NCBI GenBank assembly: GCA_017417215.1
Contig: JAFPZP010000066.1
Location: forward strand, 1 to 64,000
Length of the DNA stretch: 64,000 nucleotides
Source of the DNA: Candidatus Rifleibacteriota bacterium
Lineage (GTDB): Bacteria; Muiribacteriota; Ozemobacteria; Ozemobacterales; Ozemobacteraceae
Direction: 5' to 3'
The notes under the pieces were generated by a model, which worked only from the letters and a program-made list of their open reading frames with translations, did not search any database and was not told the DNA's origin. Each line of letters begins with the position of its first letter. Within the stretch, counting starts at the first letter, position 1. Positions 1-64,000 of this stretch are shown in pieces. A program made the translations under genes and the position numbers.

Positions 1-52
1 TTATATCTTATATCTAAATATTAATTCCTAACCCAATTTAATCACACCATTT

Positions 53-79
53 CCCTCCTTAACCGGAGGGATTTTTTTT
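53..79 (+). terminator. Rho-independent terminator of an upstream gene
   Basis: A 6-bp GC-rich stem (ccctcc 53-58, ggaggg 65-70) is followed by a run of eight T. It would end a transcript entering from the left, so the flagellin gene has its own promoter. Confidence 0.75.
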
Positions 80-104
80 GCCCCCCAAAAAATAAAAATT
101 CTCC

Positions 105-132
105 TTGACGGAAATTTAACTTTAAATATTAT
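105..132 (+). promoter_or_regulatory. Probable sigma70-type promoter of flagellin gene 1
   Basis: TTGACG (105-110), 16 nt, TATTAT (127-132). The same TTGACG-N16-TATTWT arrangement, preceded by attctcc, precedes flagellin gene 2, which supports it. No good sigma28 box was found here. Confidence 0.55.
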
Positions 133-142
133 TTTCGACTTA

Positions 143-194
143 TCGCAAGGATGCGAAATTTTAAAATTTTTAAAAAATGATTCACGGAGGAATC
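143..194 (+). promoter_or_regulatory. Two-hairpin leader of flagellin 1, CsrA-type
   Basis: Hairpin 1 has stem TCGCA/TGCGA (143-147/152-156) around an AGGA loop. Hairpin 2 has stem GATTC/GAATC (179-183/190-194) around ACGGAG, which contains the Shine-Dalgarno sequence. GCAAGGATGC closely resembles the known CsrA consensus ACARGGAUGU. Both hairpins recur before flagellin 2 and upstream of flaG with compensatory stem changes. CsrA binding is inferred; neither csrA nor fliW is in the window. Confidence 0.75.
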
Positions 195-199
195 TAATA

Positions 200-2434
200 A
201 TGTCTTTACGTATTAATCAAAACGTTACTTCTCTTTCTACCTATTCTAACCTCAACAGAACTTCTGGCCGCTTAGATAAGTCTATTGGTAAATTAAGCTC
301 TGGCTTACGCATTACCTCTGCAGCAGACGACGCAGCAGGCTTAGCAATCAGCGAAAAGATGAGAAGCCAGATTAGCGGCTTGAACCGTGCAAAACTCAAT
401 GCTCAAGACGGCGTTTCCATGTTGCAGACTGCTGAAGGTGGCTTAGGTGAAACAGAAAGCATTATTCAGAGAATGAGAGAACTTGCTATTCAGGGGTCCA
501 ATGACACACTTACAACAAATGACAGACTTGAAATTCAGAAAGAAATCAATCAGCTTAGAGACGCAATCGACGATATCGCTGATTCTACTGAATATAACAC
601 TAAAAAATTGCTAGACGGCAGTCAGACCGCTCTTATAAGTGCAAGCTCAAAGTCAATTTCTGGAACAGCCAATGGTTCTGGGGTTCAGGGCGGTGATTTC
701 AATGTAAGCATGACTGTTGTTCAGGGCGGTATTTCTCAGATGCAGACCAGCCAGATGTTTATGAATAAAGATACTGGCAATCTTGCATTAGGAAACACAA
801 AATTAGAAGATATTGCTCAGTTCTACGATGAAAACGGTGTCTTTGCTCTTGATACAGCTCAGACTCTTACTGTAACTGGGAATGCAGAAACAGCTCAGTT
901 CGTTCTTGATGGAAAAATGACTTTGAATGAACTGGCTTCAGCTTTACAAAATGCTATTGCTGGTGCAAGCGGTCTTGGTATTAAAAACTCTTCAGCTACA
1001 GTTGTAAGTACTGCTCAAAGCGGAGTTTCCGGATTAGGCGGCTATTTACAGATTACTTCTGGTAAGATTGGTGACGTCGGCGAATTTTCAATAGCTGGCG
1101 ATCAGGCTGTAATTGACGCTTTGGGTATGACTATCAGCCGACATTCAGCAAATAATATTGTTCAGGTTTCAACAAAAGATGCCAGCGGTAATACAAGAAG
1201 AGTAACCACAAGCACAGATGTCGCTTCCAGTCTGCTTGACGGTATAGATTTGAAATTTGCTTCTCAAGCTGCTCAAGTTGCAGGAAACGGCGGTATCGTA
1301 GATGGTCTTAAATTTACTGAAGATGCCACTGTAGGATTCAGTTTCATGGTTGGAACAGCAAGTGTTAATATAAATACTACATTTGCAGCTTCAAGCTGTT
1401 ATTCTATGGAAGGTATAGCAGAAGCTATCAATGCTAAAATTGCTGCAGATGCCACTGCCAAAACAAGTGGTATCGAAGCAACTGTTGTAGATGGTCAGAT
1501 ACGTATTTCATATAATCCAACAGACCCAAGCTCTCCAACCGAAATTAAGATTTCTGCAGGCACTGATGTTATAGGTCTTATTGAAGGAACCTACACGGGC
1601 TTTGTTGATGGCGACAAAGATATGGATTATGCAGTCAAAGGCATGACAATGCTGCAAGTTAACACTGCAAATGTAGGTGCATTGATGACTGTTAAGGTTA
1701 CTGATGGAGCAGGAAACAGCGAAACAATCACCGTTGGAACTACTGTTAGCGCAGGTGACGCAGATTTGGTAGAAATTAATGGTTGGGTAACAAGCGTAAA
1801 TTCAACTCTTACTACTTCTTCTGTATCTGCTAGAGTTGACGCTGTAAATGGTTCTATCGCCTTTACTTCAACTCAGCTTGGAAATATGAATATCAGTGGT
1901 AATCCGGCTATTCAAAGCTTACTCAAGATTGAATCTACAAGTACTAAAGCATCAGTAGTAACATCTACCGACCTGCTTGGTTACAAGGATGGAACAGCAA
2001 AGGGTGCTGGAGATACCAACTTCAGACTGCATGTAGTTGATAACAGCCCAACCTTCCAGATTGGTGCAAATCAGGGACAGAATATGAAGATTACCATTAG
2101 CGATATGTCGGCTTCGGCTCTGGGAATAGACAAACTGGATATGTCGACTACGAGAGGCGCTCAGAAGGCTATTGGTAGGTTGGATAAAGCATTATCTATA
2201 GTTTCAGCGGAACGTTCAAAGATTGGTGCTTTTGAAAACCGCATGAACTACACTATAAATAACCTTGAAAATGCAGCAACCAACCTCACTGATTCAGAAT
2301 CTCGTGTAAGAGACCTGGATATGGCTGCTGAAATGACGGAATTCACCTCGGCTCAAGTCTTGCAGCAGGCAGCAACGGCGATGCTGGCGCAGGCGAATAG
2401 TTCCAGCCAGTCAGTCCTGCAGTTGCTGAGCTAA
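200..2434 (+). CDS. fliC: Flagellin 1 (long form)
   Basis: Structural subunit of the flagellar filament, exported by the flagellar type III system. The N-terminal D0/D1 region (about residues 1-140, with INQNVTSL, KLSSGLRI, DDAAGLAISEKM) and C-terminal region (about 640-744, with SRVRDLDMAAEM and ending in QLLS) are classic flagellin. The middle, about 145-600, is a long Ser/Thr-rich variable segment, so the protein (744 aa) is well above the common 270-500 aa. The start follows cacggagg. The next gene is a close paralog of almost equal length. The Ser/Thr-rich middle fits O-glycosylation by the Pse/Maf genes further along, which is inference. Confidence 0.97.
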   Translation: MSLRINQNVTSLSTYSNLNRTSGRLDKSIGKLSSGLRITSAADDAAGLAISEKMRSQISGLNRAKLNAQDGVSMLQTAEGGLGETESIIQRMRELAIQGSNDTLTTNDRLEIQKEINQLRDAIDDIADSTEYNTKKLLDGSQTALISASSKSISGTANGSGVQGGDFNVSMTVVQGGISQMQTSQMFMNKDTGNLALGNTKLEDIAQFYDENGVFALDTAQTLTVTGNAETAQFVLDGKMTLNELASALQNAIAGASGLGIKNSSATVVSTAQSGVSGLGGYLQITSGKIGDVGEFSIAGDQAVIDALGMTISRHSANNIVQVSTKDASGNTRRVTTSTDVASSLLDGIDLKFASQAAQVAGNGGIVDGLKFTEDATVGFSFMVGTASVNINTTFAASSCYSMEGIAEAINAKIAADATAKTSGIEATVVDGQIRISYNPTDPSSPTEIKISAGTDVIGLIEGTYTGFVDGDKDMDYAVKGMTMLQVNTANVGALMTVKVTDGAGNSETITVGTTVSAGDADLVEINGWVTSVNSTLTTSSVSARVDAVNGSIAFTSTQLGNMNISGNPAIQSLLKIESTSTKASVVTSTDLLGYKDGTAKGAGDTNFRLHVVDNSPTFQIGANQGQNMKITISDMSASALGIDKLDMSTTRGAQKAIGRLDKALSIVSAERSKIGAFENRMNYTINNLENAATNLTDSESRVRDLDMAAEMTEFTSAQVLQQAATAMLAQANSSSQSVLQLLS

Positions 2435-2465
2435 ATAAAGCTTTAAGATAAAAGCTATAAGCTAC

Positions 2466-2500
2466 AAGCCAGAAATAACTATAAGATAGTTTTCTGGCTT
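2466..2500 (+). other. Long hairpin between the flagellin genes
   Basis: The arms 2466-2482 and 2486-2500 pair almost perfectly, with a 2-nt bulge and an AAG loop. It lies 32 nt after the flagellin 1 stop and lacks a T-run, so it looks more like an mRNA 3'-end protector or attenuator than a classic terminator. It sits in AAGCTT/ATAAGC-rich low-complexity sequence. Confidence 0.5.
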
Positions 2501-2601
2501 AGAGCTTAAAGCTTATCGCTTACAACTTAATCAAAAAAATATGCAAAATCAGGCTTTCGTCTGAGAATTAAAAAATTTTTTAAATTTTTTAAAAATTCTC
2601 C

Positions 2602-2629
2602 TTGACGAAGGTTCGATTTTGCATATTTT
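2602..2629 (+). promoter_or_regulatory. Probable sigma70-type promoter of flagellin gene 2
   Basis: TTGACG (2602-2607), 16 nt, TATTTT (2624-2629). It matches the flagellin 1 promoter in sequence, spacing and distance to the leader hairpins. Confidence 0.55.
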
Positions 2630-2639
2630 TTTGTCCTTA

Positions 2640-2681
2640 TCGCAAGGATGCGAAAATATTGGACTGGTTCACGGAGGAATC
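2640..2681 (+). promoter_or_regulatory. Two-hairpin leader of flagellin 2, CsrA-type
   Basis: Hairpin 1 has stem TCGCA/TGCGA (2640-2644/2649-2653) with loop AGGA. Hairpin 2 has stem GGTTC/GAATC (2666-2670/2677-2681, one G-U pair) with loop ACGGAG holding the Shine-Dalgarno sequence. The hairpins are 12 nt apart, versus 22 nt in the flagellin 1 leader. Confidence 0.75.
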
Positions 2682-2685
2682 ATCT

Positions 2686-4917
2686 ATGTCATTACGTATT
2701 AATCAGAATGTTACTTCACTTGCTACATATTCAAATTTAAATAGATCTGCTTCACGTTTAGATAATTCTATCCAGAAACTTAGTTCCGGTCTTCGCATAA
2801 ACAGCGCTGCCGATGATGCAGCCGGCCTGACCATAAGTGAAAAGATGAGAAGCCAGATTAAAGGCTTGAATCGTGCTAAGCTGAACTGCCAGGACGGTAT
2901 GTCTATGCTTCAGACTGCTGAAGGCGGTTTGAATGAAAGTGAAAGTATAATGCAGAGATTGCGCGAACTCGCTATTCAGAGTTCAAACGATACTCTTACT
3001 ACTAATGATAGATTAGAAATACAAAAGGAAGTTAATAACCTTAGAGATGCTATAGACGACATTTCAAACGCAACAGAATTTAATACTAAAAAGCTTCTTG
3101 ACGGAAGCCAGGCTGCTCTTATAAGCGCAAGTTCACACTCAGTAGTTGGTGTTGCCAAGGGTGCTGGAGTTGACGGCGGAGACTTTTCCATAAGCATGGC
3201 TATCGTAGAGGGCGGTATTTCTCAGATGCAGACATCTCAGCTGTTCCTTGATAAAAATACAGGAGATCTGGCTCAAGGTAATACCAAACTTGAAGATATT
3301 GCTCAGTTTTATGATGATAACGGTGTTTTCGCAGTTGCTATTCCTCAAACCCTTTTCGTAACCGGTAACTCTGAAAGCTTTGAATTTACTATTGATGGGA
3401 AAATGACCCTCAATGAACTTGCTGCTGCAATGCAGAATGCTCTTGCCAGCACTAGTGCTCTTGGACTCAGAAACTCTCAGGTTACTGTAATCAGCACTGC
3501 TCAAAGTGGCGTTTCTGGTGTGGGCGGTTACTTGCAGCTTACTTCCGGTAAAGTTGGCGATGTTGGTGACTTTTCTATTGCCGGCGACCAGGCTGTAATA
3601 GATGCATTAGGTCTGACTGTAAGCCGTCAGTCTAAGAACAATCTTGTTTCCTTCAACCTTAAGGACGCTTTTGGAAATACTAGAAAAGCTACTACCAGCA
3701 CAGACAGAGTTTCTGGTCTTCTTGACGGAATAGACCTCAGATTCGATGGCTCACCAGCTCAGATTGCCGGTGTTGGCGGAATTGTCAATGGTCTCAAATT
3801 CTCTGCCGCTGAAACTCTGACTTTTGAATTCCAGGTCAGTGAAACTGCTACTTCTATAGTTACTGTAAATGTTGCTTTTGCACAGGATGATACTTATTCT
3901 ATGGAAGGTATCGCTGCCGCAATTAATGCTGAAATAAAAGCTGCTGCTCCAAATTCTGGAATGGAAGCATCTGTTGTTGACGGTCAGATTCGTCTTGCCT
4001 ACAGCCCAACAGATCATAAGGCTCCAACTGAAATTAAAGTAACTTCAGGCAGCGAATGCATTGGTATTGTAAACGGCACTTATACTGGCTTTGTAGATGG
4101 CGACAAGAATCTTGACGACGCTATAAAGGGCTTCAGCCTCCTTACTGAAGTTGATAAAGCCAGCGCAGAACTTACTATAAGAATTACAGACGGCAATAAC
4201 GCTACTATAGATGTTTCTGTTGGAAAAACTATTACTGCTGGTGCTGACCTTGTTGAAATCAACAACTGGATTACAACTTGGAACTCTAACATTGTTAACG
4301 CTACTGTTGCCGCAAGACTTGACGAAGTTAACGGTTCTCTTGCTATAACTTCTACTTATATTGGAAAATTTAACAGAAGCAATGCTAGTGCTATTCAGAG
4401 CAGACTTACAATAGAATCTGTAGTTGGCACTAATACTGCTATGACCAGCATGGATTTGTTTGGTTACAAAGATGGAACTGCAAAAGGAGATGGTGATACC
4501 AATTTCAGACTTCATGTAGTTGATAACAGCCCAAGTTTCCAGATTGGTGCTAATCAGGGTCAGAATATGTCTATCAGCATTGGCGATATGTCTGCTGGTG
4601 CTCTTGGAATAGACAAAATCGACATGACTACTGTCGAAGGTTCTCAGATTGCTTTGAGTAAAATTGATAACGCTTTGTCTATACTTTCTTCTGAACGCTC
4701 TAAACTTGGTGCTTTCATGAATCGTATGGAATACACAAAGAACAATCTGGAAAATGCCGGCACAAATATGACTGACTCTGAATCTAGAATCAGAGACCTC
4801 GATATGGCTTCTGAAATGACAGAATTCTCTTCTGCACAGGTTTTACAGCAGGCAGCTACAGCTATGCTTGCGCAGGCTAACGCCTCCGGCCAGTCTGTCC
4901 TTCAGTTGTTGCAGTAA
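2686..4917 (+). CDS. Flagellin 2 (long form)
   Basis: Second filament subunit, 743 aa, clearly homologous over its whole length to the preceding flagellin, including the variable middle. Conserved D0/D1 motifs lie at both ends (INQNVTSLATYSN; SRIRDLDMASEM; ending in QSVLQLLQ). I placed the start at 2686 because the Shine-Dalgarno sequence cacggagg lies just before it and the sequence aligns with flagellin 1 from the first residue. A longer frame from 2602 would only translate the structured leader. It has its own promoter and leader and is followed by a strong terminator, so it is likely monocistronic. A tandem duplication is the simplest origin. Confidence 0.97.
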   Translation: MSLRINQNVTSLATYSNLNRSASRLDNSIQKLSSGLRINSAADDAAGLTISEKMRSQIKGLNRAKLNCQDGMSMLQTAEGGLNESESIMQRLRELAIQSSNDTLTTNDRLEIQKEVNNLRDAIDDISNATEFNTKKLLDGSQAALISASSHSVVGVAKGAGVDGGDFSISMAIVEGGISQMQTSQLFLDKNTGDLAQGNTKLEDIAQFYDDNGVFAVAIPQTLFVTGNSESFEFTIDGKMTLNELAAAMQNALASTSALGLRNSQVTVISTAQSGVSGVGGYLQLTSGKVGDVGDFSIAGDQAVIDALGLTVSRQSKNNLVSFNLKDAFGNTRKATTSTDRVSGLLDGIDLRFDGSPAQIAGVGGIVNGLKFSAAETLTFEFQVSETATSIVTVNVAFAQDDTYSMEGIAAAINAEIKAAAPNSGMEASVVDGQIRLAYSPTDHKAPTEIKVTSGSECIGIVNGTYTGFVDGDKNLDDAIKGFSLLTEVDKASAELTIRITDGNNATIDVSVGKTITAGADLVEINNWITTWNSNIVNATVAARLDEVNGSLAITSTYIGKFNRSNASAIQSRLTIESVVGTNTAMTSMDLFGYKDGTAKGDGDTNFRLHVVDNSPSFQIGANQGQNMSISIGDMSAGALGIDKIDMTTVEGSQIALSKIDNALSILSSERSKLGAFMNRMEYTKNNLENAGTNMTDSESRIRDLDMASEMTEFSSAQVLQQAATAMLAQANASGQSVLQLLQ

Positions 4918-4931
4918 CTTTATTATGCAAA

Positions 4932-4968
4932 CAAAAAAACGCCTGATGAGCTATCAGGCGTTTTTTTT
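4932..4968 (+). terminator. Terminator after flagellin 2
   Basis: Stem aacgcctgat/atcaggcgtt (4939-4948/4953-4962) followed by eight T. Confidence 0.9.
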
Positions 4969-4983
4969 GTTGCTTAGACAGCA

Positions 4984-5034
4984 AGAACATTTTACATAAA
5001 CTTGAAATAATTTTAAATTAGTGTAAAATGTTCT
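4984..5034. promoter_or_regulatory. Perfect 13-bp palindrome over the promoter of the DUF4143 gene
   Basis: AGAACATTTTACA (4984-4996) and its exact complement TGTAAAATGTTCT (5022-5034) are separated by 25 nt and end 1 nt before the start codon. The left arm contains TTTACA, which with TAAATT (5014-5019) at N17 forms a plausible promoter; the right arm covers the expected transcription start. This looks like an operator for autoregulation. Confidence 0.6.
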
Positions 5035-5035
5035 T

Positions 5036-6265
5036 ATGAAAATAATTCAACGAAAAACTTATTTAAAAAATATCAGAAAATACATTGATATTGACTTAAT
5101 CAAGGTTCTTACTGGAGTAAGACGCTGTGGAAAATCTATTCTTTTAAAACAGATAATAGAAGAAATAAAAGAAAAGGTTTCCGAAGACCATATAATCTAT
5201 ATCAACTTTGAAGATTTTGAATTTGAAAATATAAATACAGCTCAAAAGCTTCATGAGTACATCAAAGACAAAATAATTGATTCCCAAAAATATTATCTCT
5301 TTTTTGATGAAATTCAGCATGTATCAGAGTTTGAAAGAGTAATCGCTTCTTTTAAATCAACTTTAAACTGTTCTATTTTTATAACAGGAAGCAATTCAAA
5401 ACTGCTTTCTGGCGAACTTGCTTCTCTTTTAGTCGGTCGAACAGTGGAATTTAAGATTATGCCATTTTCTTATTCTGAAGTTGTTCAGCTTTATAAGGCG
5501 AATAGAAAGAAAATACCGGAAGATTTTATTTATGATTACATAAAATGGGGTGGAATGCCTCAAAGGTTTGATTTTAACGAAGAAAAAGAAATAAAAATCT
5601 ATTTAGAAGATATTTTTAGAGGAATTGTTGAGAAAGATATTTATAAAAGAGATTCCGAAATAGAACGTTATAAATTCAATGCTATTTCTGCTTATATTCT
5701 TTCTAATGCCGGGAAAGAATTTTCGGCTGAAAATATAGCCAATTATTATAATTCCCAGAATGAAAAGAATAAGAAAGCTATAGAAAAAAAGACCATCTAT
5801 AATTATATAGAAAAGCTGGAAAAAGCTTATTTGATTTCAAGAGTAAAAAGATTCAATATTGCAGGTAAGGAAGTTTTAAAAACTATCGAAAAGCAGTATG
5901 CGATAGATATGGGGTTCCGAACAATAAATACAAATCTTATCAATTATGAAGATACTTTTTATCTAGAGAATGTTATTTATAACGAGCTTATTTTAAGAGG
6001 TTATACAGTTTATACTGGAAAAAGCTATAAGAATGAAATTGATTTTGTTGTTATTGATGGTAAGAAAAAGTGTTTTATTCAGGTTTCTTACATAATGTCG
6101 AACGAAGAAACTATAAGAAGAGAATTTGAGGCTTTCCGACCAATAAAAGATGCTTCTCCAAAATATGTTTTGTCATTAGATAAAGTAGACCTCTCTCATG
6201 ATGGTATAACTCACATTAACATTGAGGATTTTCTATTGCATAAAAAAGATTTATTTCTAGCCTAG
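5036..6265 (+). CDS. AAA-type ATPase with DUF4143 C-terminal domain
   Basis: Member of the large family of stand-alone bacterial/archaeal ATPases with a C-terminal DUF4143 region; cellular role not established. Walker A is GVRRCGKS at residues 27-34 and Walker B ends in FFDE at about 89-92, followed by the family's ITGSNSKLLSGELAS and LVGRTVEF motifs. The C-terminal third has a winged-helix-like segment and a PD-(D/E)XK-like core (NEIDFVV ... CFIQVSY). Full length for the family. There is no Shine-Dalgarno sequence and the predicted transcript starts about 10 nt upstream, so translation may be near-leaderless. It is flanked by unrelated genes and a repeat-rich gap; such genes are often scattered by transfer. 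Confidence 0.9.
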   Translation: MKIIQRKTYLKNIRKYIDIDLIKVLTGVRRCGKSILLKQIIEEIKEKVSEDHIIYINFEDFEFENINTAQKLHEYIKDKIIDSQKYYLFFDEIQHVSEFERVIASFKSTLNCSIFITGSNSKLLSGELASLLVGRTVEFKIMPFSYSEVVQLYKANRKKIPEDFIYDYIKWGGMPQRFDFNEEKEIKIYLEDIFRGIVEKDIYKRDSEIERYKFNAISAYILSNAGKEFSAENIANYYNSQNEKNKKAIEKKTIYNYIEKLEKAYLISRVKRFNIAGKEVLKTIEKQYAIDMGFRTINTNLINYEDTFYLENVIYNELILRGYTVYTGKSYKNEIDFVVIDGKKKCFIQVSYIMSNEETIRREFEAFRPIKDASPKYVLSLDKVDLSHDGITHINIEDFLLHKKDLFLA

Positions 6266-6290
6266 GGCGTTGGGCAGCATCTTCAGAATA

Positions 6291-6433
6291 AGCAGAGACT
6301 TTCGTCAGCTAAAACAATTCTCTAAGCTCTACGCTCTGTTGCTCTATGCTCTAAAAAATCTAGATTGCCACGCCTCTTTTAGAGGCTCGCAATGACGGTT
6401 ATGACAGAGACTTTCGCCAGCTAAAACAATCCC
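6291..6433. repeat. Direct 26-nt repeats around a GCAAT-type hairpin
   Basis: cagagactttcg(t/c)cagc followed by taaaacaat occurs at 6293-6319 and again at 6405-6431. Between them, 6363-6397 is a palindromic unit (attgc...gcctct ttt agaggc...gcaat) of a type common in many bacterial genomes. Related words occur near 15680 and 30230. The whole gap 6266-6632 has no gene; its left part is repeats and its right part holds the porin control region. Confidence 0.6.
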
Positions 6434-6536
6434 ATAAATCCCTCCTCCCTATCCTCTTTTCCCTCAATCTTATATCTCTATTTAAGGTCTTATATCTTAT
6501 ATCTTAAATCTTAAATCTTAAATCTAAGTGACCGCA

Positions 6537-6552
6537 TGTGACAAATATCACA
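6537..6552. promoter_or_regulatory. Crp/Fnr-family operator upstream of the SLH porin
   Basis: TGTGACAAATATCACA is a perfect TGTGA-N6-TCACA palindrome, the known Crp consensus core. Its centre lies about 50 nt upstream of the expected transcription start. The regulator gene is not in the window. Confidence 0.65.
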
Positions 6553-6559
6553 AATACTA

Positions 6560-6588
6560 TTGATAACAAAACTCCCTTATGCTATTAT
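6560..6588 (+). promoter_or_regulatory. Promoter of the SLH porin gene
   Basis: TTGATA (6560-6565), 17 nt, TATTAT (6583-6588). It lies just downstream of the Crp-type palindrome and about 45 nt before the start codon. Confidence 0.7.
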
Positions 6589-6632
6589 ATCCAACTCAAA
6601 GAGAAAGAATAGAAGCTTTATTAGGAGTGAAA

Positions 6633-8249
6633 ATGAACAATAAATTTATTTATACATCTGCAATGATTATAGCTAGTGCAGCAGCATCCTATGCTGCAGC
6701 ATTTAATGATATTCCTGCAAGCCACTGGGCTTATGAAGCAGTAAATCAGATGGCTGAAAAAGGCATCATTCAAGGTTTCCCAGATGGAACATTTAAGGGC
6801 AAACAGAATGTAACTCGCTATCAGCTTGCTATGATAACAGCAAAAATGTTGGCCAATGTAGAACAGAATGGCGCTGGTTCCATGGCAAAAAGCGATTTGC
6901 AGACATTAGAAAAACTCACAGTAGAATTTGCTGATGAACTTGCTTTAATCGGTATTAAAACTACATCTTTAGAAGATGACATGAAAGATGTTAAAGAAGA
7001 TTTAGCTTATTTAAAGAATGATGTAGCTTCTATAAAAGACTGCATGAAAAACGGCAACTTAGACAAAGTCAGACTTTCAGGCGATATTCTGGTTAGAAAT
7101 TACGGCTTTGCTCATGACAGAGGCAGTCTTGGTAATTTTGATTTCGGCGAAGACCATCGTCATAGAACTGAAACCGGTTTCAGATTACAGTTAGATGCAG
7201 ATGTTGATGAAAATGTTTCTGCAAGAGCTAGATGGAATCTAATCGGCAACAATGGTTTGAATGACTGGGACGGCAACAATAAAGGAACAGCCGAAGTTGA
7301 AATTGCTTATATCAAGATTAAAGATTTGTTCAGTTTTGGCGGTGAATTTAAGTTCGGGCGCGATTGGAATCAACACGGCCATGGCTTCGTATTGTATAAC
7401 TATACTGATTCTGTAAGTTATACTAAGAGATGCGGCGATGTAGATATGGGTTTCAACGTTTTCTTTGACCGTCAGGGCAATAAAGACTATTACAATGTTT
7501 GGAACTTAAATGCAGATTATGATTATAAGGGTCATAATTTATACTTTGGTTTCTATTTCAACGAACGCGCTTATGATGAAAACGACAATGCTTATGCTGA
7601 CAACAGAAAAGAAACCAGATACGAATTTGGTTCCTATGGTAAGCTGAGAAACAACGATGACAAACTGACTTATGATTTGGCCTTTGTTTATAGCGATATA
7701 GAAGACGGCAACGGTGCTGGTTCTGATGCTCAGGGTCTGTTAAGTCATATCGCTTTTAACTATGACAGCAAGAAGCAGTTTACGGCAAAGATTGCTTATA
7801 CTAGAGCTGACGATGAATCTAATGCCAATGTTTGCGTAGAAAATCTAAATGATTTCCTGATGGCTAAAGAAACTGCTTTTGAAGATTTGTATCTTTGCAC
7901 TGTTGCTTTAAACGGTAATGACAATCAGACTTTCAAGAATCTGACAGATTTGAAATTGCAGATCGGCTATACTCTGAAAAACGATGACAGACATAGATTC
8001 AGACTTGATTATGACCACTTGGAAAATGTTTATGACGGCAAGGCAAATACTTTCAATACTGTAGCTGGGAATCCTCTTGTTGGCTTTATTAATGATTTGA
8101 AGGGTGATGTAGTAACCTTTGCTTATACTTATCAGCTTTCACCTCATACAAGATTGAAACTCTGCTATCAGAATTCTAAGGTTAAAGCTACTAATATGCC
8201 TACTCAGAAGGTTGACCTTTACTTCACAGAATTGTTCAGTACATTCTAA
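6633..8249 (+). CDS. SLH-domain outer-membrane porin
   Basis: Probable outer-membrane channel anchored to the cell wall through an SLH domain, as in OmpM-like and cyanobacterial porins. A signal peptide (about residues 1-22) is followed by one SLH repeat (FNDIPASHWAYEAV to RYQLAMITAKML, about 23-75), a charged helical/coiled-coil spacer (about 90-150) and a long region of alternating aromatic beta strands ending in Phe, as expected for a barrel. I chose the start at 6633 because aggag precedes it at proper spacing and the signal peptide begins there. An upstream in-frame ATG at 6579 lies inside the promoter. Probably monocistronic, with Crp-type control. Confidence 0.88.
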   Translation: MNNKFIYTSAMIIASAAASYAAAFNDIPASHWAYEAVNQMAEKGIIQGFPDGTFKGKQNVTRYQLAMITAKMLANVEQNGAGSMAKSDLQTLEKLTVEFADELALIGIKTTSLEDDMKDVKEDLAYLKNDVASIKDCMKNGNLDKVRLSGDILVRNYGFAHDRGSLGNFDFGEDHRHRTETGFRLQLDADVDENVSARARWNLIGNNGLNDWDGNNKGTAEVEIAYIKIKDLFSFGGEFKFGRDWNQHGHGFVLYNYTDSVSYTKRCGDVDMGFNVFFDRQGNKDYYNVWNLNADYDYKGHNLYFGFYFNERAYDENDNAYADNRKETRYEFGSYGKLRNNDDKLTYDLAFVYSDIEDGNGAGSDAQGLLSHIAFNYDSKKQFTAKIAYTRADDESNANVCVENLNDFLMAKETAFEDLYLCTVALNGNDNQTFKNLTDLKLQIGYTLKNDDRHRFRLDYDHLENVYDGKANTFNTVAGNPLVGFINDLKGDVVTFAYTYQLSPHTRLKLCYQNSKVKATNMPTQKVDLYFTELFSTF

Positions 8250-8271
8250 GGTATAAACTGAGACAAACTAC

Positions 8272-8298
8272 AAAAAGCTGGCTTTAAGCCAGCTTTTT
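8272..8298 (+). terminator. Terminator after the porin gene
   Basis: Stem aaaagctggc/gccagctttt (8273-8282/8288-8297) with the T-run forming the end of the stem. Confidence 0.75.
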
Positions 8299-8411
8299 GA
8301 GTTTTAGGAATCCCATACCAATAAAATCTAAAAAATAGAGATAACTTTTATCGTTCATAAATCCTATTAACCTGCCGATAGTTGCAGCAGATTTGTTCTA
8401 TTGGGGCAACT

Positions 8412-9245
8412 ATGAAAGCTCGAAATAAAAGTTTATCTGCTGTAATGCTTCTGGCACTGACTATATTGGTTAGTGGCTGCAACATGTTCGAAGCCATTGA
8501 TAGCAGCGTTAATACATCATCGGCTAGTGATTTAATAAACGAAGGGAATGACAGGCTTGCAGAAGCTGATTATTCTGCCGCTTTAAATCGCTTTGACAGA
8601 GCATTGGAAAAAACTGACAGCGATAGTGCTAGACGTGGCAGAGCTTCTGCTTATGCAGGTCTTGCTGGTTTCAATATGTTTTCGGCACTTAATAGCATGC
8701 AGAATGATTTGGCAGCACCAAATACATCGGCGGCTATTTTCCAGGCAGCTAAAAAAATAAATAGTCTTGAAAACATCGATAAGGCTATTGATGATATGGC
8801 TTTATTGAGTAATCCTACAAAAGAAGATCTGTTATTCCGGTCTATTTTAGCCTCTTTGTCTGCTGCTAAAACAATAGTTGAAAAATATGATACTAATTTG
8901 AATTCCAAATTAGATAAGCCCGATCAGATTAATTTCACAACAAATGATAAAAAGACAAAAAGCTGGGAACAGCTTTATTCCAGATTTGGTTCCAGTGGTT
9001 CTCCATATTCGTTGGAAAAGGCTTATATTGAACTGACTAAAGCTTTTGATGGACGTGGAGATAGTTGGAAAACAATATCGCCATTCGCTTCTACAACTAG
9101 CAGTGGAAAATATACTCAGGCTAATTATAATACCATAGAAGCTGTAGGTGATTTTGGGCAGCGTATAAAGGCAGCCAATATCATATATGGTAATTCCGAA
9201 AGTGAATTTAAAACGGCTATTTTAGCCCTTGATGGGGTAGACTGA
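8412..9245 (+). CDS. TPR-like lipoprotein
   Basis: Predicted lipoprotein of 277 aa. The N-terminus is a signal sequence ending in a lipobox (LVSGC), so Cys is the expected lipidated residue. A tetratricopeptide-like pair of helices follows (NEGNDRLAEADYSAALNRFD), then an Ala-rich helical region. I chose ATG 8412 over an upstream TTG at 8382 because the signal peptide begins there. It overlaps the next gene (TGATG), which encodes an outer-membrane barrel, so the two products may act as an outer-membrane pair. The substrate is unknown. A GCCGATAG box at 8374 resembles a sigma28 -10 element but lacks a good -35. Confidence 0.75.
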   Translation: MKARNKSLSAVMLLALTILVSGCNMFEAIDSSVNTSSASDLINEGNDRLAEADYSAALNRFDRALEKTDSDSARRGRASAYAGLAGFNMFSALNSMQNDLAAPNTSAAIFQAAKKINSLENIDKAIDDMALLSNPTKEDLLFRSILASLSAAKTIVEKYDTNLNSKLDKPDQINFTTNDKKTKSWEQLYSRFGSSGSPYSLEKAYIELTKAFDGRGDSWKTISPFASTTSSGKYTQANYNTIEAVGDFGQRIKAANIIYGNSESEFKTAILALDGVD

Positions 9246-10354
9246 TGAAAAAGCTACTGTTAAAAACCTGCTTGTCATCAATGTTTTGTTTGTCTGTTAT
9301 TTCAGCATCTTATGCTGCTAAACCAGATTTCTATGATAATGCACGTTCTTTGGGAATGGGCGGCGTTTCTGTTACCTATACAGATGATTATTTGACTATT
9401 TATAGGAATCCGGCTGGATTAGGCTTACAGAAGAAAACGAAATATTCTGTATTGTCACCGACTTTCTCAAGAAATAATGAATACAGCCAGGTCATAGACA
9501 ATATCAATGCTTTAAATAATAATGATACTGCTGCTAATCGTTCTTCCAACTTTAGACATCTTGAAAACATTATGGGAAAAACAGGATATCAGAGTTGGTC
9601 AGATACTGCTTATTATATGGATGAACGTGGATTCGCCCTGTCTATGAGGTATGATGATTATCAGTTTTATTCTGTTGAAAATCCGACCAGCCCTAAAGTA
9701 AAATCTTCGATTTATAAAGATACTGTTTTTGCTGGTTCTTATTCTGGTCCTTTTGAAGATGAAGGACAAAATCTTTTCAGAGATAAGGCCACAGGCTGGT
9801 GGGGAGTAAATTTGAAAATTGCCAGCAGAAAAATGACAGAAACTTCATATTCTGCCAGAGATTTTGCAGCCCTTACTCCAGATGCTTTGAAAGATACCGA
9901 CAGAACTGGTCTGGCTTTTGATGCAGACGTCGGAGCTTTGTGGCAGTTAACTAATCCGATGAAGACTACTTTTGGGGTCTTTGTTGGTAATTTGTTAGAA
10001 GCAAAGTTTTCTGATGAAACAGGCAGATTAAAGAGAATCTATTCTGTTGGGGCCTCTATTAAACCATTAACAGGGGAACAGGAAAGAAATGACAGGCTGT
10101 TGTTAGCTTGTGAATACATCGATGATGGGGAACGTATTAATTGTTGGAATAAGATTCGCCTAGGTGCTACCGTTAAAGTTGTGAGAGGCTTGCATTTGCT
10201 GGCTGGTGTAAAGGGTGGCTATCTGACTGGTGGGTTGGATTATTCCTGGAATGATTTAACTTTTACAGCGTCTACCTATGGTGAGGAGTTAGGGAAAAGA
10301 CCTGGTGACCGAGAAGACCGCCGATATGCGGTAGATGCTTCGCTCAGATTCTGA
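9245..10354 (+). CDS. PorV/UPF0164-like outer-membrane barrel protein
   Basis: Signal peptide (about residues 1-25, ending ASYAA), then NARSLGMGGVSVTYTDD and YRNPAGL, the N-terminal signature of the PorV/UPF0164 group of FadL-fold barrels (ARxLGMGGA...NPAGL). The rest (369 aa) is rich in alternating aromatic strands and ends in Phe. The start codon shares a base with the stop of the lipoprotein gene upstream, implying coupled translation. A second member of this family lies at 61852. Transport role unknown. Confidence 0.78.
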   Translation: MKKLLLKTCLSSMFCLSVISASYAAKPDFYDNARSLGMGGVSVTYTDDYLTIYRNPAGLGLQKKTKYSVLSPTFSRNNEYSQVIDNINALNNNDTAANRSSNFRHLENIMGKTGYQSWSDTAYYMDERGFALSMRYDDYQFYSVENPTSPKVKSSIYKDTVFAGSYSGPFEDEGQNLFRDKATGWWGVNLKIASRKMTETSYSARDFAALTPDALKDTDRTGLAFDADVGALWQLTNPMKTTFGVFVGNLLEAKFSDETGRLKRIYSVGASIKPLTGEQERNDRLLLACEYIDDGERINCWNKIRLGATVKVVRGLHLLAGVKGGYLTGGLDYSWNDLTFTASTYGEELGKRPGDREDRRYAVDASLRF

Positions 10355-10403
10355 TTAAATTGAGATATAAGATATAAGATATAAGATAGAAGAGATGAAA
10401 GAA

Positions 10404-10480
10404 GTCTACACATTTGTCATAAAAAGTATAGCGTATGGGCTTTAGCCCTGAAAGCTATACGTTTATGACAATGGGTAGAC
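10404..10480. repeat. 77-bp palindromic repeat, copy A
   Basis: gtctac ... ttgtcata ... gtatagc - gtat gggctttagccct gaaa - gctatac ... tatgaca ... gtagac; both halves pair into one long hairpin. Near-identical copies lie at 36222-36298 and, inverted and partly eroded, at 15420-15489. Confidence 0.85.
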
Positions 10481-10531
10481 TATAAAAGGATTATAAATGA
10501 GAATTGAGAGATGAGAGATACTAAAAAACTA

Positions 10532-10557
10532 AAGCGTCCCGTCGGGACGCTTCTTTA
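10532..10557. terminator. Bidirectional terminator between convergent genes
   Basis: Stem aagcgtccc/gggacgctt (10532-10540/10544-10552). A T-rich tail follows on the plus strand, and a better T-run (ttagtttttt) follows on the minus strand, so it serves the barrel gene and the convergent gene at 10610. Confidence 0.75.
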
Positions 10558-10609
10558 ATGACTGGCTTAAAGCTTAGAGCTTATAGCTTTAGGCTTTCAA
10601 ATCTAATAA

Positions 10610-11170
10610 TCATGCTCTATCGTAGTTAATTACTTCTTGATCATCCATAGTGAAGAGTCCTTTCTTGGTAGCATCGAAAAGTAGTGAAGTCTGGAAAAAG
10701 ATTTCATCCATACTTCTGAATTTGTGGAGATTCTTTTCTTTCAACTGACTCTGCAAAGCTTCGTTTGCTTTGTCTGACATAATTTCTTCTAGACTGCCGA
10801 GAAATTCTTTAATTACTTCAGTGTTGCTGCCTGATTGAATCTTGGGATTATTCATTATTTCATTTTTTAGCTTATCCATTTCATCAGTAGAGAATCTATT
10901 GCTTACTTTTTTTAGGAAAGCTATGTTTTCATCTGTAATTCCCTGATTAACCATTTTGTTGGCAAGAACTTCTGCGGTAAAGGAAATCTGATTTGCTCGA
11001 GGCATTGAATCTGTCATGTTCCAGATAGTGGTAGCAAAATCCTCCTGTTGCATGGTTGAGTAAACGGAATTGCTGTCACTGACCTGAAGATTAACGTCAT
11101 TGTTATATTTCTGTTTTATCTGTTGCTGATAAAAGTTAGAAAAAGACTGATTAATTTCGTTGACGTTCAT
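10610..11170 (-). CDS. Uncharacterised protein in the flagellar region
   Basis: A 186-aa soluble, acidic, mostly helical protein with no signal peptide or membrane segment. I do not recognise the family. The N-terminus (NEINQSFSNFYQQQIKQKY) is Gln/Asn-rich and could be disordered, like export signals of flagellar substrates. The start has a strong Shine-Dalgarno sequence (aggaggc). It is transcribed divergently from the flaG locus and is monocistronic. A flagellar role is suggested only by position. Confidence 0.7.
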   Translation of the reverse strand: MNVNEINQSFSNFYQQQIKQKYNNDVNLQVSDSNSVYSTMQQEDFATTIWNMTDSMPRANQISFTAEVLANKMVNQGITDENIAFLKKVSNRFSTDEMDKLKNEIMNNPKIQSGSNTEVIKEFLGSLEEIMSDKANEALQSQLKEKNLHKFRSMDEIFFQTSLLFDATKKGLFTMDDQEVINYDRA

Positions 11171-11469
11171 TTTTTGCCTCCTGGATTTGTTTGCCTGTTA
11201 TATTTTTTTCTTTTCTTCAATACATATCGGAAAAATGCTCCTCATTATTTAGCTTTTTTTAACAATTTTTTTATTTTCGAAAATAAAAAGGGGAAAAAAT
11301 ATCTTGGCAAATCAATCTAGTATAAATATAATATTAAAAGCGAATTCTAAATATTCTCTAGTATAAATAAAAAATCATAAAAAATAGAAAAAAAGCTATT
11401 TTGTTATGATTTTATTAGAAAACAGAGAAATATTTTGAATAATTGCCGAAATTTGTTAGTATTTCGCTA

Positions 11470-11496
11470 TAATTGGTATAAGAATAGTGCCGATAA
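11470..11496 (+). promoter_or_regulatory. Sigma28 (FliA) promoter of the flaG transcript
   Basis: GCCGATAA (11489-11496) exactly matches the known sigma28 -10 element; TAAT (11470-11473) lies 15 nt upstream, the standard spacing. The predicted start near 11503 falls at the base of a 10-bp hairpin. Confidence 0.75.
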
Positions 11497-11500
11497 ATAT

Positions 11501-11576
11501 AATAAGAAGGGGTTAAGTATGCCTTCTTATTCTGGCTGCAAGGATGCAGTGTCTTGTTAGATTCAAGGAGGAATCT
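11501..11576 (+). promoter_or_regulatory. Structured leader of the flaG transcript with two GGA hairpins
   Basis: In order: a perfect 10-bp hairpin (11501-11510/11522-11531) at the expected 5' end; a CTGCA/TGCAG stem (11536-11540/11545-11549) with AGGA loop; and an AGATTC/GAATCT stem (11559-11564/11571-11576) whose loop AAGGAG is a Shine-Dalgarno sequence. The last two match the flagellin leaders, with two compensated base pairs in the first stem. The gap 11171-11717 otherwise holds only the promoter and a micro-ORF. Confidence 0.75.
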
Positions 11577-11582
11577 GATAAA

Positions 11583-11684
11583 ATGAATTATCTGTCTGTC
11601 AAATTTTTGTACAGAGCTAAGACAGAATATGTACATTCCTCAGAAAAATCCTTGATACTCAATAAGACTCTCTGCTTTTCCTAA
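11583..11684 (+). CDS. Micro-ORF (33 codons) behind a flagellin-type leader
   Basis: ATG at 11583 lies at normal distance from aaggagg in the leader hairpin and opens a 33-codon frame ending TAA at 11682. The peptide starts MNYLSVKFLYRAK and shows no similarity to flagellin or anything I know. It could be a leader peptide, a remnant of a lost gene, or just the landing site that makes the leader regulatory. flaG follows 33 nt later with its own Shine-Dalgarno sequence. Confidence 0.4.
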   Translation: MNYLSVKFLYRAKTEYVHSSEKSLILNKTLCFS

Positions 11685-11717
11685 CAGTTTATCGGTGTAC
11701 AGTAAAAGGAGTTTTAT

Positions 11718-12116
11718 ATGAGTATTGATTCAATAAATACAAGTATAAATGCTGGTTCTTTCTCTAATTACAAAAGTAATGTAGATATTCCCAGTAGTTC
11801 TGAGGCTCCTAAAATAGAAAAGCCAGAACTTAAGGATGTTGAATTGATGTCTACTAAGGCTGCTGAAAACTTTTCTGAAGAAAGTAAAGAACAGCAGGAA
11901 AAGCTTGAATCAGCAATCGAAAAGCTGAATAAAACAGCAAAAGTATTCAATCGTTCATTGAAATTCAAAATGCATGAAGCAACTCATAGAACAATGATAT
12001 CTGTTATTGATGACAATACAGATAAAGTCATTCGTGAAATTCCTGGCGAAGAAGCCTTGGATATGGTTGCTAAGATGCAGGAATATCTTGGACTTATCTT
12101 CGATAAGAAAGCATGA
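11718..12116 (+). CDS. flaG: Flagellar protein FlaG
   Basis: FlaG family, which influences filament length in other bacteria; exact function not settled. The variable N-terminal part (about residues 1-65) is followed by the conserved C-terminal domain: LNKTAKVFNRSLKFKMHEA, then VIDDNTDKVIREIPGEEALDM and a final YLGLIFDKKA. Length (132 aa) is normal. Shine-Dalgarno aaaggag. fliD follows after a terminator, the usual flaG-fliD-fliS order although here spread out. Expected to be FliA-dependent. Confidence 0.92.
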   Translation: MSIDSINTSINAGSFSNYKSNVDIPSSSEAPKIEKPELKDVELMSTKAAENFSEESKEQQEKLESAIEKLNKTAKVFNRSLKFKMHEATHRTMISVIDDNTDKVIREIPGEEALDMVAKMQEYLGLIFDKKA

Positions 12117-12121
12117 TTTGT

Positions 12122-12148
12122 AAAAAATTCTCTTTATGAGAATTTTTT
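12122..12148 (+). terminator. Terminator after flaG
   Basis: Stem aaaaaattctc/gagaatttttt (12122-12132/12138-12148) with loop tttat. The following bases to 12250 are ttaggaatt-type low-complexity repeats. Confidence 0.75.
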
Positions 12149-12284
12149 ACAATTAGGAATGAGGAGTTAGGAATTAGGAATTTTAAGGTTCTTATACAAA
12201 ATTCCTAATAGGTAACTCTATATGTGAATTTCAATTCCTCACTCCTCACTCTTAATTTCGAATTAAAATAATTGGGGGCTAAAA

Positions 12285-15200
12285 ATGGTAAGCAGTATTT
12301 CAAGAAATTATTTAAGCGGTATTTCTTCTGGTATGGATACCGAATCCTTGATCTCTCAGATGATTGAGGCGGCTAGTACCACTAAATACAACCTTGAAAG
12401 AAAAAGAAATAAAATGACTTATCAGCAGAGTATGCTTCAGGAAATAAATCTGAAGTTATACGAACTGCAAACAAAAGCCACCGACTTAACTTTTAGCAAA
12501 ACCTTCAATGGAAAAACAGTAGAATCTACTGACTCCAAAATCGTTAATGCCTCTGCTACAACTGCTGCAAAAGCAGGTACATATACTGTAAAAGTAAAAC
12601 AACTTGCTACAGCTACAAGTGTTACTTCCAAAGCAAAATTAGCTGGTTCCATGGAATTAGGTGGAAATATCGCTAGTACTGGTAAAATGGGCGGTTCTAA
12701 TACTTCTCTTGGAGCTTTAGGTGTTAACCCAACAGGCTTAAAAATAACTACAACAGCTAGCAACGGTCAGGTTAAGACTTATAATATTGCTACCAACGCC
12801 GATGAAAATACTTCTATTGATGATATGTTAAAGAACATCAATAACAGTATAAAGGCAAATTCCGAATTAAGTGGCAAAATTACTGCTACTTACGACGACA
12901 AAAACAATACAATCAAGTTTAACTTAAATGATAGTAAAATGTCTGCTACCATTTCAGACGGCGGTGCTCAGGGTGCTGATGGTCTGATAGCCAAAATGTT
13001 TGGACAGGGGGCAGGCGGTTCTATCAGTCTTACAAAAGATGTTCCAGTAAAAGAATCTTCTGTTTCTATGAGAAGCGGTTCTGCTACAACTCTTAAAGAT
13101 TTGGATTTCACCAAGGGTTCTATTTCTATTACAAGAGGCGGCAGAACAGCAACAATAAATATGAGCGGTCTAGATGACAACATGACCGTTGATGATCTTG
13201 TAAAACATCTCAACAATCAGATAGACCAGTCTGGTGCTCTTAATAGAACAGGAACTGCTACTGGCAATCCAAAAGACAGAGCAGTAGAATTCAGATATGA
13301 TGAATCTAGCGGAAGTCTTAGACTTGTTTCCACCAATACAGCTGATACAACAGCATTTTCAATGTCAGATGCAAATGGTGGAACCTTTGTAAAAGAAATA
13401 TTTGGCAAAAATACAAACACAACAGTAAATTCAAACTTTGATGGTGGTCAGACTCTTGCAAATGAAACATTTGCAACAGCTATTACAGCAGGTGTTTTCA
13501 CTATTGATGGAACCCAGATTAATATTGACCCAGCAGTAGACACATTGCAAGGCGTGTTGTCACGTATTTCTGCAATGACCAACATTGATGCCACCTATGA
13601 TTCTGAAACAGACAAAATTAGTTTTACTAGAAGAGATGGTAGCAATGCTCCTATAGGCGTTGGTTCTTCTAACGATACCAGCAATTTCCTTTCTGTAACA
13701 GGAATGATAGCAGGAACTCAGACTGCAGCAGCACATTTAACAGGCAATTCAACTTCTACTATTCAGAATAACAATGGTGATCCTCTAAGTGTTGCAGATT
13801 TCCGTAACAAGACTATTCCTTATGGCGGTTATTGGGGAAATCAAACCCAGACAGGTACAATTAATGTTAACGTTAATGGAACCGACCATAACATTTCTTG
13901 GCAGTCTGGTGATACTTATCAGTCTATTCTCGACAAAATAGCTGATATAGACGGTATAGAATCAGCTTACTATGATGCTTCTACTGGTAAAATCAATGTT
14001 GTTGGTAAAGATAAAGGAAGCAACGCTTCTATTTCTATAAGTGACAGAAGCGGCAATATGGCTAGAGATTTAGGTATCAACTCATCTGCTAATGGTTCTG
14101 ATGCTGGTTCAACTCTAACTGCTTCCAAATCTCTTTCAGATGTAAAAACTGGTTCACCTCTTGCTCAAGCAGGTTTTGCAACAGCTGTTACATCAGGAAC
14201 CTTTACTATAAACGGTGTTAAATTTACTATTAACAATACTCAGAACCAGACGATGGATTCTATTATTGATGCTATTAACTCTAATGAAAAAGTTGGTGTT
14301 AAAGCTCAGTATAACCCAACTACAGGTGAATTCATACTTACCTCTACAGAAACAGGTAATAGAGCTATTGCAATAGGTTCTGCCACAGATACAAGCAATT
14401 TCTTGAGTGCTATGGGTCTAACCGGAGCTGTTCAAAATATTGGTCAGAACTGTATTTATAGCATTGATTCCGTTTATGGTGGTACTGATCAGGTCAGCCA
14501 GTCTAATACTATTACCGATGCAATAGAAGGTTTAACTCTTAATTTCAGAGAAACAACTGTTGGAGCTGGTGAAACTATTTCAGTCAATACCGATACAGAA
14601 TCAGCAAAAACAGCGATAAAGGAATTTATAGACCTTTATAATGAAGTAACCGAAACTATTTACACTAAGCTTACAGAAAAGAAAACAAAAGAACAGAGGG
14701 AGTTGGCTGGTCTTACTGATGCTGAAAAGCAAGCATTGAGCAAAGAAGACTTAGATACTTATGAAAGTGCATATAAGATTGGCTTACTTAGTGGTGACAC
14801 TACATTAAGAAATATACGCTCTCAGATGAGAAGTATAATGGCTGCTGTCGTTCCAGAAGCAGATTCTCTTATCAATTCTTTGAGCGATATAGGTATTACA
14901 ACTGGTGCTATCGGTTCTTCTTATACTGCAACCATGGTCGGAACTTTGTCTATCACAGATGAAGACAAATTAGACCAGGCTTTGAAGAGCAATCCAGAAG
15001 CAGTAACTAAGTTGTTCAATAATGATTCTGACAAGCAAGGCGGAATGGGTATTGCCCGACGCTTAAAAGAAGCTTTAAATTCTTTCACAAAATCTAACGG
15101 TCTTCTTACTTCTAGAATTGGTCGTTCTGATGGTTCTGGCAACAGCCAGATGGATAAGCAGATTGCTGCTTTGAATGAACAGATTTCTCAGCAACAGACA

Positions 15201-15323
15201 AAACTTAGTGCTAGAGAAGAAAACTTATTAAAGAAATTTGCAGCTATGGAAACTGCTTTAAATAACTACCAAGCTCAGTCACAGTCTCTAAGCAATTCTT
15301 TGTCACAGCTTCTCGGCAAGTAA
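12285..15323 (+). CDS. fliD: Flagellar filament cap protein FliD, oversized
   Basis: Filament cap, promoting flagellin assembly at the tip. The N-terminal FliD domain (about residues 1-110: SGISSGMDTESLISQMIEA, TYTVKVKQLATA) and C-terminal FliD domain (about 770-1012, with FIDLYNEV and a final coiled coil) are clear. At 1012 aa it is about twice the usual 450-500. The extra middle holds repeated modules of the flagellin-hook IN type: one at about nt 13447-13710 (ITAGVFTIDGTQINI ... DTSNFLSVTGM) and one at about 14155-14420 (VTSGTFTINGVKFTI ... DTSNFLSAMGL). Growth of the cap in step with the long flagellins is plausible. A gggggc motif precedes the start; a strong terminator follows. Confidence 0.95.
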   Translation: MVSSISRNYLSGISSGMDTESLISQMIEAASTTKYNLERKRNKMTYQQSMLQEINLKLYELQTKATDLTFSKTFNGKTVESTDSKIVNASATTAAKAGTYTVKVKQLATATSVTSKAKLAGSMELGGNIASTGKMGGSNTSLGALGVNPTGLKITTTASNGQVKTYNIATNADENTSIDDMLKNINNSIKANSELSGKITATYDDKNNTIKFNLNDSKMSATISDGGAQGADGLIAKMFGQGAGGSISLTKDVPVKESSVSMRSGSATTLKDLDFTKGSISITRGGRTATINMSGLDDNMTVDDLVKHLNNQIDQSGALNRTGTATGNPKDRAVEFRYDESSGSLRLVSTNTADTTAFSMSDANGGTFVKEIFGKNTNTTVNSNFDGGQTLANETFATAITAGVFTIDGTQINIDPAVDTLQGVLSRISAMTNIDATYDSETDKISFTRRDGSNAPIGVGSSNDTSNFLSVTGMIAGTQTAAAHLTGNSTSTIQNNNGDPLSVADFRNKTIPYGGYWGNQTQTGTINVNVNGTDHNISWQSGDTYQSILDKIADIDGIESAYYDASTGKINVVGKDKGSNASISISDRSGNMARDLGINSSANGSDAGSTLTASKSLSDVKTGSPLAQAGFATAVTSGTFTINGVKFTINNTQNQTMDSIIDAINSNEKVGVKAQYNPTTGEFILTSTETGNRAIAIGSATDTSNFLSAMGLTGAVQNIGQNCIYSIDSVYGGTDQVSQSNTITDAIEGLTLNFRETTVGAGETISVNTDTESAKTAIKEFIDLYNEVTETIYTKLTEKKTKEQRELAGLTDAEKQALSKEDLDTYESAYKIGLLSGDTTLRNIRSQMRSIMAAVVPEADSLINSLSDIGITTGAIGSSYTATMVGTLSITDEDKLDQALKSNPEAVTKLFNNDSDKQGGMGIARRLKEALNSFTKSNGLLTSRIGRSDGSGNSQMDKQIAALNEQISQQQTKLSAREENLLKKFAAMETALNNYQAQSQSLSNSLSQLLGK

Positions 15324-15348
15324 TTAGCTAAGTTTAGTTTGACTCGAA

Positions 15349-15376
15349 AAAACGCCTGTTTACAGGCGTTTTTTTG
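15349..15376 (+). terminator. Terminator after fliD
   Basis: Stem aacgcctg/caggcgtt (15351-15358/15363-15370) followed by a T-run. Confidence 0.9.
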
Positions 15377-15419
15377 TTAGAGATAAGAGCAACAGAGAAT
15401 ATTTACTATTTCAGTAACA

Positions 15420-15489
15420 GCTTGTCATAATCGTATAGCTGTCAGGGCTAAAGCCCATACGCTATACTTATTATGACAAATGTGTAGAC
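15420..15489. repeat. 77-bp palindromic repeat, copy B (inverted)
   Basis: Reverse complement of the element at 10404-10480. The right end gtagac (15484-15489) and the core (gtatagc, gggcttt) are kept; the other end is eroded. Confidence 0.8.
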
Positions 15490-15500
15490 TTCTATAATCT

Positions 15501-15629
15501 CCTTTAAAAGCGCCAGTTGCTTGCTCAACCTTATTCTCCTCCGCGTTCTCTGTTAATTTGTATCTTCGGATAGACTTTGAAGGAACGAGCCTTGGGTGGA
15601 GAATAGAGGTCTCGCATCTACTGTCCGCT
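15501..15629. repeat. ~127-bp element with GCGGACAGT-type ends, copy 1
   Basis: Aligns end to end with 19631-19759: shared attctcctccgcg, cgagcctt, ggagaatagaggtctc and actgtccgct. The right end ACTGTCCGC is intact; the left end is degenerate (agcgccagttgc). It belongs to the 691-bp gene-free gap 15324-16014, which is almost wholly repeats. Confidence 0.75.
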
Positions 15630-15743
15630 GTGATAAGCCGTAGTCTTTCTATCTTTTGTTTTGGGAGCAGATTATCTTTGCTGAGACTTCCGGCTAGCTA
15701 AAAACAATTCCCTTATCTCTCATTTCTCTCATCTCTTCTCTCT

Positions 15744-15774
15744 AAAAAATGGCTTGCGTTGGCAAGCTTTTTTG
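15744..15774 (+). terminator. Terminator-like hairpin in a repeat region
   Basis: gcttgc gttg gcaagc (15752-15767) flanked by A-run and T-run. No gene lies directly upstream, so it may be part of the repeat array. Confidence 0.5.
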
Positions 15775-15838
15775 TTATATTTGACAGTTGAGAAAGTATA
15801 AATTAAACTATTAATGTACATATTGATGGGTTTCTAAA

Positions 15839-15990
15839 TATCCCCTTTTTCAAAGGGGAAAGGTTTCGAAGTAACCTAGGGGATTTTCTAGAAGTTTGCA
15901 AAGCAGTACAAAGTTGAGTCAGAAGACTGTTTTGTTATTAAAAATCTCCTTGTCACTTCGTGACATCCCTCTTTAAAAAAGAGGGTATTT
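15839..15990. repeat. C-run/G-run hairpin repeats, inverted pair
   Basis: First unit 15839-15888 (cccctttttcaaagggg, small tcga hairpin, aggggatttt). Second unit in opposite orientation 15941-15990 (atctccttgtcacttcgtgac, then ccctctttaaaaaagaggg). The bases between (tgcaaagcagtacaaagttgagtc) recur near 30205-30236. Confidence 0.65.
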
Positions 15991-16014
15991 CTATTAGCAA
16001 CAAGGAAAGATATT

Positions 16015-16623
16015 TTGTTAATAACATTAAACGCTAACCCACTGGATATAAGTGGAATTGATGAAAACGCAACTGTTCTTGAACTGGTGAATCTTATAGA
16101 AGATTCTCTAAAAGGTTCTGGTGCTACTGTTATGAGAGTATTTCTCGATGGTAAGGAATATTCTGCAGAAAATACAGAAACACTTGAGGGGTTGAAGCTT
16201 ATCAATTACCAAAAAGCAGAACTGGTTTCTGAAACAGCAGCAGGCGTTATTCAAGAAGCTTTTTATGACAGCACAGAAATCCTGCTTCATCTAGAAGAAA
16301 TTGCTGAAAATGTTTCTTCAGAACTTCGTCTTGGTAACATTAAACAGGCGATGGAAAAATACTTAGAGCTAATTAACGGTCTTGAATGGTTTATAACAAT
16401 TATTAAAGAAGCAGATTTAGCTTATGCTGCAAAAATGGCAGAAAGCGCTTATGAAAATGAAAGACAAGAACTTATCGCAAAGGTCAACGAACAGATTTCT
16501 GCAGCAGAAATTGCTCAGGAAAACGAAGACTGGGTTGGCGTTGCCGATATAGTTGAATATGAATTCTGCGAAATTTTCAAGCATGGCAGAAGATTCATAG
16601 CCAGCCTGATGAAAGAGAATTAG
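16015..16623 (+). CDS. Uncharacterised acidic helical protein in the flagellar region
   Basis: A 202-aa soluble protein starting at TTG 16015; aaggaaag at good spacing and the lack of a nearby ATG support this start. The N-terminal ~70 residues look like a small beta/alpha domain (MLITLNANPLDISGI, VLELVNLIEDSL, VFLDGKEYS). The rest is a long helical region (EILLHLEEIAENVSSELRLG). I do not recognise the family. Position between fliD and a Maf-type gene suggests a flagellar accessory role, such as a chaperone, but nothing in the sequence proves it. Its upstream 30 nt are part of a repeat unit, so its 5' region has been reshaped. Confidence 0.65.
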   Translation: MLITLNANPLDISGIDENATVLELVNLIEDSLKGSGATVMRVFLDGKEYSAENTETLEGLKLINYQKAELVSETAAGVIQEAFYDSTEILLHLEEIAENVSSELRLGNIKQAMEKYLELINGLEWFITIIKEADLAYAAKMAESAYENERQELIAKVNEQISAAEIAQENEDWVGVADIVEYEFCEIFKHGRRFIASLMKEN

Positions 16624-16668
16624 GAATTAGGAGTTAGGAATTAGGAATTAGAAATTAGAAAATTTTCT

Positions 16669-16693
16669 AAAATGCCCGTCAGGGCATTTTTTA
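16669..16693 (+). terminator. Terminator after the 202-aa gene
   Basis: Stem aaaatgccc/gggcatttt (16669-16677/16682-16690) followed by T. It is preceded by repeats of ttaggaatta. Confidence 0.8.
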
Positions 16694-16704
16694 TTTTGAA
16701 ATAA

Positions 16705-16733
16705 TTGCTCTATTAAAGCATATGAAGTATGAT
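16705..16733 (+). promoter_or_regulatory. Probable sigma70-type promoter
   Basis: TTGCTC, 17 nt, TATGAT (16728-16733), placed 38 nt before the gene at 16772. Confidence 0.5.
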
Positions 16734-16771
16734 ATACCTATTAAATAAATTGTAATAAAGGCTATTCAACA

Positions 16772-17704
16772 ATGAAAAAAATCCTATTCGCTTTGGCTCT
16801 AAGCTTAGTTATAAACAATTCTATATTTGCTGGTACCGTTGGTGGAGAAAGACCTGATAGAAGCCCGAGTTGGGTTGGTTCTGTCGTTAACAAAATAGAA
16901 GATATAATTATAAAAAAAGCAAAAGAAGTTGTTAAGACTGAAAAGAAGGTTGAAAAGGCTTCCCCTAAAAAAGGCTGGTTTGGCGGAAAATCAGAAAAAC
17001 AAAAACTTCAAAAGCGCTTAGATTCTGAAGAAAACGAATTAAAAAACTGTTTATCTTCAAAACCAACGAATAGCAAGTCTAATTATGTTAAGCATATAGT
17101 AAAAACAAAAGAAGAAGCATATAACGATTCAAATCGCCCTAATAATGAAGTAATAGAACTGAGTTTCTCTTTGGAAAATATAAATACAATTATAAAAAAA
17201 TATGAAGAAAGAGTTACTCGAAATCCTAGTAATTATGATATCGCTATCGAATATTATGAAACTTATTTAATTTGTTTGAAATGTCTAATCGATATGCACA
17301 CAGAGTTTATTTCCAGTGCTTCAAATGATTATCTAAGAATGATAGAAGACAACAAGAAGAAAATATTAAATCAGATTTCAGAAATTACAAAAGAATTGCC
17401 AAATAAGACTAATTCCGAAAATATTGAATTATTAAAAAACAACAAGGAATACCTTGAAACCTTATTGGTTGCATTGGATGAAGCTAAAGTTACTCTTGCC
17501 AGTCAAAAGAAATGGGCTGAAGATAATTTGCCTAAGTTGAAAGAAAGAAAATCTACTACAGAAACAACTTTGAATACTGCTAGAATAACAAAAGACGTAT
17601 CTGGCTTGGTTACAGGTATTAAAGCAAAATTTGAAAGCCTGCAAGTTTCAATGCCCCCTCTGATAATGTTCAAAATGGATGAAAGTAAGTTAAAATCAAA
17701 ATAA
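16772..17704 (+). CDS. Secreted coiled-coil protein of unknown function
   Basis: 310 aa with a clear signal peptide (MKKILFALALSLVINNSIFA, about 1-20). The mature protein is Lys/Glu-rich and predicted almost entirely helical or coiled coil, including a KLQKRLDSEENEL segment. No recognised domain. It precedes the Maf-type gene by 33 nt on the same strand, so the two probably share a transcript. A periplasmic location fits the signal. Function unknown. Confidence 0.7.
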   Translation: MKKILFALALSLVINNSIFAGTVGGERPDRSPSWVGSVVNKIEDIIIKKAKEVVKTEKKVEKASPKKGWFGGKSEKQKLQKRLDSEENELKNCLSSKPTNSKSNYVKHIVKTKEEAYNDSNRPNNEVIELSFSLENINTIIKKYEERVTRNPSNYDIAIEYYETYLICLKCLIDMHTEFISSASNDYLRMIEDNKKKILNQISEITKELPNKTNSENIELLKNNKEYLETLLVALDEAKVTLASQKKWAEDNLPKLKERKSTTETTLNTARITKDVSGLVTGIKAKFESLQVSMPPLIMFKMDESKLKSK

Positions 17705-17737
17705 ATAAACAGAAAGCTAATTAATATTTGTTTATAT

Positions 17738-19627
17738 ATGCAGAATAATTATCTGGAAGAAAATTTAAAATATTTACGTTTTCACAAGGGTACATACGAA
17801 TTTATTGAGAAGCTTTTAAAGGTATATAAAGAATCTAATTATATCGTCGAAGAAGCTAAGAATGGTGAAGCGACTCTTGCTGTTTCTGATGAATCAGGCA
17901 AGAAAATAAATTATCACAGCAAGTATAATCCTTCTCGCGAAAGTGAGCAGATAGTCGATAAATGCTATAAAACTGAAACCCATGCTGTTGTTTTCGGTTT
18001 CGGGCTTGGTTATTCTACAGAACTGCTTTTAAAAAAACTACCAGATTTAAATATGGGTCCTCAGCTTTTTATTGTGGAACCAGATCCTTTTGTATTTGTA
18101 ACAGCTCTTAAATCTCGTGATTTAAGCAAAGTTTTGTTAGATAAAAGAGTTGAAATAAGTCTTGGCTCAGATGCAGACTCTATTAGTGAAGTTTGGAATG
18201 CAAAGCTGGATTGGTCTATATTAGAAGGTCTGGCAATCATAGAACATCAGCCAACCAAAAGTCGATTTGGTCAGTTTTTTAATAAACTGATGGAAAAAAT
18301 GAAATATTTGGCTAATCGTTCAAGAGGAAATTTTATTACTCTAATGAATGTTGGCTGGGAATTTCATAGAAATAACTTCATGAATCTTCACGAGGCATTC
18401 GGGCTTCCTGGGTCAGAAAGATTATTTGATAAGTTCACCGATGTACCGACTATTATTGTGGCGGCAGGTCCATCGCTCGACAAGAACATGGAATATTTGA
18501 AAAGAATCAAGGGCAGGTTCCCTATAATAGCTGTTGATACAGCTTACAGACATCTATTAGCTAATGGAATAAAGCCAGACTTTGTTTGTGCTGCCGATTC
18601 TTCTTATGAAAACTCTCTTGATTTTGTGGGCGTAGAAGATGAAACAGAGGTTATACTAGTAGCTGAATTAATGACTCACCCAGATATTTTCAAGGTTTTT
18701 AAGGGAAGAAAAATAATCACTACTTTCGGCGGTGGTTTGTACCCTCAGATTGGCAAGTTTAGAGAACCTATGGGAAGTCTTATATGTTGGGGTTCTGTTG
18801 CTACAATGGCCTTTGATTTAGCAAGAAAAATGGGCGCCAACCCAATTATATTTATTGGTTTTGACCTTTCTTTCTGCGATGGAAGGCTTCATACAAGGGG
18901 TTCCTATTCAGAAGACATTCTTTATGAAAACCTACACCCCTTTACTTCCATGGAAAATGAAACATCTGAATATATCTGTGAAAGAGGCAAATTCCAGTTT
19001 ATGGGTGATGATGGAAAGCTTATTTATACCGATACCAACATGAAAGCCTACAAAGATTGGTTTGAAGATCAGTTCCAGCATACAGAAGCAAAAATTATCA
19101 ATGCCACTCAAGGTGGAATTGTAAATAACTTTGTCGATAAAATGACATTAAACGAAGTTATTGATAAATACTTCGATAAAGGCATAGATGTAAAAGGCAG
19201 AATTGAAGATTGTCTGAAAGCTCCTGTAAAAGCTGATTATAAGGCTCTTGATGATTTCCTTGTTTCAAGAAAAGAGCTTATAGAAGATTTCAGCAAAAAA
19301 ATAGAAGTAGTAAAGCCTGTTTTGAAAGAGTTATCTGGTTCTATTTCTGATAAAAACCTTAATGAAGTAAAAGGGAAAGAATCTGAGAAACTTGCGATTG
19401 TGATGAATGTACACGACCAGATTTGTGAAAACGCTGCTATTGTGGAATGGTTTACGGCTTTGCATACTAAATTTGTAACCAAACATACTTCAGAAGTAGT
19501 TAAACTAAGGAATTTAAAAGATGTAAAAGTTGGTCAGTGGCTTCAAATCGTGGATAATCTTTTTACTACCTACGAAGAATTTGCCAGATACCAACTTCCC
19601 CTTATCAAACTGAAAACTGAAAACTGA
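17738..19627 (+). CDS. Motility accessory factor (Maf/DUF115 family), paralog 1
   Basis: Maf-type proteins are needed for flagellin glycosylation with pseudaminic/legionaminic acids in Campylobacter, Aeromonas, Clostridium and others, and are considered the transferases. The N-terminal part has HSKYNPSRESEQ and a Rossmann-like GFGLGYS segment. The central MptE-like/DUF115 domain (about residues 225-430) shows VAAGPSLDKN, VCAADSSYE and IIFIGFDLSF. The C-terminal part is helical. 629 aa is typical. A paralog lies at 37516 beside pseI. No good Shine-Dalgarno sequence. The pairing of two Maf proteins with two flagellins is suggestive. Confidence 0.88.
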   Translation: MQNNYLEENLKYLRFHKGTYEFIEKLLKVYKESNYIVEEAKNGEATLAVSDESGKKINYHSKYNPSRESEQIVDKCYKTETHAVVFGFGLGYSTELLLKKLPDLNMGPQLFIVEPDPFVFVTALKSRDLSKVLLDKRVEISLGSDADSISEVWNAKLDWSILEGLAIIEHQPTKSRFGQFFNKLMEKMKYLANRSRGNFITLMNVGWEFHRNNFMNLHEAFGLPGSERLFDKFTDVPTIIVAAGPSLDKNMEYLKRIKGRFPIIAVDTAYRHLLANGIKPDFVCAADSSYENSLDFVGVEDETEVILVAELMTHPDIFKVFKGRKIITTFGGGLYPQIGKFREPMGSLICWGSVATMAFDLARKMGANPIIFIGFDLSFCDGRLHTRGSYSEDILYENLHPFTSMENETSEYICERGKFQFMGDDGKLIYTDTNMKAYKDWFEDQFQHTEAKIINATQGGIVNNFVDKMTLNEVIDKYFDKGIDVKGRIEDCLKAPVKADYKALDDFLVSRKELIEDFSKKIEVVKPVLKELSGSISDKNLNEVKGKESEKLAIVMNVHDQICENAAIVEWFTALHTKFVTKHTSEVVKLRNLKDVKVGQWLQIVDNLFTTYEEFARYQLPLIKLKTEN

Positions 19628-19630
19628 ATA

Positions 19631-19759
19631 ATTAAACGCGGACAGTTTTCTTGTTCGACCCAATTCTCCTCCGCGGTCTCTGAAGATTTCTACCTTCGAA
19701 TAAGCTCGGAGAGAACGAGCCTTGTGCGGAGAATAGAGGTCTCACGTTTACTGTCCGCT
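19631..19759. repeat. ~127-bp element with GCGGACAGT ends, copy 2
   Basis: Bounded by GCGGACAGT (left, 19638-19646) and ACTGTCCGC (right, near 19750-19758), with an internal partial palindrome attctcctccgc/gcggagaat. Its right end supplies the stop codon of the minus-strand gene at 19748. MITE-like, with no coding capacity. Confidence 0.75.
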
Positions 19760-20548
19760 ATAGTATTTATTGTAGTGGCTGATTCTTGCTTCATTCTTTA
19801 TTTCTGATAAATAACTAATTGATTTTGTTCTTGATTCGCTATAAAGCTCATCGTTTGTTTCGTTTTTCATTTTCGTAGAATTAAATATTAATATATCAGA
19901 ATACAATATCACGCCATTTTTATAATCAAAGTAAATTTTCCCCATTGCTTCTATGTGGTAAGTAAAGGTTTTGTTATTATTAAAACTATTGTCAGAATAA
20001 CTATCAAATAATATTTTTACACATTGTTTATCTTGATATTTTACAAAGCCAGCGAATATATAAGAATTTTTAATTTTAATTTCAGAATTAAAAGGATTGG
20101 TATATTCTTTACTCCAGTTATGACCTATACCTATTGGCTTGTCTGGAAATTCTATAAAAAAGTTAATAATACCATAATTGTCATCTTTGCGAACTATTTC
20201 TCCAAATTTAGATATCGTCTGATAAATAGTTGCAGGACAACCGTGATATGTATTTCTTCTCCCATTGTTTATAGACTCATCTATTATGTCACTGTATAAT
20301 AAATTAATGTTTCCAGATCTGTCTTTATATGAAATTTCTATGTATTTTCTACCTTTTGCGGTCAAGTGAATATGTCTTTTCCCTTCAAGAGTATCAAAGT
20401 CAACAAAATTCTCAGATAAGGTTTTGTAAATAAAAGTTGTATCTGCTTCCATATTATAAAAAAGAAGAACTTTTTCAGGATGATTGGCTCCAAAAAGAGG
20501 AGTTATGAAGGATAGAAGCAAACTTAATAATATTATTGTTTTATTCAT
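19748..20548 (-). CDS. Secreted protein of unknown function
   Basis: 266 aa with a signal peptide (MNKTIILLSLLLSFITPLFG). The mature part is rich in aromatic beta strands (YIEISYKDRSGNINLLYSD). No domain recognised. The last codons and stop lie inside the right end of the repeat at 19631-19759, so the natural C-terminus may have been cut or changed by insertion of the repeat. Own promoter upstream; monocistronic and opposite to the flagellar genes on both sides. Confidence 0.65.
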   Translation of the reverse strand: MNKTIILLSLLLSFITPLFGANHPEKVLLFYNMEADTTFIYKTLSENFVDFDTLEGKRHIHLTAKGRKYIEISYKDRSGNINLLYSDIIDESINNGRRNTYHGCPATIYQTISKFGEIVRKDDNYGIINFFIEFPDKPIGIGHNWSKEYTNPFNSEIKIKNSYIFAGFVKYQDKQCVKILFDSYSDNSFNNNKTFTYHIEAMGKIYFDYKNGVILYSDILIFNSTKMKNETNDELYSESRTKSISYLSEIKNEARISHYNKYYSGQ

Positions 20549-20590
20549 GTCGTTTTCTTGTTTTTATTGTAGTTATTTCTCTCTCTATTT

Positions 20591-20619
20591 ATAATAATGA
20601 CAAAATCTTTTTACAGCAA
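20591..20619 (-). promoter_or_regulatory. Probable promoter of the secreted-protein gene
   Basis: On the minus strand TTGCTG, 17 nt, TATTAT. The gap 20549-20987 otherwise holds low-complexity sequence (ataagatataagataga, then gttgttgtagttattg words) and no gene. Confidence 0.45.
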
Positions 20620-20987
20620 CCTTGGTCTCTTCTCCCTTCTCCCTAAAAATTTCTTGTGGTTAGGGAAAAATATGATAATATTATATTGAGATTTAAGATA
20701 TAAGATATAAGATAGAAGAATGAAGAGCTAAGCTAAGCAAAGCAAAGCTTAGTGTAGTCATTGTTGTTGGTAGTTGTTGTAGTTATTGTTAAAACGAAGG
20801 CTAGTAAGCTAATGATTATTTGCAATATTCATTACTTTTCAAACCATCTAAAAACAATAAAAACTACAAAACCTAACTACAACAAAAACGAGACAAAATA
20901 ATCTGATGGCTTTAAACAAAAATTGTTATAAAAGCTTGCGATTATTGAGTTTGATGGTAAAATTAATATAGGGATGTAATTTGTACG

Positions 20988-21431
20988 ATGGGTTATCCTA
21001 CATATGGTCCGAGCAGTCAGAATGCTGCTAACTATCAGAAAATAAAGATAGAAACAGCTACTCCTGAAGCATTGATATTGATGCTGTATGATGGAGCCCT
21101 TCGTTTTATGGCCCAGGCAGAAGCTGCCTTTGAAGAAAACAATATCGAAAAGATAAACAATTTTCTTCTTAGGGTTCAGGCAATTTTCACGGAACTGCAG
21201 TGTTCGTTAGACCGTGAAAAGGGCGGTGATATAGCTGCAAATCTTGAACGTTTATATATTTTCTTTAACAATCAATTAGTTGAAGCAAATATGAAAAAAG
21301 ATGTAAATTATTTGTTAGCTATTAAACCTATGGTACAAAATCTTCGCGATTCTTGGGAAGTTGCGATGCAGAAGCATCAAACAACCCAGAACGTTGTACC
21401 GCCAAGGCCAAGATTGAACTTATCTGCTTAA
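20988..21431 (+). CDS. fliS: Flagellin export chaperone FliS
   Basis: Binds the C-terminus of flagellin in the cytoplasm and prevents early polymerisation. Family marks: ETATPEALILMLYDGALRFM (about residues 20-40), the helix with NFLLRVQAIFTELQCSLD, and LERLYIFFNNQLVEAN. 147 aa, slightly longer at the C-terminus than the usual 125-135. agggatg lies upstream of the ATG. It is followed at 19 nt by a 58-codon gene, likely in one transcript. Confidence 0.93.
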   Translation: MGYPTYGPSSQNAANYQKIKIETATPEALILMLYDGALRFMAQAEAAFEENNIEKINNFLLRVQAIFTELQCSLDREKGGDIAANLERLYIFFNNQLVEANMKKDVNYLLAIKPMVQNLRDSWEVAMQKHQTTQNVVPPRPRLNLSA

Positions 21432-21450
21432 ATAACATGGAGGTATATTT

Positions 21451-21627
21451 ATGAGCGGTGTAAGTGGTGTTTCTTCTAGTTCTGCTGCTTCAATGATGCA
21501 GGTTCTTAACGACAGTATGCAGTCTCAGACTGATATGGCTGAAAAATTCGTTAAAATTGCAGCCGAAGAAAAAGTTCAGGCTCAACAATTATCAATGTTA
21601 GGACAAGTTATAGATCAATATGTCTGA
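21451..21627 (+). CDS. 58-aa YjfB-like putative motility protein
   Basis: ATG 21451 follows a strong ggagg. The frame runs 58 codons to TGA 21625. The product is one Met/Gln-rich amphipathic helix after a Ser/Val-rich start (MSGVSGVSSSSAAS ... LSMLGQVIDQYV). Size, composition and position after fliS resemble the small YjfB-like motility family, a tentative match. It overlaps the next gene by 8 nt, so translation is probably coupled. Because the next gene encodes a radical-SAM/SPASM enzyme, this peptide is also a possible substrate (inference). Confidence 0.7.
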   Translation: MSGVSGVSSSSAASMMQVLNDSMQSQTDMAEKFVKIAAEEKVQAQQLSMLGQVIDQYV

Positions 21628-23272
21628 TGTCGGCGTTATTTATTACGCTGATGCTGTAATAAATCTATACAGAAAGAACGTAGACTTATCCGAACCTTTA
21701 TGGAATGGGTTAAACTCATTTCAGATTTTATATAAAAGATTAAAAAGGCTTAACCTAGCTGGCTCAGTTCTTCTTTTGCCGGAACAGCTTTGTGAGGCTT
21801 TTTCTTTTTTAGCTAAAGAAACAAATACCGAGATAATTTCTTTTGATTGTTCCAAAATACTAGAAAAGCCTTATGGTTTAAATCAACAGCATTGGGGGTT
21901 AGAAAACTCCAGTAATAATGATTCCTGGTATGGTGAAGCTTTTGCCAGGGTTTTTGAGAAATATAACTGGCAGGCGGCTATTTTAGTTCCTTTAACAAAT
22001 CTTCTTATAGATGCCAATGAAGTTGCTGATAATTTGAATCTTTATCTGCAAGAAGGTTTCGAGGTTTGTTTGGCTGAAGAAAGAATACCAGGTGCTGAAT
22101 GGGCGATATTCAACCGAGATTTGATTCTTGGGCTTTACAAAAGTCACCCAGAGATAATGACTGCTAGAGGCGCTCTTTATTGGGCTATTAAAAAGCCTTT
22201 GTACCCTTTTAGAGTTGGTTCTTATCATTGTCCAAGAATCAGGCCATCTATTAATGCCAATTTAAGACTTAATTCTTTAAGAGCTTTGAATTGTTATCGT
22301 GCTGTTGCGCCGGCCAATTTTGACTCACCAGATTTTTCTTATGGCGATTTTATTAATAATTCTGGTTGGGAAAAGGCTTATACCGATTATGCCCCTGTTC
22401 AAATCAATGTTGAGCCATCAAGCTTTTGTAATGCAAGCTGTGAGGGCTGTCCTCATTCTGTTTTAAAAAGAAATAAAAGCAATTTGTCAGCAAAACTCTT
22501 TGAAAAGGCTATTTCCGATATTCAAGACAGGGACATGCGAATTCTTTTTTCTGGAATTGGTGAACCTTTGCTGAACAATGAATTAGAAGAAATGGTAAAA
22601 CAGACTTCTGGCTATTGCTCAACTTTACAGACTTCTTTGCAGGTATTGCCCGATGACGATTTCCCATATGAAGCTGTTGACCACATAAGAATAAGCATAG
22701 ACGCAGATGTGAAAAGCGGTTTTGAAAGATTGAGAAAAGGCTGTTCATGGCAGAATATAGAAGACTTTATTGAGAAAGTATCTAGTTTAAAAGCTACTTA
22801 CGACAGCAAGTTCCCAGAAATAGGGCTTGATTATTTAAGAAGAGGCATTTCAGAAGCAGATATTATACCTTTTTTGAAAAAATGGAAAAAAGTTTGCAGA
22901 CCTGTTTTTAAAAGTGATTTCTTTACTTGGCCTTACGATACAAAACCAGAGAAGATAAGCTGGTATCAGATTAGTGGGCAGTCAGAATATTGCGGAGCTT
23001 CAAAAAATACGTCAACAGTAAGTTTTGAACCTTTTAAACGAAGACCTTGTAAAAATGCTTTTTCTCTAACAATTCTCAGTGATGGAAGAGTTACTGGTTG
23101 TCCATTTGATGCAGAGGGTGATAAATTCTGTCTAGGTGATATAAAAGAGAATACCTTGATGGAGATTTGGAATAGTTCGCCTGCTAGAGAGTGGAGAGAT
23201 AGGCATTTATTATTAAAACTTAATAAAGATTGCTATTGTAAAAGTTGCCATGATTGGTATAAAATGACGTAG
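21620..23272 (+). CDS. Radical SAM/SPASM protein, spiro-SPASM-like
   Basis: 550 aa in three parts: an N-terminal ~250-residue region without a recognised domain; a radical SAM core starting at the cluster motif CNASCEGC (CxxxCxxC, about residues 270-277); and a C-terminal SPASM domain with Cys at about 455-550 (QSEYCGASK, RRPCKNAF, VTGCPFDAEG, CYCKSCHDW) for auxiliary iron-sulfur clusters. The architecture resembles the spiro-SPASM family of spirochaetes, of unknown function. It overlaps the 58-aa gene upstream by 8 nt, and the Cys/His-repeat gene follows after 25 nt. SPASM enzymes typically modify peptides or proteins, so these neighbours are candidate substrates. Confidence 0.85.
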   Translation: MSDVGVIYYADAVINLYRKNVDLSEPLWNGLNSFQILYKRLKRLNLAGSVLLLPEQLCEAFSFLAKETNTEIISFDCSKILEKPYGLNQQHWGLENSSNNDSWYGEAFARVFEKYNWQAAILVPLTNLLIDANEVADNLNLYLQEGFEVCLAEERIPGAEWAIFNRDLILGLYKSHPEIMTARGALYWAIKKPLYPFRVGSYHCPRIRPSINANLRLNSLRALNCYRAVAPANFDSPDFSYGDFINNSGWEKAYTDYAPVQINVEPSSFCNASCEGCPHSVLKRNKSNLSAKLFEKAISDIQDRDMRILFSGIGEPLLNNELEEMVKQTSGYCSTLQTSLQVLPDDDFPYEAVDHIRISIDADVKSGFERLRKGCSWQNIEDFIEKVSSLKATYDSKFPEIGLDYLRRGISEADIIPFLKKWKKVCRPVFKSDFFTWPYDTKPEKISWYQISGQSEYCGASKNTSTVSFEPFKRRPCKNAFSLTILSDGRVTGCPFDAEGDKFCLGDIKENTLMEIWNSSPAREWRDRHLLLKLNKDCYCKSCHDWYKMT

Positions 23273-23297
23273 ATAAAATTTTTGGAGGAAGTAATAA

Positions 23298-24092
23298 ATG
23301 AAGAAATTATTAGGCGTTCTTCTTGGTTTATGTTTAGTTATTCCGGCAGTTATGGCTGCAGATGTTGCAGATATCAATAAGCAGGCTTGGTTAAGCCATA
23401 TTAAAGAAATGAATGTTATGCGCAGACAGATTATTGAAGCTTCTAAGAAAGCTAATAATTCTGCTGAAGATATGGCTGCTTACAATGAATTGATGACTAG
23501 ATTTGAAACTAAGCAGGTTGAATGGGATGAATATATTACTGCTGTTGCAAATGATGATGAAGAAGGCAGAGCAAAAGTAGAAAACAGATTCCAGGGCGAA
23601 AGACCTCATCACGGTCATCGTCCACATCATCCAAGATTCCATAAGCATCATCACCATGCATTCTGTGAATGCTGCAAATGCACTAAATGTGAATGCGAAG
23701 ACTGCAGATGCTGCACTTGTGAAAAATGTGAATGCCGCAAGATTGCTCCAAAGCACGAACACAAATGCCATAAAGCAGAAAAATGCTGCGGTGAATGCCC
23801 AAAAGCTCAGAAATGCGAAAAGAAGTGCATGAAGGCTGAAAAATGCGGTAAGTGCCCAAAGCACGAACACAAATGCCATAAAGCAGAAAAATGTGGCGAA
23901 TGCCCAAAAGCTCAGAAATGCGAAAAGAAATGCATGAAAGCTGAAAAGTGTGGTAAGTGCCCAAAGCACGAACACAAGTGCCATAAAGCAGAAAAATGTG
24001 GCGAATGCCCAAAAGCTCAGAAATGCGAAAAGAAATGCATGAAAGCTGAAAAGTGTGGTGAATGCCCAAAAGCAAAAGAATGCCACAAATAA
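23298..24092 (+). CDS. Secreted Cys/His-repeat metal-binding-like protein
   Basis: Signal peptide (MKKLLGVLLGLCLVIPAVMA), a helical charged region (about residues 22-105), a His-rich stretch (about 106-120, HHPRFHKHHHHAF), a CxC/CxxC-rich segment, then three tandem units of 35-36 residues with the pattern KHEHKCHKAEKCGECP-KAQKCEKKC-MKAEKCGKCP. Cys and His make up much of the C-terminal 150 residues. A metal-binding (metallothionein-like) or disulfide-rich surface role fits, but homology is not claimed. It has a Shine-Dalgarno sequence (ggagg) and lies 25 nt after the SPASM gene. Long minus-strand frames opposite the repeat are artefacts. Confidence 0.8.
   Translation: MKKLLGVLLGLCLVIPAVMAADVADINKQAWLSHIKEMNVMRRQIIEASKKANNSAEDMAAYNELMTRFETKQVEWDEYITAVANDDEEGRAKVENRFQGERPHHGHRPHHPRFHKHHHHAFCECCKCTKCECEDCRCCTCEKCECRKIAPKHEHKCHKAEKCCGECPKAQKCEKKCMKAEKCGKCPKHEHKCHKAEKCGECPKAQKCEKKCMKAEKCGKCPKHEHKCHKAEKCGECPKAQKCEKKCMKAEKCGECPKAKECHK
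23751..24080 (+). repeat. Coding tandem repeat, 105-108 bp period, three units
   Basis: Units start at 23751, 23859 and 23964 (108 then 105 bp; the first has one extra Cys codon). Later units are nearly identical in DNA, which suggests recent copying and possible length variation among strains. Confidence 0.9.
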
Positions 24093-24108
24093 TATAAATT
24101 GTGATAAA

Positions 24109-24143
24109 AAAAACGCTTCTCATATAAGAGAAGCGTTTTTTTT
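24109..24143 (+). terminator. Terminator after the Cys/His-repeat gene
   Basis: Stem aaacgcttctc/gagaagcgttt (24111-24121/24128-24138) followed by T. Confidence 0.9.
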
Positions 24144-24235
24144 GCTGAAGAAGCGAAGTAAAGATTAAGAAGTATTATTAACTAAATATTGTTCTAAATC
24201 ATTGAATAAAACAATAAACAAAATTTATCACTTGT

Positions 24236-25024
24236 TCAATCTGGGAAGCTAGTTATACGAAGCTGACCATCGGTAATCTTGATTTGTTCAAGATTAACAT
24301 CAAAAGAGAATTTTTTGAAATTCATAAGAGGATTAATCTTTTTTATAATTTGTCCTATAAAGCTTCTAGGCATTGAAATGCGGTTGACTTTCATTTTGCT
24401 GGCGTGAAACCAGATTTCTTTATCATCTTTTATGGAGAAATTACCTTTGGCCCAGAACTCAACCTTAACAAAACCATATTTGGTTGAGCCAGAAAGTTCC
24501 ATAATGTTATTCATCATTTTAACTTTAGGATGGTCAACTTTGATTTTTTTTGCTTTAAACTTGAGAAAATCATTTAAATCGGTTTCTTTTACTATTACAT
24601 CCAGGTTTATGGTACATTTGTTGACCGGTCTTATTTTTTCATTCTCAAGCAATTTTTTTGTGTTGAGCTGTACATCAAGAAATTCTATTTTTGCACTTTC
24701 AACAATAACATGTTCAACTGTGCTTCTATAGGCATATACATAGATTTTTTTGAATTTACCTAAGGCTGTATCTTCTGGGGAAATATGAGTTATTTCTATA
24801 GTAATAGAAGCTGGATTTTCAACTTCTTTGAGCATTGCCGCTTTCAGTTTGTCATCTATTATTTGAGGATTAGATGCTATCTTTGCTGTAATAGCTGGGT
24901 CTGGAGTATAGTTTTCTTCTATTTCTACACCCTTTGCCCAGGAGCAAGAAGATGAAATTAGGGTTAATACTGCAACAATAAAAAACAATACCTTGATTCT
25001 TTTCATAGCTGTCTTCCTAATCAT
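24236..25024 (-). CDS. DUF2993-like exported lipid-binding-type protein
   Basis: 262 aa with an N-terminal signal or anchor (about residues 8-30, ISSSCSWA) and a beta-rich body with DLNDFLKFK and KVEFWAKGNFSI, similar in layout to DUF2993/LmeA proteins, a TULIP-like family linked to lipid binding in actinobacteria. The match is by eye. The start (ATGA) overlaps the stop of the gene upstream, so it is the third cistron of an operon with the LptF/G-type permease. Periplasmic location and an envelope-lipid role are inferred. Confidence 0.65.
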   Translation of the reverse strand: MIRKTAMKRIKVLFFIVAVLTLISSSCSWAKGVEIEENYTPDPAITAKIASNPQIIDDKLKAAMLKEVENPASITIEITHISPEDTALGKFKKIYVYAYRSTVEHVIVESAKIEFLDVQLNTKKLLENEKIRPVNKCTINLDVIVKETDLNDFLKFKAKKIKVDHPKVKMMNNIMELSGSTKYGFVKVEFWAKGNFSIKDDKEIWFHASKMKVNRISMPRSFIGQIIKKINPLMNFKKFSFDVNLEQIKITDGQLRITSFPD

Positions 25025-26481
25025 TCAAATAGTTTTTCTTCATCAGCAGGAAAGCTTTGAAGGTTATTTTTCCAAACTGTCCAAATAGTTAATCCATCGT
25101 ATTTTTCTATTATACACGATTTTAAAAGTTTTTGAACAGCAAATTCCTTGGCGGTTGATTCCGTGGTGCTAATAGTATAAAGTCTGTTTTTGTCGATAGA
25201 GTTTCTGTTGATAGAAAACTCCCAGAAATGGTTTCCTAAAGCCAAAAACTGGCAGCCGGCAAAGCCGATTTCTTTTATACTGCTGTCTTCAATTAATGAA
25301 ATAAACATGTTTTTAATCTGGGTTTCTGTGGCTCTGAATCTAACTATTCTTTCATTCGGGAATCTTGTAATAACGTCGCCAACGGTTATAACGCTTTCTC
25401 TGAAGCTTATCTGATCTGGCATCTTAATAAAGGCAATTTCTGTGTTGGTTGCATACTTCAACATTTCTGCATGAGCTTGCAGGCTAATTCTATTTGCAGA
25501 AGTAGAAGGTCTGTTAGTTATTGGAATAACTTTAAGCGGTTTGTGAAATTCTTGTCTAACTTGATTCCAAATTTCCTTAAAATCATTCTTAATTGCTTTT
25601 TCTGAGTATTTGTTAAATGGAATCATTCTTAGTGTTGTTCTTGGATAACCATAATTTTTGGGAATAATATTCAATATTGGCAAAACTTTATAGCCTGGTT
25701 CTACAGAAAATCTGAAAACGTTTCTATTTCCATCTTCTAAGTGAGTTGTAGAAAAAAGAGGCTCTTCGTTATTGATTGGAACGTTCACAATAAAGTGGAT
25801 TCCATTCAGTCTTTTGAATTCTTCCGTTAATTCGTTTACTGTTTTTAAGTCGCCGTAAACAACAGAAAGAGTAAAATCTTTCGGTGTTAAAATGGGATTA
25901 ATCTTTCTTAAAGATCTCGCGGGGTCGTCAACTCTTATCTGTGACCATCGTTCAAGAGCGAGTTTAGAACAATACTCCGAAGATATAAAATTAAAGAAAT
26001 AAATATTCTGATTATTTAAGTTTGTTAAATAAAAACGATTGAATATTTCGTTATTGTCTGGAGCTTCAACATTAGTAAAAACACGGTTTTTTATTTCGTA
26101 ATCCAGGTAAGTGTCGTTATAAACTTCTAAATCATCAGGACTTAGTGCCCCTGCTAAGGGGTGGCATTTTCTGATTAACTCTCTTTCGGCTTTTCCCTGG
26201 TTTAAATAACTGAAAGATTTAAAGATTGATGAATCGTTACCAATACCGAATATCAGAGAATCTTTATCTTTTTGCTTTAAAAAAGCATTAACAACATATG
26301 GAAGTTTGAAGGCTTCTGTGTATTCTGCCTTTTGATCTTCTGTAAAAGTTATGAGGTTTCCTCTGATGTTTCCAGGAAGCAAAATCTGGAATGAGCGTAA
26401 AACTTCCGCAAAAGATACATTAGATGACAGAACTAGAAGTATTGCTGCTATATATAATGATATGCCGCTCTTGGTCTTCAT
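25021..26481 (-). CDS. Exported 5'-nucleotidase-like protein
   Basis: 486 aa. Signal peptide at residues 1-25 (ending SNVSFA). The C-terminal ~180 residues follow the plan of a 5'-nucleotidase C-terminal domain (AHAEMLKYATNTEIAFIK, VGDVITRFPNERIVRF, YTISTTESTAKEF). The N-terminal part (LLPGNIRGNL) lacks the clear metal-binding motifs of a UshA-type phosphoesterase, so it may be degenerate. I set the start at 26481, where ATGA overlaps the stop of the permease gene; a longer frame to 26541 would run inside that gene. Middle gene of a three-gene coupled operon. Confidence 0.65.
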   Translation of the reverse strand: MKTKSGISLYIAAILLVLSSNVSFAEVLRSFQILLPGNIRGNLITFTEDQKAEYTEAFKLPYVVNAFLKQKDKDSLIFGIGNDSSIFKSFSYLNQGKAERELIRKCHPLAGALSPDDLEVYNDTYLDYEIKNRVFTNVEAPDNNEIFNRFYLTNLNNQNIYFFNFISSEYCSKLALERWSQIRVDDPARSLRKINPILTPKDFTLSVVYGDLKTVNELTEEFKRLNGIHFIVNVPINNEEPLFSTTHLEDGNRNVFRFSVEPGYKVLPILNIIPKNYGYPRTTLRMIPFNKYSEKAIKNDFKEIWNQVRQEFHKPLKVIPITNRPSTSANRISLQAHAEMLKYATNTEIAFIKMPDQISFRESVITVGDVITRFPNERIVRFRATETQIKNMFISLIEDSSIKEIGFAGCQFLALGNHFWEFSINRNSIDKNRLYTISTTESTAKEFAVQKLLKSCIIEKYDGLTIWTVWKNNLQSFPADEEKLFE

Positions 26482-27560
26482 CCATTTACCTTCTTTACGA
26501 TGTAAGCTCCAATGAACGCGAATATAATATTCTGCATCCACGCTGCCAACATCGGTGGTAAATATCCAGATTTTCCAAGTGCAGAGAAAAAGCTCATCAA
26601 AACATAGTAGAAGAATATTATACCTATTGAAACACCGAAGCCTACGAAAGCTCCGCTTCTACTGTTCGTGAGCCCGAAACTGGCACCTATGATAGCAAAG
26701 AATAAGCTGGCAAAAGGTAGAGAGGTTTTCATGGCGAGACCAACACGCATTTCAGTGGTATCCATGAATTGACTTCTTTCATAAGCTTCTATTCTTGCTT
26801 TTAGTTCTGTGTAGCTCATTTCTGTAGGTCTTTTGGTTTCTCTGGCAAAATCAGAAGGCTTTTCAGTAATAGGCAAAATCATTTCAGGTGTGCTTACAGG
26901 GTCTGCTAAACCGTCTTTTGTTGTATATTCCTGTTCTATAACGTTTTTCAATAACCAGTGGGTGTCTTGGTATTCTGCTTCTGCAGCAGAAATTCTTTTT
27001 GTTAGAACACCTTCATTGTTGTAGTATTCGAAAAGAACTCTTTCCATTTTCCCTTTTTTTTCATAGACTTTTCTTGCATAGGCAAAAGCTCCATCTGAAG
27101 TTCTTAAAATGGAATTTTCTGTGGTTTCAGGTTCTATTAATTTCATTATTTCTTGACGTTTTATACGTTTTGCTCGTCTATTGCTGCCAGGAACAACAGT
27201 TTCGTTAAAAATGAAGCTTACGATAGTTACTAAGACTGCAAAAGTCAGAACTGGTAAAAGTATACGGTAGAAATTTATTCCCCCAGCTCTCATAGCGGTT
27301 GTTTCTGAGCCTCTGGACATCTGCCCGAAAACAAGTAGATTTGCTAAAAGAACAGACATAGGGAATGTAAAAATCATATCTTGTGGAAGCCTGTTGAAAA
27401 ACCATCTAAGCATTACAGTAAAAGAAGTGTTTTCGTTTACTACATACTGTAGAGCGTTAATCATAGGGTCTATGGCAATAATAGTTACAAATAGAAAGAA
27501 GCCAAAGAAGAATGGTCCTACTAATGATTTAAAAATATATTTATCTAGAACTTTAATCAT
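26478..27560 (-). CDS. LptF/LptG-family permease (YjgP/YjgQ)
   Basis: Inner-membrane subunit of the LPS transport ABC complex. The family start (IKVLDKYIFKSLVGPFFFGF) leads into a first transmembrane helix; two more follow near residues 45-110 with the motif MSRGSETTAMRAGGINFYRIL. A periplasmic beta-jellyroll region (about 130-260) comes next, then three C-terminal helices. 360 aa is standard. I cannot decide between LptF and LptG; only one copy is in the window. The two downstream genes overlap by 4 nt each, an unusual coupling of an Lpt permease to exported proteins. Confidence 0.9.
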   Translation of the reverse strand: MIKVLDKYIFKSLVGPFFFGFFLFVTIIAIDPMINALQYVVNENTSFTVMLRWFFNRLPQDMIFTFPMSVLLANLLVFGQMSRGSETTAMRAGGINFYRILLPVLTFAVLVTIVSFIFNETVVPGSNRRAKRIKRQEIMKLIEPETTENSILRTSDGAFAYARKVYEKKGKMERVLFEYYNNEGVLTKRISAAEAEYQDTHWLLKNVIEQEYTTKDGLADPVSTPEMILPITEKPSDFARETKRPTEMSYTELKARIEAYERSQFMDTTEMRVGLAMKTSLPFASLFFAIIGASFGLTNSRSGAFVGFGVSIGIIFFYYVLMSFFSALGKSGYLPPMLAAWMQNIIFAFIGAYIVKKVNG

Positions 27561-27650
27561 ATTTCTTTACAAAGGTTTAATTATTGTTAAACTAATGTTA
27601 TTATACCTAAAAATTATCATATTTAGCTACCCAATTAAAGGAAGTGTAAC

Positions 27651-28979
27651 ATGAAAATAGCAATGATAGGCACAGGTTACGTTGGTTTAGTAACCGGTAC
27701 ATGTTTTGCCGAATCAGGTAATGATGTATGTTGTGTCGACACTAATGAAAAGAAAATTAACGATTTGCTAGAAGGAAATATTCCTATATACGAACCAGGC
27801 TTAGATGTCTTAGTTAAAAGAAATTACAGTAATGAACGCTTATCTTTTACTACTAATCTAGAATCTGCAGTTGATAAATCTTTGCTTCTTTTTATCGCTG
27901 TTGGAACCCCACCGGATGAAGACGGTTCTGCTGACCTTTCTCATGTTTTGGCTGTTGCAAAGGGTATCGGTCAGTGCATGAAAGAATATAAGATTATTGT
28001 AGACAAGTCTACTGTTCCTGTAGGTACTGCTCAGTTAGTTAAAAAGACTATACAGGAAGAACTTGATAAACGTGGCGTAAGCATTGAATTTGATGTTGTC
28101 AGCAATCCAGAATTCCTTAAAGAAGGCAATGCTATTGATGACTTCATGAAGCCAGATAGAGTAGTAGTAGGCTGCGACAATGTAAGAACTGGTGAAATAA
28201 TGAAGGAATTGTATTCTCCATTTGTTAGAACAGGTAAACCTATTCTTGTAATGGATGTTGCTTCTGCAGAAATGACTAAATATGCAGCTAATGCCATGCT
28301 TGCAACAAAGATTTCTTTCATGAACGATATTGCTAATCTTTGCGAACGTTTAGGCGTAGATGTTGCTCAGGTTCGTCAAGGTATCGGTTCTGACAGCAGA
28401 ATTGGTTATTCTTTCATATTCCCAGGCCCAGGCTATGGTGGAAGCTGCTTCCCAAAAGACGTTCAGGCTATTGTTAAGACTGGCGAACAGCATGGCTATA
28501 AGCTTGAAATTCTTTCTGCTGTTGAATCTGTAAATAATCGCCAAAAGAAAGTTCTTTTTGACAAATTAAAAAGATATTACGGCGATGAACTCAAGAATAA
28601 GACTATAGCTGTGTGGGGCTTGGCTTTTAAACCTAACACAGATGATATGCGTGAAGCACCATCTATTGTTCTTATTAAGAATCTAATTGCTGAAGGCTGT
28701 AAAGTTAAAGCTTATGATCCAGAAGCAGCAAAAGAAGCATATAAGATTTTTGGCGACAAGATTGAATACGTCAAAAAGCAGTATGATGCTCTTGAAGGTG
28801 CTGATGCCCTCGTTATCGTTACTGAATGGAACGAATTCAGAAGACCAGATTTTGACAAGATTAAATCTTTGCTCAAAAAGCCTGTAATTATGGATGGCAG
28901 AAATCTTTTCGATCCTAAGAAAATGGCAGAAATGGGCTTCGAATACGAAGGAATCGGCAGACGTCTTTATAATAAATAA
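27651..28979 (+). CDS. ugd: UDP-glucose 6-dehydrogenase
   Basis: Oxidises UDP-glucose (or a close UDP-sugar) to the uronate with two NAD+. The N-terminal Rossmann motif [10 protein letters not shown] starts at residue 7; the catalytic Cys is in [12 protein letters not shown] (C266); the C-terminal NAD/UDP-binding region has [18 protein letters not shown]. 442 aa is normal. Shine-Dalgarno aaaggaag. The nucleotidyltransferase gene follows after 18 nt, so both likely form one unit making sugar nucleotides for surface polysaccharide. Substrate choice within the UDPGDH family cannot be read with certainty. Confidence 0.92.
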
Positions 28980-28997
28980 TTTGAGGGGTGATTCTTA

Positions 28998-29999
28998 ATG
29001 AAAGTAATATTACCTGTTGCCGGTAAAGGCACAAGATTAAGACCGCATACTTTTACTAAGCCCAAATCTCTTGTTAGAGTTGCAGGGAAGACTGTATTGC
29101 AGCATGTTATAGATGGTTTAGCTAAGGTTGATGTTGAAGAATACATTATTATTACCGACAAGAATGGTCATATTATAAAGCAGTTTGTTGATGAGCATTA
29201 CCCTGATATAAAGGTTACCTATGTAACTCAGACTGAATTATTAGGTCCGGCTCACGCTGTTTCATTAGCTTGCCCAAGAATACAGGAAGGCGATGATGTT
29301 CTGGTAGTTTTCAATGATACTCTTTTTGTAACAGATTTGACACGTATTCATATGCTTTGCAAAGATTTAGACGGTTTAATCTATTCAAAAGAAGTTGAAG
29401 ACTACAAACGCTTTGGTGTCAATGTAATGAAAGACGGTGTAATTGTTGATATGGTTGAAAAACCAGATCAGCCTGTCAGCAAACTTGCTCAAGTTGGTTT
29501 GTATTACATGAAGAATGGCCGTCAGTTTATGGACTATATAAACAAGGCTATTCAAAATGATCTTAGAACCAAAGGTGAATTCTATCTGCCAGAAGTATTC
29601 AAGCTTATGATTAAAGATGGTCTAAAACTTGGTGCTCCTGAAATAGAAGAATGGCTGGATTGTGGTAAGCCTGAAACTCTTCTTGAAACAAATAGATATT
29701 TGCTTGAAAGAGCAACTGGTAATCACATATTTATAGAAGGTTGTGTAATAATACCTCCTGTTTCTATTCATCCGTCAGCAGAAGTAAAGCATTCTGTAAT
29801 AGGACCCTATGTTTCTATTGCTGAAAACTGCAAAATCAACGAATCAATTATTCGTAATTCTGTAATTAATCCAAATTCTATTCTTCACAATGTAATGCTT
29901 GATGAATCATTGATTGGAGATGCTGTTGAACTGGCAGGCCAGTCGCAGCGAATGAATATTGGTGATAATTCGGTAATTGATTTAAGTGGTCGCAATTAA
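28998..29999 (+). CDS. Sugar-phosphate nucleotidyltransferase with left-handed helix tail
   Basis: RmlA/GalU-like enzyme activating a sugar 1-phosphate. The nucleotide-binding motif GKGTRLRPHT and KPKSLVRVAGK lie near the N-terminus (residues 8-35); WLDCGKPETLLETN is the typical end of the catalytic domain (~215-230). The last ~90 residues show hexapeptide-like repeats (IHPSAEVKHSVIGPYVSIA). 333 aa. The substrate is probably glucose 1-phosphate, given the dehydrogenase gene upstream, but dTTP versus UTP use cannot be told. Shine-Dalgarno gagggg; a terminator directly follows. Confidence 0.85.
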   Translation: MKVILPVAGKGTRLRPHTFTKPKSLVRVAGKTVLQHVIDGLAKVDVEEYIIITDKNGHIIKQFVDEHYPDIKVTYVTQTELLGPAHAVSLACPRIQEGDDVLVVFNDTLFVTDLTRIHMLCKDLDGLIYSKEVEDYKRFGVNVMKDGVIVDMVEKPDQPVSKLAQVGLYYMKNGRQFMDYINKAIQNDLRTKGEFYLPEVFKLMIKDGLKLGAPEIEEWLDCGKPETLLETNRYLLERATGNHIFIEGCVIIPPVSIHPSAEVKHSVIGPYVSIAENCKINESIIRNSVINPNSILHNVMLDESLIGDAVELAGQSQRMNIGDNSVIDLSGRN

Positions 30000-30001
30000 A
30001 T

Positions 30002-30034
30002 AAAAAAGGCTTGAGTATCTCAAGCCTTTTTTTT
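30002..30034 (+). terminator. Terminator after the nucleotidyltransferase gene
   Basis: Stem aaaaggcttgag/ctcaagcctttt (30004-30015/30019-30030) and T-run. Confidence 0.92.
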
Positions 30035-30142
30035 AGAGATAAGAGGTTAGAGATTAGAGACAAGAGGTATGTTTTAGCAAGCGCATGTAATTGATATAAC
30101 CGTCAATTACATGCAATAGAAGTTTGAGTAGAATTTCGTTAA

Positions 30143-30315
30143 AACCCCCTTTTTTAAAGGGGGATGTCATTCGAAGAATGACTAGGGGATTTTTGGAGAA
30201 TTTTGCCAAGCATTACCAAGTTGAGTCCGAAGACTTGTAGAAGCTAAAACAATCCCCTCCTCCCTCATCCCTCATCTCTTCTCTCTAATTTAAGGTCTCG
30301 CGTCTACTGTCCGCT
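30143..30315. repeat. Repeat cluster in the 30.0-30.3 kb gap
   Basis: 30143-30194 is a C-run/G-run hairpin with an inner gtcattcgaagaatgac stem. 30205-30236 repeats the ttgcaaagca...aagttgagtc words of 15890-15930. 30293-30315 is the right end of the ~127-bp element (aggtctcgcgtctactgtccgct). No gene seen in 30000-30341. Confidence 0.65.
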
Positions 30316-30341
30316 TAGTTTAGTAAATCTATAGGTGATAA

Positions 30342-31106
30342 ATGAATATTGGTTTAAAAATCTGGTCGACAAATCTTGATAATTACGCAAAAGAAGCTTT
30401 GAGACTTTATAAACTAGGTTGTTTTAACTATATAGAGCTTTATGCTGTTCCCAATACCTTAGAAAGTCTAAATGCCTGGAAAAATCTCAATATTCCTTTT
30501 ACTCTGCACTGCCCGCATTCTGCTCATGGGTTTAATCTTGCTAAGGCAGAATTGGCAGATTCCAATCGTAAATTATTTGATGAAGTGAGAAGATTTGCAG
30601 ATGGACTTAACGTAGATTACATCATTATTCATGGGGGGCTAGACGGCGATTATAAAGAAACTGCCAGACAGTTGAAAGCACTAAACGAACCTAGAGCTTT
30701 AATTGAAAATAAGCCATATAGGGCAGTTCCAAAAATAGCTCAAGATAAAACCTGTATTGGTTATAACAAAGAGCAGATTGAATATATTAAAAACGAGTCT
30801 GGTTGTGGTTTCTGCTTGGATTTTAATCATGCTATATGTGCCTCAAATTCCTTTAAAATAAACTATTTAGATTATATTCAAGAGATGATGGAATTAAATC
30901 CGGATATGTTCCATTTAGCTGATATGGAAAAGGCTGATGCAGAAATAGATACTCATTTGCATTTAGGGGAAGGTCAGGTAGATTTAAAGAGTCTAAAGAG
31001 ATTTCTTTCTATTGATTCGAAGGTTAGTCTTGAAACTGCGAAGAAAAGCAGAACCTCATTAGAAGATTTTATTGCTGATTTCAATTATTATCGCAGTCTT
31101 TGGTGA
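30342..31106 (+). CDS. Xylose isomerase-like TIM-barrel protein
   Basis: 254 aa in the AP endonuclease 2/sugar isomerase-like superfamily. Strand-end motifs fit the fold: FTLHCPHSAH, DYIIIHGGLDG, ALIENKP, GFCLDFNHAI and FHLADMEKA with HLHLGEGQVD. These His, Glu and Asp residues are at typical metal-ligand places. Substrate unknown; in surface-glycan regions such proteins may be epimerases or isomerases. The 3' end overlaps the convergent membrane-protein gene by 26 nt. Shine-Dalgarno aggtga. Confidence 0.75.
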   Translation: MNIGLKIWSTNLDNYAKEALRLYKLGCFNYIELYAVPNTLESLNAWKNLNIPFTLHCPHSAHGFNLAKAELADSNRKLFDEVRRFADGLNVDYIIIHGGLDGDYKETARQLKALNEPRALIENKPYRAVPKIAQDKTCIGYNKEQIEYIKNESGCGFCLDFNHAICASNSFKINYLDYIQEMMELNPDMFHLADMEKADAEIDTHLHLGEGQVDLKSLKRFLSIDSKVSLETAKKSRTSLEDFIADFNYYRSLW

Positions 31107-32691
31107 TTGTACCCTGGGTGTTGTCTAATTCATAAACTTCATATCTGGTACCATAAGACCAAAGCCAGCCGTCTAACACTTTTTTATATTTAATTTGGTT
31201 TTTATCGTTGTTAAAACAGATAAAATAAGTATTACCCGATTGTGGGTAAGATTTTGGAAGAACTAAGTTGTCTGAATTGCTAGAATCAATATATATTTTA
31301 TTTGCATCAATAAAATATGGACAAATAGTTTGAACTTCTTCTGGGTATCGGCAGTGTACTATTACATTATTGCTTTTTAATAATTTACCCAATTCTTGGA
31401 AAGTAGAAAACTTTGGATTTGAAGAAGGGAAAGAAAAATCCAGCATAAAGAAGGGTGAGATTGCTGATAAAATCGAAACTAATATGGTTAATTGTATTTT
31501 TCTATATTTAGCTAAATAAGCGACTATTAATATTGCTACTGTTGAACTTACTGGTGCAAAATATCGTTCCATAAACATATGAAAAACACCGAATCTTCTG
31601 AAATCCAGAGTATGATAAATCAATAATGAATGAACAATAAAAGAGATTATAGTTAAATTAAGAGCAAGAGTGTCTGTATTGGTTAGTTTATTATTAATTA
31701 AATAAATAACTAATAATATAGTAAAAAGAGTTATAAGTATTATTGTCAAATAAAGAGAAGAGGTTAAATCCAACCCCAAAAATTCTTGAAATACGCTAGC
31801 TATTCCATTTATTAATGGGGAGAACCTGTCTTGTAACATAAAGGCTTCTTTGGCTCTAGGCGAGTTGCCAAATTGATAAAATATAAATGGATAATAACTG
31901 ATAGAGAATATTACTCCTAATATTGCAGCAAACGACATACACCAGAAAGATTTATATTTTTTCTTAATTAAACAGATTATTATAAAAGTTAATGTCAAAA
32001 AGAATGCATAAACAAGGAAGTGATAATGTGTCATACCTCCTAATGCAACTACTGCAGTAATTGCAGCAAATCTCTTAATAGAAACATTAAAATCTAGACA
32101 GATTAGGTAGACTTTAAGACATAATAAATAAATAAAGATTAATAATGGGTAAACCCTTATTGAGATAAAACATTCTACAGAAATAGAAGAACAACCAAAT
32201 ATAAAGCAGGTTAACAATGCATAGGTTTCCGATTTTAGAATTCTTTTACTGATAGAAAAAAGTAATAATTGGGATAATATAAAAACAAATATATTTAAGC
32301 AGTAACCATACCATTTAGAAAAAGAATTCGGGAAAAAAGAACAGATGAAATGGATTATACAGTTGTATAGTGGAGGATGTGAGTCGTTTAAATTGTTTAA
32401 ATAAGGATTAGTAAAATTAAATTTAGATTTTTCGGTAACGCAGATATACTTTAAGAAAAATTTGCCAGATAACCAACGGTCTGTAACTTTTATATTTGTG
32501 TCATGACCTTCTGGTGGAAATAAATGCCCATATTGGCTATTAGCTAATGAATATGAATATATTTCATCGCAGAAAAAGCTAGCTTTATCATTTATAAAAA
32601 ATAGCAAAAGAATTACCTGAAAAAAGATAATTAAAAATAAGAATAGCTTGAGATTTAATAATTTACTTTTTATCAGTGATTTCATAAACAT
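31081..32691 (-). CDS. PMT/GT39-like membrane glycosyltransferase, paralog 1
   Basis: 536 aa with about 10-12 hydrophobic segments. After the first helix comes FFCDEIYSYSLANS, where the acidic DE pair is the catalytic-site mark of the GT-C fold (PMT/ArnT-like), then DSHPPLYNCIIHFICSFFP. It should use a polyprenyl-phosphate sugar donor and transfer outside the membrane. Paired with the gene at 32663, whose 3' end it overlaps by 29 nt; two more paralogs form a second pair at 46.4-49.4 kb. AT-rich, as are its three relatives. Acceptor unknown. Confidence 0.78.
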   Translation of the reverse strand: MFMKSLIKSKLLNLKLFLFLIIFFQVILLLFFINDKASFFCDEIYSYSLANSQYGHLFPPEGHDTNIKVTDRWLSGKFFLKYICVTEKSKFNFTNPYLNNLNDSHPPLYNCIIHFICSFFPNSFSKWYGYCLNIFVFILSQLLLFSISKRILKSETYALLTCFIFGCSSISVECFISIRVYPLLIFIYLLCLKVYLICLDFNVSIKRFAAITAVVALGGMTHYHFLVYAFFLTLTFIIICLIKKKYKSFWCMSFAAILGVIFSISYYPFIFYQFGNSPRAKEAFMLQDRFSPLINGIASVFQEFLGLDLTSSLYLTIILITLFTILLVIYLINNKLTNTDTLALNLTIISFIVHSLLIYHTLDFRRFGVFHMFMERYFAPVSSTVAILIVAYLAKYRKIQLTILVSILSAISPFFMLDFSFPSSNPKFSTFQELGKLLKSNNVIVHCRYPEEVQTICPYFIDANKIYIDSSNSDNLVLPKSYPQSGNTYFICFNNDKNQIKYKKVLDGWLWSYGTRYEVYELDNTQGTITKDCDNN

Positions 32692-34219
32692 TTACTTTTT
32701 CGTTTGAAATATAATTAGATAATATAACAGGATAATTATTCCCACTATAAGTAACATTACTGGTTAAAATCATATAATTTTTCCCGGTTGAGGGTAATTG
32801 AGAAAAATTAGTCTCTGCAAGATTTTGCTTGTCTATAGGCATTAGATAAACGTTATCACATAATTCTAAGTATGGAGCCATAATTTGGATATCTTGAAAA
32901 TTATTAAAGACAAGAATTGCATTATTAGCTTTTAAGACTTTTTCTATTGATAAGGAATTATTATTGAAGTCATTTAAAACTTTATAATAGAGATTTATGC
33001 TAGAAGAAATAAAAGTAAACAATATTAGCAGAATCAAAATATAAGGTTTATTAAACTGTTTAAATACTAACAGCAATATAATTGCTACTATAGGATAATA
33101 ACTAAAAAAATACTTTATATAATTATAGTTAAAATATTCATAATTCATATAAAGAGATTGTAATGAAAAAACTATAATAATAGGAATCACTGTTAGCAGT
33201 ATACTAGGCTTGTTTGGATAATAATGGTCTATTAATTTCCAACAGCCGTAACTAAAGAAAAATATTATTAAAAAGGTTGTTAGATAAGAGTAATAAGGAT
33301 CCGGAACAGAGAAAAATTTTCTAATAAAGTTAGAAATAAAGCCTATTCCTGGTATTATAGGATTGATTCCTGATAATATTTCACTAGTATTAAAAGAGAT
33401 TGATATTTGCTGTATCATTTCTGGAAATAATAGATATAAAGCTGTAATACAGACCAAAAAAGAACATATTGTAAAACTGAGAGAATTATAAGATTTTTTA
33501 TAATAAGCGATAATAGAAAAAACGATTATGATAGCAATTGTGTAAAGTAAGAATAAATAATGGGTAAAACCGCCTGATACCACAATTAAAAAGAATTCTA
33601 AAAATTTTTTGATAGAAAAATTATTATTATCAATATTTTTTATGAAAAAATTAAGCAATAAAAGATTAAAAACAGTTAAGAGTGAATTAAAACTGATATA
33701 AACAAAATTATCTATTGAAGCATTTGAAAACCCGAATAACAAACAAACTAACAATGCCAATTTATTAGATTTAAATATATTTTTACTAACTTGGAACAAT
33801 AATAGCTGAGTTATTATAAAAAGAGCTAAATTTAAGCTTAAACCCTGCCATTTAGATAATTCTTCCGGGAAAAAAGAGCAAATAGCATGAATCAAATAAT
33901 AATATAAAGGCGGATGAGTATCCTGGGTTTGATTTTCATATACATTTCTGTAATTGAAGCTATTGTTTGGAGAAGTTGTTAAATAATCTTTGAATATTTT
34001 GCCAGGAATCCATTTATTCCAAATATCATATTGGTTAGAAGGAATTAATATTTTAGACGGAAATAGCAAACCACAAGAACTATTGGATAATGAGTATGAA
34101 TAGACCTCATCAGCGGATAAAGCATCTTTTTTAAGCATGTGAACCCATATCAACACGCTTTGTATCAATATAAGTAAGGTAAAAATAAATATATATCTTT
34201 TATTCTTTTTTACAGACAT
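32663..34219 (-). CDS. PMT/GT39-like membrane glycosyltransferase, paralog 2
   Basis: 518 aa from the chosen start, with the same plan as its neighbour: one helix, then LSADEVYSYSLSNSSCG, DTHPPLYYYLIHAICSFFP, and a long multi-span region ending in a short soluble tail. I prefer the start at 34219 because paralogs begin about 10 residues before the first helix; upstream in-frame starts at 34243 and 34279 are possible. An inverted repeat ATACTAAC/GTTAGTAT (34242-34249/34259-34266) lies just upstream. First gene of a tandem pair. Confidence 0.75.
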   Translation of the reverse strand: MSVKKNKRYIFIFTLLILIQSVLIWVHMLKKDALSADEVYSYSLSNSSCGLLFPSKILIPSNQYDIWNKWIPGKIFKDYLTTSPNNSFNYRNVYENQTQDTHPPLYYYLIHAICSFFPEELSKWQGLSLNLALFIITQLLLFQVSKNIFKSNKLALLVCLLFGFSNASIDNFVYISFNSLLTVFNLLLLNFFIKNIDNNNFSIKKFLEFFLIVVSGGFTHYLFLLYTIAIIIVFSIIAYYKKSYNSLSFTICSFLVCITALYLLFPEMIQQISISFNTSEILSGINPIIPGIGFISNFIRKFFSVPDPYYSYLTTFLIIFFFSYGCWKLIDHYYPNKPSILLTVIPIIIVFSLQSLYMNYEYFNYNYIKYFFSYYPIVAIILLLVFKQFNKPYILILLILFTFISSSINLYYKVLNDFNNNSLSIEKVLKANNAILVFNNFQDIQIMAPYLELCDNVYLMPIDKQNLAETNFSQLPSTGKNYMILTSNVTYSGNNYPVILSNYISNEKVNVYEITDKK

Positions 34220-34328
34220 TTCAATGCTTTCTTTCTGTTTCATACTAACATAATAGGGGTTAGTATAGCAAACAATCATGGTGTCAGAGCTTATATAACA
34301 ATAATGATGGATTTATGAATGCTAATTA

Positions 34329-34357
34329 TTTACTAAAACAATTATTATTAGTATAAT
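34329..34357 (+). promoter_or_regulatory. Promoter of the pseC gene
   Basis: TTTACT, 17 nt, TATAAT (34352-34357), in a very AT-rich divergent region. Confidence 0.6.
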
Positions 34358-34430
34358 AATTTCTAATGAATCAAACGACCTGAGCTAATTTCTAAATGTT
34401 TATACTTGCTAAATAAAGAAAGGCAGAAAA

Positions 34431-35642
34431 ATGGAAAATTTCATTCCTTACGGACACCAGAATATTACAGAAGAAGATATAGAAGCCGTATCAAAAGTAT
34501 TAAAGGCTAATTATATTACTCAGGGCCCTGTTGTTGAAGAATTTGAAAAGGCTGTTTGTGAAAAGACAGGCTCTAACTATGGTGTTTGTTGCACAAATGG
34601 AACATCTGCCCTTCATTTAGCTATGATAGCTGCTGGCGTTAACCAAAACGATAGAATCATTGCTCCGGCAATAACCTTTTGCGCCAGTGCCAACTGTGCC
34701 AGATTCTTAGGTGCAGAAGTATTGTTTGCTGATATAGAGGATAGTATTACCATGTCTGTAGAAAGCTGCCGAGCTTTGTTAGAAAAATCAAAAGCTGAAG
34801 GCAAGCCTGTAAAAGCTGTTGTTACAGTAGATATGGCTGGCTATATATGTGATATGGAAGCTTTTGCCAAATTAAAAGATGAGTTTGGCTTTGTGTGGGT
34901 TGAAGATTCATGCCATGCAATAGGCGGTTCCTGGACAGCATCTGATGGCAAAGTCTATAAAGTTGGCGAATACAAGAAAGTAGATATGACAGTATTCAGT
35001 TTTCATCCTGTAAAACATATTACAACGGGTGAAGGCGGAATGATTATAACCCACTCTGAAAAATATGCTAAATCTTTAAGATTTTATAGAAGTCACGGAA
35101 TGACAAAGGTTCCAGAACTCTTTCAGTGCAAAGAAGAAGCCTTTGATAAAAATGGTCTGGTTAACCCCTGGTATTATGAAATGCAGGATTTGGGCTTCAA
35201 CTATCGTATGACTGAAATACAGGCTGCTTTGGGATTGAGTCAGCTTAAACGCTTAGAAAGCGGTATTGCAAAACGCAGAGAAATTGCTGATTATTACAGA
35301 AAAGAATTTGCAGATTGTCCGCTAATTTCTTTCCCTGTTGTAGATAAAGAAAAAATAGGTCATGCTTATCATCTGGCTATTGTATTGATAGATTTTGAAA
35401 AAGCCGGCATGACTCGTGCTGCTTTTATGAATAAATTGGCTAGTATGGGAATTGGAACTCAGGTTCATTATATTCCTGTGCCAATGCTGCCATATTATCT
35501 GGATAAGCTTCACGGAGAAAAATTCTCGAATGCTATAGCTTATTACAAAAAATGTCTGTCTCTGCCATGCTTCCCAACACTTAGTGATGACGACCTTCAA
35601 AGGGTCGTTCGCGGCATAAAACAAGTGTTAAATAGAGCTTAG
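34431..35642 (+). CDS. pseC: PseC-type sugar aminotransferase
   Basis: DegT/DnrJ/EryC1 family PLP enzyme, expected to make UDP-4-amino-4,6-dideoxy-beta-L-AltNAc, step 2 of pseudaminic acid synthesis. It parallels Campylobacter PseC: GHQNITEEDI at the start, NGTSALHLA, VVTVDMAG, VEDSCHAIGG, the PLP lysine in FSFHPVKHITTGEGG, and LGFNYRMTEIQAALG. 403 aa. Shine-Dalgarno aaagg. It is followed after 16 nt by a GNAT acetyltransferase, matching the PseC-PseH order of steps. Assignment to Pse rather than another 4-amino sugar rests on PseI and PseF nearby. Confidence 0.85.
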   Translation: MENFIPYGHQNITEEDIEAVSKVLKANYITQGPVVEEFEKAVCEKTGSNYGVCCTNGTSALHLAMIAAGVNQNDRIIAPAITFCASANCARFLGAEVLFADIEDSITMSVESCRALLEKSKAEGKPVKAVVTVDMAGYICDMEAFAKLKDEFGFVWVEDSCHAIGGSWTASDGKVYKVGEYKKVDMTVFSFHPVKHITTGEGGMIITHSEKYAKSLRFYRSHGMTKVPELFQCKEEAFDKNGLVNPWYYEMQDLGFNYRMTEIQAALGLSQLKRLESGIAKRREIADYYRKEFADCPLISFPVVDKEKIGHAYHLAIVLIDFEKAGMTRAAFMNKLASMGIGTQVHYIPVPMLPYYLDKLHGEKFSNAIAYYKKCLSLPCFPTLSDDDLQRVVRGIKQVLNRA

Positions 35643-35658
35643 AGCAAAACATAAATAA

Positions 35659-36135
35659 ATGACAAAGAGTTTAACATTGAGATCTTGGCAGGAAACAGAC
35701 TGTCGAATGATTTATGATTGGCGGATGAGTCCTGAAGTCAGATCTAAGAGTTTTAACAATAAAGAATTCTCTTATGAAGACCATAAGAAATGGTTTGAAA
35801 ATTTTATGAAAAACAACCTTTCTTTTGGCTTTATTTTGGAAAACTCTGGCAAACCTGTTGCCCAGATAAGATTTGATAAGACTAAGATTGAAGGTTACTA
35901 TAATATTTCTATTTTTACTGCACCAAATCTATCTGGAAAAGGCTATGGGAGCAAAGTTCTTGAAATGGCTTGCCAGGACAAGAATCTGTTAGCTAAGGCG
36001 AAATACTTTGTAGCAGAAGTTTTCGATGACAATATTCCATCTAAAAAATTATTTTTAAAGAATGGCTTTGAAATAACTGGCGAAACAGATGTAGATGAGC
36101 ACCATGTGCTATTGTTTAAGAAAAAGGCAATTTAG
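35659..36135 (+). CDS. GNAT acetyltransferase, PseH-like
   Basis: 158 aa, RimJ/RimL-like GNAT fold: SWQETDCRMIYDWR at the start, AQIRFDKTKIEGYY, the acetyl-CoA loop region SGKGYGSKVLEMAC, and a C-terminal FEITGETDVDEHHV. In pseudaminic acid synthesis PseH acetylates the 4-amino group made by PseC, and the position right after pseC supports that. Weak Shine-Dalgarno sequence, so probably co-translated from the pseC mRNA. Sequence alone does not prove PseH activity. Confidence 0.78.
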   Translation: MTKSLTLRSWQETDCRMIYDWRMSPEVRSKSFNNKEFSYEDHKKWFENFMKNNLSFGFILENSGKPVAQIRFDKTKIEGYYNISIFTAPNLSGKGYGSKVLEMACQDKNLLAKAKYFVAEVFDDNIPSKKLFLKNGFEITGETDVDEHHVLLFKKKAI

Positions 36136-36171
36136 AGGGAAGAGGGAAGAGGGAGAAGGGAAGAGGGAAGA

Positions 36172-36202
36172 GGTTGAGCAAGCAACTGTCCGCTTTTAAA
36201 AG
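36172..36202. repeat. Solo end of the ~127-bp element
   Basis: ggttgagcaagcaactgtcc followed by gcttttaaaag is the reverse complement of the left end of the 15501 copy. It is preceded by an agagggaag purine repeat (36134-36171). Confidence 0.65.
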
Positions 36203-36221
36203 AATTGAGAGATAAGAAAAG

Positions 36222-36298
36222 TCTACCCTTTTGTCATAAAAAGTATAGCGTATGGGCTTTAGCCCTGAAAGCTATACGTTTATGACAATGGGTAGACA
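36222..36298. repeat. 77-bp palindromic repeat, copy C
   Basis: Nearly identical to 10404-10480 in the same orientation and of the same length. The only obvious changes are in the bases next to the gtctac/gtagac tips. Confidence 0.88.
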
Positions 36299-36369
36299 AC
36301 ATAGAGCTGACAGCGAAGCTTAGCGAGAGCAAGGGTGTAGGGGTTAGAGATAAGGGGATTGGCTTAGGT

Positions 36370-37419
36370 TCATTGTTGAATTAAATCTAATGACAGCGGG
36401 GTGCCGGCTGGTGCATCTTTTGTAAAGGTTTTGCCTAATACTTCAAAGTAATATTTTGGTTTTAAACCATCGCCTGGTCTGATACTGCGAATGTTTTCTT
36501 CTGTTATTCTTTCACCGGCTTTTACATCTTTTACGATAAACAGCGAACGTCTGAATTTGTAGTTGCTTTGTTCAGATTCAGAAGGACCGAACTTAACTTT
36601 ACCAATAGCTTTTTCTGCCGCTCTCACATCTCTTACCATTGAGGCAAATTCATCTGGTTCCATTGAAAAACCGCTATCAGGAGTATTTATTTTTCTACTT
36701 AAACAAAGGTGCTTTTCTATAATGCATCCGCCTAATGCAACAGAGGTAACGGCACCAATAGAGCCTTTTGAATGGTCTGATAGTCCGACAGGCACTTCAA
36801 AAAGCTTACTTAATTCCTGCATGGTTACAAGATTCATGTCGTCAGTAATAGCCGGGTAAGCACTAGAACACTTTAAAAGAGCCAGTTGGTTGTTCTTTTC
36901 AGAATGAACAGAATCAACTGCTTCTTTAATTTCTTCTAAAGAAGCCATACCAGTAGACATAATCATAGGTTTGCCTTTTGAAGCAACATATTTAATTAAA
37001 GGCAAGTCGATTAATTCAAAAGAAGCTATTTTGTAAAACTCAATACCTATGCTTTCAAGGAAATCAACAGCAGTTTTGTCGAAAGGTGTGGAAAAGAAAT
37101 CTATTCCTATTTTATCAGCTTCTGCTTTTAATTCTGCTTGCCATTCCCAGGGAGTAAAGGCTTTTTGGTATAGGGAATGGAGGTTTTCACCTTTCCAGGT
37201 TCCTTCTTCAATACTGAAATATTTGTTGTGGCAATCTATGGTTATTGTGTCTGCTGTATATGTTTGAATCTTGATGCAGTCAGCATGAGCTTCTTTTGCA
37301 GCATGAATTATCTCTTTGGCATAATTAAGACTGCCAGCATGATTTGCAGACATTTCAGCAATTATATAAGCTGGTAAACCGCTAGCTATTTTCCTGTTTT
37401 TGATTGTTATTGAATTCAT
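36370..37419 (-). CDS. pseI: Pseudaminic acid synthase
   Basis: Condenses 2,4-diacetamido-2,4,6-trideoxy-L-altrose with phosphoenolpyruvate. NeuB-like TIM barrel: IIAEMSANHAGSL, DCIKIQTYTADTIT, DFFSTPFDKTAVDFLE, YKIASFELIDLPLI, STGMASLEEI, LLKCSSAYPA and GLSDHS, then a C-terminal SAF/antifreeze-like domain (about 290-349, SIRPGDGLKPKYY). The residue pattern follows PseI more closely than NeuB/LegI. I start at ATG 37419; a GTG four codons upstream is possible. Transcribed away from the divergent Maf gene, with 96 nt between them. Confidence 0.9.
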   Translation of the reverse strand: MNSITIKNRKIASGLPAYIIAEMSANHAGSLNYAKEIIHAAKEAHADCIKIQTYTADTITIDCHNKYFSIEEGTWKGENLHSLYQKAFTPWEWQAELKAEADKIGIDFFSTPFDKTAVDFLESIGIEFYKIASFELIDLPLIKYVASKGKPMIMSTGMASLEEIKEAVDSVHSEKNNQLALLKCSSAYPAITDDMNLVTMQELSKLFEVPVGLSDHSKGSIGAVTSVALGGCIIEKHLCLSRKINTPDSGFSMEPDEFASMVRDVRAAEKAIGKVKFGPSESEQSNYKFRRSLFIVKDVKAGERITEENIRSIRPGDGLKPKYYFEVLGKTFTKDAPAGTPLSLDLIQQ

Positions 37420-37515
37420 ATTTTTTACCACTTAGTTTAAGATTATTTTATTTTTATAATAAATTCAACATCTAGAAATGTTATAATAATAAAAATTTTC
37501 CCTAGAGAGCTTTAT

Positions 37516-39438
37516 ATGTCTAATATTTATCAAAATAACCTTAAAGTATTGAAGAAAAGAATGCCTGTTATATATCAGGCTATAAATAACTGTCCTGAAT
37601 CCGATTGCGAATATATTGTTTCTGATGCAAAAAGTGGAGCTAAAACTCTTGCTATAAAGAAAGAGGGCAAAGTTTATCAGGTTCACAGTAAATATGACCC
37701 AGTTAAAGAAGCTGAACAACAGCTTAAAAATGCAAAACTGATTAATCCAAAGGTAATGATGATCATGGGCTTTGGATTGGGCTATCATTTGCGGGCAGCA
37801 AGCCAAATATACGGGAAAAACAATCTATATACATTGGTAATAGAAAAAGACATTAAAGCTTTTAAAACAGCTTTAGAAAACGTTGATATAACAGATTTGC
37901 TGGAAAATCCAAAATTTGTTTGGGTTGTAGGAATCAGACCAGACGAAGCTTTTGTAGTTTTAAATGAGCTTCTTAAAAAAGTCGGAATTACAATTCAGCT
38001 ATTCCTTAAAACTTTGGTAGTATTCGACCACCCTGTAATAACAAGGATTCACGAAAATTACCACCAGCATATACTAAAATGCTTTAAAGATGCTGCTTTC
38101 AATATAATATTCAACTATGGGAATTGCCCGAAAGATTCAATGATAGGTCTTCAGAGCATAATGGACAACATGTCACTTATCTTAAGAAGCCCTGGAATCA
38201 AAGATTTATTTGGAAAATTCAAGAAAGTTCCTGGTATTCTGGTTTCAACAGGACCATCATTAGATAAAAACATTGAAGACTTAAAGCCTGCATTGGGTAA
38301 TTGTGTTATGATTGCAGCAGATTCAGCTTTAAGAACTTTAAACAAGCATAATATTGTTCCACATGCCGCCGTTAGTGTAGAAAGAATCGAACATGTAGCG
38401 ACAATGTTTAAAGAGCTTCCTGAAGAATATAAGGCAAAAATATGGCTGGCGGCCTGTCCTGTAATTTTAAAACACTCTTACGATGCTTGGAACGGGCCAA
38501 AAGTAATCAGCTATCGTAATTTTGCTCACTTTGAGTGGATACAGGTTCCAAAAGGCACCTTAACAACTGGACCTTCATGCTCAAATCTTGGTTTTAAGAT
38601 TTTGGAAGCAATGGGCTGTGACCCAATAATTCTCGTTGGTCAGGACTGTTCATTCGCAAGTGTTGAAAAGACTCATGCTGACGGAGCTCCAGAAGTTACC
38701 AACCTTCATTTGAAACAGGAAAATCTATATAAAGTTAAGGGCAATTATTCTGAATTTGTTTATACCAACAAAATTTATGATATGTTCAGAAAAGCTTTTG
38801 AAACCGATATGCTGACCTACAAGGGCACTTGTATAAATGCTACTGAAGGCGGAGCATATATTGAAGGAACTAAGATTTCTACATTAAAAGAAGCTGTTGA
38901 AAAGTATTGCACTAAGCCTGTCGACACATTAGGGATATTCCAAAAAGAATGTAAATACCCCAGCGAAACAGAAATAGCTAATCAATGGAAATCATTAAGA
39001 AAAATAATGGTAGCAACTCGTGAAGAAGTTGAAAAGGTTGTTAATAGCTGTTTGGAAGGCGAACGACGCATAGCTGAATTTGAAGTTCGGTTAGGTCGTG
39101 ATGGTTTTGAAGAAATAGACGACTTCTTGAAAAGATTTCCTGACGATGAGTTGAAAGAATTTATGTCTTGGCTTGTAAAAACAAAAGGTCAGATAATAAC
39201 TAGTGGAAAATACTTCAATCTTTATTTGATGCATATTGTTCAGATGGTTATCGTTAAATTCGAGCTTGATATTAACCAGCTCCCATCGCTTTGCGAAGAT
39301 CCAAAACGTTGTAATTTGCAACATATAAAGATTATGAAGAAATGGTTCCAGGAAGTCGGCGGAGTCTGTCAGATTTCTTTGAAAATGCTTGTTGATGCTT
39401 TAGCTCAGCTTGATGCAGAATTTGGCACAGTTGAATAA
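37516..39438 (+). CDS. Motility accessory factor (Maf/DUF115 family), paralog 2
   Basis: 640 aa. Same plan as the protein at 17738: VHSKYDPVKEAEQQL, GFGLGYH, then the central domain with VSTGPSLDKN, VSVERIEH, GTLTTGPSCSNLGF and IILVGQDCSF, and a helical C-terminal third. Placement directly beside pseI strongly links it to pseudaminic acid transfer onto flagellin. It is clearly diverged from paralog 1, so the two may serve different flagellins or sites. No strong Shine-Dalgarno sequence. Confidence 0.9.
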   Translation: MSNIYQNNLKVLKKRMPVIYQAINNCPESDCEYIVSDAKSGAKTLAIKKEGKVYQVHSKYDPVKEAEQQLKNAKLINPKVMMIMGFGLGYHLRAASQIYGKNNLYTLVIEKDIKAFKTALENVDITDLLENPKFVWVVGIRPDEAFVVLNELLKKVGITIQLFLKTLVVFDHPVITRIHENYHQHILKCFKDAAFNIIFNYGNCPKDSMIGLQSIMDNMSLILRSPGIKDLFGKFKKVPGILVSTGPSLDKNIEDLKPALGNCVMIAADSALRTLNKHNIVPHAAVSVERIEHVATMFKELPEEYKAKIWLAACPVILKHSYDAWNGPKVISYRNFAHFEWIQVPKGTLTTGPSCSNLGFKILEAMGCDPIILVGQDCSFASVEKTHADGAPEVTNLHLKQENLYKVKGNYSEFVYTNKIYDMFRKAFETDMLTYKGTCINATEGGAYIEGTKISTLKEAVEKYCTKPVDTLGIFQKECKYPSETEIANQWKSLRKIMVATREEVEKVVNSCLEGERRIAEFEVRLGRDGFEEIDDFLKRFPDDELKEFMSWLVKTKGQIITSGKYFNLYLMHIVQMVIVKFELDINQLPSLCEDPKRCNLQHIKIMKKWFQEVGGVCQISLKMLVDALAQLDAEFGTVE

Positions 39439-39452
39439 TTAGTAGTTCTGAA

Positions 39453-39481
39453 TTGACTTATTTGGTTTTGATTACTAAAAT
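39453..39481 (+). promoter_or_regulatory. Promoter of the hut genes
   Basis: TTGACT, 17 nt, TAAAAT (39476-39481), 36 nt before the hutH start. Confidence 0.6.
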
Positions 39482-39517
39482 ATAGCCAATTAATTAATAA
39501 TAGAGGGAAATAGAGCA

Positions 39518-41041
39518 ATGATTGAACTTAATGGCAGTAATTTAACTATTGAAAAAGTTTTTCGTATTGCAGCAGAAGACGAAAAGGTAAGTGTTTCTCA
39601 GGAAGCAATGAAACGTGTTAAAGCTTCTAGAGATATTGTTGAAGAAATAATAAACGAAAATCGCGTCGTTTATGGTATTACTACTGGTTTTGGCCATTTG
39701 TGCAATACCCGTATTGAACGCAAGGACCTTGAAAGACTTCAAACTAATCTTATCAGAAGCCATGCTACAGGAGTAGGCGACCCATATTCAAAAGAAGCTG
39801 TTCGTGCTGCTATTACAGTTCGTATTAACTCTTTGTTACACGGTGTCAGCGGTGTCAGACCAGAATTAGTTGACGCATTAGTTGCTCTTTTAAATAGCGG
39901 TGTAACTCCTTATGTTCCACAGCAAGGCTCTGTTGGCTGTTCGGGTGACTTGGCCCCTCTTTCTCATATAATGCTTGTTTTGATGGGCGAAGGCGAAGTA
40001 TTGGCAGAAGATGGTCATACAAGACTTCCTGCACTGCCAGAAATAGAAAAAGCTGGCTTAAAACCAATTACTCTTCAAGCTAAAGAAGGTCTTGCCCTTA
40101 TCAACGGAACAGCAGTTATGGCTGGTGTTACTTCTCTAGCTTTGTATCGCGCAATGCATATTTCTAAATCTGCCGATATTATTGCTACCATGACTCTTGA
40201 AATGTCGAAAGGCTCAACCAAGCCATTCGATCCTGAATTTATAGCTTTAAGACCATATCCAGGAATGGCTCAGGTCGCACAGAATGTTCTGGCCTGCATT
40301 GAAGATTCTGAAATAAGAGAAAGTCACGCTGGCTGTTCTAAAGTTCAAGACGCTTACAGCTTAAGATGCATTCCACAGGTTCACGGTGCTACTAGAGAAA
40401 ACCTCAACCACCTTGTAGACCAGCTTACAATAGAAATTAACTCTGTTACTGACAACCCAATCATTTTAAGCAAAGATAAAGTAATCTCCGGTGGTCATTT
40501 CCACGGTCAGCCAATAGCTTATATTGCTGACTTCTTGGGAATAATCATGTCAGAACTTGCTGATATCAGTGAAAGACGTATAGACAGACTTCTGAATCCA
40601 TTAATCAATGAAATGAAACCGTTCTTAACTGTTGACCCCGGTGTTAACTCAGGATTGATGATTATTCAATATACTGCAGCAGCTTTGGTTAGCGAAAATA
40701 AAGTGCTTGCTCACCCTGCTTCAGTTGATTCTATTCCAACATCTGCCTATCAGGAAGACCACGTCAGCATGGGTAGTATAGCTTCTCGCAAAGCTGGCAA
40801 AATCATCGAACATACTGCTCAAGTTCTTGCTATCGAATGGCTCAGCGCTTCCCAAGCCTATGAATTCTTAAGACCACTTAAGATGGGAAAAGGCACTAAC
40901 GCTGCTTACAACCTACTTAGAGAAAAGGTTCCCGCTCTTCAAGAAGACCGCATTTTGGCTCCTGATTTAAGAGTCGCTAGAGACCTGCTCTGGAACGACA
41001 AGCTCTTCGACTACGTCGGACAATTCGTCAAGTTAGTATAA
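39518..41041 (+). CDS. hutH: Histidine ammonia-lyase
   Basis: Deaminates L-histidine to urocanate, the first step of histidine use. The MIO prosthetic group forms from three residues in GSVGCSGDLAPLSH, here Cys141-Ser142-Gly143 rather than the usual Ala-Ser-Gly; Cys at this place is permitted in the family signature. Other marks: YGITTGFGHL, SRKAGKIIEHTAQV. 507 aa is standard. Shine-Dalgarno gaggg. hutI follows after 38 nt; urocanase and the last hut steps are not in the window. Confidence 0.95.
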   Translation: MIELNGSNLTIEKVFRIAAEDEKVSVSQEAMKRVKASRDIVEEIINENRVVYGITTGFGHLCNTRIERKDLERLQTNLIRSHATGVGDPYSKEAVRAAITVRINSLLHGVSGVRPELVDALVALLNSGVTPYVPQQGSVGCSGDLAPLSHIMLVLMGEGEVLAEDGHTRLPALPEIEKAGLKPITLQAKEGLALINGTAVMAGVTSLALYRAMHISKSADIIATMTLEMSKGSTKPFDPEFIALRPYPGMAQVAQNVLACIEDSEIRESHAGCSKVQDAYSLRCIPQVHGATRENLNHLVDQLTIEINSVTDNPIILSKDKVISGGHFHGQPIAYIADFLGIIMSELADISERRIDRLLNPLINEMKPFLTVDPGVNSGLMIIQYTAAALVSENKVLAHPASVDSIPTSAYQEDHVSMGSIASRKAGKIIEHTAQVLAIEWLSASQAYEFLRPLKMGKGTNAAYNLLREKVPALQEDRILAPDLRVARDLLWNDKLFDYVGQFVKLV

Positions 41042-41079
41042 AACGCTGGCTAAAACCACAAACTTACGAGGCTCACCCA

Positions 41080-42357
41080 ATGACTAAAGAAAACAAAGTT
41101 TCTGCTGATTTTATTCTTCATAATTTAGATTCTGCTGTTGTTTATCCAAATCCATACAGAGGCAAAGGCACCAAAGTTGGTTGGGAAACAAAAGAACTAA
41201 AGCATGCTTCCATAGCTTCTAAGAATGGCAAAATAGTCTGGATAGGCAATTCTGCTGATTTAAACGAAAATGTAAAAATTGAATCTGATACATATTTTTA
41301 TAATGGCGAAGGATTATTGGCTGTTCCAGGCTTTGTTGATTCACATACACATTTGTTATATGCAGGAAATCGTGCAGATGAATTTGAGATGCGTGTTCAG
41401 GGTAAGACCTACTTAGAAATCCTGGCGGCCGGTGGTGGAATTCTTAATACCACTAATGCTGTTCGCAATCTATCTGAAGAAGAATTATTCGCAGAAACCT
41501 CACATCGTCTTGATATGGCCATGGATTCAGGTGTAACCACCATAGAAATAAAAACTGGCTATGGGTTAGACTTGAAGAATGAGCTTAAAATGCTTAGAGT
41601 CATTGATATGCTCAAAGAAGAATACCCATTAAGAATAGTTACAACCTTTATGGGTGCTCATGCTGTTCCGGCAGACAGAGTGAATGATTCAGATTCTTTC
41701 GTAGACGAAATCTGTCAGGAATGGATACCGGCAGTTGCAGAAACCAAATCTGCAGTATTTAACGATGTTTTCACAGAAAAGAAAGCTTTTTCTGTAGAAC
41801 AGTCTAGAAAAATATTGAATGCAGGCTTGAAATATGGCTTGAAACCTAAGATTCACGCCGATGAAGTAAATGTTCTTGGCGGTGTTGATTTAGCTGTTGA
41901 AGTTGGTGCTGTAAGTGCTGACCACTTGTTGATGACTGGCGACGAAGGCATTAAAAAGCTTGTTGGTAGCGGTGTTATTCCAACTGTTCTTCCTGGTACT
42001 TCAACATACTTAATGGAAAGCCATCATGCCCCTGCTCGCAAGATGATTGAAGCTGGTCTTCCCGTGGCAATAGCTTCTGACCATAATCCTGGAAGCTGCC
42101 AATTCCTAGGTGCCAACATGATTCAGTCTATGGCTATGCTTCAGCTTAGAATGAGCGCATCAGAAAGCCTGATCGCTGGAACCCTTCACGCTGCTCATGC
42201 TGTTGATATGGGTAACGAAATTGGTGCAATCGAAGTTGGCAGAAATATGGATATAGCCCTCTTTGAACTTGATTCATTCAAGCAGATTGGCTACCACATT
42301 GGTCAGAATTATCTCTACGACCTGATTATTGGTGGAGAGTCTATATATAAGGACTAG
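41080..42357 (+). CDS. hutI: Imidazolonepropionase
   Basis: Hydrolyses 4-imidazolone-5-propionate to N-formimino-L-glutamate, the third step of histidine degradation. Amidohydrolase fold with metal ligands in DSHTHLLYAG; substrate-binding YLEILAAGGGI; FMGAHAVP; KIHADEVN; and the catalytic DHNPGS. 425 aa. Same strand as hutH and likely one operon. The protein ends just before a block of hairpin repeats. Confidence 0.94.
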   Translation: MTKENKVSADFILHNLDSAVVYPNPYRGKGTKVGWETKELKHASIASKNGKIVWIGNSADLNENVKIESDTYFYNGEGLLAVPGFVDSHTHLLYAGNRADEFEMRVQGKTYLEILAAGGGILNTTNAVRNLSEEELFAETSHRLDMAMDSGVTTIEIKTGYGLDLKNELKMLRVIDMLKEEYPLRIVTTFMGAHAVPADRVNDSDSFVDEICQEWIPAVAETKSAVFNDVFTEKKAFSVEQSRKILNAGLKYGLKPKIHADEVNVLGGVDLAVEVGAVSADHLLMTGDEGIKKLVGSGVIPTVLPGTSTYLMESHHAPARKMIEAGLPVAIASDHNPGSCQFLGANMIQSMAMLQLRMSASESLIAGTLHAAHAVDMGNEIGAIEVGRNMDIALFELDSFKQIGYHIGQNYLYDLIIGGESIYKD

Positions 42358-42417
42358 GGAGAAAAAGAGCAGAGAGCGATAGAGCGGACGAGACTTCGTC
42401 TCTTAGAGCTTAGAGCC

Positions 42418-42660
42418 AAGCGAAGCTCCCCCATGAACGGTGGGGGAGCTGTCACGTAGTGACTGAGGGGGCTGATTGCGTAGCAATCAGAGGCGTGATA
42501 GGTGGTAAGTGGTTGGTGGTGAGTGGTTGGTGATGGTTGAGCAAGCAGACTGTCCGCTTTTAAAGGAAATGAGAAATGAGAATTTAAAGACCCCTTTCGG
42601 CAGCAAAGCTGCCACTTCCCCCACCTACGTGGTGGCAGATCTTCTTGATACATCTCCAAA
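42418..42660. repeat. Hairpin and word repeats after hutI
   Basis: 42423-42520: agctccccc/gggggagct stem, gtcac gta gtgac stem, then gattgc gta gcaatc stem. 42488-42537: ggtggt/gagtggttgg words. 42535-42566: solo end of the ~127-bp element (ggttgagcaagcagactgtc). 42588-42650: a reversed C-run unit with gcagcaaagctgc and accta-cgtggt hairpins. No gene in 42358-42663. Confidence 0.65.
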
Positions 42661-42663
42661 ATC

Positions 42664-43461
42664 ATGAAAAAGTTACAAATATATTTCCTGATATTCGGAA
42701 TATTTTTTATCATCTTTGTTTTTATCATGGCTACATGCCAGGAGTATTTAAAAGACTTAGATAATCTGCCAACAATCGTTGGGATTTGCTTCCTTTTCCT
42801 CTTTGTTTTTACAATCATATATTTAGAAAAAAGAGATTCACTTCGCAAAAAGGCAATAAAAGAATACTGCGAAAAGAACGGCTTGGAATATCAGGAAACA
42901 GTTGATTCTCTGCTAGAAATAGCTGATTATAAAATACTTCATATGGGTTATGAAGGGAAAAATGAATATCATGCAGTAATGAGCGGTCAACGAGGTGATT
43001 TTACCTTTAAGATTCTAGACTATAGTTATGTAAAATCATGCGGAGATCATGACGGAGTCTTTAATGTTTCTCTTTGCATTTTGTCAAAAGCTGATTTGCA
43101 GTTTCCTGAAATGATACTTGATGAAAAAGTACCATTCTTGGCAGGAACTATCGACCAGGCTTTAATGGCTAAAAGCCAAATGAATATTGTTAAACCCTTA
43201 GGTGATAGCACTTTTGAAAACAAGTTTTCCTTGGTAAGCAATGATGGGAAAGCTGTAAGAGAATATTTCAAATCAGGTGTAATCCAGGCTTTTTTGAAAC
43301 ACTATATCAAAGGCTGTCGCTACGATGCTTGTGATGACACTATAACAATAGCTCATTTAAACTTTTTACAATATAATATTAATCAAAGGCTTGAAATGCT
43401 TAAAAAGGGTGTTGAGCTGATTACAGAAATAGATAGAGCTCGTAAGTCAGTCTTAGGCTAA
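42664..43461 (+). CDS. Membrane protein of unknown function
   Basis: 265 aa with two transmembrane helices near the N-terminus (about residues 5-28 and 38-56) and a long cytoplasm-side domain with ITIAHLNFLQYNINQRLEML near the end. The pattern of two helices, then a soluble domain with YEGKNEYHAV and FKILDYSY, resembles small families of uncharacterised bacterial proteins (DUF3137-like in layout), but I cannot name it. No Shine-Dalgarno sequence seen. Its start lies inside the tail of a repeat block. Confidence 0.62.
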   Translation: MKKLQIYFLIFGIFFIIFVFIMATCQEYLKDLDNLPTIVGICFLFLFVFTIIYLEKRDSLRKKAIKEYCEKNGLEYQETVDSLLEIADYKILHMGYEGKNEYHAVMSGQRGDFTFKILDYSYVKSCGDHDGVFNVSLCILSKADLQFPEMILDEKVPFLAGTIDQALMAKSQMNIVKPLGDSTFENKFSLVSNDGKAVREYFKSGVIQAFLKHYIKGCRYDACDDTITIAHLNFLQYNINQRLEMLKKGVELITEIDRARKSVLG

Positions 43462-43539
43462 CTTTAGTAGTTTTAATTGTGGTTGGTTTTTGTTGTTTTT
43501 ATTGATTATTTACCGTTTTTATTAGATAATAATCAAGTT

Positions 43540-44565
43540 ATGATTATTGTATTAAAAACTGATTTAACAGAAGAAAAACTTCATAGAGTTGCAGAAAGAA
43601 TTGAGTCTGAAGGCTTTTATACGAGGTCTATTTCTCAATATGGTAAATTACTGCTTTCTGTCGATGGTCCAAACACTGAAAGACTCTTAAAAGAAGTTAC
43701 TAAGTGGCAGGATGTTGAAGAAGTCATAGATGGTCATTTCCCATACTATCTAGCTTCTAGAAAGTGTCATAAATCCAATTCTGTTATAAGAATAGGGAAG
43801 GGTGATAATCAGGTTACATTTGGCGATAAAGAAATCCCTGTTATTGCTGGTCCATGCGCAATAGAAACTGCTGAAACAGCCTTGGCAATAGCTGAAATAG
43901 TTAAAGCTGCTGGGGTTAAAATCTTCAGAGGTATGTTGTTCAAGCCTCGTTCTTCTCCTTATTCTTTTCAGGGAATAGGCAAAGATGGTCTGGAAATACT
44001 AGACGAAATAAAGAAACAAACAGGTCTTTTAGTTGTTACAGAAGTTCGAGAAGCTTGTGAAGCTGATATGGTAGCAGAATATGCAGATATTTTCCAAATT
44101 GGCACTCGCAACATGAGCAATTTTCAGTTGCTTAAATATGTCGGACAGATGAATAAACCAGTAATTCTTAAAAGGGGCATGGGTTCTAATATTGTTGAGC
44201 TTCTTTGTGCTGCTGAATACATACTCTCTTATGGCAATCCTAATGTAATCTTGTGTGAACGAGGAATTAGAACATTTGAACAGTTCACTCGTTTTGGGCT
44301 TGATATTGCCGCTATTCCTTCTGTTAAAGAGCTTTCTCATTTGCCTATAATAATCGACCCAAGTCATGCTTCTGGGAAAAGCAGTCTTGTTTCTTCTCTA
44401 ACTATGGCAGGTATAGCTGCTGGAGCAGATGGAGTCATTCTTGAAGTTCACGACAATCCCGAAAAAGCTTTTTCTGACGGGACAGAATCTATTACACCAT
44501 CACAGCTTAAAGATTTGATTAAATCAGGTAAAAAAGTTGCTTCCGCGATTGGCAGAGAACTATAA
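43540..44565 (+). CDS. aroF: DAHP synthase (3-deoxy-7-phosphoheptulonate synthase)
   Basis: Joins phosphoenolpyruvate and erythrose 4-phosphate at the entry to the shikimate pathway. N-terminal ~70-residue ferredoxin-like regulatory domain (VLKTDLTEEKLHRVAERIE), then the KDO8P/DAHP barrel with VIAGPCAIE, KPRSSPYSFQG, QIGTRNMSNF, ILKRGM and IIDPSHASGK, as in the Thermotoga-type enzyme. 341 aa fits when starting at ATG 43540; a TTG 63 nt upstream would add an unlikely extension. Stop and start of pseF share one base, so the two are coupled. Confidence 0.92.
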   Translation: MIIVLKTDLTEEKLHRVAERIESEGFYTRSISQYGKLLLSVDGPNTERLLKEVTKWQDVEEVIDGHFPYYLASRKCHKSNSVIRIGKGDNQVTFGDKEIPVIAGPCAIETAETALAIAEIVKAAGVKIFRGMLFKPRSSPYSFQGIGKDGLEILDEIKKQTGLLVVTEVREACEADMVAEYADIFQIGTRNMSNFQLLKYVGQMNKPVILKRGMGSNIVELLCAAEYILSYGNPNVILCERGIRTFEQFTRFGLDIAAIPSVKELSHLPIIIDPSHASGKSSLVSSLTMAGIAAGADGVILEVHDNPEKAFSDGTESITPSQLKDLIKSGKKVASAIGREL

Positions 44566-45245
44566 TGAAAAATCTGGCATTAATAACAGCTCGCGGTGGT
44601 TCTAAGCGTATTCCCAGAAAGAATATTCGTGATTTCTTAGGAAAACCTATAATTGCTTATTCCATTGAAGCAGCTTTAAAAAGAGGTGTTTTTAATGAAG
44701 TAATGGTTTCTACCGATGATGATGAAATAGCTGAAATAGCAAAGAAATACGGAGCGGTTGTTCCTTTTAAAAGAAGTGCTGAAACCTCTAACGATACCGC
44801 AACAACTACAGATGTAATCATAGAAGTATTTAATGAATATAAAAAACGAGGTTTTAACTTCGATTATGCTTGTTGTATTTACCCGACAGCACCTTTTATA
44901 AAGCCTGAAAACTTGAAATCTGGTTTTGAAATAATGCTTAAAGATAATACTGATGCCGCTATCCCAGTGGTGAAGTATTCTTATCCTATTCAGCGAGCAT
45001 TAGAAATTGGAGCAGATAACAGACTGGCTATGGTCTGGCCGGAACACTCAAGAACCCGCTCTCAGGATTTAGTTCCCAGATACCATGATGCAGGGCAGTT
45101 CTACTGGTTCAAGGTTTCAGCAGTAAAACCAGATATGGAATTGCTCAAAATGAAAGCTAGTCCTATTGTTATTCCTGAAACTCAGGTTCAGGATATTGAT
45201 ACTGAAGAAGACTGGGCAATAGCTGAAATAAAATACCGTTTATAA
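44565..45245 (+). CDS. pseF: Pseudaminic acid cytidylyltransferase
   Basis: Activates pseudaminic acid as CMP-Pse for transfer. NeuA/KdsB-type nucleotidyltransferase with the N-terminal signature LITARGGSKRIPRKNIRDF, VSTDDDEIAEIA, CIYPTAPFI and the PseF-like DAGQFYWF near the end. 226 aa is right. Translation-coupled to the DAHP synthase gene (TAATG). It completes the Pse steps visible here (C, H-like, I, F); PseB and PseG must be elsewhere. Confidence 0.9.
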   Translation: MKNLALITARGGSKRIPRKNIRDFLGKPIIAYSIEAALKRGVFNEVMVSTDDDEIAEIAKKYGAVVPFKRSAETSNDTATTTDVIIEVFNEYKKRGFNFDYACCIYPTAPFIKPENLKSGFEIMLKDNTDAAIPVVKYSYPIQRALEIGADNRLAMVWPEHSRTRSQDLVPRYHDAGQFYWFKVSAVKPDMELLKMKASPIVIPETQVQDIDTEEDWAIAEIKYRL

Positions 45246-45270
45246 TTACTAGAAATCGTCTAGGGGTTCT

Positions 45271-46245
45271 TTAATCAGGATAGGATATACTTGTTAGAAC
45301 AACATCAAATTCACCAGAGCGTAGTTCGTTTTTACATTTGTTACAAGTATTGATTCTATTACCTTTTATTGGGGTGCCACATCTTGGGCAAACACCTTCT
45401 ATTAGACCTTTAGATGCTACTTTACAGCCAGCTTTTCTTGAAAAACAAAGAATTTCGGTAAAATCTCCACTAGCTTGACTGCCTTCAATAATGTTTTTGG
45501 TTTCTGTATCGGTTTTATAACGTGTGGCTGAGCCGATAACTTCTATATAAATATTGTTCATATGGTTTTCTACAGCTTTTTTCTTAACTGTAATTTTCTT
45601 AACTCTTAAATCATCGAAACATAACTGATATTTTTCTGCTTTCATACCATCTATGCTTATGCAAAGCTGTTCATACAGCTCATCACTAGTAAACACTGCG
45701 GTTTTATCTAACTTTCCACGACTGACTTCATTTTTCATTGTTATAAAAGCCATTTTTGCTCGTTTTAGCAGTAAATCAAATTCACTCTTTGATGAAGGAA
45801 TTTCTGAATCAGTATTTCTCATACTGCTTCCAGAGGTGCTTCCAGTAACAAGATGCAAAACTATGAATGAAATAATAATCAATAAAATACCTGAGCCTAA
45901 TGAGGCAAAATCTAATAGCTCTAAGTCTTTTTTCCCAAATAGCAATATACCGGAATAAATTGTCCATATGAATGAACTTATAACAAAGAGGTAGGCAAAG
46001 ATGCTAAGAATCATATTTCTTAATACAAATATGACTATTAAACCAGATATAATACTCAGACCTACTAGAATCTTATAAGTATTAGAATCTTTGGATATTT
46101 TTGGGGTTGCATTATTGGTTTCTGAACTTTGATTTACTACGCTTTTATTGTCGCCTTCTGCGGCAAATGAATAAGAAGGAAGAAATATGCTGAAGCATAA
46201 TATCAGTATTAGAATAGATATTTGAATTTTAAGTATGTTGCTCAT
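45271..46245 (-). CDS. Membrane protein with Tim44-like domain and zinc ribbon
   Basis: 324 aa: signal-like N-terminus (ending SYSFAA), then three to four transmembrane segments (about 58-135), then a soluble domain (about 155-280: LLLKRAKMAFITMKNEVSRG to IYIEVIGSATRY) with the look of bacterial Tim44-like proteins, and a C-terminal zinc ribbon with CPRCGTPI and CNKCKNEL. Role unknown; such proteins may sense or bind membrane components. Convergent with pseF (25 nt). Confidence 0.7.
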   Translation of the reverse strand: MSNILKIQISILILILCFSIFLPSYSFAAEGDNKSVVNQSSETNNATPKISKDSNTYKILVGLSIISGLIVIFVLRNMILSIFAYLFVISSFIWTIYSGILLFGKKDLELLDFASLGSGILLIIISFIVLHLVTGSTSGSSMRNTDSEIPSSKSEFDLLLKRAKMAFITMKNEVSRGKLDKTAVFTSDELYEQLCISIDGMKAEKYQLCFDDLRVKKITVKKKAVENHMNNIYIEVIGSATRYKTDTETKNIIEGSQASGDFTEILCFSRKAGCKVASKGLIEGVCPRCGTPIKGNRINTCNKCKNELRSGEFDVVLTSISYPD

Positions 46246-46334
46246 TTGTGCTCTCTAAAAACATATTTGAGTTAAAAAATATATAAATGCTTTGTAATGT
46301 CAATATATAAGTTGGTAGGTTGGTTTTCTTGAAC

Positions 46335-46363
46335 TTGTTTATACTATTTATAATTGCTATAAT
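46335..46363 (+). promoter_or_regulatory. Promoter of the second GT39-like pair, near-leaderless
   Basis: TTGTTT, 17 nt, TATAAT (46358-46363). The expected transcription start is only about 6 nt before the ATG at 46376. Confidence 0.55.
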
Positions 46364-46375
46364 GATAGAAATAAA

Positions 46376-47923
46376 ATGGAAAAGAAATATGATTCATATA
46401 AAGCTTTATTTATAGTAGTTTTGCTAATACAAAGCTTTTTGCTTGTTTTTTACATGAATGAAAAAGCAAGTTTTTGGATTGATGAGGTTAATTCTTATAC
46501 TTTAGCAAATAGTTCTTGTGAAGAACTTTTTATTCAGAAAGAATATGATGAATCTTTAAACTTAGATATTCGAAATAAATGGATACCTAATTATGTTTTC
46601 AAAAAGCAGATTTCTATAGATTCCGATAAATGTTTTGATTATTTCGGTATTTATGATAATCAAATAAGCCATACTCAACCTCCGTTTTATTATTGGATGA
46701 TTCATTCTGTTTGTTCTTTATTCCCTGAAAAATTTTCAAAATGGTATGGCTTGGCTATAAACCTGGTATTTTTTGTTATAGCTCAAATTTTATTGTATAA
46801 ATTAAGCGGGTATATCTTTAATAACAATAAAATTGCGTTAATTTTTTGTTGCTTTTATGGCTTTTCATCAGCTCTAATTGATAATTATACTTTTATCGGC
46901 TCAAATTCAGTTATTCCTGCTTTTTGCTTTTTAACTTTAAATGTGTTTTTTAAAAGTTTAAAAAGTAATTTTTCTATAAAATTATTTTTTGAACTTTTTA
47001 TTATAGTGGTAATCGGGGGATTAACTCATTATTTATATTGGCTTTATGTCTTAATTCTAACAGCTGTATTTTTTATAATATCTATAAACAATAAAGAAAA
47101 AAAGCAAAGTATATTTGTTTTACTAACTGTATTATTTGGTTTGGTTGGGGTTTATTTACTTTTCCCATTTGCTTTTGATCAGATAAAACAATTAATAGAA
47201 TCAAAGACAATTTTATTAAATCAAAATGTCCCAGAACAATATCTGTTTGCTTTGGTTTTGTTGGTAAGAAAGATTTTGATGGTTGGTTTCCCTTATTGTA
47301 ATTATTTAGCTTATTTATTGTTAATAAGTTTATCTGTCTTTTTTATCCAACTTTTTGTTAATCGTTTTTACAATAATTTAAAATTAAATAAGACTGCTGT
47401 TTATTTAACAGTCGTTCCCTCGGCAATTGTTATATTGTTAATAGCTTTGTTTATTAATTATAATATGTTGGGTATAACATCAATAAGGTATTTTTCGATT
47501 TTTTATCCATTTATAGCAATTATAATAATTGGGTATTGCTTTTCGTTTAAAAAACCATATTTGGGAATAATAATAGTTTTATTGTCGGTTATTTCTTGTT
47601 TTAATGGGAGCCATTTAGTTCTTCGCGATACAGAGAAAAGATACTCAAATATAGAAGAATTAATATATGGCAATAATGTTATTTTTTATAATTCGAGAAT
47701 GAAATATTTGCAATCGATATTACCGCAGTTATCTTTATGTAATAAATTGTTTATATTATCATCAAATTATCGACCATCAGACGTAAGATTACCAGAAAAT
47801 GAAAAAACATATCTGATTGTTTTTGATGATAAGAATAAACCTGATATAGACAACTCTAAATTGATGTCTGGCTATTTGTCTGAATATAAGGTTGATGTGT
47901 ATGATTCAACAGCTTTTAAATAA
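46376..47923 (+). CDS. PMT/GT39-like membrane glycosyltransferase, paralog 3
   Basis: 515 aa, multi-span. Family marks after the first helix: FWIDEVNSYTLANSSCEEL, then SHTQPPFYYWMIHSVCSLFP, and a terminal soluble segment. The DE pair marks the expected catalytic site of the GT-C fold. It has no Shine-Dalgarno sequence and an apparent near-leaderless mRNA. Its 3' end overlaps paralog 4. Acceptor unknown; proximity to the Pse genes and a GT2 transferase suggests surface or flagellar glycan assembly. Confidence 0.77.
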   Translation: MEKKYDSYKALFIVVLLIQSFLLVFYMNEKASFWIDEVNSYTLANSSCEELFIQKEYDESLNLDIRNKWIPNYVFKKQISIDSDKCFDYFGIYDNQISHTQPPFYYWMIHSVCSLFPEKFSKWYGLAINLVFFVIAQILLYKLSGYIFNNNKIALIFCCFYGFSSALIDNYTFIGSNSVIPAFCFLTLNVFFKSLKSNFSIKLFFELFIIVVIGGLTHYLYWLYVLILTAVFFIISINNKEKKQSIFVLLTVLFGLVGVYLLFPFAFDQIKQLIESKTILLNQNVPEQYLFALVLLVRKILMVGFPYCNYLAYLLLISLSVFFIQLFVNRFYNNLKLNKTAVYLTVVPSAIVILLIALFINYNMLGITSIRYFSIFYPFIAIIIIGYCFSFKKPYLGIIIVLLSVISCFNGSHLVLRDTEKRYSNIEELIYGNNVIFYNSRMKYLQSILPQLSLCNKLFILSSNYRPSDVRLPENEKTYLIVFDDKNKPDIDNSKLMSGYLSEYKVDVYDSTAFK

Positions 47924-49448
47924 ACATAAGAGTATTAAGCTTTTATTATTCATAACAATTATTACGCAGATTGGTTTTCTGCTTTATTATATGAATAATA
48001 AAGCAGCTTTGTTTGTGGATGAAGCTTATACTTATTCTATGGCAAACAGCTCTTATGGGACTTTGTTTCCTTGCTCTAATTTAAAGTTTATTCAAGAAAT
48101 TGGTAATTATAATTGTAAATGGTTAGATGGAAGCTTTTTTAGAGATTATATTGCTGTGTCTAAAAATCATCGATTTAATTATTCTTGTATAGATGAAATG
48201 CATTTGTTTGATTCCCATCCTCCATTTCATTGTTATTTGTTACATACTATATGTTCCTTATTCCCTGAAAGTTTTTCAATGTGGTATGCTTTTTCTTTGA
48301 ATCTTATACTTTTTATTGGAACTCAACTTTTACTCTTTAACATTAGTAGAAGAATATTTAATTCTGAAAAATATGCTTTGTTAATTTGTTTTATATATGG
48401 TTTCTCTTCAGCTACAATAGACTGTTTTATTTATATTAGAATGTATTCGCTCTCTACATTCTTTGTTTTGTTATTGTTAAATGTATATTTAATCTGCTTG
48501 GATAATAAACAGTCCTTATTTAGGTTCATAAGTATTGTAATAATCGTATTATTAGGTGGTTTAACCCATTATCATTTTCTAGTTTTCGCATTCTTTTTGT
48601 CATTAATTTTTGTAGTTGTTAGCTTGATTGAGAAAAAAAATAATGCTTTTTTTACTGTTGCATTTTCGGCTGTTATCGGTGTTCTTCTTTTCTTCTTAAG
48701 ATTTCCTGGAGTTCTTTTTCAATTTGAAAACACTCCAAGAGCTGCAGAAGCTTTAGATATGGGTAAAATAACCAGCTCTTCTATTAATGGTATATCATTC
48801 TTCTTTCAAGAGTTTTATAACTCTAATCCATTGTTGGGCAATTATGTAAGTATTCTGTTTGTTGCTATGTTTTTTGTTATATTTTGTATTCTTTTTGCAA
48901 AAAAATATATAACAAATATTAGTCATTCTGTTTTTTATATTACAGCTATACCGACGATTTTATTTTTTATATTTATATCTTTTTCTGTTGGTTTTTACAG
49001 CTTTGGTATACAAGGAGAAAGGTTTTTCTTCATAGTTTACCCGTTAATTGTTGTAACTTTAATTGTTTTCCTGGCAAAAATAAAATTCTTTATTTATTGT
49101 TTAGCTTTGATAAGTTTGATATCTTCCTTTGTAATGGTTGATTTTAACTTTAAAGATTATGAAGGATTTAATTCAGAATTAGAAAAACTCTTTGATGGTA
49201 ATAATATTGTCTTATATTGTGAACAGCCAGAGATTCTTGAGGTTTTGTCTGTAAAACTTTTAAGATGCAATAAAGTCATGATAGTTCCCTATGCTACTCA
49301 AAGCTGGTTTCCAAAGGAATATTCAAAAGACGAAAAAACATATCTTGTTTTTGTAAATCATAATAAGAAATTAAATTTACCTTTTAAACTAGTAAAAGAA
49401 AGCAAATATTATGATTTGAGATATTCTGTTTATGATTTGGTTAATTAA
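47901..49448 (+). CDS. PMT/GT39-like membrane glycosyltransferase, paralog 4
   Basis: 515 aa from the chosen start. ATG 47901 has aagg at 9 nt; ATG 47895 and TTG 47892 are in frame just upstream. Marks: LFVDEAYTYSMANSSYG, DSHPPFHCYLLHTICSLFP, and a multi-span body. It most resembles paralog 1 in places (both have FQFENTPRA/YQFGNSPRA-like text), so the two pairs look like products of a pair duplication: 1 with 4 and 2 with 3. Confidence 0.77.
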   Translation: MIQQLLNKHKSIKLLLFITIITQIGFLLYYMNNKAALFVDEAYTYSMANSSYGTLFPCSNLKFIQEIGNYNCKWLDGSFFRDYIAVSKNHRFNYSCIDEMHLFDSHPPFHCYLLHTICSLFPESFSMWYAFSLNLILFIGTQLLLFNISRRIFNSEKYALLICFIYGFSSATIDCFIYIRMYSLSTFFVLLLLNVYLICLDNKQSLFRFISIVIIVLLGGLTHYHFLVFAFFLSLIFVVVSLIEKKNNAFFTVAFSAVIGVLLFFLRFPGVLFQFENTPRAAEALDMGKITSSSINGISFFFQEFYNSNPLLGNYVSILFVAMFFVIFCILFAKKYITNISHSVFYITAIPTILFFIFISFSVGFYSFGIQGERFFFIVYPLIVVTLIVFLAKIKFFIYCLALISLISSFVMVDFNFKDYEGFNSELEKLFDGNNIVLYCEQPEILEVLSVKLLRCNKVMIVPYATQSWFPKEYSKDEKTYLVFVNHNKKLNLPFKLVKESKYYDLRYSVYDLVN

Positions 49449-49468
49449 AATAAAAACCAATTAAATTT

Positions 49469-50401
49469 TTAAATATTAATCTTCTTGGAAATGATATATG
49501 GAGGTCTTTGTTTGCTTTCATCATATATTCTAGCTATATATTCTGACATTATCCAAAGAGATAATAATTGAACACCACTAAAAAAGGTTATTGCAACCAT
49601 AAGTGAAGTCCACCCAACAGTAATTGTGTCTCTGTACATAAAGAATGATATTAAAGAATATAATAAGATAATTATAGATATAATTATTGTTACTATCCCA
49701 AATTGTCCAACAACTTTCAGGGGTTTTGATGAGAAGCCTATTATTCCATCTAGAGCTAATTTAATTAATTTACGTAGAGGATATTTGGTTGTACCTGCAA
49801 AACGAGCATCTCTATCGTATTCAAAAGGTATTTGTTTAAAACCTGTCCAAGCAAACAACCCTCTGAAAAACTTATTATGTTCTGGCATACTGTTTACAAC
49901 ATCAATAACATTTTTACCAACTAATCTAAAATCACCTGTATCTAGCGGAATGTCTACTTCAGATAAAAAGTATAATATTCTATAAAAGACTTTATAGGCT
50001 AATTTTAAAAGGAAAGAAATCCCTTTTCTGCTTCTTCTTTTTGCATAAACAATATCATTGCCTTCTTCCCAAAGTTTTATCATTTCAGGAATAATTTCTG
50101 GCGGGTCTTGTAAATCTGCATCAATTATAACTGCTGCATCACCAGTTACGTGATAAAGACCAGCGGATACAGCACATTGGTGACCAAAATTCCTTGCAAA
50201 AGATATTATTTTAACTTTGTCATCGCTTTTTGCTATGTCTTCTAGTATTGTTAAGGTTTTGTCTCGGCTGCCATCATCAACAAATATTAGTTCATATGTA
50301 TACTCGGCTAATTCTGACATAACCTTAGTTAGTCTTGAATAGCATTCATTTGCAACTTCTTCTTCATAATACATTGGAATTATTACTGATATTTTTTTCA
50401 T
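49469..50401 (-). CDS. GT2 glycosyltransferase, polyprenyl-phosphate type
   Basis: 310 aa. The GT-A domain has the DPM1/GtrB pattern: ISVIIPMYYEEE, LIFVDDGSRDKT, FARNFGHQ, IIDADLQDPPE and DTGDFRLV. Two C-terminal transmembrane helices (about 230-290) follow. Such enzymes load a sugar onto polyprenyl phosphate on the cytoplasmic face, which is the donor type GT39-like proteins use; the paralog pair next door is a natural partner. Last gene of a minus-strand run after mgtE and the methyltransferase (15-nt gap). Confidence 0.88.
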   Translation of the reverse strand: MKKISVIIPMYYEEEVANECYSRLTKVMSELAEYTYELIFVDDGSRDKTLTILEDIAKSDDKVKIISFARNFGHQCAVSAGLYHVTGDAAVIIDADLQDPPEIIPEMIKLWEEGNDIVYAKRRSRKGISFLLKLAYKVFYRILYFLSEVDIPLDTGDFRLVGKNVIDVVNSMPEHNKFFRGLFAWTGFKQIPFEYDRDARFAGTTKYPLRKLIKLALDGIIGFSSKPLKVVGQFGIVTIIISIIILLYSLISFFMYRDTITVGWTSLMVAITFFSGVQLLSLWIMSEYIARIYDESKQRPPYIISKKINI

Positions 50402-50416
50402 TGTTTTATCCGTCTT

Positions 50417-51163
50417 TTAATTATTTCTTTTTATTACAGCTATCAATGACAAACCAAATGGGAATCTTTTTTTCTTAGATATATAAGTATATTCTGAACT
50501 AAAGATTTTATACATAAGTTTATTTATGATACTTGGTGGAGTTTTTAATTCCAATTCGCCTTTTTTATCAATCTTTAACACTTTTTTGATTATTCTGACG
50601 ATGAAAGCAGGTATAAAAAGGAAAAAGTTATAATAAGAAAGATATTCTATTTTAAATTTACTTGATTTTATTAAACCTTTAAGCTGGTTTAATTCATACC
50701 TTCTATAATGCATATTGTTTACGTCGTGCTGTGACCAAAGAAATTGAAATGCCGGAACAGTAATAATCGCATACCCGTTAGGATTTAATAAATTATAAAT
50801 GTTTTCGATGATGATTGTTTCATCTTTAATATGTTCAATCAAATCTGAAGCAATGACTAAATCATATTTTTTATTAATATTTATAGATGTTCCGCAATCA
50901 GCTTGTATTAACTCACCATTAAAATTTTCTCTGCAAAAATCCAATGCTTGATTAGAATAATCAATTCCTGTGACATTACCAAGTTGAGAAAGAGAGTTGA
51001 GCAGTAATCCAACGCCACAGCCAATGTCTGCAATATTAATTGGTCTATCAAATTTTTGCAAGACTTTATCTTTGATTAAGCTGGTAATAATATGCTTTTT
51101 CGCTTGAAACCACCAATGTGTGTTTTCATATTCAAACATTGTTTTATACATAAAATCTTGCAT
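50417..51163 (-). CDS. Class I SAM-dependent methyltransferase
   Basis: 248 aa. SAM-binding motif I is IADIGCGVGLLLNSL, motif II GIDYSNQALDF, then DLVIASDLIEHIKD and the post-core VPAFQFLWSQHDVNNMHYRRY, a pattern common in methyltransferases paired with polyprenyl-linked glycosyltransferases. A hydrophobic patch (FFLFIPAFIVRII) suggests membrane contact. Substrate unknown; probably a lipid-linked or sugar intermediate. 17 nt downstream of mgtE. Confidence 0.82.
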   Translation of the reverse strand: MQDFMYKTMFEYENTHWWFQAKKHIITSLIKDKVLQKFDRPINIADIGCGVGLLLNSLSQLGNVTGIDYSNQALDFCRENFNGELIQADCGTSININKKYDLVIASDLIEHIKDETIIIENIYNLLNPNGYAIITVPAFQFLWSQHDVNNMHYRRYELNQLKGLIKSSKFKIEYLSYYNFFLFIPAFIVRIIKKVLKIDKKGELELKTPPSIINKLMYKIFSSEYTYISKKKRFPFGLSLIAVIKRNN

Positions 51164-51180
51164 TGGTTGTCTCCACTAAA

Positions 51181-53043
51181 TTATTTCAATACTACAAATA
51201 TAAGTATGCTAGATACTGCATAGTATATTAGTAGTGCAAAAATATCATTGCAGGAAGTAACAAAAGGACCTGAGGCTACAGCAGGGTCAATTTTGAATTT
51301 ATTGAATACTATAGGAACAAGTGCTCCGTAAGTTGTTGAAAAACTCATTGTGCAAAGCATTGCTATGCCTACTGTCATTGAAAGATAAATTGCTTTCATG
51401 GCTGGAGGTGTAGGAGAAGTGACAATCAGATACTGAGCCCAAAGTCCGATAACTAATCCACAAACAGCACCCATAAGTGCGCCAGCAGCTATTTCTTTCC
51501 AAAGCTTCTTGAATACATCGCCAAGAGAAATATCATTATTCAGTGATAATGCACGTATTGCCAGAGTTGAAGCTTGAATACCAGCATTCCCTCCCATACC
51601 GCAAACAACGGGAACAAAGAAAACCAACACTGCAATACTTTCAAATGAAGCCATGAAGTATTTTAATATTGCACTGGTAACGAAACCTGTACAAAGAGTT
51701 ATCAGCAACCAGGGCAATCTCGATTTGCAGGTCTTGAATGGCGAATCTGTTTCTAATTCTTCGTCAGAAGTACCAGCCATCTTCATGATATCTTCGTTGG
51801 CTTCTTCTTCCATAACGTCAACGATATCGTCGATGGTTATAACACCTAAAATCTGCTGCTTATCATTAACAACAGGCATGGCTATATAGTCGTATTTAGA
51901 TATCAATGCGGCAACTTCTTCTTGTGGAGTTGAGGCATTAACAGACACAATGTCTTTTTCCATTACTTCAGAAACAATGACATTAGGGTTAGACGTAATC
52001 AGGTCTCTAATAGAAATAATGCCTTTTAATCTATCTTCATTGTCTAAAACATACATATAATAGATGTTTTCTACATCTGCCGCTACTAGTCTTACGTGAG
52101 CAATAGCGTTTGCAATAGTGAAATCTTCATAGATAGATATATATTCGGTGGTCATAATACCACCGGCAGTGAACTCGTCGTGTTCCAAAAGTTTTCTTAC
52201 GTCACTGGCCTCATCAAGATCCATGTGTTCAAGAATTTCTTTGGCACGTTTTTGGTCTATATCCTGAAGCAAGTCTGCTGCTTCGTCAGGATCCATTTCT
52301 TCGATAATGTCAGAAGCTGTTTCTGTATCCAAATCTTCGATAATCTGAATCTGAGTCTCGGAATCTGCTTCCGCAATAATTTCTGCTGCTACGTCTTCAT
52401 CGAGATTTTCTATAACAGAAACTCTGTCTTCATCGTCTAAGTCTTCAAGGATATCTGCCAAATCAGCAGGATGCAAATTTTGTAGATTATCAGAAGTTTC
52501 ATCAGTAGTAATGTTTTCAAACTCATCGTCGAAACCGATGATTTTATCCCATTCTACTATTTCAGGTTTTAAATCAACTTTAAACCATGAAGCTACGGTT
52601 TTTGAAACATTATATAAGCCTGAATTTTTAGAAAAAGCCTTGAAACTAATGTCAACACCGCTAACCTGGATAACTTTATTTTTCTCGCAAACAACAGCTA
52701 AGTCATAGATATTGATATTTCTAACATTTACGGTATCAATAACTGTTTTGTCTATCAAATCTGTTGCTAATGTGGTTTTATCCTTTTTAGCAAAAGCAGG
52801 TAAATCACTTAAGAGATCTTGTAGTTCAAATTTTTCAGGCGTAAAGAGCTTAAAATTGTGCAAAGAAGCCAGTTTATTTGATGAAGAATCAAAGTCGTAG
52901 ACAACGGCTTGTTCAAAGTAGAGTTTATGGTCTTTTAAGATTAAGACAAAATCTGTTATCTTGCCAGACTGTCTGCCTGCTTCACTGTATACTGGGGCGC
53001 CAATTAAATCTGTTAAAAAATAAATGGTCTGTGTCATAGTCAT
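51181..53043 (-). CDS. mgtE: Magnesium transporter MgtE
   Basis: 620 aa. An N-terminal PRC-barrel-like part (about 1-180, GAPVYSEAGRQSGKITDF) is followed by the MgtE_N superhelix with repeats such as ILEDLDDEDRVSVIENL, two CBS domains (about 310-430, IMTTEYISIYED; AMPVVNDKQQILGVITIDD), and five transmembrane helices (about 450-620) with the PVVCGMGGNAGIQAST signature. It imports Mg2+ down its gradient and is gated by Mg2+ binding to the N and CBS domains. The start is ATG 53043 (GTG 53046 also possible) with only a weak aggg. A strong aaaggaggg upstream instead serves an overlapping out-of-frame short ORF. Confidence 0.93.
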   Translation of the reverse strand: MTMTQTIYFLTDLIGAPVYSEAGRQSGKITDFVLILKDHKLYFEQAVVYDFDSSSNKLASLHNFKLFTPEKFELQDLLSDLPAFAKKDKTTLATDLIDKTVIDTVNVRNINIYDLAVVCEKNKVIQVSGVDISFKAFSKNSGLYNVSKTVASWFKVDLKPEIVEWDKIIGFDDEFENITTDETSDNLQNLHPADLADILEDLDDEDRVSVIENLDEDVAAEIIAEADSETQIQIIEDLDTETASDIIEEMDPDEAADLLQDIDQKRAKEILEHMDLDEASDVRKLLEHDEFTAGGIMTTEYISIYEDFTIANAIAHVRLVAADVENIYYMYVLDNEDRLKGIISIRDLITSNPNVIVSEVMEKDIVSVNASTPQEEVAALISKYDYIAMPVVNDKQQILGVITIDDIVDVMEEEANEDIMKMAGTSDEELETDSPFKTCKSRLPWLLITLCTGFVTSAILKYFMASFESIAVLVFFVPVVCGMGGNAGIQASTLAIRALSLNNDISLGDVFKKLWKEIAAGALMGAVCGLVIGLWAQYLIVTSPTPPAMKAIYLSMTVGIAMLCTMSFSTTYGALVPIVFNKFKIDPAVASGPFVTSCNDIFALLIYYAVSSILIFVVLK

Positions 53044-53059
53044 CACTACCCTGATTCAT
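52982..53059 (-). CDS. Possible 25-codon upstream ORF overlapping the mgtE start
   Basis: Minus-strand ATG 53059 is 9 nt from aaaggaggg (53077-53069), the best Shine-Dalgarno sequence nearby. It opens an out-of-frame 25-codon ORF (MNQGSDDYDTDHLFF...) ending TGA inside mgtE. The acidic SDDYDTD run recalls leader peptides that destabilise ribosomes at low Mg2+, such as the control of mgt genes in enterics. This is inference from layout. Confidence 0.4.
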   Translation of the reverse strand: MNQGSDDYDTDHLFFNRFNWRPSIQ

Positions 53060-53179
53060 TAATTTACGCCCTCCTTTGTTATATTTTTTAGGATAGACAT
53101 TCTACTCTTTTAATAAAGAAAATGCACTATTTTTATAGCTCTTTTTGGAAGGTATTATTAGACTTATTTAAAAGTTAAT

Positions 53180-54538
53180 CTAATCTTGTTTTTTTAAAGA
53201 GTTAATAATGTCTTGTTCTGTATCTGCAAAATATTTTGATGTTTCATTAAACATCATTTTGTTAATACGTTTTTGTCCTAGCTCAGTATATGATTTGCCG
53301 TCAGGACAAACCATAAGGTGAACAGTAACGTTTTTACCTTGAAAAGCTTTTGTGTATTCTTTAACAAATTGAATACCCTGTTTCTTATCTGGTCTAGGAT
53401 TTGGAGGGAATACTCTCATGATTTCTTTTGGGAATACGAGTTTGCTTTTTTCTATGAAGTTTATTTGACAAACACTTAGAGCATCTAAAGACTTGAAAAT
53501 GCCATTAACTTTATGCAATTCTATAGGAACAACTCCTGTTGCATATTCTGGTTTTTCTACGAATTCAGGACATTTTAAACCGTGTTTTTCTAACCATTCA
53601 TCCCAACTTAATTTGAGTTTTCCAAAATAAATATCATGTAGAAGATATCTTGTTCCTTCAACGACTTCGAGACCATTTTTATAACGTGAAAAAACATATT
53701 CACATGGAGTATTTTTAATTTCTTTTAACATTTCAGGAGTAAGCCAACCTGCTTTATCGGGAACTCTGATAAGCATATCGACAATCTGACCTTCGCATTT
53801 TGCCATGTCGATTTCGCCTTTTTCGTTTATTGTTCCCATACGACCAGAAGCCCATCTAAGAGGATCTATCTGTATTACTTCTGTTTTATATGGTCTTGAT
53901 TTTAAGTTTGCAATTATAGATGCAACCTTTGCTTGTTCGCTTCTGATAGGATGTGGTAAAACCTTTTTGGGAAGAACATCAGAAACAGTTGCTATTCTGA
54001 GGGTTGATTTGCTACCTAGAGGTCCTGCTTTTATTCTTTTTTCTTCTTTTTCTTTTTCTACTTTTTGTAATTTTTTAAGCTTTGCACTTGATTCTTCAGC
54101 TATCAATACATCTTGGAGATAGTCAATATCATCAAAGGTAGGTTTGTCTGAAACAGTGAATTGAAAACCACATTTTCTTAAAAAACCGGTATAGGTCATG
54201 TCTAGTTCTTTTAGATACACATCTGAAGCAAACATTAAACCGTTTTCTTTTTTAGGTCTTCCTAATCCATCATGATAAAGCTGAAACACAGCATCTTGTG
54301 ATGTGAGTGCTTCTGTTAACTTCTTTATTAATAACTGTTTATCTACATCTTCGCTAAAATCAAGTCTTGGAAGGCAAACTTTTTCCATTTTGTCGTCTAT
54401 TTTGGCATTAACTACATAAATAGAACTAAGAGATACCATATATCCTTTTTGAGGAATAGTAGGTGGCATAGAATAAGATGCGGCTTGGAATAATATTAGA
54501 AATATCAGTAGAAGATATATAGTTTTTTTATTAAGCAT
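53180..54538 (-). CDS. Secreted protein with internal duplication
   Basis: 452 aa. Signal peptide at residues 1-22 (LLLIFLILFQAASYS). Two regions align with each other: VFQLYHDGL ... YLKELDMTYTGFLRKCGF (about 80-135) and VFSRYKNGL ... YFGKLKLSWDEWLEKHGL (about 275-325), joined by a Lys/Glu-rich linker. The layout hints at a duplicated SNase-like beta fold, but catalytic residues are not evident. A Shine-Dalgarno (ggag) and promoter lie upstream. Function unknown. Confidence 0.68.
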   Translation of the reverse strand: MLNKKTIYLLLIFLILFQAASYSMPPTIPQKGYMVSLSSIYVVNAKIDDKMEKVCLPRLDFSEDVDKQLLIKKLTEALTSQDAVFQLYHDGLGRPKKENGLMFASDVYLKELDMTYTGFLRKCGFQFTVSDKPTFDDIDYLQDVLIAEESSAKLKKLQKVEKEKEEKRIKAGPLGSKSTLRIATVSDVLPKKVLPHPIRSEQAKVASIIANLKSRPYKTEVIQIDPLRWASGRMGTINEKGEIDMAKCEGQIVDMLIRVPDKAGWLTPEMLKEIKNTPCEYVFSRYKNGLEVVEGTRYLLHDIYFGKLKLSWDEWLEKHGLKCPEFVEKPEYATGVVPIELHKVNGIFKSLDALSVCQINFIEKSKLVFPKEIMRVFPPNPRPDKKQGIQFVKEYTKAFQGKNVTVHLMVCPDGKSYTELGQKRINKMMFNETSKYFADTEQDIINSLKKQD

Positions 54539-54560
54539 TTTTTTTCTCCATATGTTTATA

Positions 54561-54588
54561 ATTATACTATACTTTTATAAATTTTGAA
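54561..54588 (-). promoter_or_regulatory. Promoter of the duplicated secreted-protein gene
   Basis: Minus strand TTCAAA, 16 nt, TATAAT, 22 nt before the ATG. Confidence 0.5.
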
Positions 54589-54655
54589 GTTTATTTGAAC
54601 TGCTGATTATAAGATATTATAAAACAATCGTTTCCCCTAAATAAAACGTAGTAAT

Positions 54656-54683
54656 TGACAAAGAAACTAATGTTGATGTAATC
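54656..54683 (+). promoter_or_regulatory. Possible promoter of the HAMP-protein gene
   Basis: TTGACA, 16 nt, TGTAAT (54678-54683), 35 nt before the GTG start. Confidence 0.4.
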
Positions 54684-54718
54684 TTAAAAGACTAAATCCC
54701 CTAGGAGGGTTATATACT

Positions 54719-55333
54719 GTGAGCGCTAGTCAACGTAAAAATTATTTTATTGCAAAGGATATGCAAAGCAAGTTTGCTGGCACTATTCTTTTGTTAGCTT
54801 TGCTTGTCGCAGTGATTACGGCTTGCAATATTTATGTTCTAGGTTCTTTTTTCGTAGAAAAAAATGCAACCTTGACTCAGCAGAATGATGCTTCTGCATT
54901 AATTCATGATTTTATCAGCAGTTATTGGCCAAGACTTGTTGTTTTGATTTTTGTCAATGTCATAATCGTTTTTATGGTTAGTGTTCTTTACTCGCATCAA
55001 ACCGCAGGTCCTGCTTATAAGCTTGAAAAGAGTATAAAGCGTATTACAGAAGGTGATTTAACTTTCCAGGTTAGTCTTCGCAGAAATGATAATTTGAAGG
55101 AACTAGCTGCAGCTCTGAATGAACTTCTTGAAAAATTCAGAACAACTCTAAGTAAAACTAAGAGTTTGACTGATGATATAAATAATAAGCTGGGAGTAAT
55201 GAAAGATGATGAAAAATATTCTCAGTTAGTTGCAGATTCTGCAGCTTTGCGTCAGTTAATTGACCAGTTTAAGCTTGAACCAGATGAAAAGTCTGACGGT
55301 AAACAAGAAGTAGTAGATGGACCATCAGACTAA
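54719..55333 (+). CDS. HAMP-domain membrane protein without output domain
   Basis: 204 aa with two transmembrane helices (about 20-43 and 70-92) enclosing a short outer loop, then a HAMP domain (about 95-145, GPAYKLEKSIKRITEGDL to ALNELLEKF) and a short coiled coil with an acidic tail. It lacks a methyl-accepting, kinase or cyclase output domain, so it may act as a membrane adaptor. Start is GTG with a strong aggaggg 8-10 nt before. It is convergent with the chemotaxis/sigma28 operon, and such small HAMP proteins are common near motility genes. Confidence 0.78.
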   Translation: MSASQRKNYFIAKDMQSKFAGTILLLALLVAVITACNIYVLGSFFVEKNATLTQQNDASALIHDFISSYWPRLVVLIFVNVIIVFMVSVLYSHQTAGPAYKLEKSIKRITEGDLTFQVSLRRNDNLKELAAALNELLEKFRTTLSKTKSLTDDINNKLGVMKDDEKYSQLVADSAALRQLIDQFKLEPDEKSDGKQEVVDGPSD

Positions 55334-55372
55334 CAAGAAATAAGGTTCGAAAATAAAGAATTAACTAGAAAT

Positions 55373-55411
55373 AAAAAAATCGCTTGTAATTAATTACAAG
55401 CGATTTTTTTT
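55373..55411. terminator. Bidirectional terminator between the HAMP gene and fliA
   Basis: Long palindrome aaatcgcttgtaat/attacaagcgattt with A-run and T-run on both sides. Confidence 0.9.
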
Positions 55412-55425
55412 ATGCTTTTTAAGCT

Positions 55426-56265
55426 TTAACTTTGAACAAGAGCTTCTTTTATTCTACTTAGACGACCTCTAAGTCTTAATATTGCTTTGGTGTGTAATTG
55501 AGAAACTCTCGAATCCGATACTCCGAGAATTTTGCCTATTTCTTTGGAAGTTAATTCTTCATAGTAATAAAGAGTTATAACCATACGTTCTCTGTCAGAC
55601 AATTTAGAGATGGCATCTGCGAGAATCTTTTTGGCTTCTGCTTCTTCAATTTTGGTTTGAGGATTATCGCTTTTTTCATCTTCTATATAGTCGAAACGTG
55701 ATGAACCTTCGTCATCATCGTAGAACATTTCGTCTAATGAAAGAAGTAAAGACTTTTTGGTTTCATCAAAAAGTTTATGCAGTTCAGAAATATCAACACC
55801 AAGATATTCTGCAACTTCATCGTCTTTGGCATCGCGTCCTAATTTGCCTTCCAACTTAGCATAAGCTTTTTCTAATTTTCGTGCTTTTTGACGTATAGAA
55901 CGAGGTGTCCAGTCTAGAATACGTAATTCATCGAATATTGCACCTCTGATACGGGTTTTTGCGTAGGTTTTAAATTTGACATTTTTATCGATATCATACT
56001 TATCGATTGCGTCAATAAGACCTAGAATCCCATAACTTACTAAGTCGTCAAATTCTACATTGCTGGGTAGATTTACTGCTATTCTGCCTGCAACATATTT
56101 TACAAAGGAGGCGTATTTCATAATCAGAGCATCTTTAATGCGCTGATCATGATTGTTCTTGTATTGTTCCCAAAGTTTTTGATCGTCTTCGTCTTGAAGT
56201 CTGGTCTTGACTAATGGGTCAATAAAGCCTTCTGAGTCGGTTTCTATAAGAAGTTCTTTGTTCAC
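55426..56265 (-). CDS. fliA: Sigma28 factor FliA
   Basis: Flagellar/chemotaxis sigma factor. Region 2 (YASFVKYVAGRIAVNLP, DLVSYGILGLIDAIDKYD, FKTYAKTRIRGAIFDELR), region 3 (WTPRSIRQKARKLEKA, AEYLGVDISELHKL) and region 4 (LSDRERMVITLYYYEEL, SKEIGKILGVSDSRVSQLH) are all present. 279 aa, slightly longer than the usual 240-255, with extra N-terminal residues. Start is GTG with ggaggg 5 nt before; a two-codon ATG-ATG-TGA overlaps it out of frame. Last gene of the cheC operon, as in Bacillus (cheC-cheD-sigD). Likely reads the flaG promoter at 11489. Confidence 0.95.
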   Translation of the reverse strand: MNKELLIETDSEGFIDPLVKTRLQDEDDQKLWEQYKNNHDQRIKDALIMKYASFVKYVAGRIAVNLPSNVEFDDLVSYGILGLIDAIDKYDIDKNVKFKTYAKTRIRGAIFDELRILDWTPRSIRQKARKLEKAYAKLEGKLGRDAKDDEVAEYLGVDISELHKLFDETKKSLLLSLDEMFYDDDEGSSRFDYIEDEKSDNPQTKIEEAEAKKILADAISKLSDRERMVITLYYYEELTSKEIGKILGVSDSRVSQLHTKAILRLRGRLSRIKEALVQS

Positions 56266-56289
56266 ATCATCCCTCCGTGTCTGGCTGCC

Positions 56290-56667
56290 TTATGAGACCA
56301 CCGCCGGATTACTACCAGCTACAGCTGATTCCGGCTTTGACTCATCGGTAGGGGTGCCATTTTCAGTTTGATTAGTAATAACTTTACATTCTTCAAGAAG
56401 GTCGCCTAAATCTGCTTGAAGTTCATGGTCTTCACCACTTATTTCTTTTTGTAAATTTATGCTGGCTTGTTCTTCAACAAGAGGCATAAACATTACTTCA
56501 AGAACACTTCCAAAAAAAGTTCCTAGAAAACCAAATATAAAGAAAATTACGGTTCCTCTATAAATAATGGTAGTACTAGCAACATTTTGAGTTACTGCCA
56601 TAAGCATTATTATACTTGTTACTGACGTTGCAAGGAAAACTCCTATTAGTAAAGAAAGTCTAGACAT
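56290..56667 (-). CDS. Small membrane protein in the cheC-fliA operon
   Basis: 125 aa with two transmembrane helices (about 5-27 and 36-60, FFIFGFLGTFFGSVLEV) and an acidic C-terminal tail. Family not recognised. It starts directly after the cheD stop and ends 24 nt before fliA, so it is cotranscribed. The position is similar to small accessory genes in che/fla operons; function unknown. Confidence 0.72.
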   Translation of the reverse strand: MSRLSLLIGVFLATSVTSIIMLMAVTQNVASTTIIYRGTVIFFIFGFLGTFFGSVLEVMFMPLVEEQASINLQKEISGEDHELQADLGDLLEECKVITNQTENGTPTDESKPESAVAGSNPAVVS

Positions 56668-57153
56668 TTAGAGTTCCCTCATGCTTTCACCAACGATGTA
56701 AACTTTTACTACACCATTAGATAAATCAAATTCAATTGAACGTCCGTGTGTTCCACCTGTATCTTCACACTTTAAAGGAATATTATGTTTCTTTAAAGCA
56801 GCTTTAACTGCTACTGTGTTTTCTCGACCGATTGTGTTGCTAAAATCTTCTGTTGGTGGGAACATTTCTGAACCACCAAAAATTTTAGCTTCAAGCCCAA
56901 CTCTAAGAGCTCCTTCATCTAGAACAGCTTCAATTAAAGCAGGTACAGCTGTGTCTGCAAACTTTATCGTATTGATATTAGAGGTATCCATACCAGTAGA
57001 ATCAGGAAGCATAATATGAGCTAAACCTCCAATACGTCTAGCTGCATCATATATGGATAAGATTATGCATGAACCTATTCCATAAACAGCTAACTGTGTC
57101 GGTGATTTGCCGGTTTTAAGCTGGCTCATTCCTACAGGTATGATTGTAGACAT
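56668..57153 (-). CDS. cheD: Chemoreceptor glutamine deamidase CheD
   Basis: Deamidates Gln in chemoreceptors and binds CheC. The catalytic Cys-His pair is visible: GIGSCIILSIYD (C29) and GGLAHIMLPDS (H46), plus KIFGGSEMF and GGTHGRSIEFDL. 161 aa, normal. Start and cheC stop share a base (TAATG), implying coupled translation and fitting the known CheC-CheD complex. Confidence 0.95.
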   Translation of the reverse strand: MSTIIPVGMSQLKTGKSPTQLAVYGIGSCIILSIYDAARRIGGLAHIMLPDSTGMDTSNINTIKFADTAVPALIEAVLDEGALRVGLEAKIFGGSEMFPPTEDFSNTIGRENTVAVKAALKKHNIPLKCEDTGGTHGRSIEFDLSNGVVKVYIVGESMREL

Positions 57154-57773
57154 TATTCAGCAACTCCTATTTTTTGCAAAAGCAATTTGAGAGAATCTGG
57201 AGCTGGAAGAATAAAGATGTGTATTCTCATATCTTCTTGTTCTTCAATAAAAGATGTTTCCATCATTAATACTTTGTCGCTTACAGCAGTCATATCTGCA
57301 ACTACATTATCTATCATTGCTCCAGCATAATCAAAGTTAATAGAAGGCAATGAATTTAGCATAGGTGTTTGAGTTATTACAGATAAAGCATTTAAAAAAG
57401 CTCCTGCAAGAATATTACCTATTTCTCGCATACAGGAACTTTCCATTTCTCCCATTTTCACTAAGGTACTTGTTTCACAACCAGGAATTAGTGTTTTAAG
57501 TATTTTTATAGATGTAGCTTCTGGTATAAGTAATAGAAAACGACCTGATATTTCGCCCATTATTTTTAGGAATATACCCAAAATTGCTTTGTCTGGACCT
57601 CCAACAAGATTTGGAATGTCATTCAAATCCATAATTGAGGCATTAGGAACAGACATGTCGATTTTGCGGTTAAGAAACTGAGCTAATGCACTAGCTGCAT
57701 TGCCAGAGCCTATATTGCCTATTTCTCGAAGGGCGTCTAGCTGTTCTCTAGTTATATTTAATACATTGTCCAT
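57153..57773 (-). CDS. cheC: CheY-P phosphatase CheC
   Basis: Dephosphorylates CheY-P in adaptation. Two active-site repeats with the ExxN signature are intact: REIGNIGSGNAASALAQ (N-terminal) and MREIGNILAGAFLNALS (about residues 115-131). 206 aa, typical. First gene of the operon cheC-cheD-orf-fliA, with its own promoter. agagg lies before the start. Confidence 0.94.
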   Translation of the reverse strand: MDNVLNITREQLDALREIGNIGSGNAASALAQFLNRKIDMSVPNASIMDLNDIPNLVGGPDKAILGIFLKIMGEISGRFLLLIPEATSIKILKTLIPGCETSTLVKMGEMESSCMREIGNILAGAFLNALSVITQTPMLNSLPSINFDYAGAMIDNVVADMTAVSDKVLMMETSFIEEQEDMRIHIFILPAPDSLKLLLQKIGVAE

Positions 57774-57806
57774 TAAATAAACCTCTGTAAACTACGAATC
57801 AGAGTT

Positions 57807-57835
57807 ATTATAAAGTACCGCTTTAAACTTTTCAA
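57807..57835 (-). promoter_or_regulatory. Promoter of the cheC-fliA operon
   Basis: Minus strand TTGAAA (57835-57830), 17 nt, TATAAT (57812-57807); a near-consensus sigma70 promoter, so fliA is expressed from a housekeeping promoter here. Confidence 0.75.
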
Positions 57836-57940
57836 TAGCTCAAAGGAAAAAAGTTTTCGATTTTGTTTGAAAATTGTAAATTTTTTTTAGAAATTAGAAA
57901 AAAATTACAATTTTATGTTAATTTTCTAACTCCTTGATTT

Positions 57941-58534
57941 TTATGTAAATTTCATTGGGTTAAACTTGTTCATTACTTTTGATCCTTCACCATTCAACCA
58001 GTCTTGAGCAAGTTCAGGAATAATTTTAATCACTTGTCTTAGAATAATTGCTTCAGAGGGATTTATTTCTCCAAGTACATGAGAAATAAGCTTTTCGTGT
58101 TCGCTATCAGAGTTGCTGTTGTCTGTTTGAGGTTGTCCCACACCTATTCTGAGACGCCAGAAATCTTCTCCTATTTTGGAAATAATTGATTTTAAGCCGT
58201 TGTGGCCTCCGGCACTACCGTTGGCTCTTAATCTTATTCTGCCGACAGGAAGATTTATGTCATCTTCTATTACTAGGATTTTTGATGTTTCGATGTTTTT
58301 GTCCTGGAGAAATGCCCAGACAGCTTCTCCGGAATTATTCATATAAGTTAGTGGTTTAAGCAGATAGTGAGTATTAGAATTATATTTGAAAACAGCTATA
58401 TCTGCTTGATATTTTCGAATTGGTGAAAAACCAACAGCAAAATGAGATGCAAGTTTGTCGGCACACCAAAAACCAGCGTTATGTCTGGTGTTCTCGTATT
58501 CTTTTCCTGGATTTCCTAAACCAACTATTAACAT
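57941..58534 (-). CDS. pth: Peptidyl-tRNA hydrolase
   Basis: Frees tRNA from dropped-off peptidyl-tRNA. Signatures: VGLGNPGKEYENTRHNAGF (catalytic His at 18), PLTYMNNSGEAV, VIEDDINLPVGRIRLR with the following SAGGHNGLKSI, and LRIGVGQP. 197 aa, full length. Two overlapping -10 boxes put the transcription start at or within ~10 nt of the ATG, and no Shine-Dalgarno sequence is present, so the mRNA looks leaderless. Confidence 0.95.
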   Translation of the reverse strand: MLIVGLGNPGKEYENTRHNAGFWCADKLASHFAVGFSPIRKYQADIAVFKYNSNTHYLLKPLTYMNNSGEAVWAFLQDKNIETSKILVIEDDINLPVGRIRLRANGSAGGHNGLKSIISKIGEDFWRLRIGVGQPQTDNSNSDSEHEKLISHVLGEINPSEAIILRQVIKIIPELAQDWLNGEGSKVMNKFNPMKFT

Positions 58535-58540
58535 AAAGAT

Positions 58541-58569
58541 ATTATACTTTATTATACTTTTATATTCAA
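58541..58569 (-). promoter_or_regulatory. Promoter(s) of pth, leaderless type
   Basis: Minus strand TTGAAT-N17-TATAAT (58569-58541). A second set, TTGTAA-N17-TATAAT, is shifted 10 nt upstream. Both place transcription start within about 10 nt of ATG 58534. Confidence 0.6.
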
Positions 58570-58626
58570 GAGTTTACAATTCTAATAAGGTTAAAATTAG
58601 GTTATGATGGGCATTTTATAAGGTAT

Positions 58627-58655
58627 TTGACAATAAAGATTTTCATAGGTATAAT
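58627..58655 (+). promoter_or_regulatory. Consensus promoter of gpmI
   Basis: Perfect TTGACA-N17-TATAAT (58627-58632, 58650-58655). Confidence 0.88.
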
Positions 58656-58692
58656 CCGGTTTTCAAATGATGCTAGATTATAGAAGGTTTAT

Positions 58693-60228
58693 ATGGAAAC
58701 AAAATCAAAGGCTTTATTAATTATTCTTGATGGTTATGGCGTTTCAGATTCACAGGAAGGCAACGCTATTTATTCTGCTAAACCTGAATTCATAAATAAA
58801 CTTTTTGCAGAACGTCCTTATACAACACTGGCTGCTTCTGGATTAGAAGTAGGTTTGCCTGCTGGTCAGATGGGAAATTCCGAAGTCGGCCATTTGAATA
58901 TAGGTGCAGGTCGTATTGTTTATCAAGATATAACAAGAATAAACAAATCAATCGAAGATGGTGACTTTTTTACAAATAAAGCTATGAATGATGTGATGGA
59001 TAAAATGATTGCAACTGATCATTCATTACATATTTATGGTCTTGTTTCCGATGGTGGTGTTCACAGCCATATTGAACATATTTATGCTATATTAGAACTT
59101 GCTAAACGAAAAGGTTTGAAGAAACTCTTTATCCATTGTTTCACTGATGGTCGTGATACTTCTCCAACTAGTGGCGTTCATTATGTAAAAGCAGTTCACG
59201 AAAAAACCAAAGAACTTGGTGTTGGCCGTATAGCAACCATTTCTGGTCGTTTCTATGCTATGGATAGAGACAACAGATGGGAAAGAATAGAAAAGGCTTA
59301 TCAGGCTCTTGTTCATGGTGTGGGCAATAGGTTTGCTGATCCTGTTGAAGCTATAGAAGCTTCTTATAAAGACAATGTTACCGATGAATTTATCGTTCCT
59401 ATAGTAATAGAAGAAAATGGCGCACCTGTTGCAACAATTAACGATGGTGACGCAATACTAGCATTTAACTTCAGGGCAGACAGAATGCGTGAAATCTGCA
59501 AAGTTTTTACTAAACCTGATTTTAATGAATTCAAGCGTAAAGAAATGAAAGTAGACTACGTTATGTTTACTAATTACGCTGATGAATTCAAACTGCCTAT
59601 CGTTTTCCCACCGCAGCATCCTACTAATGTTCTCGGAGAAGTTATTTCCAATAAGGGTCTTGCTCAGTTCAGACTTGCTGAAACCGAAAAATATGCCCAT
59701 GTAACATATTTTACAAACGGTGGCGTAGAATCTCCATTCCCATTAGAAGAACGTCAGGTTATTCCTTCTCCTAAAGTCAAAACTTATGATTTAAAGCCTG
59801 AAATGTCTGCTTTTGAAGTTGGCGATACTCTTATTGAAAAGCTTAGAAGCGAAAAATACTCATTTATTATGGTTAATTTCGCTAACTGTGATATGGTTGG
59901 TCATACAGGTATTATGGAAGCTGCTATAAAAGCTGTTAGCACTGTTAATAATGTCCTTTCCAAGGTTATACCAGTTGCTTATGAATTGGGTTATGACTGC
60001 TTTATTACTGCTGACCACGGTAATGCAGAACAGATGGTTAATCTGAAAACCGGTGAACCTTTTACAGAACACACAACAAATGTTGTTCCATTCTGTGTTG
60101 TTTCAAAGAAGAATCTTGAACTTAAGTCTTCAGGCAAACTTTGTGATATAGCACCAACAATTCTTGATTTGATGGGTATTGAAAAACCTGCCGAAATGAC
60201 TGGCTGTTCTCTTATAACAAAAAAATAA
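58693..60228 (+). CDS. gpmI: Phosphoglycerate mutase, cofactor-independent
   Basis: Interconverts 3- and 2-phosphoglycerate with two Mn2+. Metal ligands and the phospho-Ser: ILDGYGVSDS, GQMGNSEVGHLNIGAGRI (Ser63), HCFTDGRDTSP, GRFYAMDRDNRWER, FRADRMREI, MVNFANCDMVGHTG and FITADHGNAEQM. 511 aa is standard. It is followed by gmk after 4 nt in the same transcript. Confidence 0.97.
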   Translation: METKSKALLIILDGYGVSDSQEGNAIYSAKPEFINKLFAERPYTTLAASGLEVGLPAGQMGNSEVGHLNIGAGRIVYQDITRINKSIEDGDFFTNKAMNDVMDKMIATDHSLHIYGLVSDGGVHSHIEHIYAILELAKRKGLKKLFIHCFTDGRDTSPTSGVHYVKAVHEKTKELGVGRIATISGRFYAMDRDNRWERIEKAYQALVHGVGNRFADPVEAIEASYKDNVTDEFIVPIVIEENGAPVATINDGDAILAFNFRADRMREICKVFTKPDFNEFKRKEMKVDYVMFTNYADEFKLPIVFPPQHPTNVLGEVISNKGLAQFRLAETEKYAHVTYFTNGGVESPFPLEERQVIPSPKVKTYDLKPEMSAFEVGDTLIEKLRSEKYSFIMVNFANCDMVGHTGIMEAAIKAVSTVNNVLSKVIPVAYELGYDCFITADHGNAEQMVNLKTGEPFTEHTTNVVPFCVVSKKNLELKSSGKLCDIAPTILDLMGIEKPAEMTGCSLITKK

Positions 60229-60232
60229 TAAA

Positions 60233-60808
60233 ATGACTTCTGAACAAAGCAAAAAAGGTTATATATTTATTGTTTCCGGTCCATCTGGGGTTGGAAAAAC
60301 TGTTCTCTGTAATTACATAGTAGATAAATATAAACCTCAAGTGGTTTATTCTATTTCTACTACTTCAAGAGAGCCCCGTGGTGGAGAAAAAGACGGGCAG
60401 GAATACAATTTTTGTACAGCCTCTGAATTTGAAGAAGCTATAAAAAAAGATGCTTTTGCAGAATGGGCCTGTGTTCATGGCAATTATTACGGGACTCCCA
60501 GAAAATTCCTTATGGATAATATTAATGAAGGCAGACATGTTGTTCTTAATATTGATGTTCAGGGTGGAATGAAAATACACAAAGAATATCCGGAAGCAAT
60601 AATGATATTTATTCTTCCACCAAGTTTTGAAGAGTTAGAACATCGAATTCGTGGAAGAAACATGGACAGCGAAGAATCTTTGAAGAAACGCATGATAAAT
60701 GCAAGAAAAGAAATTGATTGTTCCAAAGAATATAAATACTGCCTTATTAATGATGACTTAGAAAAAGCCAAAGCTGATCTTGAAAAAATTTTTTTAAGTT
60801 ATATTTAA
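60233..60808 (+). CDS. gmk: Guanylate kinase
   Basis: Phosphorylates GMP to GDP. P-loop GPSGVGKT at residues 16-23; SISTTSREPRGGEKDGQEY binds GMP; LNIDVQGGMKI; and the lid region IRGRNMDSEESLKKR. 191 aa. It starts 4 nt after gpmI without its own Shine-Dalgarno sequence, so translation is probably coupled. Confidence 0.95.
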   Translation: MTSEQSKKGYIFIVSGPSGVGKTVLCNYIVDKYKPQVVYSISTTSREPRGGEKDGQEYNFCTASEFEEAIKKDAFAEWACVHGNYYGTPRKFLMDNINEGRHVVLNIDVQGGMKIHKEYPEAIMIFILPPSFEELEHRIRGRNMDSEESLKKRMINARKEIDCSKEYKYCLINDDLEKAKADLEKIFLSYI

Positions 60809-60857
60809 AAATTAATTAATGACTAGAAAAAGGTTATAAATTAATAATAAATGTACC

Positions 60858-60886
60858 TTGACACTTTGGTTTGAGATTCTTATAAT
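60858..60886 (+). promoter_or_regulatory. Consensus promoter of the FecR gene
   Basis: Perfect TTGACA-N17-TATAAT (60858-60863, 60881-60886), 60 nt before the start. Confidence 0.85.
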
Positions 60887-60946
60887 TACAATAGTTTGAT
60901 ATCACGTCTCTATAAGGACAGAAGATTATCAGGAGGCTTTATAACT

Positions 60947-61708
60947 ATGAAACGCACTACACTGTGCTTCCTTCTTGCTGTATTTTGTTTGGTGTTCTCA
61001 ACAGCTTCTTTTGCTGCTGAAGAACTTGTTGCTCTTGACGCAAAATTAGAAATAATCAGTGGTCAAGTTAAACTAACACGTGTTGGTAGTAATAAAACTG
61101 ATGTTATAAATGAATCCTGTCAGCTTTATGCTGGAGATCTTTTGGAAACCTTGATTGATTCAAGAGCTACTTTGGCTTATTCAGATGGTACCAATATGCG
61201 TATCAAAGAAAGAACTCTAATCGAAGTTCAGCCAATGAGTATCAGAGTTTTCAAAGGTAAAACCTGGTATAAATTTACAAAAAGAGGTACTGAATTCCGT
61301 ATTGAAACTCCATCTCTTGTTGCAGGTATCAGAGGTACTGAATTTGAAGTAGCAGTATCTTCTCGCAAGAAGACTTCTGTATCTGTTGTTGAAGGTGCTG
61401 TAGCAGTAAGAGGTAATAATGGTGGTAATGCCCTTTTAACAGAAGGCTTGGCTGCTTTTGCCGATGCTGAAGGCGATCTTTCAAGACCAGTTGAATTCAA
61501 TACTGATATTAAGAAAGCTGAATGGAGCGAAAGTGAATGGAAAGCTGATTCTGCTTCTGGTGATGATGTTTACAAGCTTTATATGGATTATGTCAATCTT
61601 AAGAATGAATATGGCGAAGATGATATAAGAGCTATTGAAGCTAAAGAAAAATTCAAAAAACCAGATAAAAAGACTAAAGCAGCTAGAAAATCAGCAAGAA
61701 AACAGTGA
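60947..61708 (+). CDS. Exported FecR-domain protein
   Basis: 253 aa. Signal peptide (residues 1-24, ending STASFAA). The FecR domain follows (about 30-170): SGQVKLTRVG, YAGDLLETLIDSRATLAYSDGT, ETPSLVAGIRGTEFEV, VVEGAVAVRG. The C-terminus is a charged helical tail rich in Lys. There is no transmembrane helix or sigma/anti-sigma context, so it is likely a periplasmic protein of the stand-alone FecR type rather than an iron regulator. ATG 60947 has aggagg; a TTG frame from 60896 is rejected. A terminator follows. Confidence 0.87.
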   Translation: MKRTTLCFLLAVFCLVFSTASFAAEELVALDAKLEIISGQVKLTRVGSNKTDVINESCQLYAGDLLETLIDSRATLAYSDGTNMRIKERTLIEVQPMSIRVFKGKTWYKFTKRGTEFRIETPSLVAGIRGTEFEVAVSSRKKTSVSVVEGAVAVRGNNGGNALLTEGLAAFADAEGDLSRPVEFNTDIKKAEWSESEWKADSASGDDVYKLYMDYVNLKNEYGEDDIRAIEAKEKFKKPDKKTKAARKSARKQ

Positions 61709-61718
61709 TAAATTAAAA

Positions 61719-61754
61719 TAAAAAAGCCCACTTTTAAAAGTGGGCTTTTTTTTT
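61719..61754 (+). terminator. Terminator after the FecR gene
   Basis: Stem aaaaagcccactttt/aaaagtgggcttttt (61721-61735/61736-61750) and T-run. Confidence 0.92.
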
Positions 61755-61788
61755 ATTCCCCTTTTTTAAAAAAACTCATAAAAATAGT

Positions 61789-61815
61789 TAAACAAAATAT
61801 TACTCCTGCCGAATA
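61789..61815 (+). promoter_or_regulatory. Possible sigma28 promoter of the PorV-like gene
   Basis: TAAA (61789-61792), exactly 15 nt, GCCGAATA (61808-61815), one insertion-like change from GCCGATAA. It lies 36 nt before the start codon. Confidence 0.5.
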
Positions 61816-61851
61816 TAGGTTCAAGTTCTATTTACTTGTAAGGGGAATAAT

Positions 61852-62796
61852 ATGAAAAAGGTTGTAAAAGCCCTATTAATAGCAGCTCTTGGAATTGGAG
61901 CTATCGCACCTACCTATGCAGCTGAATCAGCAGGTCAAGCTGGCGCTTACCTTAAAATGGGTGTTGGTGCTAGAGCACTTGGTATGGGTAGTGCATTTAC
62001 CGCTGTTGCAAATGATTCTACAGCAGCATTTTGGAACCCAGCAGGTTTAGCAAAGTTAAAAAAGCATGAAGCTTCTTTTATGCATGCTAATCTTACTGAT
62101 GACCGTGATTACAATTTCTTTAACTACGCTCATGTTTTGAATGGAAAAGATGGTAAGAGTAACGGAACAGTTGCTCTATCACATATTAGATTTGGTATTG
62201 ATGGTATTCCTGAAACAAAAGAAGATCCAAATAATCCTGGTCAGCCTTGGTTGGATGACAATAACAATGTAAGGATTTTCGGTTACTTTGAAGATACTGA
62301 AACAAACACATTTATTTCTTATGGTAAAGCAGTAACAGATAAGTTTTATGCTGGTTTAAATCTAAAATACCTAAAGCATTCTTTATATGATAAAAAAGCC
62401 GATGCAATGGGTCTCGATTTCGGTTTTATGTATGACTGGAATGAGAAAACCACTGTTGGTCTTTCTGTAAGAGATCTTGGCGAAAGCATGGACTGGAATA
62501 CAGATACTGGCACAAAAGATGATGTTCCGGTAACAACAACTTTAGGTGTAGCGCATCAGTGTAATGACAAGCTTTTGATTGCTGCCGACCTGAATAAAGT
62601 TGAAGATATGGATGTTAAGTTCTTCTGTGGTGCAGAATATCAGATTCATGACAATGTTTCTTTAAGAGTTGGTTCACATGATAGTGATTTAACTCTTGGT
62701 GCAAGCTTTAAACTTGATACTTGGAGATTTGATTATTCTTATGCTGATGAAACTTTGGGTGATGCACATAGAATATCAGCTTCAAAAACATTCTAA
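61852..62796 (+). CDS. PorV/UPF0164-family outer-membrane barrel protein
   Basis: 314 aa. Signal peptide (about 1-24, ending APTYAA). Typical N-terminus: AYLKMGVGARALGMGSAFTA and STAAFWNPAGLAKL. The body is alternating beta strands (FNYAHVL, TNTFISYGKAV, LGLDFGFMYDW-like), ending in Phe. A smaller relative of the protein at 9245. Shine-Dalgarno aagggga. In other bacteria PorV-type proteins assist surface attachment in type 9 secretion; whether this applies here is unknown. The possible sigma28 promoter is notable. Confidence 0.88.
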   Translation: MKKVVKALLIAALGIGAIAPTYAAESAGQAGAYLKMGVGARALGMGSAFTAVANDSTAAFWNPAGLAKLKKHEASFMHANLTDDRDYNFFNYAHVLNGKDGKSNGTVALSHIRFGIDGIPETKEDPNNPGQPWLDDNNNVRIFGYFEDTETNTFISYGKAVTDKFYAGLNLKYLKHSLYDKKADAMGLDFGFMYDWNEKTTVGLSVRDLGESMDWNTDTGTKDDVPVTTTLGVAHQCNDKLLIAADLNKVEDMDVKFFCGAEYQIHDNVSLRVGSHDSDLTLGASFKLDTWRFDYSYADETLGDAHRISASKTF

Positions 62797-62827
62797 TATA
62801 ATTTTTACTTAACCCCATTACAAGAAT

Positions 62828-62876
62828 CCTCATCTTTTTCTTGCAAAGAAGAAAAAGATGAGGTAATTTTTTTATT
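62828..62876 (+). terminator. Terminator after the PorV-like gene
   Basis: 15-bp perfect stem (62828-62842/62849-62863) with loop gcaaag and a downstream T-run. Confidence 0.92.
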
Positions 62877-62913
62877 TGAATGTTTCTTTGTATACAGAAT
62901 CGAGGGCCCATAA

Positions 62914-63264
62914 ATGAATGTCAACTTAACAGCTAAAAATAAAGCTAACGGTGTATGTGTCATATCGTTAAAAGGCGATATTGGGGCAGAAACGGTAAAT
63001 GATTTCAAAGTGCAAATTGATGGAATTATAAAAAATTCCATAAAAAATTATATAATGGATTTTCAAGATATTACCTACTTAAATTCTATTGGGGTAGGTG
63101 CCATTGCAGCTGCATTAAAGAAAGTTAAAAAGTTTCAGGGCAATATTAAGCTGATTAATGTTTCTTCTTCGGTTCAGGAACTATTTGAAATGACAAGGCT
63201 TACAAAGGTTTTTGAAATTTATGACAGTGAAGAAGACGCTATAAGAAGTTACGAATCTAAATAA
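62914..63264 (+). CDS. STAS-domain anti-anti-sigma factor-like protein
   Basis: 116 aa, a single STAS domain: VCVISLKGDIGAETVNDF, the Ser of YLNSIGVGAIAAALKK at the usual phospho-acceptor place, and LFEMTRLTKVFEIYDSEEDA. Members antagonise anti-sigma kinases or act as scaffolds in partner switching. No cognate kinase or phosphatase gene is adjacent. gaggg lies upstream. A hairpin terminator follows. Confidence 0.9.
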   Translation: MNVNLTAKNKANGVCVISLKGDIGAETVNDFKVQIDGIIKNSIKNYIMDFQDITYLNSIGVGAIAAALKKVKKFQGNIKLINVSSSVQELFEMTRLTKVFEIYDSEEDAIRSYESK

Positions 63265-63267
63265 TTA

Positions 63268-63292
63268 GCCAAGCTATGCTTGGCATTTTTAT
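63268..63292 (+). terminator. Terminator after the STAS gene
   Basis: Stem gccaagc/gcttggc (63268-63274/63278-63284), loop tat, T-rich tail. Confidence 0.8.
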
Positions 63293-63332
63293 TGTGGTTG
63301 GTTTTGTTGAAATTTTCGAACCTAATTCAAAG

Positions 63333-64000
63333 ATGAACGAAATAAATGCAGCAACATCCGTGTATGCTTTAATTGGCTATCCGGTAGAACATTCTTTAAG
63401 TCCGGCTTTTTGGAATGCTGCTTTTTCTGCTGTTGGTATAAATGCTGTTTATGTTGCTTTGTCTGTACAACCTAAGGATATTTTTCCTGCATTAGAAGGA
63501 CTTAAACTTTCTGGTATTAAAGCTGTTAATGTTACTAGACCTCATAAAAAAGCTGCTGCTGAATATTGTCAGATTTTACATGATTCAGCTAAAGAAACAG
63601 GAATTGTTAATACAATAAAGTTTTCTTCTAAAACTGAAGGTTGGAATACTGATGCTGTAGGATTTTTGAATATATTAAAAAAACACTCTTTAAAAATTTC
63701 TACTGCTTTGGTACTTGGTGATGGGGCTTCGTCTAAATCTGTTATTTGGGCTTTAAAGAAACATGGAGTTTTAAACATAAAACAGATTGCAAGAAAAATA
63801 ACCTCTGAAAACGAACAAATAAAGCAAAATAAAGAAGAAAAAAAATTTTTTTTAGAAAAATTATCGTGGAATAATAAAAATTTTACCAATAGTATTCAAG
63901 AATCTGATATAATCATAAATACTACTCCGTTAGGTTGGAGGGAAGAAGATGACATTCCGGGGTTAAAAGACTCTTTGAATGTAGAAAAAAGCTTTGTAGA
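63333..64000 (+). CDS. aroE: Shikimate dehydrogenase, 3' end cut by the window
   Basis: Reduces 3-dehydroshikimate to shikimate with NADPH. 222 complete codons visible without a stop. Substrate-binding GYPVEHSLSPAFWNAAF (Trp where His is usual), the catalytic Lys in NVTRPHKKAA, the Asp in WNTDAVGF, an altered glycine loop LGDGASSKS in place of GAGGAA, and INTTPLGW. The changes at the NADPH loop make it a somewhat divergent AroE. Start ATG 63333 has only aaag before it. With the DAHP synthase at 43540 it is the second shikimate-pathway gene seen here. Confidence 0.88.
   Translation, partial: MNEINAATSVYALIGYPVEHSLSPAFWNAAFSAVGINAVYVALSVQPKDIFPALEGLKLSGIKAVNVTRPHKKAAAEYCQILHDSAKETGIVNTIKFSSKTEGWNTDAVGFLNILKKHSLKISTALVLGDGASSKSVIWALKKHGVLNIKQIARKITSENEQIKQNKEEKKFFLEKLSWNNKNFTNSIQESDIIINTTPLGWREEDDIPGLKDSLNVEKSFV

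Follow-up and report, generated by a model that had tools for sequence, protein, structure and literature searches.

Conserved pairs of GGA-loop hairpins in flagellin mRNA leaders of Candidatus Riflebacteria form a probable CsrA operator

Introduction

Each of two neighbouring flagellin genes is preceded by two small hairpins with GGA in their loops, the second of which presents the Shine-Dalgarno (SD) site. The question raised by the locus is whether these hairpins are an operator for CsrA. The window, by which we mean the whole 64,000-nucleotide stretch of DNA analysed, is contig C27 of an assembly of 2.57 Mb that is 69% complete. The source is an uncultured rumen bacterium of Candidatus Riflebacteria. 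Judged by flagellin, its best named relatives are the rumen MAG RUG334 (97% identical) and Candidatus Riflebacteria bacterium Reindeer_2_mag_167 (95%). An SLH-domain porin-like protein encoded at 6579–8249 (SLH match) is consistent with a diderm host. A gene for an AAA_14/DUF4143 ATPase is found at 5036–6265, between flagellin 2 and the porin-like genes.

In Bacillus subtilis, the hag leader has two CsrA sites, one of them over the SD, and fliW adjoins csrA (PMC7652899, PMC6529632). The short 5'UTR of Campylobacter jejuni flaA folds into two stem-loops, SL1 and SL2, whose loops are of the ANGGA type; SL2 lies on the ribosome-binding site, the stem-loops show compensatory changes among species, and flaG is also bound by CsrA (PMC4894983). 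In Escherichia coli glgC, an upstream high-affinity hairpin is combined with an SD-overlapping site and one CsrA dimer bridges the two (PMC7652899).

Results

Hairpins and putative promoters in the window

A preliminary description of this DNA had reported, in both flagellin leaders, an AGGA-loop hairpin followed by a hairpin with the SD in an ACGGAG loop. The observation is real, the hairpins lying at or near the places where it had put them (Table 1). Also as described, the stems are conserved between the flagellin copies, with a G-U pair in hairpin 2 of copy 2, and hairpin 1 of a third copy, upstream of flaG, differs from that of copy 1 by two compensated pairs. The proposed resemblance of the loops to the CsrA consensus is borne out by the site as defined by SELEX and NMR, ANGGAN or RUACARGGAUGU, which they match (PMC7652899).

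Of the five copies of GCAAGGATGC in the 2.57 Mb genome, three are in the leaders of the window and two are in contexts without the second hairpin. When the 22 SD-bearing ORFs of the window were scanned, such hairpins were found at the flagellins only, hairpin 1 being picked for flagellin 2 owing to an upstream TTG. Folds of the single window leaders were slightly better than those of shuffled sequences (z-scores of -0.88, -0.80 and -1.97). Because these single-leader folds are unimpressive, comparative evidence was needed; the window alone would have given a weak claim and it is the comparison with relatives that decides.

A scan for sites resembling the putative promoters in Table 1 found no more of them than in shuffled sequence. 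The putative promoter of flagellin 1 would put the transcript start about 10 nt 5' of hairpin 1, and the CTTGACG block is also present upstream of the orthologous leaders in relatives. The block conserved in relatives upstream of hairpin 1, CTTGACG-N14-TATACT, has a spacer that is unusually short for a sigma-70 promoter. The box GCCGATAA upstream of the flaG leader, which we presume to belong to sigma-28, is shared by relatives. The region separating the two flagellin genes contains an almost perfect palindrome, about 100 nt long (AAAAAAATATGCAAAATC...GATTTTGCATATTTTTTT, 2532–2633), which overlaps the putative flagellin 2 promoter and may be a bidirectional terminator. Rfam matches in the first 20 kb, mostly of plant miRNA models to this palindrome, were below threshold and were rejected as chance.

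Table 1. Positions of the leader elements and associated genes. Coordinates are those of the window unless contig C61 is given.
Feature	Position	Strand	Remarks
Putative flagellin 1 promoter	105..132	+	TTGACG-N16-TATTAT; 10/12 consensus matches
Flagellin 1 leader, hairpin 1	143..156	+	UCGCA-AGGA-UGCGA (equally UCGC-AAGGAU-GCGA); putative high-affinity CsrA site
Flagellin 1 leader, hairpin 2	179..194	+	GAUUC-ACGGAG-GAAUC; SD site in loop
Flagellin 1	200..2434	+	744 aa; AUG at 200
Putative flagellin 2 promoter	2602..2629	+	TTGACG-N16-TATTTT; 9/12 consensus matches
Flagellin 2 leader, hairpin 1	2640..2653	+	Same sequence as copy 1
Flagellin 2 leader, hairpin 2	2665..2682	+	UGGUUC-ACGGAG-GAAUCA; loop contains SD; one G-U pair
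Flagellin 2	2686..4917	+	AUG at 2686; 69% identical to flagellin 1
Sigma-28-type -10 box upstream of flaG leader (presumed)	11489..11496	+	GCCGATAA
flaG-region leader, hairpin 1	11536..11549	+	CUGCA-AGGA-UGCAG
flaG-region leader, hairpin 2	11560..11575	+	GAUUC-AAGGAG-GAAUC, extendable to 11 bp; SD of small ORF
33-aa ORF behind third leader	11583..11684	+	Position kept in genera g1, g4, g6 and g9; sequence not
flaG	11718..12116	+	PF03646, E 1.7e-28; own SD
fliW	C61:12110-12469		E 3.4e-37; immediately upstream of csrA
csrA	C61:12553-12711		E 1.6e-25

Conservation and covariation of the leaders

The comparison covered flagellin leaders of 24 genomes in the family, together with leaders from other families in the phylum. 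Hairpins were counted if their stems had 4 bp or more. By this measure 75% of the 52 family leaders have a GGA-hexaloop hairpin (dinucleotide shuffles, 4.1%) and 87% have an SD hairpin (shuffles, 0.7%). In the other families each hairpin was found in 44% of leaders, compared with about 2% in shuffles. There, wholly different stems surround a constant ANGGAN loop, for example uuccggu-AUGGAU-accggaa and uuaauggc-AAGGAA-gccauuaa. Throughout the leader alignment the A and the GGA in the loop of hairpin 1 are invariant and the stems covary.

Covariation was scored on 64 leaders and 12 pairs, the alignment being anchored on the GGA motif and not on the stem; from a set of 71, seven leaders were omitted because their loops were irregular or they aligned weakly, which favours the result slightly. 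The score was 0.513 compared with 0.163 for shuffled alignments and at most 0.137 for slid controls. None of 500 shuffles reached the observed score, though some leaders share ancestry, so that shuffle counts are not probabilities; the slid controls retain this relatedness yet score far lower. In the same 64 leaders, 88.3% of cells could pair (68.2% when shuffled) and 164 cells showed double changes (56.6 when shuffled). Changes on both sides of the stem were seen in 6/6 pairs of hairpin 1 and 4/6 pairs of hairpin 2. The preliminary description had proposed an alignment of leaders with a covariation test, and had held that relatives without the GGA hairpins would speak against it; the test supports the structure and the relatives keep the hairpins, on different stems.

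At E 0.01 a covariance model, built partly from some of the sequences that it matched, detected the element in 32 of 40 phylum genomes; it found the three copies of the window at E 4.5e-9 to 5.5e-8 (2637–2683 at flagellin 2, E 4.5e-9; 11533–11577 in the flaG region, E 6.3e-9). Matches in the window's own genome fell on three flagellins, two in the window and one at C61:23377, and on the flaG region, while a fifth site was weak (E 0.11); the element is enriched on flagellar genes.

The layout had been likened to the two-site control of hag, and this comparison holds for both the arrangement and the distance between the GGA motifs. The interquartile range of this spacing is 25–29 nt in Riflebacteria leaders and most Bacillota flagellin leaders have 20–33 nt. 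Hairpin 1 was found in 71% of 70 Bacillota leaders (2.7% in shuffles) and the SD hairpin in 33%.

csrA and fliW

A csrA homologue, the lack of which the preliminary description had counted against CsrA control, is encoded in tandem with fliW on another contig of the genome (Table 1). Positions HR44 and N55 of CsrA are presumably the residues that bind RNA and contact FliW. Entry 5dmb is a FliW-CsrA complex. The CsrA found here aligns to its CsrA chain through both positions, each being retained, and the FliW found here matches its FliW chain.

Among the 40 phylum genomes, csrA was found in 32. Both csrA and the leader were present in 29 genomes, neither in 5, csrA only in 3 (G013, G015 and G027, with no match to the leader model) and the leader only in 3, giving a Fisher p of 0.004 that is confounded by relatedness and loss of flagella. 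Flagellins too are absent from at least three of the five genomes that have neither (G020, G023 and G028), so the co-occurrence is not independent evidence and is mainly a matter of csrA, fliW and flagellins travelling together. In G024, of 92% completeness, flagellins and one match to the leader model were present and csrA and fliW were not found, possibly owing to assembly gaps. Three genomes of family f5 (G025, G027 and G029) have two fliW genes near csrA.

No CsrB-type RNA (RF00018) was detected in ten genomes including that of the window, while the E. coli control was detected. This is as expected for organisms using FliW.

The flaG region and short-ORF units

In genera g1, g4, g6 and g9, a sigma-28-like box is followed by the two hairpins, a short ORF of 29–76 aa and then flaG with its own SD. 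A protein-coding role was considered for the short ORFs, whose sequences proved unconserved between genera, and in G001 there is no usable ORF between the leader and flaG. In g1 a downstream stretch, AAAAATCCTTGAT, is complementary to the SD hairpin and is conserved even in G001 (11583–11717 in the window; L183, L185 and L188). It is predicted to pair with the SD hairpin (P about 0.64; MFE z-scores of -0.4 to -3.7) and could thereby sequester the SD within a long hairpin, as an alternative fold. We regard this as a lead; the covariation term for it is unfavourable (+1.5), with both-sided changes in only 3 of 25 pairs.

Extra copies of the leader, each with an ORF of 8–48 aa, precede flagellin leaders in G011 (two copies), G030 and G001, and a further one in G034 has a 16-aa ORF (length counted by hand). 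They are located 150–250 nt upstream of the flagellin leaders (L265, L266, L270 and L140 at about 1300–1350). These copies may be what is left of lost flagellin genes, or may give transcripts that act as decoys for CsrA.

A new carrier and a flagellin without the element

The two hairpins, with a sigma-28-like box, also precede a gene in the window's own genome (contig C50 of G000; L262, 1012–2391) for a protein of 444 aa with weak EF-hand similarity. The stems are different again (TTGCTAT-AAGGAA-GTAGCAA and AACTC-AAGGAG-GAGTT). Close homologues stand behind the same two-hairpin element in two genus mates, and a homologue is present in G011 (BLASTP E 4e-54). Single matches of the model at these loci are weak and it is the recurrence in four genomes that makes the element credible here. 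The loci with the element are L262, L263, L264 and L276.

All 17 leaders of the long flagellin gene directly after csrA lack an SD hairpin (L001, 1774–1931, and 16 homologous ones). These have a different conserved leader in which, by eye, a GGGG/CCCC-type pairing can be seen. This flagellin may be expressed independently of the CsrA switch.

Discussion

The reading that we favour, with a probability of about 0.9, is that CsrA represses flagellin translation through this leader and that FliW relieves the repression, in the manner known from Bacillus hag and Campylobacter flaA. The two hairpins would together form a bipartite operator of flagellin mRNAs, in which a CsrA dimer would contact two loops, the 5'-proximal ANGGAN of hairpin 1 and, about 27 nt downstream, the A(C/A/U)GGAG of the SD hairpin. 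CsrA on the SD hairpin would block binding of the 30S subunit and so repress translation, and export of flagellin would free FliW to antagonise CsrA. For Riflebacteria, we infer CsrA binding, SD occlusion and partner switching by FliW from what is known of the CsrA and FliW families. Against this reading count the weak single-sequence folds, G024 with its flagellins and leader match but no csrA or fliW found, the three genomes with csrA and no match to the model, and the csrA-adjacent flagellin gene with no SD hairpin.

The likeness to Bacillus hag lies in the two GGA sites, one on the SD, and in the adjacent fliW and csrA. Unlike in hag, the SD site of Riflebacteria is itself in a strong covarying hairpin, and the element is common to several flagellin genes and the flaG region but not to the csrA-adjacent flagellin. 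With C. jejuni flaA the leaders share a diderm host, two ANGGA stem-loops and flaG as a further target; they differ in that fliW and csrA are adjacent in Riflebacteria, and in that the flaG-region element of g1, g4, g6 and g9 precedes a short ORF ahead of flaG and not flaG itself. The preliminary description had stressed the diderm lineage. A CsrA-type flagellin leader is indeed present in one here but, with C. jejuni flaA as precedent, this is not new (PMC4894983). E. coli glgC similarly has an upstream hairpin and an SD-overlapping site, on a different target, and E. coli CsrA is controlled by the CsrB/C RNAs that were not found here.

Alternatively, the leaders might work above all as sponges, plentiful leader RNAs of flagellins and short ORFs titrating CsrA away from weaker targets. 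C. jejuni flaA mRNA does titrate CsrA (PMC4894983), and the additional leader copies before short unconserved ORFs in several genomes would suit this role unless they are remnants of lost flagellin genes. However, the overlap with the SD and the spacing suit direct repression, to which titration would be an added role. We consider it unlikely that titration is the main function, and the two could coexist.

A role without CsrA, either intrinsic tuning of translation by SD occlusion or thermosensing or stabilisation of the mRNA by a 5' hairpin, appears very improbable. SD hairpins by themselves can limit initiation, they are kept in G024 where csrA was not found, and hairpins of at least 4 bp are more frequent at the SD in the family than in Bacillota (87% against 33%). 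Such a role would not, however, require hairpin 1 to keep the A and GGA of its loop unchanged, this loop being away from the SD and the stem varying freely, and most genomes with the leader encode csrA. Chance, or the shared ancestry of duplicated leaders whose structure is not selected, might account for the duplicate copies 1 and 2 and the weak single-sequence z-scores but is refuted by hairpin frequencies of 75–87% in leaders against 0.7–4% in shuffles and by covariation, on different stems across families, that 0/500 shuffles equalled.

Repression by CsrA, relieved by FliW, is a kind of switch already known in Bacillus and Campylobacter and its occurrence in this phylum is the addition; no account of how flagellin is regulated in the phylum turned up in the literature searched. 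More doubtfully, the phylum may have made the operator into a cassette before short unconserved ORFs; such units would then serve as CsrA/FliW-responsive leader ORFs or as dedicated decoy transcripts for CsrA. This would cover the element before flaG in four genera and before some flagellins in g1, g4 and g9.

The comparative RNA evidence is direct and extends the FliW-CsrA checkpoint on flagellin to a phylum that is uncultured, and the covariance model gives a means of finding CsrA operators by sequence. The flaG leader ORF and the EF-hand-like sigma-28 gene emerge as new candidate targets, one flagellin escapes the element, and the results support flagellin control as an old and widespread job of CsrA.
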